Source: a virus. Taken from it: a stretch of 35,282 bases of DNA. Positions 1 to 35,282 of the stretch are shown here, in pieces. Under the pieces are notes generated by a model, which did not search any database, had not been told where the DNA came from, and saw only the letters and a list, made by a program, of their open reading frames with translations. How positions within the stretch are numbered: position 1 is the stretch's first letter; the number at the start of each line of letters is the position of its first letter. Made by a program: the position numbers and the translations under genes. The stretch lies in IMG/VR virus record IMGVR_UViG_3300021519_000028, positions 1 through 35,282 of that record; one strand, written 5' to 3'.

Positions 1-138
1 TACCACATATACATTGACTGTTTGTGTAAAATTAGTGTAGTTACATATATGTATTGTAGTAATTGCTGTGGTGCTACCTGCACCATTGACAACAATATTT
101 GCCGCTGTCGTTGTTAATGCTGTGTTTGTGATTGCCAT
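1..138 (-). CDS. Partial small structural-type protein (5' end only)
   Basis: Only the first 46 codons are inside the window; the gene continues past base 1. It begins MAITNTALTTTAANIVVNGA and is rich in Thr, Ala, Asn and Val with no charged core, a composition typical of phage fibre or decoration proteins made of beta strands. The ATG at 136-138 has AGGA 7 bases upstream and lies 8 bp after the stop of the preceding minus-strand gene, so the two are probably co-transcribed. I do not recognise a family with certainty. The neighbours are other Thr/Asn-rich structural-looking genes downstream of the capsid module, which suggests a virion surface protein, but this is inference from context and composition. 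Confidence 0.6.
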   Translation of the reverse strand, partial: MAITNTALTTTAANIVVNGAGSTTAITTIHICNYTNFTQTVNVYVV

Positions 139-146
139 TTTTAATC

Positions 147-683
147 CTATCCAAATACAATACTGTATGCTACTGCCTTGGCCTTTGTTACCAATTCTGC
201 ACCGGTAACTGTGGTGTTTGTTACATATATCCCCGACCCGCCACTACCGGCTGTGTTTGCAAATACTTGTACACTACCTTTGGTATTGTCTGTAAAAATT
301 GTTTTTCCAGTGACATTTAAATTGCCACCCAACACCGGTGCAGTATCATCAACAACTGCAGAAATTGATCCACCAGAGGCTCCTGTAACGATGTTTGCAA
401 ATGTGGTCCCATCATTGGTTGTTTGCCATCTATCTATACTTTCGTTCCATCGTATTTGTACATTGGCTGACAGCCCACGATCAATTTCAATACCGGCGGA
501 TCCAGAAGACACCCCAGATGCAGATTCTCCTTTGTTTAAAGTAATAATATTGTCCGCTACACTGGTATTGGTACTGCTTAGTGTTGTGGTATTCCCACTT
601 ACCGTGAGATTGCCAATGATTGCAACATTCCCATTGAGTGTTTCAATTGTGTAATTACCAATAATTCTTTTAATTGTTGCCAT
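147..683 (-). CDS. Short tail-fibre/decoration-like structural protein
   Basis: A 178-residue protein rich in Gly, Thr, Ser, Asn and Val. Residues 18-60 carry the sequence pattern seen in many phage fibre proteins: repeated GNLTVSGNTT-type strands followed by a segment containing DNIITLNKGE and then GIEIDRG, and later IRWNESIDRWQTTNDG. In known fibres this block lies in the shaft before a receptor-binding or chaperone domain; here the protein simply ends after about 100 further residues, with no recognisable tip or intramolecular chaperone. The start ATG (681-683) has TAAGGT upstream and a CTAAATA promoter-like motif at 707-713. A strong terminator separates it from the previous gene, so it may have its own late transcript. 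A capsid or tail fibril role is inference. Confidence 0.75.
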   Translation of the reverse strand: MATIKRIIGNYTIETLNGNVAIIGNLTVSGNTTTLSSTNTSVADNIITLNKGESASGVSSGSAGIEIDRGLSANVQIRWNESIDRWQTTNDGTTFANIVTGASGGSISAVVDDTAPVLGGNLNVTGKTIFTDNTKGSVQVFANTAGSGGSGIYVTNTTVTGAELVTKAKAVAYSIVFG

Positions 684-706
684 TGCAAAATGACCTTATT
701 TTAGTA

Positions 707-713
707 TATTTAG
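707..713 (-). promoter_or_regulatory. Late-promoter-like CTAAATA
   Basis: On the minus strand this reads CTAAATATA, one mismatch from the T4 late consensus TATAAATA. It lies 24 bp before the ATG of the fibre-like gene and just downstream of a terminator, the position expected of a promoter restarting transcription. The motif is short and AT-rich, so chance occurrence is possible. Confidence 0.4.
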
Positions 714-739
714 CCCGAGTCGTTCGATTGTTTTTTCAA

Positions 740-767
740 AATAAAAGGGCTCGCGAGCCCTTTTATT
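740..767. terminator. Strong bidirectional intrinsic terminator
   Basis: A perfect 28-bp palindrome: AATAAAA, then GGGCTCG/CGAGCCC, then TTTTATT. It forms a GC-rich stem flanked by A and T runs, so it can terminate on either strand. It sits 16 bp after the stop of the minus-strand gene ending at 784 and before the gene starting at 683, so its natural job is to end the upstream gene's transcript. Confidence 0.85.
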
Positions 768-783
768 GTTATACAAATTTTAA

Positions 784-1293
784 TTACAATACAGATACAT
801 TGGCAAATGTGCTGGTGGCCACTGCATTTGTACGATAGCGATACTTGTTACCGCTAAAATCATATACGTGCTTGGATGTGATACGACTTACTGCAAATAA
901 AGCATTGCTGGTATTGTATCCTTGTACCACCATTGAGCTTGACGTAGTAATTGTATTAACGTTTGCACCAGTTCCGGTGTAAATGTTTGCTAATAGCGCA
1001 GCCGACGACACATTGACTAGTGTCGCAACTGTCGAACTGGCATTGGCATGTGTTGCACCGTTTACCGAAGCCACTGTGTTGGCCACTAGAAACTTTTGGG
1101 CACCTTTTTGTGCAATGATATATCCGCTGTTGATATAAACGTTTGCTGCTGTGCGATATGCACATCGAATAGTTTTTACACCTGTGGTAGTAATCGTGGA
1201 TGGACGGCCACCCACTCCACCTTGACTGTTGGTAATACTTTGATCATGTAGATTACCATTTTCAAGTTGTGAAATTTTTAATCCTTTTGCCAT
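784..1293 (-). CDS. Hypothetical virion-type protein, 169 aa
   Basis: I do not recognise this protein with certainty. It begins MAKGLKISQLENGNLHDQSI, then is dominated by Ala, Thr, Asn, Ser and Val with alternating hydrophobic residues, suggesting beta structure. The C-terminal part contains RITSKHVYDFSGNKYRYRTN, an aromatic and basic stretch unlike the rest. It has an excellent ribosome-binding site (AAAGGAG, 1302-1308) nine bases from the ATG, a strong terminator after its stop and a CATAAATA motif at 1367-1374 upstream, so it looks like a well-expressed single-gene late unit. Its place after the major capsid gene and its composition suggest an abundant virion protein, for example a head decoration protein. 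That role is inference only. Confidence 0.7.
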   Translation of the reverse strand: MAKGLKISQLENGNLHDQSITNSQGGVGGRPSTITTTGVKTIRCAYRTAANVYINSGYIIAQKGAQKFLVANTVASVNGATHANASSTVATLVNVSSAALLANIYTGTGANVNTITTSSSMVVQGYNTSNALFAVSRITSKHVYDFSGNKYRYRTNAVATSTFANVSVL

Positions 1294-1366
1294 TTTATTT
1301 TCTCCTTTAAATAGCGTTCTAGGCTACCCGAAGTGGCTGCTCTCCAGGAGTTCATATGAACATATG

Positions 1367-1374
1367 TATTTATG
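1367..1374 (-). promoter_or_regulatory. Late-promoter-like CATAAATA with downstream palindrome
   Basis: On the minus strand CATAAATAC, one mismatch from the T4 late consensus, overlaps the stop codon region of the homing endonuclease gene. Immediately downstream the leader contains the 12-bp palindrome GTTCATATGAAC and a CTCCTGGAG repeat before the AAAGGAG ribosome-binding site of the 169-residue gene. It would give a leader of about 65 bases. Confidence 0.45.
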
Positions 1375-2125
1375 GTAACACCGGAGATTTACAGTTTTGG
1401 CCGTGGAGACGACCGTAGACTAATTTTGTTACTTCTTTACTACAATGCTCACAGGTTACTTTAATCATACTATGATGCTTGCCTTCTGCGGCTAAACGTT
1501 TTAGAGTTTCTGCTTTTTTTGCGGAATGTTCTTTAGATTTTTTAATACCTTTAGTTCCGTTTGATATCTTTAATTTATTCTCTTCGCTCATTGGGCCTTT
1601 TGGTTTACCTTTAGCAGATGCTGACATTTTTTGTTTTGTATTGTTTGTGTGCGTTTTACCAAGTCTTCCTTGTCGTTGTTGTTCTCTGTATTCTTCTGTT
1701 ATTATTCTTGGATTTGCTTTTTTAGTTGCACGTATTTTTGCTTTTTGCTCTTCACTCATTGGCTTGCCTTTATTAGGCGGGACTCTGCCCCGCATTGTTG
1801 CTGAGTGTGTTTTACCAAATTCTTCTTTTAACCGTGCGTACACTCTACTGGTAATAGGAGTTTCGTATCGTTCTTGTTCTTTATTAGTACGTTTCATTCC
1901 GTTTAGAGCATAGATCATTTTGCTACGTGCTTTGCCCGTATGCATTTTAGTTAGTAACCAGTGACATATAAAGTGTTCACGTGCTGTGAGGTCTACTAGG
2001 TTGTGTTTTTCATCTGTGCCATTGAGACTGCGTGGTATGATATGATGACGTTCTGTGTAACTATCTAGTATTCTTGTTTTAGCATGTTCTGTTATGGATG
2101 CGTACCATTTTTTGTATTTGTTCAT
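1370..2125 (-). CDS. HNH homing endonuclease with NUMOD3 repeats
   Basis: A free-standing homing endonuclease of 251 residues. Near the N terminus, ERHHIIPRSLNG (about 25-36), HNLV (41-44) and a following REHFICHWLL form an HNH nuclease core with a His-His-Ile-Ile-Pro metal/active-site motif. Residues about 110-200 contain several Lys/Gly-rich NUMOD3-type DNA-binding repeats of the form GKPMSEEQKAKI, GKTHTNNTKQKM and a third GPMSEENKLKI copy. The C terminus has C-x2-C-x12-H-x3-C, a probable zinc finger. Such genes insert beside conserved phage genes and cut homologous DNA lacking them. It lies between the major capsid gene and the next structural gene. No clear Shine-Dalgarno precedes the ATG, and a CATAAATA motif at 2131-2138 is almost on top of the start, so translation may be weak or from readthrough transcripts. 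Confidence 0.9.
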   Translation of the reverse strand: MNKYKKWYASITEHAKTRILDSYTERHHIIPRSLNGTDEKHNLVDLTAREHFICHWLLTKMHTGKARSKMIYALNGMKRTNKEQERYETPITSRVYARLKEEFGKTHSATMRGRVPPNKGKPMSEEQKAKIRATKKANPRIITEEYREQQRQGRLGKTHTNNTKQKMSASAKGKPKGPMSEENKLKISNGTKGIKKSKEHSAKKAETLKRLAAEGKHHSMIKVTCEHCSKEVTKLVYGRLHGQNCKSPVLP

Positions 2126-2182
2126 ATAGTTATTTATGATGCAGTAGCTAATTTTACTTTACAATTAAACAATAGTCAACAA

Positions 2183-2204
2183 AAAACCACTTTGCAGTGG
2201 TTTT
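2183..2204 (-). terminator. Terminator after the major capsid gene
   Basis: AAAACCACT, loop TTGC, AGTGGTTTT: a nine-base-pair hairpin ending in a T run on either strand. It lies 58 bp beyond the gp23 stop codon (2262) in the direction of transcription and before the homing endonuclease, so it should end the capsid mRNA and limit readthrough into the endonuclease. Confidence 0.8.
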
Positions 2205-2261
2205 CTTGTTTCCCATCCCTGAGAATTTACTTTTAATGGATAAACAACTATTACAAACAGA

Positions 2262-3440
2262 TCACTGAAATGAGAGGTTCGCTACAGCAATCTCCCCGAC
2301 ATAATCGCCAGCATTGCCAAGAGACGATGCAGTATTTGTCAGCTCTACATAACCATAACGAGTCATAAAGCTAACCACTGGTTCAAATGTGCTTGGATCA
2401 AGAACAACACCAGAGCTCATCAGGGGAATGTAAGGGCAATAGAACGCGGCTGCATCAGCCTCGCTAGAACCTTTGTATCCCACTAGAACTGCGGCGCTAT
2501 CATTTGCGTAACCGTCAACATAAATCTTCATAGCACCGTTCAATGTACCAACAAACTTAGTGTTTGTAGGAGCTTCAAAAGTACCTTCTGTTGTGCGGGC
2601 AAATGCGCTGGTTGTAGCACTTTGTAGCACTGTCAATGCAGCTGGGGAAACAACAGCCCAGTTACCAGCACCACGACGTGTACGTTGAGCGATCAAGTTA
2701 GCTGTACGATTGACTAGAACAGCAAGAGCAGCATGTTCGTCACCAACGAATGTAGCAGTACCTGAAACAGCAGCTTGGTCGTATGTGAAATCAGTTGCAG
2801 CAAGAGCACGTAGTGAGCCAAGGATCTCTTGGTCAATTTCCACAGTGATTTCTTGTGCCAAAGCAGCCATAATTTCAGCTTCAACATCAAGACCGTGCAT
2901 GGATTGTGCATCCTGAGCAGCCTCAAATGTCCAACGAGCTGACAATTTGCGTGTCTTAGCTTCAACAACCTGTTTCAAGATTTGCACGTTAATACGATTA
3001 CCGGCAACACCTTCTAAAGTAGATGTTGAAGTAGCCTGGCCGGTGCTTGCGCTACCAGAATAAGCAACAGCAATCTTGAATGGGCTCAATGCTTCATCGC
3101 CAGCAGCAGCGGATGTTGCGTATGCGCTTGTATCAGTCTGGTTGTCAGCGTAACGTACACGTAGTGTATGGATCTGAGCAACTGGACCTGTCATTGGTTG
3201 TACACCAACGATTTCGTTAGCGATCACAGTTGGCATAACACGACGGATAACAGGTAGGATAACACGATTAAGTGTCGCTACGTTACCAGCTTGTGTTGCA
3301 CCGCCTGTGGCGTTTTCAGCCAACATCTTGCGAGTGTTTTCTAAAATCACACCCATCGTGGTTCTTTTGGAACCATTTAATCCTTCTAGTAGGGCTTCTT
3401 TTGTTTCGCCCCAACGGCCTTCTAATAATGCTTGTGTCAT
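2262..3440 (-). CDS. 23: Major capsid protein (gp23-like)
   Basis: The main shell protein of the head, a HK97-fold capsid subunit of the T4 gp23 family. The N-terminal half has the family's most conserved block, including GNVATLNRVILPVIRRVMP, then VGVQPMTGP and the IHTLRVRYA strand; the C-terminal half has FVGTLNG, KIYVDGYA and VLVGYKG, all typical of gp23. At 392 residues it is much shorter than T4 gp23 (521). T4 gp23 is cut by gp21 after an (I/L)-x-E site; here LAE at 40-42 is the best-placed candidate, giving a mature chain beginning about residue 43, with other IxE/LxE sites at 5-7, 17-19 and 32-34. A good AAAGGAAA site precedes the ATG. The gene follows scaffold gp22 and protease gp21 and is followed by a terminator, the classical order. 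Confidence 0.97.
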   Translation of the reverse strand: MTQALLEGRWGETKEALLEGLNGSKRTTMGVILENTRKMLAENATGGATQAGNVATLNRVILPVIRRVMPTVIANEIVGVQPMTGPVAQIHTLRVRYADNQTDTSAYATSAAAGDEALSPFKIAVAYSGSASTGQATSTSTLEGVAGNRINVQILKQVVEAKTRKLSARWTFEAAQDAQSMHGLDVEAEIMAALAQEITVEIDQEILGSLRALAATDFTYDQAAVSGTATFVGDEHAALAVLVNRTANLIAQRTRRGAGNWAVVSPAALTVLQSATTSAFARTTEGTFEAPTNTKFVGTLNGAMKIYVDGYANDSAAVLVGYKGSSEADAAAFYCPYIPLMSSGVVLDPSTFEPVVSFMTRYGYVELTNTASSLGNAGDYVGEIAVANLSFQ

Positions 3441-3464
3441 GATATTTCCTTTTCCTATTTAGGG

Positions 3465-4580
3465 TTATTTAAGCCCTGCCAAACGTTTCATCTCAAATAC
3501 ATTGTCATAAGACTGTGTAATCTGGGATTCTGCGGCAGTTTTAGCAGTTTTATCACCGGTCACTGTTGTACGACTTTCTGTCAGCACCACTTGTTTTTCA
3601 GCAAGAGGTTTAGCAGATGAGTTATTCAACACAGCCGGTAGATATTTCTCGTATGCAGACTGAAGACGCTCAGTCGTCACACTTTCAAGTAAATCGCGCA
3701 TAATTGCCGACTTTTCTCTGTTTAAAGGTTTCAACAGTTCGCTAAGTTTTTCTTTGCGTTCTGCTGTTTCTTTAATAATACGTATTTCTTTTTCTTTAGT
3801 TTCAACTAATGTTTGCTTATTTTTAATTGCCGAAACTGCTTCCGACAACTTATTAGTCACTAAACCAACTTGTGATTGTAACTTACGGATCTGCTTGTTC
3901 TCATTTAAGTGAGTACCGGCAAACTCGCTAGCATACGCTTCAAACAGACGACGTCCAAACATGTTCTCGCGAGCAATTTGAATGTCTTCTTTTAGTTGAG
4001 TCAATTCTGACTCTAACGAATTGGTCACCGCCTCTTTAACAGCCACCGCAGATTGTGCAACGAATCTCTTCTGAAGTTCAACTAACTTAGCTTTACCTTC
4101 ACGGACTAGACGTACTTTAGTTTCTACCACAGCACGTTTGTCTGTTTCAAATTCTTTGATTTCTTCTGCCAAAACACGGATTACAAACTTTTCTAATTTG
4201 CCAACGGCACTTTCGTATTGTTTGCGATCCGAGCGCAGTTCTTTAATTTCTTCTGATAGTTTTGATACCATGAAATTATTAAACTTACTCGCGCTTTCGA
4301 CCATGTGTGTTTTAAACTTAACACGGTCTTCTGCTAACTGTGTCTTTTCATCTGCAAACTCTGAGAGTTCAGCAGTTAGAGACTCTGTCACCATTTTGTC
4401 TAGAGCTTCAACCATAACTTGTTTGTCGTGTTGATAACGTTGACTGAATTCTTCACGTAGTTCTGCACGTACTTCTTCTTTGGCTTCGGTGATGCGAGCA
4501 TCCCAAGCTTCAGAAATCGCTGTGCGGGTTTCTTCGTTAATAATTCCGTTATCCAACAATGGCTTTATCGCATCTAACAT
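3465..4580 (-). CDS. 22: Prohead core scaffold protein (gp22-like)
   Basis: The main internal scaffold around which the gp23 shell assembles; it is then degraded by gp21 and expelled. The 371-residue protein is almost entirely charged and heptad-like (Glu, Lys, Arg, Ala, Leu), predicting long coiled coils over about residues 25-310, with no membrane segment or enzyme motif. The C terminus ends NVFEMKRLAGLK, similar to the conserved end of gp22 proteins in T4-like phages. Many LxE/IxE tripeptides offer gp21 cleavage sites. It lies between gp21 (12 bp upstream) and gp23 (24 bp downstream), its position in T4. AGGAGA precedes the ATG. The sequence diverges strongly from T4, as scaffold proteins usually do; position and composition carry the call. 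Confidence 0.9.
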   Translation of the reverse strand: MLDAIKPLLDNGIINEETRTAISEAWDARITEAKEEVRAELREEFSQRYQHDKQVMVEALDKMVTESLTAELSEFADEKTQLAEDRVKFKTHMVESASKFNNFMVSKLSEEIKELRSDRKQYESAVGKLEKFVIRVLAEEIKEFETDKRAVVETKVRLVREGKAKLVELQKRFVAQSAVAVKEAVTNSLESELTQLKEDIQIARENMFGRRLFEAYASEFAGTHLNENKQIRKLQSQVGLVTNKLSEAVSAIKNKQTLVETKEKEIRIIKETAERKEKLSELLKPLNREKSAIMRDLLESVTTERLQSAYEKYLPAVLNNSSAKPLAEKQVVLTESRTTVTGDKTAKTAAESQITQSYDNVFEMKRLAGLK

Positions 4581-4592
4581 TGGATATTTCTC

Positions 4593-5228
4593 CTATAGTT
4601 TCAAATCTTTGATGAAGCCCTTAACAGCTTCTTTCAGATACTTCTGTACTTTTTGATCTTTACTGGCTTCACGTGCCATTTCAAACACCTGATTTCCTCC
4701 ACGCATATTCATCAAGCCTTCATAAATGGCTTTGGGATAAGCATGTGGAGCACTAGGCTGTGCCACAACGTCCACGGTAATGATTTCAAAACCACTAACG
4801 TGTCCACTACTTTCGTTTACTTCCCCAGATCCACGCGAACTAACACCCAGTTTTACACCGGATGTAAGCATAGCTCTCACAAGCTCGCCCATTGGGGTTG
4901 GTAATACTTTCAGTTTTCCATAACCAGCAGGGCCATCCATCCACATTTCTGTGATCATATGGCTCACGCGGTCTAGATTAATCTTTAAATCGTCCGGATG
5001 ATCTACTTCGCCTAGGACGGAGTAGCCACCTTTGATCTGATCGTTGATTGTACCAACGGCTTTTTCAATTTCGTGAACGGGATAAACTCGTTCGTTGGCG
5101 TTTTTGACGCCACCTTCGATGAATATCCCTTTCATATAGAGATCTTTGCCGTTCCCGTCAGCGGAATCCTCGTTTATCACTTGGATTCCTGCCCGGTCAA
5201 AAGTTAAGTTCTCTTTTAGGTACAGCAT
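4593..5228 (-). CDS. 21: Prohead core protease (gp21-like)
   Basis: The serine protease that matures the prohead by cutting scaffold, core proteins and the gp23 N terminus at (I/L)-x-E sites. At 211 residues it matches T4 gp21 in length. The catalytic histidine motif GEVDHP is at 73-78 (His77), and the nucleophile motif GVSSRGSG at 128-135 (Ser130 or Ser131); VDVVAQPSAP at about 152-162 is the following conserved strand. An N-terminal GIFIEGGVKNANERVYP segment is also typical of the family. The gene lies directly upstream of gp22 (12 bp) with GGAG before the ATG. The protein itself carries possible self-cleavage tripeptides near its ends, as expected for a zymogen removed from the head. Confidence 0.96.
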   Translation of the reverse strand: MLYLKENLTFDRAGIQVINEDSADGNGKDLYMKGIFIEGGVKNANERVYPVHEIEKAVGTINDQIKGGYSVLGEVDHPDDLKINLDRVSHMITEMWMDGPAGYGKLKVLPTPMGELVRAMLTSGVKLGVSSRGSGEVNESSGHVSGFEIITVDVVAQPSAPHAYPKAIYEGLMNMRGGNQVFEMAREASKDQKVQKYLKEAVKGFIKDLKL

Positions 5229-5311
5229 GATTAACTCTCCAAAGCCATTTTAAAGGTCCAACCATTCTTATTATAGATGTACAAAGACATTTATGTTCCC
5301 TAATCTATTAA

Positions 5312-6382
5312 TTATTTCTTGCCAGTATTTTGTACTTGCACGGATTTTTTAGATACTGGAACCGATCCGTCAGTTGTTTGGCCTTCTTTACCATGTTCGG
5401 TGCTATATTCACCTTGTTTGGTTTTGAAACCCGACTTACCAGCTGTACCACCTGGTTTGTTTACGTTACCAGATTTGATTTCGCCTTGGCCTTTGTTATA
5501 CTCGTTGCTGGCTTTAGTTGGGCTTGTGCCATCTTGGTTTTCCTGGCCAGCACTTGCTTTAACAACCTTACCACCAAAATCTGCACCTGGGCCCGTGATA
5601 GACTTGCTGTTTACACTGGTCTTCTTACCAGTTGCACCAACTGCTGTACCTTCGGCTTCACCTGTAAGATTCATATCTTGGATCTTGTCAACATATTCAC
5701 GCATTAGTTCTGTTGTGGATTTGTCTGAATTTTCCTTCTTTGCTTCCTTTGCTAAATCATTTTTGCCTTTACCGTCAGCCGCAAATGCTGGAACACTCTT
5801 GCCACCAACTTTCTTCATTGGCATTTTACCTTCGGCAAACGATTCTTCGTCTTGATCTACTATATCCATACCTGGGTCGTTGCCCATTGGCCCAATGCCT
5901 GGCTCTTCATCTGGTATATCGTTGCCTATGTCGTTACCGGCCTCATCGCGGCCACCCATGTCGTTACCGCCCATGATTTCGTCAAACTTAGCCAATAGCT
6001 CGTCCAACTTGGCATCGATGTTCATAACTGTTTCATCATGGCTTGCTTCGCCGCCCATGTCATCACCGCCCATGTCGTCCATGCCCGGCTCTTTAGCTGG
6101 CAAATCGCCACTGACTTCGTCGTCTGAATAGTCTGATCCAGCATCGTCAAGGCTAAATTCTTCTGGTTCGCTGTCGTCGTCTTCTTCGTGCATGGTTTCT
6201 TCAGCACTGATCTCGTCAACAATTTGACCAACTTTGTCATCGGCAACTCTGTTTTCTTCTTGTTCAATAATTGACTCGTAAATGTCGCGGCTTTTTTCAA
6301 CTACGATATCGTGAAATAATTCGCGGGCTTTTTGGTCTTCATCATTGATGATGTATTCAATTAGTTTCTCAAACTTGTTCAT
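5312..6382 (-). CDS. Large acidic prohead-core candidate
   Basis: A 356-residue protein in the gp67/gp68 position between portal gp20 and protease gp21. Residues 1-40 (beginning MNKFEKLIEYIINDEDQKAR and continuing with ELFHDIVVEKSRDIYES) form a helical head found in T4-like phages of marine type. Residues about 45-190 are extremely acidic and Gly/Met-rich, with repeated short units such as DDMGGDDMGG, GGNDMGGRDE and GNDIGND. Residues about 200-356 switch to a Lys/Gly/Ser/Thr-rich, basic, disordered tail ending QNTGKK. Such a bipolar disordered protein suits a scaffold or core component that is processed by gp21, like T4 gp67. The role is inferred from position and composition. AAGGAG precedes the ATG, and promoter-like GTAAATA (6414-6420) and CTAAATA (6432-6438) lie upstream. 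Confidence 0.75.
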   Translation of the reverse strand: MNKFEKLIEYIINDEDQKARELFHDIVVEKSRDIYESIIEQEENRVADDKVGQIVDEISAEETMHEEDDDSEPEEFSLDDAGSDYSDDEVSGDLPAKEPGMDDMGGDDMGGEASHDETVMNIDAKLDELLAKFDEIMGGNDMGGRDEAGNDIGNDIPDEEPGIGPMGNDPGMDIVDQDEESFAEGKMPMKKVGGKSVPAFAADGKGKNDLAKEAKKENSDKSTTELMREYVDKIQDMNLTGEAEGTAVGATGKKTSVNSKSITGPGADFGGKVVKASAGQENQDGTSPTKASNEYNKGQGEIKSGNVNKPGGTAGKSGFKTKQGEYSTEHGKEGQTTDGSVPVSKKSVQVQNTGKK

Positions 6383-6431
6383 GTGAACTCCTTATATAAT
6401 GGCTCTGTAAAGATATTTACAAAACTATGTA

Positions 6432-6438
6432 TATTTAG
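6432..6438 (-). promoter_or_regulatory. Late-promoter-like CTAAATA before the core/protease/scaffold/capsid genes
   Basis: CTAAATATACATAG on the minus strand, 50 bp before the ATG at 6382, with a second GTAAATA at 6414-6420. Either could start a transcript covering the core, gp21, gp22 and gp23 genes, which have no other strong signal except short TAAATA cores just ahead of gp23 at 3456-3462 and 3465-3472. Assignment rests on motif and position only. Confidence 0.4.
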
Positions 6439-6489
6439 GGGTTAAATGGGTGTTTTTTGACGAATTTACTTGAGATACGCCGGAAATTA

Positions 6490-6726
6490 TTATATTCCCG
6501 GACCTGCCTCGGGTGCAGGTGCGTATTGTTTTGCTACAGCTTCTAACTTCTGTTCATGCTCTAATTTACGTACATCGTGACTTTGTCTCAGCTGATTTAA
6601 GTGTGCCAACGTCACACGGGAGCCTGCACGACTATCAGCTTTTTTGTTTATATTGTAATCTTTTTTCTCATCCCTGTAACCTTTGGGGGCAGGATCAAAT
6701 AATTCAAATAGGTCGGAAGTCAGCAT
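6490..6726 (-). CDS. Small prohead-core candidate after portal gene
   Basis: A 78-residue hydrophilic protein, MLTSDLFELFDPAPKGYRDE at its N terminus, followed by Lys/Asp/Arg-rich helix (about 24-70) and a Pro/Ala/Gly tail ending EAGPGI. It lies 24 bp after gp20 and 107 bp before the large acidic core gene, the slot held in T4 by the 80-residue core protein gp67. It is not visibly similar to T4 gp67 in sequence and is not as acidic, so equivalence is positional only. An AAAGGT site precedes the ATG. The coding choice is supported by tight packing and by lack of any better frame on either strand. Confidence 0.7.
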   Translation of the reverse strand: MLTSDLFELFDPAPKGYRDEKKDYNINKKADSRAGSRVTLAHLNQLRQSHDVRKLEHEQKLEAVAKQYAPAPEAGPGI

Positions 6727-6750
6727 AGTATAACTATTTAACCTTTTTAA

Positions 6751-8457
6751 TTAAATTGCAGGGGTAGCGCCAACTGCACCTGCGGCGCCTTGATTACCGG
6801 GACCCATTGCGTCTGGGCCAGCTTCTGGTCCACCAGCCTCTACTCCGGCTTCTGGTCCAAGCCCTTCTAAGTCACTTTGTATTCCACCGGGACTTATACC
6901 GACACTACGCAATCCTGCAGCATCAGGTGTGGCAACATCAGTATCACCACGTTCTTCTGCAAACATCACTTCGTTTTCGCTAATCTCTTGTTCGGTCATG
7001 CCCAGATAACGTTTCATTAAGTAGCGTTTACTTAGATAAGGAAACGCCTCTAATTGAGTAAATGTTGCTATACGGGCAGCATCAATGTCTGCTTGGCGAT
7101 ATTGTGCAAAGTTTTGTGGTTCATTAAATGCTAATTCAAACAGCGAACTATCAATGTTGAACCCGCGCCACTTCATGAATGTTTTAAATTCACTGTCTAA
7201 TTTATCTGCGACCATTGCCTGTAAACGTTGACAGTATTGATTAAAGCGCCATTCTTGTATCAGCGCGGTACCCACACGACCGTCTGTATATGCTTGGCTA
7301 CCGTCATCTGCTGTGGTTGGCAGATAGCTACTGGGTATACGCAATCCGCGGAATAACTTGTTGGTAAAGAAGCGTAAGTCCGTGATTTCGCCTAGGTTGG
7401 CGCCGCCAGGCAACACATCTACAGTACTGCCACGATTGTCTGCTGTCACAGGGAAAAAGTAATCTTCGTTTGTGCTCAATGGATTATATGTAGCATCCAT
7501 CATATTACCGCCTCCGCCGCCACTTTGTGTGGGGATACGACGCTGATGGATTTCATTCTTGATACGCTCAACAAACGCCATGGCCATGTGGCTTGGCATG
7601 TTGCCCACGTCAATCTTAAAGATCCTACGTTCCGGAGCACGTTGCACACGATAGATAATAATGCTATCTTCTAGCAATTCTTTTTGTTTAAAGACCTTAA
7701 AAATGTTCTCTAATACACTGTTTCCAAATGGCCAGAACACATCCAGTCCTTCTGTTAAACTGATATGTACAATGTGTTCTGCCGCAATCGCAGCTTCATT
7801 CTTGGCATGGCTAAAACGTGAGCCACCTGCAAATGGTGTGCTGGGTTGCACATAAGATCCACTCGAACCACCAACTTGTGGATGGTTTGAATTTGTATCT
7901 GTTGTTGCCACCGCGGTCATGGTTAAGTTTTCAAAATTAGGATTTAGATCCTTGATCAAGTATTGTTCAGGTTTCTTACCTTCACCTTCGTTGACGATAA
8001 CCTTGGTTACTTTGGACATTTCAGTCCACATCAGTTTAAAATTTTCCGGATCACGTATAAACACTTGATCGCCGTATTTTAACGTATTACGCATGATTTT
8101 AAATATGCGTTTGTTTAATTCGTTCAGTGCTACCCACTGCTGTAACTGTTCTTTTAAGATCTTGACTTCGTTATCGCTGGGAGTTTCTTTAAACTTGATC
8201 GTGAATGCTGTATGGTTTTCTTGATTCTTTTGTGTACAAAACTCTGCCAGGATATCCAGGGCCGCATTTACTTCAGAATCCATATCCATTTGTTCGTATT
8301 GATTATAACGTTCAACCCGATTTGGATGTCCAATATAAACTTCTGGTAATTGGCTTTGGTAATTACGCATACCGGGGTCGGGTGCGCGACCTCCACCCAG
8401 TGGACTAATGTTACTGGGAAGGTTTGATGTTTTAAAATATTTACGCCAACTGGCCAT
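6751..8457 (-). CDS. 20: Portal vertex protein (gp20-like)
   Basis: The dodecameric ring at the unique head vertex through which DNA is packaged and to which the tail attaches. The 568-residue protein (T4 gp20 is 524) has family signatures throughout: RVERYNQYEQMDMDSEVNAA near residues 47-66, then LDILAEFC, LNKRIFKIMRNTLKYGDQVF, the RAPERRIFKIDVGNMP block, the NEDYFFPVT segment and LPGGANLGEITD, followed by LFRGLRIPSSYL. The last 70 residues are Gly/Pro/Ala-rich and probably disordered, an addition to the core fold. It lies between the tape-measure gene and the core genes. A GTAAATA motif at 8478-8484 and an AGAGAG-like ribosome-binding site precede the ATG. Confidence 0.97.
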   Translation of the reverse strand: MASWRKYFKTSNLPSNISPLGGGRAPDPGMRNYQSQLPEVYIGHPNRVERYNQYEQMDMDSEVNAALDILAEFCTQKNQENHTAFTIKFKETPSDNEVKILKEQLQQWVALNELNKRIFKIMRNTLKYGDQVFIRDPENFKLMWTEMSKVTKVIVNEGEGKKPEQYLIKDLNPNFENLTMTAVATTDTNSNHPQVGGSSGSYVQPSTPFAGGSRFSHAKNEAAIAAEHIVHISLTEGLDVFWPFGNSVLENIFKVFKQKELLEDSIIIYRVQRAPERRIFKIDVGNMPSHMAMAFVERIKNEIHQRRIPTQSGGGGGNMMDATYNPLSTNEDYFFPVTADNRGSTVDVLPGGANLGEITDLRFFTNKLFRGLRIPSSYLPTTADDGSQAYTDGRVGTALIQEWRFNQYCQRLQAMVADKLDSEFKTFMKWRGFNIDSSLFELAFNEPQNFAQYRQADIDAARIATFTQLEAFPYLSKRYLMKRYLGMTEQEISENEVMFAEERGDTDVATPDAAGLRSVGISPGGIQSDLEGLGPEAGVEAGGPEAGPDAMGPGNQGAAGAVGATPAI

Positions 8458-8477
8458 GTGTATTCTCTCTTGTGCTG

Positions 8478-8484
8478 TATTTAC
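8478..8484 (-). promoter_or_regulatory. Late-promoter-like GTAAATA before portal gene
   Basis: GTAAATACAGC on the minus strand lies in the 33-bp gap between the tape-measure stop (8491) and the portal ATG (8457). The implied leader is about 15 bases and contains the AAGAGAG ribosome-binding site. Core TAAATA only, so confidence is limited. Confidence 0.35.
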
Positions 8485-8490
8485 CGTGGC

Positions 8491-11199
8491 TTACGCAACA
8501 GCTCTATACATTTTATCCGTATTGCTACCAACTGTTTTCATAACACTGATCATGGTATCAAATCTGTCTATCAGCTCGTCCATCCCGGGAATACGGCCAT
8601 TTGTCAGTGGGGTGACCAATTCTGATCTGCCGCCTTCACCAATGGTTGCATTTAATCCGTCGCTGGACGGACTTACTATACCACCCAAGGCCATTGCTTC
8701 GCCGTGTATATGTGGACCGGACCAGCCGGAACTTTTGCTATTAATTTCATCTTTACTGTTTGTAAATCCCATTGCACTCATAGTCTGAAGAAATTCCTTC
8801 CCATATGTGGGATCGCCTTGTATTCTAGTCATTAGCGCCTCAGGAGGTGTCCAATCCATTGCTTGCCCACGTGGATGGGCTCCTGACGTATGCGCGGTAT
8901 CGTTAAATGCATTAAACCTGCCGCCCGGATAACGTGCGTTTAATCTTTTAGCGGCCTCAATGATTCTATCATTTGCGGCGCCACCAGCAATAGCCTCACC
9001 CGGGTATTTACCCTGTATATTAAGTCCCGCGTATCTTGCAGAATCATCGGGTCCTCGATTAATCATGCCCATGCCCGTTACCGGACCACCCATGGCTCCA
9101 CCACCAGGCCCATATTTGTCCGAAAAGTAACTCGCGGCTCCTGTGAATGCGCCGCCAACGTAACCGGCCCCAGACCCGGCAAGTACGCCGGCGGGGCCGT
9201 ATACGGATCCAAACCTGGCGCCGGACGGTGCGGCACTCATTCCCCCTTCGTGCATCCGTGCTAATAGGCCTGGACCCTGATCTTCCTTATCTTCCTTATC
9301 TTTATTAGTTTTATCTAATATCCCAAGAGATTTATTCACCGCTGCAATAACAGCCTCCATTTGTTTTGCAACTGTTGAATGCAATTCGTTTTGCTTGATC
9401 ATATGGGTAGTAAATAGTACAAGTTGTGGCAGCATCCTGCCTGTCAGCTCCGCACTGGTTTTCTGCCGCAGTTCTTCCAATTTGGCCAAGTTGGCATCTA
9501 CTTTTGCTTTGTTTGCGGCAGCAGCGGCTGCGTCAGTTGCACCACTGTCAATTTGGTCTTTAACTGTTTTTAAGCTAAACGCAATTAACTCATTACCGCC
9601 TTTCATAAGAGCTTGTAACGTCCCATTGCTTCCTAATAATGCGGCTGTAGTTTGTGCTATCCCCTGAGCTGATGTAGCAAAGTCTATCTGTGCGAGAGAG
9701 GATCTTCGGGCACCCTCCGCCGCCTCAGCCGTGGCGTCTTTATCGTTTTTATTTTTATCTCTGAGAATACCGACCGAACCGTCTACCATCCGCTGAAACT
9801 CTGAATTTTGTTCGTATAAGATTCTTGCTTCTTTGTTAACAATAGTTCCGGTCTGCGCCATTTCGAGATAAGCCATCTCGGCAACTGATCCCATTTGTTT
9901 AAAAACTACAAGTTGTGCCGCTTGTTTTGCTTGTACCTCTGCCATTGATTGGTTCGTGTCTTTTGAAATTTCTGCGGCCTTGGCAATAAATCCAGCTTCC
10001 ATTGTTTTTAACTGTGCTTCTTGTAATGCTTTTTTAGCATTACCATCTGTGATACCGTTTAATATTTTTAAATTTTTTCCTAAATCCAGTGTTGCTTTTG
10101 CTATCTCAATATCGCTATTGATACGCTTATCTCCAGTGGCTCTCATACGTTCCGTAACTAGTGCAGATAACTCAACTTGTTCCGAAACGCTGTATCCTAA
10201 CTTGGTTAGCCCTTCCCCAAGCTCGTTGCCTCTAAGAGCTTTTTGTATTGATGCTAATTTTTTTATCGCGGCGTCGCTGGTATACCCCATCCTGTTAACA
10301 CTTTGACCAGCGGCCTTTACGCCATCAGCAAAATCTTTTATATCAATTCCAGATTCAGCGGTCATGTTGCTTAAACCAGTCATACCTTGTGCAAGTGTAG
10401 CACCAGTTGACGTGATAGTTTTGAATGCCGTTTGTGTTTTGTTTAACTGTGCATTTAGTATTTCTAACCCTTTTACTGCAAGATCGGCGGCTTTTACCGC
10501 TATTTTGTCCAGGGCAGCACCCGTAATACCTATAATAGGGCCTAGCCACCTGAATGCTTTCAATGTCGCACCCATCGGAGTCGGTAGTAACGACAATATA
10601 GTCATCACACCGCCAAATATTTCTATTATTTTCGCTATCCCCGATCCAAACTCTCCAGTGGCCTTGGCGGTACTGACCATTGTACTAGTATATAGATCGT
10701 TAGCAGATTTGTTATTAATTATACCGTTGGTGTATTCTAAACCAATATCCACTATCTTCATTGCCAGCGTACCAAAAGCAGAGACAGTACCACCAATCAC
10801 TGTTGATAGCAACGACATCCGCATTGCGGCCGCCGCCTTAAGCTTCATGTCTTCATTATGTTTTATAGTATTAAGGGCAGATTTCTGTGCCTTATCTTTT
10901 TCAGTCCCTGCCTCCATGGCATTTGACTTTACGAGAGCTTCTTTAGCTCGTTCAATTTCTTTCTGGAAACGATCAATTGCCGGAGCAAGAGTTTGATCAA
11001 ACGCAGGGCCTGTGCCTTTTATAGTATCAGTAAGCGATTTCCATGCCGGTTGAGCTTTTTTTAATCCGGAGACAAAATTCTCCATTTCTCTTTTTAGGTC
11101 TCTTCCCTGTTGCTCTAAGTCAATGGGCCCGCCGCTGCCGCCGGCACCGCCGCCACGGCGAATCGCTTCCGCTAGCTTTTCATAATCAATATCAGCCAT
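8491..11199 (-). CDS. Tail tape-measure-type protein with C-terminal M15-like peptidase motif
   Basis: A 902-residue, mostly helical, Ala/Lys/Glu-rich protein. After a Gly-rich N terminus and coiled-coil segment (about 30-130) come two hydrophobic stretches (about 132-160 and 190-240), as in tape-measure proteins that enter the host membrane. The C terminus carries GGIVS...IGEGGRSELVTPL (about 839-865), the GGxV/GEGGPE-VxPL pattern at the end of many tape-measure proteins. Just before it, HPRGQAMD (His775, Asp782) and GPHIHGE (His830, His832) form an HxxGxAxD...HxH zinc motif like M15-type peptidoglycan peptidases. It would set tail length and open the wall on injection; this is the functional counterpart of T4 gp29 (590 residues), which has no such domain to my knowledge. 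An exact TATAAATA promoter lies upstream. Confidence 0.8.
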   Translation of the reverse strand: MADIDYEKLAEAIRRGGGAGGSGGPIDLEQQGRDLKREMENFVSGLKKAQPAWKSLTDTIKGTGPAFDQTLAPAIDRFQKEIERAKEALVKSNAMEAGTEKDKAQKSALNTIKHNEDMKLKAAAAMRMSLLSTVIGGTVSAFGTLAMKIVDIGLEYTNGIINNKSANDLYTSTMVSTAKATGEFGSGIAKIIEIFGGVMTILSLLPTPMGATLKAFRWLGPIIGITGAALDKIAVKAADLAVKGLEILNAQLNKTQTAFKTITSTGATLAQGMTGLSNMTAESGIDIKDFADGVKAAGQSVNRMGYTSDAAIKKLASIQKALRGNELGEGLTKLGYSVSEQVELSALVTERMRATGDKRINSDIEIAKATLDLGKNLKILNGITDGNAKKALQEAQLKTMEAGFIAKAAEISKDTNQSMAEVQAKQAAQLVVFKQMGSVAEMAYLEMAQTGTIVNKEARILYEQNSEFQRMVDGSVGILRDKNKNDKDATAEAAEGARRSSLAQIDFATSAQGIAQTTAALLGSNGTLQALMKGGNELIAFSLKTVKDQIDSGATDAAAAAANKAKVDANLAKLEELRQKTSAELTGRMLPQLVLFTTHMIKQNELHSTVAKQMEAVIAAVNKSLGILDKTNKDKEDKEDQGPGLLARMHEGGMSAAPSGARFGSVYGPAGVLAGSGAGYVGGAFTGAASYFSDKYGPGGGAMGGPVTGMGMINRGPDDSARYAGLNIQGKYPGEAIAGGAANDRIIEAAKRLNARYPGGRFNAFNDTAHTSGAHPRGQAMDWTPPEALMTRIQGDPTYGKEFLQTMSAMGFTNSKDEINSKSSGWSGPHIHGEAMALGGIVSPSSDGLNATIGEGGRSELVTPLTNGRIPGMDELIDRFDTMISVMKTVGSNTDKMYRAVA

Positions 11200-11230
11200 A
11201 ATACTTTAAAATCCCCATGGGTTTCTACAC

Positions 11231-11238
11231 TATAAATA
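11231..11238 (+). promoter_or_regulatory. T4-type late promoter TATAAATA (rightward)
   Basis: An exact match to the T4 late -10 consensus TATAAATA, 36 bp before the ATG of gp26. Predicted transcript start is about 11244, giving a leader of about 30 bases with AGGATA near its end. It faces the leftward copy at 11255-11262, so the two transcripts begin within a few bases of each other. Confidence 0.7.
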
Positions 11239-11254
11239 TATTAGCTACTAACTG

Positions 11255-11262
11255 TATTTATA
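11255..11262 (-). promoter_or_regulatory. T4-type late promoter TATAAATA (leftward)
   Basis: TATTTATA on the plus strand, which is TATAAATA on the minus strand: an exact late consensus 56 bp before the ATG of the tape-measure gene. It would serve the tape measure and probably portal genes. The two opposed promoters fit within one 75-bp divergent gap. Confidence 0.7.
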
Positions 11263-11274
11263 GGATATAAACTT

Positions 11275-12135
11275 ATGGAAAATTCAAAAAAAGACATATC
11301 AGTGAACCCACTTGCTAAACACTTCAGGCAAGCTTCAATACACATGAAATTGCCGTCAAACGGAAAGTTTTGGCCAGAAAATACGCTTGACATGCCAATT
11401 ACCAATCAAATACCTATACTCCCAATGACCGCAAAAGATGAAATTATCTTACGTACTCCGGATGCATTAATGAACGGATCCAGTGTTGTTGAGGTTATAC
11501 ATAGTTGTTGTCCAGCAATCAAAGACGCATGGAAAATGCCCAGCATTGATGTTGATCCTGTTTTGATCGCTATACGTATCGCTAGCTACGGGCACGAAAT
11601 GAACATTGATACAAAATGTCCAATGTGTTCCGAAGATAATACGCACGTTGTAGATTTACGTGTAGTATTAAGTAATATCGTTGCCCCAGATTATGAAAAG
11701 AAAATTTCAGTTGATGGTTTATTAATCAAATTAAAACCGCAGGCTTTTTTTGGTGTAAACAGACAAAATATAATAGCATTTGAAGAAGAACGGTTAATGG
11801 GCGCATTCAATGATGATAGTCTATCAAAAGAAGAAAAATCAGTTAAGATCGCTAAAAGCATGGATATCCTTGTTAACATAGGAATAGATACCGTTGCTGG
11901 TAGCACTGACTATATTGAAACCAGCGATGGCATAAAAGTTGAAAGCACCGAGCATATAGTTGATTTTTATAAAAATGCCAATGGTGCAATTATGCGATCC
12001 ATACAAGATCTGTTAGGTGAGTATAATACAATTGGTAAACTTAAACCACAAAAAGTAGCTTGCCTACCGTGTAAGGCAGAATACGAAGTTCCTCTTGATT
12101 TTGATTATTCAAATTTTTTCGCAGTAGGCTCTTGA
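11275..12135 (+). CDS. 26: Baseplate hub / tail-assembly protein (gp26-like)
   Basis: A 286-residue protein of the T4 gp26-type baseplate hub family, longer than T4 gp26 (about 208). The conserved N-terminal part includes HMKLPSNGKFWPE (about 23-35) and MTAKDEIILRTPDALMNGSS (51-70). A CPMC pair (Cys115, Cys118) and a CLPC pair (Cys263, Cys266) suggest a four-cysteine zinc site. In T4, gp26 acts in hub assembly around the tape measure. Here it is transcribed away from the tape-measure gene from an exact late promoter. The 3' end is unusual: codons AAT TTT TTC (12112-12120) contain the heptamer T TTT TTC, and the next ORF lies in the -1 frame overlapping the stop (TTGA), as in tail-assembly chaperone pairs that use programmed frameshifting. 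Confidence 0.9.
   Translation: MENSKKDISVNPLAKHFRQASIHMKLPSNGKFWPENTLDMPITNQIPILPMTAKDEIILRTPDALMNGSSVVEVIHSCCPAIKDAWKMPSIDVDPVLIAIRIASYGHEMNIDTKCPMCSEDNTHVVDLRVVLSNIVAPDYEKKISVDGLLIKLKPQAFFGVNRQNIIAFEEERLMGAFNDDSLSKEEKSVKIAKSMDILVNIGIDTVAGSTDYIETSDGIKVESTEHIVDFYKNANGAIMRSIQDLLGEYNTIGKLKPQKVACLPCKAEYEVPLDFDYSNFFAVGS
12114..12120 (+). promoter_or_regulatory. Candidate -1 ribosomal frameshift site T TTT TTC
   Basis: Read in the gp26 frame the bases are (AA)T TTT TTC, a proper X XXY YYZ slippery heptamer. A -1 slip here bypasses the gp26 stop at 12133-12135 and reads CGC AGT AGG CTC TTG straight into the 72-residue ORF with no intervening stop. Frames were checked by codon arithmetic: gp26 codons start at positions 1 modulo 3, the downstream ORF at 0 modulo 3. 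Confidence 0.6.
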
Positions 12136-12350
12136 CATTAGACAATGAAAATATTGTTGAGATGCTGGACACACTCGACAAAGAGTCAAGAGCCATAAAA
12201 TCCGAAGCCCTAAAAATGTCTTGGTTTATGAGGGGAGGGTTGCCATACGAAGATGCGATGTGCTTGAGTAGTCAAGAAAGAGAAATAGTCGGAGAGATAG
12301 TTAAAGATCACATGCAGCAAACAAAAGAATCGGGTCTGCCCTTTTTCTAA
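12132..12350 (+). CDS. Small downstream ORF, possible frameshift extension of gp26
   Basis: Seventy-two residues if started at TTG 12132, which overlaps the gp26 stop in TTGA. The only in-frame ATG nearby is codon 11. The sequence is helical and charged, with EALKMSWFMRGGLPYEDAMC in the middle and ESGLPFF at the end, a pattern I associate with the small gene that follows gp26 in T4-like phages of marine type. It lacks a good ribosome-binding site of its own. Two readings are possible: a coupled separate chaperone, or the C-terminal part of a gp26 fusion made by -1 slippage at 12114-12120, like lambda gpG and gpGT. It could be the functional counterpart of T4 gp51, but that is inference. Function: tail assembly, probably as a tape-measure or hub chaperone. 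Confidence 0.8.
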   Translation: MTLDNENIVEMLDTLDKESRAIKSEALKMSWFMRGGLPYEDAMCLSSQEREIVGEIVKDHMQQTKESGLPFF

Positions 12351-12415
12351 TCAAAAATACTATATAGTGAGTTTGCTATATATATGATCCTGGAAAAAAC
12401 ATAATACTATACTAC

Positions 12416-12438
12416 TTAGGTGGTGATACTACACCTAA
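12416..12438 (+). repeat. Inverted repeat TTAGGTG / CACCTAA overlapping a promoter
   Basis: A perfect seven-base inverted repeat (12416-12422 and 12432-12438) separated by nine bases. It lacks a T run, so it is a poor intrinsic terminator. Its right arm overlaps the CTAAATA promoter-like motif at 12435-12441, which would suit a protein-binding operator, though it might also protect the 3' end of the gp26 transcript. Confidence 0.5.
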
Positions 12439-12441
12439 ATA
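12435..12441 (+). promoter_or_regulatory. Late-promoter-like CTAAATA with 5'-leader hairpin
   Basis: CTAAATA 43 bp before the ATG of the small membrane protein gene. The predicted start (about 12447) falls at the base of a hairpin, CCAATA-GAAG-TATTGG (12447-12462), followed by a strong AAAGGAG (12470-12476). A stem-loop at the very 5' end followed by a strong ribosome-binding site is the pattern of a stable, highly translated late message. Confidence 0.5.
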
Positions 12442-12483
12442 ATTTACCAATAGAAGTATTGGCATTTTAAAGGAGTATTAACA

Positions 12484-12717
12484 ATGGAGATTCTCGACAC
12501 AATTAAGAAGTGGGCTGCTGCCCTAGCAGATGTGGGAGTAAGTATTATCGCTCTTGCTATTGTAATGGAAGTTTTATTTAAGGGAGTAGCAATTCCTTTC
12601 TTCCCAGCTGTATCGGTTACTGCAAATGTTACTGCAATCGTGGCATCGATTGGTGCACAAGGCCTTGTGGGCTTGGTTGCTGTCTGGGTGCTTTATAGCA
12701 TCTGGAAAAACAAATAA
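12484..12717 (+). CDS. Small two-helix membrane protein, holin-like
   Basis: A 77-residue protein with two hydrophobic segments: about residues 13-38 (LADVGVSIIALAIVMEVLFK core) and about 48-72 (VTAIVASIGAQGLVGLVAVW core), joined by a short loop with Pro residues, and a basic C terminus (WKNK). It begins with an amphipathic MEILDTIKKWAA. Size, two helices and charged tail fit a class II holin, but no dedicated lysis gene is adjacent, so a virion or membrane-remodelling role is equally possible. It has the strongest ribosome-binding site of this block (AAAGGAG, eight bases from the ATG) and its own promoter and leader hairpin, implying abundant late expression. Downstream is the long ORF-less structured region. 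Confidence 0.8.
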   Translation: MEILDTIKKWAAALADVGVSIIALAIVMEVLFKGVAIPFFPAVSVTANVTAIVASIGAQGLVGLVAVWVLYSIWKNK

Positions 12718-12753
12718 TCAATCTGTTAATCTAATATAAGAGGAATATTTCAT

Positions 12754-12768
12754 TCGTATAATATACGA
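12754..12768 (+). repeat. Short AT-rich inverted repeat after the membrane protein gene
   Basis: TCGTAT-AAT-ATACGA, a perfect six-base-pair hairpin 37 bp after the stop at 12717, followed on the plus strand by a T-rich but interrupted stretch. It might be a weak terminator. The same bases contain TATAAT, so a sigma-70-like -10 element is an alternative, but no matching -35 box is visible. Confidence 0.35.
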
Positions 12769-12784
12769 TTGTTATATTCTTCTT

Positions 12785-13220
12785 TCCATGTCTAGACTTA
12801 CTTCGTAAGTCTATTGATTTCGCTATCGCTCATCAATCTGTTTTTAATTGTTTTTGCTTGTAATAGTTTCATCCAGATTTTTTGGTCACTCTTTGCCCGT
12901 ACTGGGCAAAGTTAGCTTCATCCGAGTTACCTCAGCCACTTAGCGTTACAACAATTACAGAGGCGGTTGTCCGGTACCTCGAGTTGTGTCTTTATACAAC
13001 GGCGGCTCACAATATATACGCTAACATACTTGTGAACGTGTAGCATCACTGCTACGTCTTTTAGCCTTTAATTTTTTCAAACAATCAAACCGCGGCAATT
13101 AGCGATCTTCGTCCGATTAAGGATAGTGATTGAGTGCTCTTTACAGCAAAGAGTCTTCCGTCCCTGTGACCCTGGGTCCAGTTTTCGTGGGCATCCGTGA
13201 TTAGCCGATGCAAGCCTATA
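12785..13220 (+). ncRNA. Candidate large structured non-coding RNA
   Basis: The gap 12718-13265 has no credible ORF on either strand but is filled with self-complementary segments and looks less AT-rich than its flanks. Helices found by eye, in order: 12793-12801/12805-12813 (9 bp); 12814-12818/12832-12836; 12891-12898/12904-12911 (8 bp); a long-range helix 12940-12946/13018-13024 enclosing two arms, 12960-12966/12971-12980 (with a GTA bulge) and 12983-12989/12994-13000; 13038-13044/13051-13057; 13082-13087/13127-13132; 13136-13142/13148-13154; 13164-13181; 13191-13195/13207-13211. A loop sequence GTCCGG (12969-12974) also complements CCGGAC (13241-13246). Three arms contain G-U pairs on the plus strand that would be A-C mismatches on the minus strand, favouring a plus-strand RNA, but an exact TATAAATA at 13274-13281 points leftward into the region. 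No tRNA T-arm motif is present. Family not identified; ends approximate. Confidence 0.5.
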
Positions 13221-13265
13221 TACTGTGTTTGTGTTACGAGCCGGACTTGGTGTCAGAAGTGATTG

Positions 13266-13694
13266 TTAAAACTTATTTATAATGTGAGAGCCATGGATTC
13301 TACAGGCTATTTGACCATTGTAGTAATTGTCTGATTCTAATACTTTTCTTTCAAACTGTGTCCTAGCTTCTACATAACTGCATTCTGCTTTGCTTTTGCA
13401 GTAGTATAGTATTTCTCTGGTAAACTTGTCAACACCCAGTGTTTCCACGTCTTTGATCAATTCTACGTTGGATCCATAATATGTTTGCCAATCTGAATCT
13501 ACTTTGCTTCGAATTTTCTTGCGTTTTTTCTTACCGTTTTTTAACTTTACTACCTTATACGACGTTTTACTAAATTTTGATAATTTTTTTCCAACATATT
13601 TCCTACCAGATATTGTATTAACTATAATATAAACAAAACCTATACAGTCTTCGGGTAGAATTTCTACTGGGATATTTTTGTGTAGCCATGTCAT
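13266..13694 (-). CDS. GIY-YIG family nuclease
   Basis: A 142-residue protein with the GIY-YIG nuclease fold signature near the N terminus: GFVYIIVNTISGRKYVGKK (about 19-37), where the two Tyr strands and following Gly-Lys are the catalytic module. The middle is very Lys/Arg-rich (about 47-65), typical of DNA binding, and the C-terminal YVEARTQFERKVL provides the likely catalytic Glu. The end, with YNGQIACRIHGSH, is typical of a small GIY-YIG group found free-standing in T4-like phages. It may be a homing endonuclease related to T4 seg genes or a phage enzyme; there is no long DNA-binding C-terminal domain. It is the last gene of the minus-strand block, 19 bp after the radical-SAM gene, and borders the ORF-less region. 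Confidence 0.85.
   Translation of the reverse strand: MTWLHKNIPVEILPEDCIGFVYIIVNTISGRKYVGKKLSKFSKTSYKVVKLKNGKKKRKKIRSKVDSDWQTYYGSNVELIKDVETLGVDKFTREILYYCKSKAECSYVEARTQFERKVLESDNYYNGQIACRIHGSHIINKF
13274..13281 (-). promoter_or_regulatory. Exact TATAAATA inside the end of the nuclease gene
   Basis: TATTTATA on the plus strand gives TATAAATA on the minus strand within the last codons of the GIY-YIG gene. If active, transcription would start at about 13268 and run leftward through the ORF-less region. A perfect eight-base match in AT-rich DNA is expected a few times by chance in 35 kb, so position is the main argument. Confidence 0.4.
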
Positions 13695-13713
13695 GCATAG
13701 TAGTTATCTCTAT

Positions 13714-14724
13714 TTACCAGGTGGTGGCATATTCTTGATTTACCACAGCCGTATTACACTTGGTCTTGCATTCTTGCCATCTAAAAGTTTTAAGTTCAGT
13801 TTTCCAAAATGGGTCAACAAGAACTTGTTCTAAATTACGAGTCCGTAGACTAAACTTTTTGGCTAATTCTTGCCATTCTGAATTATGCGTATATCTATTT
13901 GCAACCCAACAACACGGAAATAATCTCCCTTGGGCATCTATATATAATCCTTTGTTACCAATTTCACATAACGGTATAATTTCTTTGTGGTCTTTTACTT
14001 TGTTATATAATATAGTATTAACCACATTAAACCTAACGATTTTTGCTATTTTAGACAAATTTTTTGTAATTCTTTCAAATCTATGGGTACCGCTTATAAA
14101 TTTAGTACTTGGCTGTAGTGGATCATCAATTCCGTAAATTGGATATATACTTCCAAACTTGGTAGACTTGGTAATTTGAAAAACATCCATTCCCAAATTA
14201 GATGCTTGTTGTTCCATGTTGGCCAAATGATCTTGGTTGAACTTAAATGCGATAGCTGCCCATGTCATGCGACATGTAGAATATTTACGTACAGTTTCAA
14301 TCCCATCAATAATACTATTGTAGTCACTGTTTACTCGATATAGATTATTACTTTCATTATTAAATCCGTCAATACTAAAATGTATGCTATCTACGCTGGT
14401 TAAGGTCTGTCCAAGCTCTTCCCACCAGGATACTTTTTTATGAGATCCGTTGGTAATAATAACAATTTCAACCGGCTTGATATTTTTAATATATTGTATA
14501 ACTGCAATTAAGTCGTGTGCATATATAGGATCACCATCATCACCGCAGAACGTAATCTTCTCTACATTGGCTTTAATAAACTCTGGAGTAAAATTACGCC
14601 TAAAAAATTCTAAATCTAATTCGGTGTTTACTAGGCTGTTGGGCACTTCTTGGCGAGCACATCGAGGACATCGCAATGTACATTTGCTACTAATTTCAAT
14701 ATGAAAATGCCATGTTGCTAACAT
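13714..14724 (-). CDS. Radical SAM protein with SPASM-like C terminus
   Basis: A 336-residue radical S-adenosylmethionine enzyme. The Fe-S cluster motif CTLRCPRC gives Cys15, Cys19 and Cys22 (C-x3-C-x2-C). FCGDDGDP (59-66) stands at the GGEP-type SAM-binding position and HFSIDG (115-120) is a typical barrel strand. The C terminus has additional cysteines, PLCEIGNKGLYIDAQG then FPCCW (Cys253, Cys271, Cys272) and ECKTKC (Cys319, Cys323), resembling SPASM or twitch auxiliary-cluster regions found in peptide- and protein-modifying enzymes. The substrate is unknown; no obvious precursor peptide gene is adjacent. It follows gp46 by 9 bp with AAGGTG before its ATG, so it is made with the recombination genes. 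All cluster residues appear intact, so it is probably active. Confidence 0.92.
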   Translation of the reverse strand: MLATWHFHIEISSKCTLRCPRCARQEVPNSLVNTELDLEFFRRNFTPEFIKANVEKITFCGDDGDPIYAHDLIAVIQYIKNIKPVEIVIITNGSHKKVSWWEELGQTLTSVDSIHFSIDGFNNESNNLYRVNSDYNSIIDGIETVRKYSTCRMTWAAIAFKFNQDHLANMEQQASNLGMDVFQITKSTKFGSIYPIYGIDDPLQPSTKFISGTHRFERITKNLSKIAKIVRFNVVNTILYNKVKDHKEIIPLCEIGNKGLYIDAQGRLFPCCWVANRYTHNSEWQELAKKFSLRTRNLEQVLVDPFWKTELKTFRWQECKTKCNTAVVNQEYATTW

Positions 14725-14733
14725 AACTGCACC

Positions 14734-16503
14734 TTAGGCGATATCAACATCGGTACTATACGAAGTAAATCCATTCTCTTTGATTACATGTAACGTATTG
14801 TTTACACGACCAATTAGTTCGTCCTTGTGTGATACTAGCCAAATTGATTTGTTGGATTCTCTTGACATCTTTTTTAAGATAGCTAACGAGCTTTCAACAC
14901 CCGAACTGTCTAGACCTGAATCTATTAACTCATCAATAAACAATAGGTTGATCGGCTGATATAAACTTTCCCACACGTCACGGAAACTCCAACTTAGCGA
15001 TAGGATCAATCTATTGCGTTCACCTCTGCTGAGATTATCAAAATCTAAATCTCGACCCAGTTCAGTAATACTCACAGTTAAATCATTATTAAATTTAATG
15101 GTGTGTGGCAAGCCAATCCGATCTAGGTATTGCCCAAGTCTGGCATTTAAGTAACTTAAGTTTTGGTCAATGATTCGTTTACGTATAAATGAATCTTTGT
15201 TTGTTAATAGTTTAAGCAGAAACTCTTGATGGTCCTTGATATTTGTGAGTCCATTGATGGTGTCATATGTAACTTCTTCAACACCCTTTTCCTGCATCTC
15301 TACAATTTGTTCGGCATACGGATCTTGTTCTGTTATTTTGTCGGCCAACTGTTTTATTAAGTTATCGACACTGGCCTGGTGATGGATGGCATCCGATTCT
15401 TTTGCATAGAAGGGTTTGGGTTTTACTCCCAATGTTCCCAATCCAGTTGTGGCCAACTGCAACTCTGCTACTGTAACAGCATGGGCATTTGCTGAAAAAT
15501 TTGTTGCTGCAAGTTCTTTATCCTTTTCAATTGAAACCTGTTTGTGTTTACTATCGTGAAATGCTTGCCCACACGTATGACATTGGTGGTTTTCGAGTGC
15601 AATCTTTTCTGCCTTTAATTTTTTAATAGTTTTTTCTTCACGCTGTAAATCCATTTTGGATCTACTGATTGCACCCGACAGATCATTCAAATCCTTGCGT
15701 AATTGTTCCCAAGTTGCAAGTTCTTTATGCAGTTGTATTTCGGGTACAATATCAATCTTTTGTAGTTCAGTGATAGCATCCTGTATCTTTAAGACCTCAT
15801 CGGCATGCTTGGTAGTCCACAATATTTGTCTACGTTTTAAGGCATCAATTTGTTCTTGAATACGCACATTTGCGTCGGTAACAGCCTTGATTCGGAACTC
15901 TTCTTGTGTTATACAGTCACGGTTTGCGCGAGCTTGTTCTTTGAGTTTATCGGCTTTTTCGCTGAGTAATGTGATACCAAGCAATTGCTCAATGATAGTG
16001 CGTTGATCATTGGCCCGCAATGCCAGGAACGGTTCGGTATATGTGTTCAGGGCCACCACGTGTCTAAACATGTCATGGCTCATGCCCAACATACGTTCTA
16101 TGTCACCCTGTGTTTCCCTGCTATCACCTTGGGAATCGTCGGTTATTTCTTTTTCTTGATCACCCACCCAAAACTTCATTATGTTGGGTTTACGTCCACG
16201 TTCAATACGATAGCTTTGCCCGTTTTTTTCAAAATCGATAGTAACCATCATACCTTTGGTATTGGTTTTATTGATTAAGTTATCTTTTTTGATGTTGGTT
16301 AACGCATTACCATATAACGCATAGCTTAATGCATTAATGATGGTAGTTTTACCTGTGCCATTACGGGCACCGGAGTCGTCCCCACCTAGATCTAAGTTTT
16401 CACCCAGCACCAGTGTCAGGTCCTGCCGGTCAAAGTTAACTGCTTGGGTAGTATTACCCACACTCATGAAGTTACGAACGGTTAGATCTTTTATTTTAAA
16501 CAT
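14734..16503 (-). CDS. 46: Recombination nuclease ATPase subunit (gp46, Rad50-like)
   Basis: The SMC-type ATPase of the gp46-gp47 complex, which resects DNA ends for recombination-dependent replication. The 589-residue protein has all expected parts: Walker A, GARNGTGKTT (45-54), preceded by the gp46-type insertion ENLDLGGDDS; coiled-coil arms about 180-305 and 312-405; a zinc-hook CHTC (308-311) at the arm tip; ABC signature LSRGE (491-495); Walker B NLLFIDEL (519-526); and the D-loop/H-loop region ending in SHKDEL. Length is close to T4 gp46. It starts 9 bp after gp47, the T4 order 47-46, so the two are probably translationally linked. Confidence 0.97.
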   Translation of the reverse strand: MFKIKDLTVRNFMSVGNTTQAVNFDRQDLTLVLGENLDLGGDDSGARNGTGKTTIINALSYALYGNALTNIKKDNLINKTNTKGMMVTIDFEKNGQSYRIERGRKPNIMKFWVGDQEKEITDDSQGDSRETQGDIERMLGMSHDMFRHVVALNTYTEPFLALRANDQRTIIEQLLGITLLSEKADKLKEQARANRDCITQEEFRIKAVTDANVRIQEQIDALKRRQILWTTKHADEVLKIQDAITELQKIDIVPEIQLHKELATWEQLRKDLNDLSGAISRSKMDLQREEKTIKKLKAEKIALENHQCHTCGQAFHDSKHKQVSIEKDKELAATNFSANAHAVTVAELQLATTGLGTLGVKPKPFYAKESDAIHHQASVDNLIKQLADKITEQDPYAEQIVEMQEKGVEEVTYDTINGLTNIKDHQEFLLKLLTNKDSFIRKRIIDQNLSYLNARLGQYLDRIGLPHTIKFNNDLTVSITELGRDLDFDNLSRGERNRLILSLSWSFRDVWESLYQPINLLFIDELIDSGLDSSGVESSLAILKKMSRESNKSIWLVSHKDELIGRVNNTLHVIKENGFTSYSTDVDIA

Positions 16504-16512
16504 AGATTTTTA

Positions 16513-17529
16513 TTATAGGTTCCTATAGATGTCTAGTAGTAAGCTCTTATTAAACTGTTCACTATCTATGTTGCTCAATTGACTAAACACAATCTGATCT
16601 ACACTCTTAAAATCTATATTACCCTGTATCTCATATTCGGTAAGTTCTGTGGTCTTGGCCGGAATCAAAGTTATTTCCCGCAGTTTATAAGTGTTAATAA
16701 ATGTTTCTTTAATAAATGTAGCCTCTTCATAACTAATATCAATATCTAAATTAACACGAATATGCATATTAGATTTAAGCATCACTTCGGTATGTTTTAA
16801 AACATCACTTAATTGAAATACACGATACCTAGGTTGATTGGGCCAAGCATGATATACAGGTTCTTTATCCCACTCTAGTATCATCATGCCACGTTCATCA
16901 TCGCCGGCATCGGCATAGTTATGCGGGAAGCAATTGCCCAGATATGTAATATTTTTTTGAGTTTGACGTTTATGGAAGTGACCGGAATATACGTGTTCAA
17001 AGCCAGCAAAGTGTTCTCTGCGTATATCTCCGTGTTCAGGCATCGCTATCATAGCATTCATAAGGTAGCCCGGCAACTCAAAGTGTCCAAACATATATTT
17101 GCCTTTTAATTTTGGGATTTTCTTATGATCATCACCAACCAGCCATGGGGCGATAGTGACGTCACCAATAGTGATCCAATCATTGCAAATATGAATGTTG
17201 TCTAGGTGTTTTGCCCATTCGACACTTTGTACATCACGTTTATCTCTATAGTATAAATCGTGGTTACCCGGGATAAAATAAGTATTATCAAAGTTTTCGT
17301 TTAAATGTTCTAATGCCCTGAGACTATATCCCAACGTCAGGATATTAATGCTGGCTCTATTATTATGCCAGTCACCAAGGAAGAGGGCAGTTTCGCACCC
17401 CTCTTCCCGGGCTTTAGCAGTCGCCCACTTTATAAAAGAAAGGCAATCTTCATTATGTAATGTACTATTGGACTTGAGACCAAAATGTATATCGGTAAAA
17501 ACCGCTGCTTTCTTAAAGAGGTTTGTCAT
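16513..17529 (-). CDS. 47: Recombination nuclease subunit (gp47, Mre11-like)
   Basis: The metallophosphoesterase nuclease partner of gp46. The 338-residue protein shows the five Mre11 motifs in order: DIH (13-15), LGDWHNN (51-57), PGNHD (87-91), FGHFE (147-151) and SGHFHKRQ (182-189), which supply the two-metal active site. Length matches T4 gp47 almost exactly. It lies directly before gp46. A leftward AATAAATA at 17569-17576, partly inside the end of gp55, is a plausible promoter with a leader of about 33 bases; AGGTT lies before the ATG. No missing residues are seen. Confidence 0.97.
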   Translation of the reverse strand: MTNLFKKAAVFTDIHFGLKSNSTLHNEDCLSFIKWATAKAREEGCETALFLGDWHNNRASINILTLGYSLRALEHLNENFDNTYFIPGNHDLYYRDKRDVQSVEWAKHLDNIHICNDWITIGDVTIAPWLVGDDHKKIPKLKGKYMFGHFELPGYLMNAMIAMPEHGDIRREHFAGFEHVYSGHFHKRQTQKNITYLGNCFPHNYADAGDDERGMMILEWDKEPVYHAWPNQPRYRVFQLSDVLKHTEVMLKSNMHIRVNLDIDISYEEATFIKETFINTYKLREITLIPAKTTELTEYEIQGNIDFKSVDQIVFSQLSNIDSEQFNKSLLLDIYRNL

Positions 17530-17568
17530 CTATATAGTATAAAGTAACCTATCAGCGAAATCAAATTT

Positions 17569-17576
17569 TATTTATT
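17569..17576 (-). promoter_or_regulatory. Promoter-like AATAAATA before gp47
   Basis: On the minus strand AATAAATAAAATTT overlaps the stop of gp55. It is the same AATAAATA form as found at 18532-18548 and 24762-24769, which strengthens the case that this is the phage's usual variant of the late motif. Confidence 0.4.
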
Positions 17577-18450
17577 CATAATTGCCATCACTGCCACCAG
17601 TTGATATCTTTTGGCCTTGCCGTGTATAACTCGGAGTTAAGTTATTCATTTCAAGAATATCATCGCGTAAATTTTGATTACGTTTTTCGATATTCAATAC
17701 TCTAGTAAACGAATTGGTAATCGCTGCGGTATAATATGCAAATGGATTTTGTGATTTTGATTCATCAAACTGTAAACCAATTTGACTTAGTTGTAATAAT
17801 GCTTGGCTACGCATCTCATCGTTATAGGTATATCCACGCCAATTGGAACGGGTAGCATATCGTTCGCATAATTTAATAAACATGTGAGCCAACTTATTAG
17901 TCATCTTTCCATGTTCTTTAGAAAATGTTCCGTTATCTAAACCACCCCTCCAATGACTTTTACCCACTATGACAGGTACTTCGTCATCATTCACGCGATA
18001 ATGATAGAATGGGGGAAAGTTGCATTTGACATATTTTGTACTACTAGAAATATCAACCGCCGCATCGTCATCATATTCGCTATGTGGAACACCCTCCTCC
18101 TCCAATAGCTTTATTGCGGCCTTTCGAGATTTAACATCATCAATGGGAATATGATCCCACGTCATGACTCGAAAAATAACATCCGATGCGTTGACATCTT
18201 TGAGTTTTATCTCAAATTCGTCTAACTTCCTCTTGACCCCATCAATTGCAGCAGCCTCGTGAGTCAACTTGGCTAAACGCTCTGCCCTGGCTTTTCGGCC
18301 GGCAATTATATTCTTTTTATTAATTTTATTCACATCAAGCAGTATCATATCGTAATCAGCATCTGCAGGATCCAGAAAACAGCAATATGTTGTTTTACTT
18401 TTGTGAATTTCTTTTAGTATATCTTTGTTGTTTAGATAGTTATGGCGCAC
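17572..18450 (-). CDS. 55: Late-transcription sigma factor (gp55-like) with long N-terminal extension
   Basis: The phage sigma factor that steers host RNA polymerase to late promoters. The family core is at residues about 144-278: HWRGG, GKMTNKLAHMF, RYATRSNWRGYTYNDEMRSQ (198-217), then ALLQLSQIGLQFDE, NPFAYYTAAITNSFTRVLN and EKRNQNLRDDILEMN, a block characteristic of gp55 in marine-type T4-like phages. At 292 residues it is much longer than T4 gp55 (185): residues 1-140 are an extension with a distinct HKSKTTYCCFLDPADADYDM segment and a charged helix (50-90). The start is GTG at 18450 with AAAGGA upstream; the next in-frame Met is codon 35. The C terminus is Gly/Ser/Asn-rich and shows no obvious hydrophobic clamp-binding epitope. 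The gene heads the minus-strand block. Confidence 0.93.
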   Translation of the reverse strand: MRHNYLNNKDILKEIHKSKTTYCCFLDPADADYDMILLDVNKINKKNIIAGRKARAERLAKLTHEAAAIDGVKRKLDEFEIKLKDVNASDVIFRVMTWDHIPIDDVKSRKAAIKLLEEEGVPHSEYDDDAAVDISSSTKYVKCNFPPFYHYRVNDDEVPVIVGKSHWRGGLDNGTFSKEHGKMTNKLAHMFIKLCERYATRSNWRGYTYNDEMRSQALLQLSQIGLQFDESKSQNPFAYYTAAITNSFTRVLNIEKRNQNLRDDILEMNNLTPSYTRQGQKISTGGSDGNYE

Positions 18451-18493
18451 CTGTCATCCTTTAAAGTTAGTACATACTAACATATGTAATTTC

Positions 18494-18509
18494 AAAAGGT
18501 CAACCTTTT
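18494..18509. repeat. Inverted repeat AAAAGG / CCTTTT in divergent gap
   Basis: AAAAGG-TCAA-CCTTTT, with an inner T-A pair possible, lies 44 bp upstream of the gp55 start. It is followed by a fifth T on the plus strand. It could be a small intrinsic terminator or an operator for gp55; nothing decides between them. Confidence 0.35.
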
Positions 18510-18531
18510 TAAAAACATTATCTACGTCTAT

Positions 18532-18548
18532 TATTTATTTAATAAATA
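18532..18548. promoter_or_regulatory. Palindromic double promoter TATTTATT-T-AATAAATA
   Basis: A perfect eight-base inverted repeat around one T. The right half (AATAAATA, 18541-18548) is a rightward late-like -10 element 20 bp before the ATG of the baseplate operon; the left half gives the same AATAAATA on the minus strand, facing gp55. One 17-bp element thus appears to serve both the late sigma gene and the baseplate operon. Confidence 0.55.
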
Positions 18549-18568
18549 CTTCATAACAAGGAATTTTT

Positions 18569-19576
18569 ATGCCAGTATTACCAAGTGGATACGTACAAGA
18601 TCCAAATAATTTAGGTCAGTCCATAGTTACATCCGCACTAAATGGAGCATTTGGGTCCGGTGCCACGCGGAAAAATATTGCAGATATGTTCCATTATTCC
18701 AGTTACGGTGGTAGTTCTCCAATGGGATCGGTTAGCTTTCCCGATGCTGCATCAGACTGGCGAGTACGGGTAACAATGGCTCCAAACAGCGATTATTTTG
18801 GTTTACAAAATAAATCAAATGCACTATTGAGTCCGCTGATGAATGAAGCCCCGATAACCGGCGTAGCTAACAGTCTCGCCAACGGGGTAACTAATATCGG
18901 CAATAGAATTTTAGGAGCAGCAACTGCCATCCCAAACACGCGTGTTGGGGTAATATTTCCATATACTCCGACTATATCAATGACTCATACTGCAAAATAT
19001 GAACCACAGTCATTAGTACATAACAATTATACACAGTATTATTATACCAGTTCTGATGTGGGACCAATCTCAATCAATGCTGAATTTACAGTTCAAAATG
19101 TCAATGAAGGACAATATCTCCTGGCCTGTATATACTTTTTTAGAACTATAACCAAAATGTTTTTTGGACAGGATGATAATGCAGGAAACCCTCCGCCAAT
19201 TGTGTATCTAAACGGATATGGACAATACTATCTACCCAATGTACCTTGTGTGTTAACCAGTTTCCAACATACTATGCCTGCGGAGGTTGATTATATGGAT
19301 ATTCCTGAACCCACTATAACAAATACAGCAGGATATAATCCTGCTCAGTACAATTATAGATTAAATAGTACTAGATTACCCACACAAAGCACAATGGTAT
19401 TATCATTACAACCAGTCTACAGTAGACTTGCACAAAGTCAAGGATTTAGTCTTGAGGACTTCTCAAGAGGAGCTTTAATTAATTCTGTGGGTAGTGGTAT
19501 GCCATCGTGGAGTGGTGGGGCCAGTGTGACAGCCAGTAAAAAGGTCAGTAACACTAAAAACGGTGGATTCCTATAA
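18569..19576 (+). CDS. Baseplate tail-tube cap/initiator candidate (gp48/gp54-like)
   Basis: A 335-residue virion protein that opens the baseplate operon. Visible blocks are ASDWRVRVTMAPNSDYF (about 61-77), VGVIFPYTPTISMTHTAKYE (about 127-146), then INAEFTVQN and YFFRTITKMFFGQDDN, and LPNVPCVLTSFQHTMP toward the C-terminal third, followed by TMVLSLQPVYSRL. The beta-strand-rich pattern is that of tube-like baseplate proteins such as T4 gp48 and gp54, which cap the hub and nucleate the tail tube; the choice between them cannot be made by eye. The final 40 residues are Gly/Ser-rich. AAGGAA precedes the ATG, and the stop overlaps the gp53 start (TAATG), indicating translational coupling. Confidence 0.75.
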   Translation: MPVLPSGYVQDPNNLGQSIVTSALNGAFGSGATRKNIADMFHYSSYGGSSPMGSVSFPDAASDWRVRVTMAPNSDYFGLQNKSNALLSPLMNEAPITGVANSLANGVTNIGNRILGAATAIPNTRVGVIFPYTPTISMTHTAKYEPQSLVHNNYTQYYYTSSDVGPISINAEFTVQNVNEGQYLLACIYFFRTITKMFFGQDDNAGNPPPIVYLNGYGQYYLPNVPCVLTSFQHTMPAEVDYMDIPEPTITNTAGYNPAQYNYRLNSTRLPTQSTMVLSLQPVYSRLAQSQGFSLEDFSRGALINSVGSGMPSWSGGASVTASKKVSNTKNGGFL

Positions 19577-19878
19577 TGCCAACAACTTACTCTAGTTCTA
19601 GTCCGTATGCCAGTACCCCCATGTGGGGTTCGTTTCTTGACATTTGGCCAGGCATTGTTATATCTCCGGATATGACAGATGCTGTCTATCAAATTGATGC
19701 CCCGTACAACCATAGACCCGACATGTTGGCATATGACATGTATAAAGATACGGGACTTTGGTGGATATTTGCCGCAAGAAATCCAGATGTGCTAATTGAT
19801 CCACTATTAAGTTTTACAACAGATACAATTATATATGTACCTACTATGGCGGTGGTGCGCCGCTCGATTGGAATTTAA
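19576..19878 (+). CDS. 53: Baseplate wedge protein (gp53-like)
   Basis: A 100-residue wedge component. The diagnostic segment is NHRPDMLAYDMYKDTGLWWI followed by FAARNPDVLIDPLLSF (about 46-81), matching the RPDLLAYDLYGD...LWWxFAxRNPNxIxDP pattern of T4 gp53 and LysM-like wedge proteins, then TIIYVPTMAVVRR. T4 gp53 has 196 residues, so this copy is the minimal conserved domain without a C-terminal extension. gp53 links neighbouring wedges around the hub. Its ATG overlaps the previous stop, and the next gene starts 3 bp after its own stop. Confidence 0.9.
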   Translation: MPTTYSSSSPYASTPMWGSFLDIWPGIVISPDMTDAVYQIDAPYNHRPDMLAYDMYKDTGLWWIFAARNPDVLIDPLLSFTTDTIIYVPTMAVVRRSIGI

Positions 19879-19881
19879 TTT

Positions 19882-22254
19882 ATGGCTTTGACGATTCAGG
19901 TGCAGCGTGAGGGTGAGGGCTTCGCGAGGTTTTCAGATAATAACCCGCCCGAGGACGGAACATATGTATTGCCACCGGGCGCCCGATTAGCAACGGTTCG
20001 CGAAGCCGGCCTTGAAAACGACCAAGCAGTTGGCACTAAGCCCGAGCCCGGCGTACGTGTGATACAAGGGAACACTGGCCAACCTATATGGATTAAAGAC
20101 CCGTCCGAGGCTGGTATTCCCGGTGCCGCGACCAGCGGCACCATTGTTGGCGACCGTGCAGGCGGAACTGGTGCCGGTGCCGGTGCCGGTGCTGGTGTTG
20201 GGGACGGGCGCGGCGGATCATCGTCGGGCCCGGTGTTCAACACTCTTAAATCTCCAGTACCAGAAAAAATAACAATTAGTAATCCGCTACATCAATTTGC
20301 ATCGTATTCATATGCTATTAGTTTATGGAAGTTGAGTTTGAGCGATTTTAATCGGTTAATGGCAAATATTGACGTTGAGGGTGCAATGAAGTGGCAACCC
20401 ACTGTCGGGCGATCGCCAAAAGAGTCTAGTTTTGTGGTTGCCGAAGATAGCGGTCTTTATCCAGATTATCGTGTACCAAATACCTATGGCTTTAATTATA
20501 ATATAGAAGATTTGGAATTCACATCTATACTGTTCGACAATAAATCAAGAGGATCTAGTAACATAGAGGGATCTTTAACAGTTGTGGAGCCGATTGGTTG
20601 TACATTTTTAGATTTGTTAGTTGAGGCATCATGGAATGGAACGGAATATGTCAATTATACCCAACAACCATACATGATACAAATAGATTTTAAAGGGTAT
20701 GATGATAATGGTAATGAGATCCCACCATCCGAGATGACTCTATATAGAAAACGATTACCTATTAGGCTTCTTACTGTTGACATATCGGTAGATAAAAATG
20801 GATCAAAATATGTGATAAAATTTTGCCCAACCGGTGCAGCAGTATTTCTGCCAGATCGCATGTCGACTCCGGTGGAGATAACAATTGTAGCCAGCACAGT
20901 CGAAGATTACTTTACCCAACTTCAGAAAAAATTAAATGACGCGAGTGCAGAACTAATTCCTGCCGCGGCCGAATATGCAAATGAATATCAGTTTGTTGTT
21001 GACAAAACCATTGGAAAGAGTAAAATAGTCGATGAAGCGTATGTAAAATTTACTAAAACAAATCCCAAGGCATCGGGTCAGGATGACATTAAACAATCAT
21101 TTACAATCCCGGCCAAATCTAATTTATTAAATGTACTTGGTCGAATGATGATGCGAGCGGATTTTTTTACAACTACTCAGGACATTGGAGAATATCCCAA
21201 TGGTATAGCCAATCGTGTACCCAGTCTGGACCAAATTTATAATACTTTTAAAATAACAGCAAAGACAGAATATCAAGGTCTTAACCTCGCCGGCCAACGG
21301 GTCGCCGAAGTGTTTGATAACAAGACAGGTAGCCTGCCTCAGAAATGCACGATATATATAAATCAATATTCTATATATCAAAACCCGCATCCGCGTGGTA
21401 ATAATGCATTGGTTGACGCGAGTTTGTATGCGATTAAAAAATATGATTACATATACACTGGTAAAAACCTTGATATAACTGACCTAAATCTAACCTTTAA
21501 CACTACATATTATACAGCCTTTATGACAAACCCACACAACATTGCTAGTACTGAGGTTAGTAAGGATACCAGTAAGGTAGAAGAAGCATTTGTAGAACCA
21601 AAACAAGGACGAGATAGAATCCGAGATGAGATAGTCCATCCCGGAACAATATTTAAAGAGCTCAAAAAATTTTTAGCAAATCCAACACCTGCCAGATTTG
21701 TGCCCGAGCCGGTCAATCCAGCTCTGGCTGATAAGAATCCCAAGGTACAAACGGCTAAGGATATGGCAAGATCAATCTTTTCAAGACCTGGTGGTGATAT
21801 GATAGTTTGTGACTTGGGTATTGTTGGCGATCCAACATTGATTAAACAAGATGATTGGCTATACATCCCAGATCCAACAGAAAGTGGCAAGTATAATGCG
21901 CCAACAAGTCAGGCTACTTTTGCCTCTACACATGGACATGTACGAATGGATACTGCAGAAGTTGTTGTTGAACTAAATGTAAATACTCCGCTGGATATGG
22001 ATATGGATATAGGAGGTGGATATGGAAACCAAGGATTATATTTTCCCGGTCCCGGCATATACCGATCATTATTCAGCGGCTCATATAAAATAATCACAAT
22101 AAAGAACAATTTTTCCAAGGGAATATTTACACAGAAATTAGAAATGGTGCGTTATATAAATGATACCCTGGTAAAAGAGGGTGCTAAAGTAATCGACGCT
22201 GTGGGACGAAATGCTGATAGAGCCAGGCCAAGTTTGCAGGTAAATGGCCCCTAA
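19882..22254 (+). CDS. Large baseplate hub protein (gp27-position) with GC-rich N-terminal graft
   Basis: A 790-residue protein just upstream of gp5, where the trimeric hub protein gp27 acts as socket for the spike. The core starts at about residue 115 (FNTLKSPVPEKITISNPLHQ) and continues with beta-rich segments such as YSYAISLWKLSLSDFNRLM, VNTYGFNYNIEDLEF-type strands and KYVIKFCPTGAAVFLP; the C terminus contains SGSYKIITIKNNFSKGIFTQKLEMVRY, typical of hub proteins. It is about twice T4 gp27 (391). Residues 1-114 are Gly/Pro/Ala-rich, include a hexanucleotide-repeat GAGAGAGAGVG stretch and are encoded by GC-rich DNA unlike the AT-rich remainder, suggesting later acquisition. Hub identity is from position, composition and C-terminal pattern rather than a clear T4 match. 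Confidence 0.75.
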   Translation: MALTIQVQREGEGFARFSDNNPPEDGTYVLPPGARLATVREAGLENDQAVGTKPEPGVRVIQGNTGQPIWIKDPSEAGIPGAATSGTIVGDRAGGTGAGAGAGAGVGDGRGGSSSGPVFNTLKSPVPEKITISNPLHQFASYSYAISLWKLSLSDFNRLMANIDVEGAMKWQPTVGRSPKESSFVVAEDSGLYPDYRVPNTYGFNYNIEDLEFTSILFDNKSRGSSNIEGSLTVVEPIGCTFLDLLVEASWNGTEYVNYTQQPYMIQIDFKGYDDNGNEIPPSEMTLYRKRLPIRLLTVDISVDKNGSKYVIKFCPTGAAVFLPDRMSTPVEITIVASTVEDYFTQLQKKLNDASAELIPAAAEYANEYQFVVDKTIGKSKIVDEAYVKFTKTNPKASGQDDIKQSFTIPAKSNLLNVLGRMMMRADFFTTTQDIGEYPNGIANRVPSLDQIYNTFKITAKTEYQGLNLAGQRVAEVFDNKTGSLPQKCTIYINQYSIYQNPHPRGNNALVDASLYAIKKYDYIYTGKNLDITDLNLTFNTTYYTAFMTNPHNIASTEVSKDTSKVEEAFVEPKQGRDRIRDEIVHPGTIFKELKKFLANPTPARFVPEPVNPALADKNPKVQTAKDMARSIFSRPGGDMIVCDLGIVGDPTLIKQDDWLYIPDPTESGKYNAPTSQATFASTHGHVRMDTAEVVVELNVNTPLDMDMDIGGGYGNQGLYFPGPGIYRSLFSGSYKIITIKNNFSKGIFTQKLEMVRYINDTLVKEGAKVIDAVGRNADRARPSLQVNGP
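20170..20199 (+). repeat. Five tandem GGTGCC-type hexamers
   Basis: GGTGCC three times, then GGTGCT and GGTGTT, in frame, encoding Gly-Ala repeats in the GC-rich N-terminal region of the hub protein. Slippage here would change protein length by two residues per unit without breaking the frame. Confidence 0.8.
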
Positions 22255-22275
22255 CAGTTATTAAGGAATTCAAGT

Positions 22276-23691
22276 ATGGAAGCTGACATTAGAAAAACTG
22301 GACTAGATCAAAGTACGCAACCAAATAGTCGGAATTCGGGATCTACTATTAATCCGGGCCCATACGTAGCAATAGTCATGGGCCACGTTGAGGGAAGTCG
22401 ATCTGGACGACTTAAAGTATACATACCAGAATCTGGTAAACCGTTTCCTAGACTGTCTGAGGTTGGAGCAATCAAGGGCGATTTTATAGATGTAGCCTAC
22501 GCCAGTCCTTTTTTTGGAGTCACAGCCGGGGCAAATGACCCCAGCATACTACCACCCAATAATTCTATACTTGCTCCGCAAAGTTATGGAATGTGGTGTG
22601 TTCCCCCGGATATCGGAAATAGAGTATTAGTAACTTTCCCCAACGGTGATCGCGATGATGGTTATTGGTTTGCCTGCGTATATAATACCCCCGACCATCA
22701 CATGGTTCCGGGCAACGCTAGACATATAGGGGGTGCAGGTAAAATTCATACTGATCCATTATTAGCTACACAAAAACATTTTAATAAATCAAGTAACTTA
22801 CCCGCAGCAGAGTCACCTATCAATAATCTAAAAACCTTCGAATATGATGGATTACAAAATGTTCTTCGTTGGGTTCATCTGTCCGGAGCCATGACACTGG
22901 TGGCGCAAGGGCTTGACACGGATCTAATTCGCGGAGCCATTAGTTCAAGTAGTCTTAGAGAAAGTCCAAGTAATGTATATGGAATCAGTACCCCCGGAAG
23001 AAAATTAACTCAAGCCGACCAAGATCCACGCTCATCGGAGATAGTATATGTCAGAAAAGGCGGCCATTCTTTTGTCATGGATGATGGATCTGTTGACGGT
23101 ACCGACCAGTTGATACGATTACGCACAACTGGTGGACATCAAGTGTTAATGAACGACACTGAAAAAATATTATACATTGCCAGTAGTACTGGAAATCAAT
23201 GGTTGGAGTTTAGTGCTGCTGGATCAATTAATGTATACGGCGGCGGCGGTATTAATATGCGTAGCGAGGGCCCAATAAATTTACACAGTGATAGCGCAAT
23301 TAACATGAATGCCCCAAACATTGGATTGTCCGCAACACAGGGAGTAAAAATTGAAAGTTTATTAAATGTAAGTGTTAATGCTGGTGGGTTTGCATCGGTG
23401 AAAGCACTGGGTATGTTAACTTTATCAGCTGGTGGTATTGCAAAATTAACGGCCGCGGGGGCGGTGAGTATAGGTGCTTTGGGAGTAGTAAGTATTGATT
23501 CTAGTGCCAAGCTTCTATTAAATTGCGGCACGCCATCGTTGCCATTGCCATCGATACCAACAATCCCAAAATCACATGATAAAGCAACCTGGACCGGCAC
23601 TAATTGGAATCCAAAAGGTGGATCTACATTATCTATTTGTACTGTAGTTCCGGGGCACGAACCCTGGGTTAGACCGGTAGCAAAAAAATAA
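22276..23691 (+). CDS. 5: Baseplate central spike (gp5-like) lacking a lysozyme domain
   Basis: A 471-residue membrane-piercing spike. Residues about 30-150 form the gp5/VgrG-type OB-fold region (YVAIVMGHVEGSRSGRLKVY, then GMWCVPPDIGNRVLVTFPNGDRDDGYW). After a linker, RLRTTGGHQVLMNDTEKILY leads into a run of short repeats over about 300-420 (GSINVYGGGGINMRSEGPIN, LHSDSAINMNAP and similar), the triple-stranded beta-helix needle. T4 gp5 carries a lysozyme between these parts; none is visible here. The C terminus is Pro-rich and ends with VVPGHEPWVRP, a pattern common at the tips of such spikes. The next ORF starts on the stop codon (TAATG) and encodes a possible replacement muralytic enzyme. 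Confidence 0.92.
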   Translation: MEADIRKTGLDQSTQPNSRNSGSTINPGPYVAIVMGHVEGSRSGRLKVYIPESGKPFPRLSEVGAIKGDFIDVAYASPFFGVTAGANDPSILPPNNSILAPQSYGMWCVPPDIGNRVLVTFPNGDRDDGYWFACVYNTPDHHMVPGNARHIGGAGKIHTDPLLATQKHFNKSSNLPAAESPINNLKTFEYDGLQNVLRWVHLSGAMTLVAQGLDTDLIRGAISSSSLRESPSNVYGISTPGRKLTQADQDPRSSEIVYVRKGGHSFVMDDGSVDGTDQLIRLRTTGGHQVLMNDTEKILYIASSTGNQWLEFSAAGSINVYGGGGINMRSEGPINLHSDSAINMNAPNIGLSATQGVKIESLLNVSVNAGGFASVKALGMLTLSAGGIAKLTAAGAVSIGALGVVSIDSSAKLLLNCGTPSLPLPSIPTIPKSHDKATWTGTNWNPKGGSTLSICTVVPGHEPWVRPVAKK

Positions 23692-24359
23692 TGGATATTG
23701 GATTCCAACAGGCCAAATCATTTCCAATCACTACCTCAATTCCGCTTAATTGGCTCGGGCGGGTGGATGCGCCATTTATCCCACCTGCGTGGGCAACCAT
23801 TGGTAAATTAACGTCTATCCAAGTTAAAAATCTCTTGGCACAGATAGCCTACGATGCAAGTGAGTGGGATTATACAAAAATTGGTCCAAATAATGAATTA
23901 GGCAGGTATCAAATTGGTACACAAACATTAGAAGAGTATGGTCTCCTGGCCAAAGATTCAAATCAATTGTACGGGACTGATTGTGTAAATTATATACATT
24001 GTTGGAGACCAGTTATAATACGTAAAAATACAAATTCCTATGCGAATTATATATACTATATAACAAATCTTCAACAGTTTACAGTAAGTATATCAAGTCA
24101 AGAACATCTGGCATTTCAAATTCTTTATGATTTATATACAAATTTAATACAACTCAACGCAATAACAGACACAGATACCCCGGATATTGTTGCCGGGATG
24201 CTATATGTAGCATGGACCATTGGTGCCGGTACCATGCCCAATAAAGACGCTGCCAGTGGGTCGGGCGCGTACGCCTGGAGATATCATGGTATTGGAACCG
24301 GTGCTGCATCATCTAAATTTAATAGTGGTCGTTATACGATCACAATTTTAAGCCAATAA
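23691..24359 (+). CDS. Transglycosylase-like baseplate protein
   Basis: A 222-residue protein coupled to gp5 by a TAATG overlap. Residues 51-86 read QIAYDASEWDYTKIGPNNEL then GRYQIGTQTLEEYGLL, resembling the goose-lysozyme/SLT transglycosylase core: a catalytic-type Glu (Glu58) followed by a loop with N...GRYQI and a TLxxYG helix. The C-terminal part, DIVAGMLYVAWTIGAGTMPN then GSGAYAWRYHGIGTG, fits the aromatic-rich far side of that fold. As gp5 here has no lysozyme, this gene would supply the wall-cutting activity of the baseplate. Similarity is by motif, so a structural non-enzymatic role remains possible. There is no signal peptide, consistent with a virion-borne enzyme. Confidence 0.72.
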   Translation: MDIGFQQAKSFPITTSIPLNWLGRVDAPFIPPAWATIGKLTSIQVKNLLAQIAYDASEWDYTKIGPNNELGRYQIGTQTLEEYGLLAKDSNQLYGTDCVNYIHCWRPVIIRKNTNSYANYIYYITNLQQFTVSISSQEHLAFQILYDLYTNLIQLNAITDTDTPDIVAGMLYVAWTIGAGTMPNKDAASGSGAYAWRYHGIGTGAASSKFNSGRYTITILSQ

Positions 24360-24362
24360 ATA
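24355..24362 (+). promoter_or_regulatory. AATAAATA just before gp25
   Basis: CAATAAATACATTATG: the motif ends four bases before the gp25 ATG, so as a promoter it would give an essentially leaderless message; gp25 also has no visible Shine-Dalgarno. The same 14 bases, AATAAATACATTAT, recur at 24762-24775 before gp6. Promoter role here is doubtful. Confidence 0.3.
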
Positions 24363-24366
24363 CATT

Positions 24367-24741
24367 ATGCCTACATATCGCGGATTTAGCACATTAGTTA
24401 ATGCTAAAAAATATAGATTAACTGATTTTGAATTAGTCAAACAAGATCTGATTAATCATTTCAACATTCGTAAGGGTGAGAAACTCATGAAGCCCGACTT
24501 TGGCACTGTTATTTGGGATATGTTGTTTGAACCCTTGGACGAAAGTACACAAGAAATAATATCTCGTGATGTTACTCGCATAGTTGGGTACGATCCACGA
24601 TTAGTTGTTAATCGAGCCGAGGTGACGCAACAAGATACTGGGTTTTTGATACAAATAACATTGACATATATACCATATAATCAAACAGAAAGTTTATCAT
24701 TGGCGTTTGATCGTACCAATAATAAATTATTTGTTAATTAA
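24367..24741 (+). CDS. 25: Baseplate wedge protein (gp25-like)
   Basis: A 124-residue member of the gp25/lysozyme-like wedge family, the most conserved sheath-initiator protein of contractile injection systems. Signature parts are DFELVKQDLINHFNIRKGEK (20-39), MKPDFGTVIWDMLFEPLDE (about 41-59), with the conserved EPR-like region replaced by the FGT-IWDMLFEPLD block typical of phages, and IVGYDPRLVVNRAEV (about 72-86). It matches T4 gp25 (132) in length. It connects gp53/gp6 wedges to the sheath. It lies 7 bp after the transglycosylase-like gene and 49 bp before gp6. Confidence 0.96.
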   Translation: MPTYRGFSTLVNAKKYRLTDFELVKQDLINHFNIRKGEKLMKPDFGTVIWDMLFEPLDESTQEIISRDVTRIVGYDPRLVVNRAEVTQQDTGFLIQITLTYIPYNQTESLSLAFDRTNNKLFVN

Positions 24742-24761
24742 CTGCCCATATTATTTTGCCT

Positions 24762-24769
24762 AATAAATA
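24762..24769 (+). promoter_or_regulatory. Late-promoter-like AATAAATA before gp6
   Basis: TAATAAATACATTATATAGG, 21 bp before the gp6 ATG, with the predicted start at about 24775 and a weak TAGGT ribosome-binding site. Third rightward example of AATAAATAC in the window. Confidence 0.5.
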
Positions 24770-24790
24770 CATTATATAGGTAAAAATAAT

Positions 24791-27700
24791 ATGGCACAAA
24801 TAACTCGTCAGACAAATCTTTTAGTTCAGCAAGACTGGACAAAGATCTATCAAACTTTCACAAATGCAGACTTTACCAGCTATGATTTTGAAACGCTGCG
24901 AGCATCAATGATCAATTACATTAAAACATATTATCCTGAAACATTCAATGATTTCATTGAAAGTTCAGAATATCTGGCACTAATTGACATGATTGCATTC
25001 TTGGGGCAGAGTTTGGCCTTTAGGACCGATTTAAATGCACGGGAAAATTTTATCGATACGGCTCAACGTCGTGACAGTATTTTAAAATTAGCCCGTATGT
25101 TGAGCTACAATCCGCATCGCACTACTTCGGCCAGTGGGTTGTTAAAAATTGATAGCGTAAGAACCACAGAAAGTTTATTTGACAGCAATGGAACCAACTT
25201 ATCGAATGCTATCACACAATGGAATGATTTAACAAATGACAATTGGCTAGAACAATTTACAACTATCGTTAATGCATCATTAGTTACCAGTCAGACCATT
25301 GGCAAACCGGGAAATAGCCAAAAGATTAATAATATTCAGACTGATGAATACAGTATCTCGTTAGATCCTAACACCTTACCTGTTGCTGGATTTTCATCTA
25401 GATTACAGGACACCGCAGTAACCTTTGAAGCTGTTAGTGCAACCACCGTGGGGCAGAGTTATATATATGAGGATGATCCCACTAAATCGGGGCAATTTAA
25501 TATATTATATCGTAATGACAATAATGGCAATGGCAGCAACAATACTGGGTTTTTTGTTTATTTTAAACAAGGCACCCTAAATAATACGCGATTTGATATT
25601 ACAAATGTTATTCCAAATAATTACACTAGTATCACCACAAATAATATAACTAATTCTGATTTTTGGTTATATGCGTTGGATGTCAATAACATTCCACAGA
25701 CTAAATGGACCTCGGTACCAGCATTACCCGGTATAAATGTAATCTTTAATAACTCAATTGAAAAAAATCTATATCAAGTTAATACAAAAAATAATGATCA
25801 AGTTGATTTAGTGTTTGGCGATGGAAACTTTGCAAATATGCCGCGTGGCGCGTTTATGTTTTTTTATCGCACAGCCAATGGTACAACATACAGCATCACT
25901 CCAGATGACATGGCGTCGGTTAATATTGCATTTAGTTATGTCAGTAAAAATAATACACTTGAAACATTATCAGTCACAGCCAGCTTAAAGTATACGGTGA
26001 CCAATGCCAATGCAGCACCAAGTTTATCCAGTATTAAAAATTTAGCCCCACAACAATATTATACGCAAAATCGTATGATAACCGGAGAAGATTACAATAT
26101 TTTTCCTTATACTAATTTTGACAGCATTCAGAAACTCAAGGCTGTTAATCGTACCAGTAGCGGGGTTAGTCAATATCTAGATCAAATTGATCCAACCGGC
26201 AGCTATAGTAGTACAAATATTTTTGGCGATGATGGAATAATATCAAATGTGGCCAATGTGGCTCAAACTACATTTACTTTTGTAAATACCAATGACATTT
26301 ATACTGCAATTTATAATAAAATTATTCCAATTATAAATTCTACAGAAATGCAAAATTATTATTATGCGATATATCCTCGCTATAATAGCATTTATTCAAA
26401 TGTCATATTTAACCAAGTTGGTAATACTACTGTTAGTAGCACCGGATATTTAACATATGGTAATATAGCAAATATACAACAAATCGGAACCGGAATCAAT
26501 GGTAACTTAAAATATGTTGCAAGCGGTGCAAGTTTGAGATTTTCATCCCCCGCAGGTCAATATTTTGATTCTGATCATGTATTACAAACCGGTAACGCAA
26601 CAAATAACAACGATTCTATTACCTTCAGTGCAGCAGTTACAAATACTATCTCTAGTGGAAATTTTACAACACCAAATTTAATAACATTTGGCACATATGT
26701 ACCAACTGGTGCTATACTGAGTAATATAGGATTGATAGGACAGAACTGTATTATCCCTGTATATAAAAATGACCTAACTGCTTCGCTAGTAACAACGATA
26801 GTGGCACAAATACAGGCCCGGGTTAATTTTGGTCTAACATACGATCAAGTTAATCAAGTTTGGATTAATATATCACCCGGTGACATTGGTAGTAGTACCA
26901 ATTGGTTATTACGATTTAGACTGACCCAAGGAACATACTATGTTGATTATAAAATAATCAAGTACATATTTGGAAGTGCGTCCAGTACCGGTTTCTATTT
27001 TGATCCCATCACCCGCGTATATAATTCTTCTACCGGCGGTGTAATTACAGATTCCATTAAAATTTTAAAAATCAATACTAAACCAAATTCAGTTGATGCA
27101 TTGGGTGTTGATGTACCGTGGCAAATATACAATACCATTACCGAAGCAGATGGTTATATTGATACTGGAAATGTGCTGGTCAAAAGCAAATCAACACAGA
27201 TGGAAAATGTGCCCGATGATCCTGATCTATATTCTGTAGCAGCAGATGGGTTAGCCACGAGAACTGATTTATATTTTCAATACAAACACAATAGTCCAGC
27301 CCGAAGTCGCATCGACCCAACACCAATTAATATAATTGACTTATATATTTTAACATCAGCATATACATCATCATATTTAAATTGGTTACGTGATTTAACG
27401 GGAAAAGTAGTGGAACCAATTGCACTAACTGCAACCAGTCTTGAGACTGCATATGGAACGTTAGATAATTTTAAAGCAGTAAGTGATTCAATAGTCTACA
27501 ATTCTGCAAAATTTAAACCATTGTTTGGGGCAAAAGCCAATGAGTCGCTTCGTGCAAGATTTCAAGTTGTAAAAAATATGTCAACTGGTATGACCGACAA
27601 CGAAATAAAAACGCAGGTTATTTCTGCGATCAACACATATTTTGATCCAAGCAATTGGGATTTTGGAGATAAGTTTTATTTCAGCGAATTAGCTGCATAT

Positions 27701-27904
27701 CTACATTCAACATTGGCCCCAAATATTTCCAGTGTATTAATTACTCCGGCCAATAATACATTGGTATTTGGAAATTATTTTCAAATTAATTCTGAACCGT
27801 GGGAGATTATTACATCTGCGGCAACAATAAATGATATTGATATTGTATCGGCGGTTACTGCGGCACAATTAAATCTGGGTAATCCATTACAAGGGACGTT
27901 TTAA
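24791..27904 (+). CDS. 6: Baseplate wedge protein (gp6-like)
   Basis: The wedge protein that forms the continuous ring around the baseplate, clamped to gp25 and gp53. The N-terminal 120 residues are unmistakably gp6-like: FTSYDFETLRASMINYIKTY, YPETFNDFIESSEYLALIDM, IAFLGQSLAFRTDLNARENF and TAQRRDSILKLARMLSYNPH. The C-terminal 150 residues show the J-like wedge part, KVVEPIALTATSLETAYGTL region, NEIKTQVISAINTYFDPSNW and FGDKFYFSELAAYLH. The 1037-residue length is far above T4 gp6 (660); the middle 300-800 is an Asn/Thr/Ser-rich insertion of beta character. Its stop overlaps the ATG of the next gene (TAATG). Confidence 0.96.
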   Translation: MAQITRQTNLLVQQDWTKIYQTFTNADFTSYDFETLRASMINYIKTYYPETFNDFIESSEYLALIDMIAFLGQSLAFRTDLNARENFIDTAQRRDSILKLARMLSYNPHRTTSASGLLKIDSVRTTESLFDSNGTNLSNAITQWNDLTNDNWLEQFTTIVNASLVTSQTIGKPGNSQKINNIQTDEYSISLDPNTLPVAGFSSRLQDTAVTFEAVSATTVGQSYIYEDDPTKSGQFNILYRNDNNGNGSNNTGFFVYFKQGTLNNTRFDITNVIPNNYTSITTNNITNSDFWLYALDVNNIPQTKWTSVPALPGINVIFNNSIEKNLYQVNTKNNDQVDLVFGDGNFANMPRGAFMFFYRTANGTTYSITPDDMASVNIAFSYVSKNNTLETLSVTASLKYTVTNANAAPSLSSIKNLAPQQYYTQNRMITGEDYNIFPYTNFDSIQKLKAVNRTSSGVSQYLDQIDPTGSYSSTNIFGDDGIISNVANVAQTTFTFVNTNDIYTAIYNKIIPIINSTEMQNYYYAIYPRYNSIYSNVIFNQVGNTTVSSTGYLTYGNIANIQQIGTGINGNLKYVASGASLRFSSPAGQYFDSDHVLQTGNATNNNDSITFSAAVTNTISSGNFTTPNLITFGTYVPTGAILSNIGLIGQNCIIPVYKNDLTASLVTTIVAQIQARVNFGLTYDQVNQVWINISPGDIGSSTNWLLRFRLTQGTYYVDYKIIKYIFGSASSTGFYFDPITRVYNSSTGGVITDSIKILKINTKPNSVDALGVDVPWQIYNTITEADGYIDTGNVLVKSKSTQMENVPDDPDLYSVAADGLATRTDLYFQYKHNSPARSRIDPTPINIIDLYILTSAYTSSYLNWLRDLTGKVVEPIALTATSLETAYGTLDNFKAVSDSIVYNSAKFKPLFGAKANESLRARFQVVKNMSTGMTDNEIKTQVISAINTYFDPSNWDFGDKFYFSELAAYLHSTLAPNISSVLITPANNTLVFGNYFQINSEPWEIITSAATINDIDIVSAVTAAQLNLGNPLQGTF

Positions 27905-30900
27905 TGTCGTTAATTAACACTATTAATTTTTTACCAGAGGTTTTTAGAACTTCAACTAACCAACGCTTTCTTGGAGCAACGCTTGATCAGTTATATCAAC
28001 CAGATCAGAATTTTCCAATTAATGGATATATTGGGCGAACATTCAGCCCCACATATAAAGCAGATGATAACTATTTGCCAGAATCGTCTAACGAACGTAA
28101 AAATTATCAATTAGAAGCCAGTGTGGTTGTAACAGATGATAAAAAGAATATAGTTTTTAATACTGGGTATATTGATTTATTGCACGGTATTAGAAATTAC
28201 GGCGGTCTAACAAATAATCAACAACGTTTATTTTCTTCAAAAAGTTATAGTTATGATGGTCATTTTGATTATGATAAGTTTATAAATTACTATGATTATT
28301 ACTGGTTACCCGATGGTCCAGATTCGGTTGAAATATCTGCAAATAATGTACCCTATAGAAATACATATAAGGTAACAAGAAATACATCAGTTGGTGGTTA
28401 TGTATTTACTGGAACCGGTACACACCCTAATGTACAGTTAACCCTGGCACGCGGTGGTGTATATACTTTTGATATAGATCAACCGGGACATAAATTTTGG
28501 ATTCAAAGTTTACCCGGCACATCTGGATTGAACCCCAATGTTCCTACATTAAGTACACGGCAAATGTTTGGCGTTACCAATAACGGAATAGATAGCGGCC
28601 AGATAACTTTTAAAGTTCCGCTATCATCAGCACAAGATTTTTACACAGCGATGCCAATTACGGCAACGGTTAATGCTGCTGTTTCTATGCACTATACAGA
28701 TATACAAAATCAGTTATTAAGTACATTCCTTACAAATTTTCCAACTGGTTTAGATGGTATCAGTAATCCTTCACTCTTACAAAATACAGCTTTTATTTTT
28801 ATAAACAACGATAAAGATGCGGTATATTGGACAACACCCAATGTTCCATCAAGTTTTGTTGGTGATGATACTTCCAGTGTACGTCCCGGTGACATCATAC
28901 CAAGTGCAACTATTGAACAAGGTTACCTTACAAATCGTGCCAGTGTTTGGCAAGTTAATTTAGTACCAACAAATACAAGTGATTATGTTATACAAATAAG
29001 CAGCAAAACAGCAATAAGTAGTTTGGAAAAAGTATTCATTGGGTCCGGTCAAGTAAACGCATCAAAACAATTTTGGTTAGATAAGAATTTACAATATCAG
29101 CCGGTACCAATTGTGACAGCAATTAGTGATTATATATACTATCAAGATGAAAGTGATCCAACATTTGTTGGTCAAATTAAATTAGTTGATAACCTCACAT
29201 CAACTATATCGGTTACAGAAGATATTATTGGCAAGGCAGCATATACCAGCCCTAATGGTGTAATTTTTACCAACGGTTTAAAAATCAAATTTGACACAAC
29301 TGTCATACCCTTGGATTATGTCGGATCAAATGGTTATTATGTTGAGGGTGTTGGTAGTAGTATTCAACTGGTTCGTGTGGATGACCTAATAGTTCCTGAA
29401 TCGTTTGGGGAAAATATAGATACCGTGGTAGATTATATCACTATTAATCGTGCAAGTCAGGACCAAAACCCATGGACACGGTATAATCGTTGGTTTCATA
29501 AAGATGCAATTTTAGCCACGGCAGTATATAATAATACATCGGCAAATTATGGCCCAAATTTGCCGGCACGCAGACCAATAGTTGAATTTGAGCCAAATTT
29601 AAAATTATTTCAAACTGGTTATATAGCCAAAGATATTGTTAGTTATATAACATTCACAGCATCGGATGCATTCAATGATGTTGAAGGCGAAGCCACAGCC
29701 CAAGTTGATGGATATACTTTAGTAGCTGGTGATACAATTATTTTTGCAAATGATTACGATACCAATGTAAGATTCAATATATATGAAGTTGTACCGGTGC
29801 AGATTACCGGCTTAGGAACATATCTAACATTAGTAAAAACAGCCAATAATCCAGTACTCGCCAACGAAATGGTGTTGGTTAATAAAGGATCACAAAGTGG
29901 TCGTTCGTTTGTATACAGCGGAACATCATGGTCTCAATGTCAGGATAAAACTGATGTAAATCAAGAACCATTATTTGATCTAGTGGATGCCGATGGATAT
30001 AGTTTTAGTGATACCACAGTATATCCTGACAGTACATTTGCTGGTACACAGTTCTTTGGATATGCACATGGTAGCGGAAATAACGATAATTTACTTGGCT
30101 TTCCGTTGTCATATAGAACTTTTAATAATATCGGTGATATTATTTTTAAAAATCATTATGATTTAGATTCCTTTACTTACATCTCTAATAGAGAAACAAT
30201 TACAGTTGAATGTCAGACTGGTTATCTCTTAAAAATTACCGACGGCACATCTAAATTAAATAATTGGGTTGAAAATATTGAAAATACCAATCAACCGCAA
30301 GTATTTACCCATTTCTTTGATGGTAAAGTGATAGCAATAGATGGAGTAGAAAAGGCATTTGTACAAGTTGATGTCTTACCAACTTCAGAAAAAACAATCC
30401 CCCATGTAAAAGTATACATTAACAATAAATTGTTACTGTCACGCGATACATATGAATTAGTAAAATATGGGATATATGATATTATAATCTTTTCATCAAT
30501 GTTAATTGTTGGTGATAAAATTGATATTGAAATTCAGAGTGATCAAGTCAGTGAATCTGGATATTATAAAATCCCATCTAATTTAGATTTAAATCCCCTA
30601 AATGAGAATTTATCATCAATCACATTGGGACAAATTAGAACTCATTATAATGCATTAATTGAAAATACAGCAATTAGTTCAACTGGCAGTATTCCTGTGC
30701 AGGATAGTTATTTAAAACGTCAGTCGGGTACGTTATTGCAACATAATGCCTCATTGATATACGCAATGGCATTTTTAAATGATCCTGATATTAATTTTGT
30801 TAGTGGATTAGATTTAGCAAGAAAAGAATATACAAAGTTTAAGAATAAATTTCTTAGTCTATGTTCAACAATTGCAGGACTCGATTATACTGACTCAGCT

Positions 30901-33900
30901 GGTAGTGTTGATAAAATATTATCAAACATCAATGCCATTAAAAATAGTAGTTTCCCGTGGTATTATAGTGATATGGTTCCGCAAGGCGACAATTACATCG
31001 AGACGAAATATTCGGTATTAAATTTACGTCAAACTATCTACGAAATAAATTCAATTTTTGATACTGCACAATTAAGTAATCGCGCAGTATTAATATATGT
31101 CAATGGTGTGCAACAGACGTTGGGGGTAAATTACACCTTTAGTACCAATACCCCAACTGTTATTTTTACATCTGGATATTCTGTTGGTACGAAAATTGTA
31201 ATACGAGATTATGCAAATACTGATGGTAATTATATTCCCGAAACACCAACAAAGTTGGGGCTATATCCAAAGTTTAATCCTATAATTTATTTAGATACCA
31301 CTTATCAAACACCAATTAATGTAATACGTGGACATGATGGTTCAATCACCCCAGAATTTGGAGATTTTAGAGATCAATTCTTACTTGAATTAGAAACTAG
31401 AATTTTTAATAACATCAAATCAGATTATACTAAAAATCAAATTAGCAAACATGATATCATACCTGGTCGATTTAGATCAACATCATATTCCTTAGCCGAA
31501 TACAATAGAATTTTAAGTAGAAATTTTCTTGTTTGGGTTGGAAATAATCAAGTTGATTATCAGACTAATAAATCATATGATGTTAATAACTCATGGACAT
31601 GGAATTATCGTGGCACAAGTGATATTATAGATGGATCAGCTCTTCAGGGCAGTTGGAGAGCTGTATATAATTATTGGTTCGACACTGATAGTCCGCATTT
31701 AAGACCGTGGGAAATGCTTGGATATGAATTAAAGCCAAGTTGGTGGGAAACAAGATATGGCCCATCACCATATACTAAGGGTAATACATTACTATGGTCT
31801 GACCTGGAGAATGGATATGTATGGAACGATAATGATCCATACTATGATCCACGGTTTGCTAGACCCAATCTGACTGAATTTATTCCGGTTGACACCGGCG
31901 GCAACCTGATATCCCCGGCAAGTATACCACTAATTACCCAACAAAATACAGCAGGTACTTCTAGTAAATTTACAGTTGGGCAGTATGGACCTGCAGAAAC
32001 TGCGTGGCGTAATAGCAGTGATTATCCATATGCATTGCAAATGATTCTTGCTTTGACTGCACCTGCAACATATTTTAGTACACAATTAGATACAAATAAA
32101 TTCTCTATTAGCGCACTTACCGGACAATTTACCACAAGTGATAATCAAAAAATTAATCCTAACTTGTTACAGGTAAATGGAAATTTACAATCTGGAACCA
32201 TCCAACGCACAAGTGGTTACATCAATTGGATTGGTGACTTTATTAAAAATTTAGGAATTGACCCAGCTGAGAAATTAATGGGATATTTTTCTAGATTTGC
32301 AATACAGCTGAGTTATAAGGTTGGTGGGTTCACCGATAATAAGTTAATAACAATAAGTGCGGAACAAACAAGTCCCGGATCAACTAGTCCCAGTATAATT
32401 ATACCAGACACAAATTTTAATATCTACTTAAATAAATCAGTACCAACTCGATCAGTTGCATATAGTGCGGTCATAGTTGAAAAAACAATAAATGGATATT
32501 CGGTGTCTGGATATGATCCAACATTTCCATTTTTTACAGTTAACCCAAGTATTCTAAATAATAAAAACGAAGTACTAACAGTTAATAACTTATCTGCAAA
32601 AATTTATCAAGAAGCTGTTAGTACACTATTTACTGTGCCGTATGGAACAGAATATACATCAACCCAACAAGTAGTTGATTTTCTTATCAGTTACGAGAGA
32701 TATCTTAAACTATTGGGTTTTGTATTCACTGAATTTAATAATGACTTGCAAGAAGAACAAAATTGGAGATTAAGTGCCAAAGAATTACTATATTGGGCAC
32801 AGCAAGGGTGGGCCAACGGTACCATCGTAGTTCTTAATCCAATTGCAACTAAATTAAGTTTGGTATCGGTTGGAATGATTGTTGATGAGATTACAAATTT
32901 ACCAGCTGGAAATAAAATATTAGATCAAAATTTTATACCAATTAAAAGTAATAATTTTAATATTACTCGAGTTGATAGTCCAGCCCAAGGCAATACCTTT
33001 CTACTTAATACTCTTGACGATTCAACCATTTGCTATGCAAAATTAAACTTAATTCAATATGAACACGTATTAATATTTGATAATACCACAGACTTTAGCG
33101 ACATTATTTACATTCCGTCTCAGGGAACAAGACAATTCCGCTTAAAATTACGTGGCTATAAATCTGGTGCGTGGACCGGCGCATTGAGTGCACCGGGTTA
33201 TGTATATAATAATCCAATTTTAGATGCATGGGATCCAAGCAAGGATTATCGTATTGGCGATTTGGTTGTGTATAATACAAATTATTATACAGCGATACAA
33301 AATATTCCGGCCACTGTAACTTTTAATTCTATAGCCTGGTCACGAATACCAAAGTCTGAAATACAAACAGGACTACTACAGAATTTCAGTCTCAATGCCC
33401 AACAATTTGATAATATTTACGATATTGATCGACCCCCGGAAAATGAAATTTTTCAAGAATTTAGTGCAGGTCTGATAGGATTCCGCCAACGACAATATCT
33501 GACAGATTTAGGAATTGGTATTCCAACTCAGACGAAATTTTATCAAGGATATATTAAAGAGAAAGGATCAATAAATTCTATCACAGCCCTTACCTCTGCT
33601 AATTTCAACAATGTAAATGGTAATATTGCCATTTACGAAGAGTGGGCCTTAAAGGTTGGGACATATGGTGGTATACACAGTAATTTATTTTCAGAATATG
33701 TATTAGATCAATCGGTATTTAAAAATAATTCAGTTGTAGCATTAGCGATAGCAGATACATATAGCACCGGAAATATAATTGCTAATTTAACATTGGCAAA
33801 TGTATATAATGCCAGTAATTTATATAGCACCAGCAATTCATTATACAATAATCGTGATATTGATTATTATATGGCTGACTTACCATCTACGGGCTATGCT

Positions 33901-35282
33901 AATTTAAGTGATATAGATTATACGATATTTGATCTAACAAAGTTCAGTGGTTCTGTTAAAACATTGGGTGGCGGGACAAAAGTTTGGGTCGCTAAAAAAG
34001 CAGATAATAATTGGGATATAATGCGAGTTACTGAAACTCGCACATTGGTAACTAAATTATCGTATTCTTTAGATTCCAACGCAATATTAACATTTGACCG
34101 CAAACATCCGTTTACAATTGATGATCCATTGGTATTGAAATATTTTCATCCGCGATTTGATGGGATATTTACAGTTATTGGAACACCAACCCCGCTAACG
34201 GTGTTAATTGCAATCAGTAATGAACAATTGTCGATTGGGCAACCAAGTCCACTTCAATACTTAATAAGAGCAGGGTCTATTACGGCTGCAGGTACCGCAT
34301 ATTCGTTAAAATCAGCAAGAACCAGCTCAATTTCCACATTGGCAAACATAGCACCGCCAACAAATGGTTGGTTAGAAAACGATAAGATATGGGTAGATAA
34401 TGCTACCAGTTCTGGGTGGGGAGTGTATTCGTTTAATACCCCGTGGACAAGAACTACCCCCGAACTTCAATATAACGAAACATCAGGAACAGCATTAGGT
34501 AAATCGGTACGAATTAGTAGCGATTCTAAATATGTATATGTGGGTAACCCCGGTAATAATAAAGTTTATATTGATGCAGTTATTCCTGGAACAGTGACCA
34601 GTGCAAATTTAACCAGTAGTGAGATTGGATTTGGAACAACCATTGACTCGCGAGGCAATTTGTTGGCCATTGGCTCTCACGCGAATGTTATCTTATATCA
34701 ACATCGATCTAATACAATATCTAACACACAGACACTAACATCAGCAAATGTGTCCGGTAATATAGCTAGTATCTCAATAGGTGGAAATATACTTTGCATT
34801 GGTGGTAACAACATCGTTGAAGTTTGGAGAACATCAACATTTACATTTTTACGTATGGTGGCAGCTACCATCTCTGGTACAAGTAATGCAGTGGTATTTG
34901 TAGGTAATGTAATTCAACAAGATAATTCCGGTGCAGCTGGTATAGTAGTTTCAGCGTCAAGCGGTAATATACTTACATTGAGAGATGTGGTTGGGACATT
35001 TACCACAAACTCAGCTGATATTTTACGACGACTTTATGCAAATTTAGCGGTTGCTGCAAACTTAGAAACAAGAATAACAACAATAAATTCGTACCAAGCA
35101 GATTCTCAGTGGGCGAATGTGCTTTATAAGTGGGCAACAAAAATTTCCAGCCCTGCAACAGGAACAGATCCAAAATTTGGAAATTTAGTCAAAGTTACAA
35201 ATGATGGTACAACTCTTTTTGTTGGGGCAGCCGGCGCCACAGTTGATAGTATAGTCGGTGCCGGTAATGTCTACGTGTATAC
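27904..35282 (+). CDS. Giant baseplate/virion structural protein (gp7 position), 3' end outside window
   Basis: Starting at ATG 27904 on the gp6 stop, one frame stays open for at least 2459 codons to the window edge; I read it through by eye and saw no stop. The N terminus, MSLINTINFLPEVFRTSTNQ, RFLGATLDQLYQ and further on DFDYDKFINYYDYYWLPDGP-like text, matches the large structural protein that follows gp6 in many T4-like phages, where T4 has gp7 (1032). The body is Asn/Thr/Tyr/Ser-rich beta-type sequence. At about 33223-33345 (residues about 1774-1814) WDPSKDYRIGDLVVYNTNYY and a following W resemble CBM5/12-type carbohydrate-binding modules. From about 34480 repeated units such as LGKSVRISSDSKYVYVGNPG, FGTTIDSRGNLLAIGS and FGNLVKVTNDGTTLFVGA resemble FG-GAP propeller blades. 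Role inferred: wedge/peripheral baseplate or receptor contact. Confidence 0.88.
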   Translation, partial: MSLINTINFLPEVFRTSTNQRFLGATLDQLYQPDQNFPINGYIGRTFSPTYKADDNYLPESSNERKNYQLEASVVVTDDKKNIVFNTGYIDLLHGIRNYGGLTNNQQRLFSSKSYSYDGHFDYDKFINYYDYYWLPDGPDSVEISANNVPYRNTYKVTRNTSVGGYVFTGTGTHPNVQLTLARGGVYTFDIDQPGHKFWIQSLPGTSGLNPNVPTLSTRQMFGVTNNGIDSGQITFKVPLSSAQDFYTAMPITATVNAAVSMHYTDIQNQLLSTFLTNFPTGLDGISNPSLLQNTAFIFINNDKDAVYWTTPNVPSSFVGDDTSSVRPGDIIPSATIEQGYLTNRASVWQVNLVPTNTSDYVIQISSKTAISSLEKVFIGSGQVNASKQFWLDKNLQYQPVPIVTAISDYIYYQDESDPTFVGQIKLVDNLTSTISVTEDIIGKAAYTSPNGVIFTNGLKIKFDTTVIPLDYVGSNGYYVEGVGSSIQLVRVDDLIVPESFGENIDTVVDYITINRASQDQNPWTRYNRWFHKDAILATAVYNNTSANYGPNLPARRPIVEFEPNLKLFQTGYIAKDIVSYITFTASDAFNDVEGEATAQVDGYTLVAGDTIIFANDYDTNVRFNIYEVVPVQITGLGTYLTLVKTANNPVLANEMVLVNKGSQSGRSFVYSGTSWSQCQDKTDVNQEPLFDLVDADGYSFSDTTVYPDSTFAGTQFFGYAHGSGNNDNLLGFPLSYRTFNNIGDIIFKNHYDLDSFTYISNRETITVECQTGYLLKITDGTSKLNNWVENIENTNQPQVFTHFFDGKVIAIDGVEKAFVQVDVLPTSEKTIPHVKVYINNKLLLSRDTYELVKYGIYDIIIFSSMLIVGDKIDIEIQSDQVSESGYYKIPSNLDLNPLNENLSSITLGQIRTHYNALIENTAISSTGSIPVQDSYLKRQSGTLLQHNASLIYAMAFLNDPDINFVSGLDLARKEYTKFKNKFLSLCSTIAGLDYTDSAGSVDKILSNINAIKNSSFPWYYSDMVPQGDNYIETKYSVLNLRQTIYEINSIFDTAQLSNRAVLIYVNGVQQTLGVNYTFSTNTPTVIFTSGYSVGTKIVIRDYANTDGNYIPETPTKLGLYPKFNPIIYLDTTYQTPINVIRGHDGSITPEFGDFRDQFLLELETRIFNNIKSDYTKNQISKHDIIPGRFRSTSYSLAEYNRILSRNFLVWVGNNQVDYQTNKSYDVNNSWTWNYRGTSDIIDGSALQGSWRAVYNYWFDTDSPHLRPWEMLGYELKPSWWETRYGPSPYTKGNTLLWSDLENGYVWNDNDPYYDPRFARPNLTEFIPVDTGGNLISPASIPLITQQNTAGTSSKFTVGQYGPAETAWRNSSDYPYALQMILALTAPATYFSTQLDTNKFSISALTGQFTTSDNQKINPNLLQVNGNLQSGTIQRTSGYINWIGDFIKNLGIDPAEKLMGYFSRFAIQLSYKVGGFTDNKLITISAEQTSPGSTSPSIIIPDTNFNIYLNKSVPTRSVAYSAVIVEKTINGYSVSGYDPTFPFFTVNPSILNNKNEVLTVNNLSAKIYQEAVSTLFTVPYGTEYTSTQQVVDFLISYERYLKLLGFVFTEFNNDLQEEQNWRLSAKELLYWAQQGWANGTIVVLNPIATKLSLVSVGMIVDEITNLPAGNKILDQNFIPIKSNNFNITRVDSPAQGNTFLLNTLDDSTICYAKLNLIQYEHVLIFDNTTDFSDIIYIPSQGTRQFRLKLRGYKSGAWTGALSAPGYVYNNPILDAWDPSKDYRIGDLVVYNTNYYTAIQNIPATVTFNSIAWSRIPKSEIQTGLLQNFSLNAQQFDNIYDIDRPPENEIFQEFSAGLIGFRQRQYLTDLGIGIPTQTKFYQGYIKEKGSINSITALTSANFNNVNGNIAIYEEWALKVGTYGGIHSNLFSEYVLDQSVFKNNSVVALAIADTYSTGNIIANLTLANVYNASNLYSTSNSLYNNRDIDYYMADLPSTGYANLSDIDYTIFDLTKFSGSVKTLGGGTKVWVAKKADNNWDIMRVTETRTLVTKLSYSLDSNAILTFDRKHPFTIDDPLVLKYFHPRFDGIFTVIGTPTPLTVLIAISNEQLSIGQPSPLQYLIRAGSITAAGTAYSLKSARTSSISTLANIAPPTNGWLENDKIWVDNATSSGWGVYSFNTPWTRTTPELQYNETSGTALGKSVRISSDSKYVYVGNPGNNKVYIDAVIPGTVTSANLTSSEIGFGTTIDSRGNLLAIGSHANVILYQHRSNTISNTQTLTSANVSGNIASISIGGNILCIGGNNIVEVWRTSTFTFLRMVAATISGTSNAVVFVGNVIQQDNSGAAGIVVSASSGNILTLRDVVGTFTTNSADILRRLYANLAVAANLETRITTINSYQADSQWANVLYKWATKISSPATGTDPKFGNLVKVTNDGTTLFVGAAGATVDSIVGAGNVYVY

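Follow-up and report, generated by a model that had tools for sequence, protein, structure and literature searches.

The window analysed here, a stretch of 35,282 nucleotides (virus record IMGVR_UViG_3300021519_000028), comes from an uncultured T4-like phage, of which it is a 35-kb fragment, and it encodes a T4-type portal protein (PF07230), a T4_baseplate protein and homologues of SbcC and SbcD. Between a SegE-like GIY-YIG endonuclease gene and a convergent gene for a 77-aa protein (Table 1) lie 548 bases, positions 12718-13265, in which no ORF of at least 60 aa was found, in agreement with the original prediction. The 77-aa protein has no family match. Two other genes of the window deserve mention. 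A radical SAM gene (13714-14724, minus strand) lies in the recombination operon, and relatives carry similar genes of varying identity in the same slot. A 902-aa ORF (8491-11199, minus strand) adjoins the portal gene and matches nothing in Pfam or PHROG.

The ORF-less region had been proposed to encode a large, ornate phage RNA, a proposal that is now supported by folding, by covariation and by an Rfam match to part of the region. The folding z-score was -3.6 for the plus strand and -4.9 for the minus strand, and none of 100 dinucleotide shuffles folded as well on either strand. Since both strands fold better than their shuffled versions, energy alone does not choose the strand. However, a cmscan search of Rfam placed RF01718 (Polynucleobacter-1) on the minus strand at 13216-13079 (model positions 1-141, 113.1 bits, E 5e-24), and the covarying helices, when read on that strand, hold 178 G.U cells versus 24 A.C cells. 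This asymmetry fixes the minus strand as the RNA, and the earlier choice of the plus strand has to be reversed. As to the family, which had been left open between a known class and a new one, the 5' third is identified as RF01718 (113 bits versus the gathering score of 37 bits, used here as cut-off), and the remainder is absent from Rfam. It is therefore well supported by these comparisons that the minus strand encodes a structured RNA of about 420 nt, of which RF01718 is only the 5' third. The segments 12718-12794 and 13217-13265 are variable flanks outside the RNA.

Table 1. Features of the RNA and of its two neighbouring genes (positions in the window)
Feature	Position	Strand	Evidence or remark
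SegE-like GIY-YIG endonuclease gene, 142 aa	13266..13694	-	Pfam PF19835, E 3e-29; stop codon just 5' of the RNA
Whole structured RNA, about 420 nt	12795..13216	-	Covariation from column 9 (13215) to column 437 (12795), 68 divergent homologues
5' domain, RF01718 Polynucleobacter-1	13079..13216	-	cmscan, full model
Closing helix of the RF01718 multiloop, 13128-13132/13082-13086	13082..13132	-	Covarying columns 90-94/137-141
Arm hairpin, 13035-13030/13007-13012 and 13028-13026/13015-13017	13007..13035	-	Compensatory changes in 9/9 pairs
Long-range pseudoknot helix, 13024-13018/12946-12940	12940..13024	-	7/7 pairs compensatory; 96.8% of cells paired
Loop contact, GTTGT 13000-12996/ACAAC 12970-12966	12966..13000	-	3/5 pairs compensatory; 99.1% of cells paired
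Helix around the invariant hairpin, 12987-12983/12948-12952	12948..12987	-	5/5 pairs compensatory; 94.7% of cells paired
Most conserved motif, GGTACCGGACAACCGCCTCTG; hairpin 12980-12977/12960-12963	12958..12978	-	Stem invariant; seed pattern in at least 120 viral contigs
Heptamer copy 1, GGATGAA, after ACTC	12917..12923	-	Equal to copy 2 in 91/94 RNAs
Hairpin CTTTGCCC/GGGCAAAG, between the heptamers	12891..12911	-	Conserved, partly covarying
Heptamer copy 2, GGATGAA, after ATCT	12868..12874	-	Equal to copy 1 in 91/94 RNAs
3' hairpin around GAGCG..AGCG	12816..12834	-	Covarying columns 399-405/410-417
3'-terminal hairpin	12795..12811	-	Covarying columns 421-426/432-437
77-aa gene, convergent, bordering the RNA region	12484..12717	+	ORF; 288 relatives in viral contigs

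The 2010 listing of RF01718 (Weinberg et al. 2010, PMC2864571) classes it as a probable RNA with a probable cis-regulatory role and gives Burkholderiales and fresh water or estuaries as its sources. Until now it was known just as a 141-nt motif without an assigned role, and in the open-access papers searched the Polynucleobacter-1 family is named in that paper only. The RNA described here has the same helices, and its 5' third matches the entire model, but the full RNA is about three times longer and its 3' domain occurs more widely than RF01718 does. The label 'probably cis-regulatory' does not fit the phage context. A cis-regulatory element of this kind would lie upstream of a gene, whereas the gene that follows the RNA on its 3' side lies on the opposite strand in the window and, across loci, on the same strand in 70 cases versus 71 on the opposite one.

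Covariation was measured with block alignments and APC-corrected mutual information over 94 loci that share less than about 85% identity, and the covarying helices span 13215 to 12795. In addition, a tool-made alignment of 68 sequences (A1) scored 38 pairs in six helices, all of them in the 3' domain and among them the long-range pseudoknot and the loop contact of Table 1. Paired cells amounted to 92.6% versus 79.2 +/- 0.4% after shuffling and double-change cells to 368 versus 112, with a covariation score of 0.444 versus 0.186 for shuffled alignments (0/500) and at most 0.122 for slid partners; slid partners keep the relatedness of the sequences, shuffles do not. The tree and the information measures rest on alignments of our own making. 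Two predicted hairpins (12793-12813 and 12891-12911) and two predicted helices (12940-12946 with 13018-13024 and 13082-13087 with 13127-13132) are present and backed by covariation in the homologues. A further predicted loop contact, GTCCGG/CCGGAC (12969-12974 with 13241-13246), has to be abandoned: the segment 13217-13265 is missing or unconserved in relatives, and 12966-12970 pairs with 12996-13000 instead. The homologues show that the RNA folds into a conserved pseudoknotted structure, composed of a 5' domain (RF01718 or a replacement) and of a 3' domain shared more widely.

The distribution of the RNA was followed by two routes. First, the search with the 77-aa protein (p77), which has the relatives counted in Table 1, gave 80 viral loci. 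The same intergenic region, with RF01718 above the cut-off, was found in 11 of 50 relatives, and in the alignment of these 11 loci conservation and clear compensatory changes extend far beyond the 3' end of the Rfam model. Second, the pattern of the 3' motif (12978-12958, minus strand) retrieved the viral contigs counted in Table 1, among them contigs of 262-345 kb; RF01718 scored above the cut-off in 41 of 50 records with the motif. The 3' motif played no part in finding the p77 relatives, so the linkage of RF01718 with the 3' part is not a search artefact. The survey passes over copies more diverged than the seed pattern, and the contigs are mostly incomplete. A covariance model of the 3' domain (R1), built solely from RF01718-type RNAs, detects the RNA in more than 30 loci without an RF01718 match, mostly at rough E-values of 1e-6 to 1e-11, and it matched neither the relatives lacking the region nor seven cultured-phage loci with SegE homologues. 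Hence the 3' domain is the part held in common, and the 5' domain is either replaceable or strongly diverged. A separate family for the Group 2 RNAs was rejected, as R1 unites them with the rest. Among cultured phages (INPHARED), the DNA search gave no real match, its four hits being 27-bp chance matches, and p77 had no match either. The pattern search of 84,980 prokaryote genomes gave 27 hits; the single real one lies on a 4.5-kb contig from a Bacteroidetes MAG (R1 E 8e-35) and is probably a misbinned phage. Judged from these searches, the RNA is essentially restricted to phages and widespread in uncultured freshwater and giant phages. Jumbo phages may carry several copies: a 302-kb phage (G076) has two and a 327-kb phage (G130) four.

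Several of the contigs examined have other unusual features. In the 327-kb phage, about eight small tandem paralogous proteins (EIAPK..W..A..YCFALNIDGKTGWRLPT) are encoded beside one RNA copy (L285:271-2397, plus strand), and a terminase-like ORF is interrupted by what is, by eye, an intein-like stretch (L286:648-2267, plus strand). One RNA-carrying phage contig holds an ARAGORN tRNA with a CTA anticodon (Pyl; a possible amber suppressor; L119:5169-5243, plus strand). In L192, the ORF of a highly repetitive acidic protein (DDDTNGDDDDYQLSF repeats) lies upstream of the RNA and ends about 1188 nt before its conserved GGTAC motif. A permuted tmRNA (RF04321, 107 bits; alpha_tmRNA, 102 bits; L068:377-571, plus strand) is present on a viral contig with a relative of the 77-aa protein.

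We then considered what the genomic context implies. The nearest upstream ORF is on the RNA strand in 133 of the 138 loci that have one, and in most loci its stop codon lies 0-22 nt ahead of the 5' stem of the RNA. In 125 loci the closest upstream genes include a SegE-like GIY-YIG gene, which lies directly upstream in most loci; in nine they include a gene for a 167-175-aa protein that resembles a PD-(D/E)XK nuclease by eye. A strong sigma-70-like promoter match (TTGACA-18-TATACT, 11/12; 13432-13403, minus strand) lies within segE, some 190 nt ahead of the RNA, and is possibly its promoter. The position directly behind a nuclease gene, like a 3' UTR, counts against a stand-alone RNA, and together with the terminal hairpins it would suit a cis element that stabilises or ends the mRNA of the nuclease operon. 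We nevertheless find such a 3' UTR or terminator quite unlikely, because the structure far exceeds what a terminator needs, the upstream genes vary (GIY-YIG, PD-(D/E)XK-like and others), copies are dispersed in jumbo phages, and the identity of the twin segments described below would serve nothing in a terminator. Indeed, RNA copies also adjoin unrelated genes, and nuclease-free neighbourhoods were seen in L112, around the G076 copy at 165 kb and around three of the G130 copies. According to these dispersed copies beside varied genes, the RNA is an autonomous unit rather than a fixed part of a nuclease cassette.

The same neighbourhood raises the question of an OMEGA-like guide or scaffold RNA for the adjacent nuclease, with the variable heptamers, set on a constant scaffold, as guides. 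Like HEARO and OMEGA RNAs, the RNA described here is structured and adjoins a small nuclease gene whose stop codon abuts it, and SegE and RNA co-occur at the locus (35 with both, 34 with neither, two with RNA only, none with SegE only). However, this co-occurrence is confounded by relatedness, the nuclease fold differs between loci, SegE homologues of cultured phages come without the RNA, and the heptamers show too little variety for guides. The neighbour is a GIY-YIG protein and not IscB or TnpB, and a long guide is lacking. Moreover, a partner nuclease would be obligate in such a system, whereas the copies listed above persist without a nuclease neighbour. A role as nuclease guide is therefore very improbable.

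The most distinctive property of the RNA is a pair of heptamers. They follow constant flanks, ACTC and ATCT, and lie 46-74 nt apart in 94 RNAs. The two copies are identical in all but three of these RNAs, with 16 distinct matched sequences, and at least two of these three deviate only slightly: L109 contains an insertion, the true pair being AGATGAA twice, and L130 differs at one base. When the heptamers were located by their flanks alone, as an unbiased control, 75 of 76 pairs were identical and the other differed at one base. A tree drawn from the remaining parts of the RNA requires at least 27 heptamer changes, which affect both copies. Paralogues follow the same rule: the two RNAs of G076 carry GCATGAA twice and AGATGAA twice, respectively, and in G130 three copies have CGCAG twice and one TGCAG twice (read by eye). 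Comparison of the homologues shows that the heptamers are identical within each RNA and different between RNAs. We know of no other RNA family with a covariation rule of identical rather than complementary segments. The flanks CTC and TCT never homogenise, which argues against gene conversion and for selection. These unhomogenised flanks also speak against recombination between repeats, and thus against a DNA-level element, an origin or recombination site that merely resembles an RNA. A hairpin flanked by direct repeats next to recombination genes might suggest such a site, but we regard it as extremely improbable, given the excess of G.U over A.C on one strand and the pseudoknots built by compensatory changes.

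What, then, might the heptamers contact? Inside the RNA, no complement covaries with them beyond background. Their complement is neither enriched in the flanking DNA nor in excess in whole phage contigs, and none of the homologous phage sites has a complement that varies along with the heptamer. The idea that the heptamer acts as a seed on phage mRNAs was rejected, with three sites observed at start codons and five expected (86 gene families, 17 phages). In the absence of a covarying or enriched phage complement, a nucleic-acid partner from the phage is not supported. Display of the heptamer in a loop closed by a -3/+7 pair received no support from folding. Single-sequence folding pairs GGAU with AUCU, and this fails for variants like GCATAAT, whose two copies still match each other. 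The main rival to an outside partner, since paralogues in one phage keep separate pairs, is that the heptamers serve the architecture or assembly of the RNA itself, be it by alternating on a shared strand, by same-sequence contacts or by contacts within a homo-oligomer like the GOLLD and ROOL cages; an outside partner would then not be needed. An intramolecular rule predicts just the differing, internally matched pairs of the G076 and G130 paralogues, the searches detected no external phage partner, and GOLLD and ROOL form RNA-only cages (PMC12286853). Against this, no third RNA strand covaries with the heptamers, identical strands form no Watson-Crick pairs, and the predicted GGAU/AUCU pairing does not hold across variants. 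We consider an architectural role unlikely.

The reading we prefer, with a probability of about one half, is that of a stand-alone non-coding phage RNA that acts in trans and binds, through its twin segments, two copies of a single RNA-specific partner. The minus-strand RNA, starting right after the last stop codon, would be made as the tail of an early/recombination operon (SbcC/D, radical SAM and GIY-YIG genes) or from a promoter within that operon. It would then act in trans, as RNA or RNP; we infer both its autonomy and its trans action from the dispersed copies. The twin segments may, with less certainty than the trans action, bind two copies of a partner specific to each RNA; candidates would be a dimeric protein or a nucleic acid of the host, RNA or DNA. 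The RNA, its strand and the identity rule are established by sequence and covariation, and the binding role is a proposal. More speculatively, the RNA could represent a new functional class, a conserved scaffold displaying a programmable, strictly duplicated 7-nt recognition sequence, with a matched pair of its own in each RNA copy, even among paralogues of one phage; the pair would hold two copies of an RNA-specific target or make a same-sequence contact without precedent. This broader idea is possible but doubtful.

The original prediction had pointed to GOLLD and ROOL as possible relatives. Neither these nor any other Rfam family besides RF01718 matches the window at gathering, nor does one match up to E 5 in 12300-13700, and they are rejected. 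Many GOLLD members exceed 800 nt and often lie near tRNA islands, whereas the RNA described here is about half as long and away from tRNA islands, with no tRNA gene in the window or in 48 of 50 loci; the twin heptamers also set it apart from GOLLD. It resembles ROOL in being a large pseudoknotted phage RNA without a known partner, but ROOL, too, is often near tRNA islands, its covariance model gives no match here, and our RNA comes from uncultured T4-like and jumbo phages. The cages of GOLLD and ROOL are homo-oligomers made of RNA only. As far as these tools reach, the full-length RNA, its distribution in phages and the twin-heptamer rule are new. Altogether, a role-less 141-nt Rfam motif proves to be one end of a large RNA common in uncultured freshwater and giant phages, with heptamers that covary as identical and not as complementary sequences. 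Together with GOLLD and ROOL, this makes three kinds of large ornate phage RNA that can be compared.
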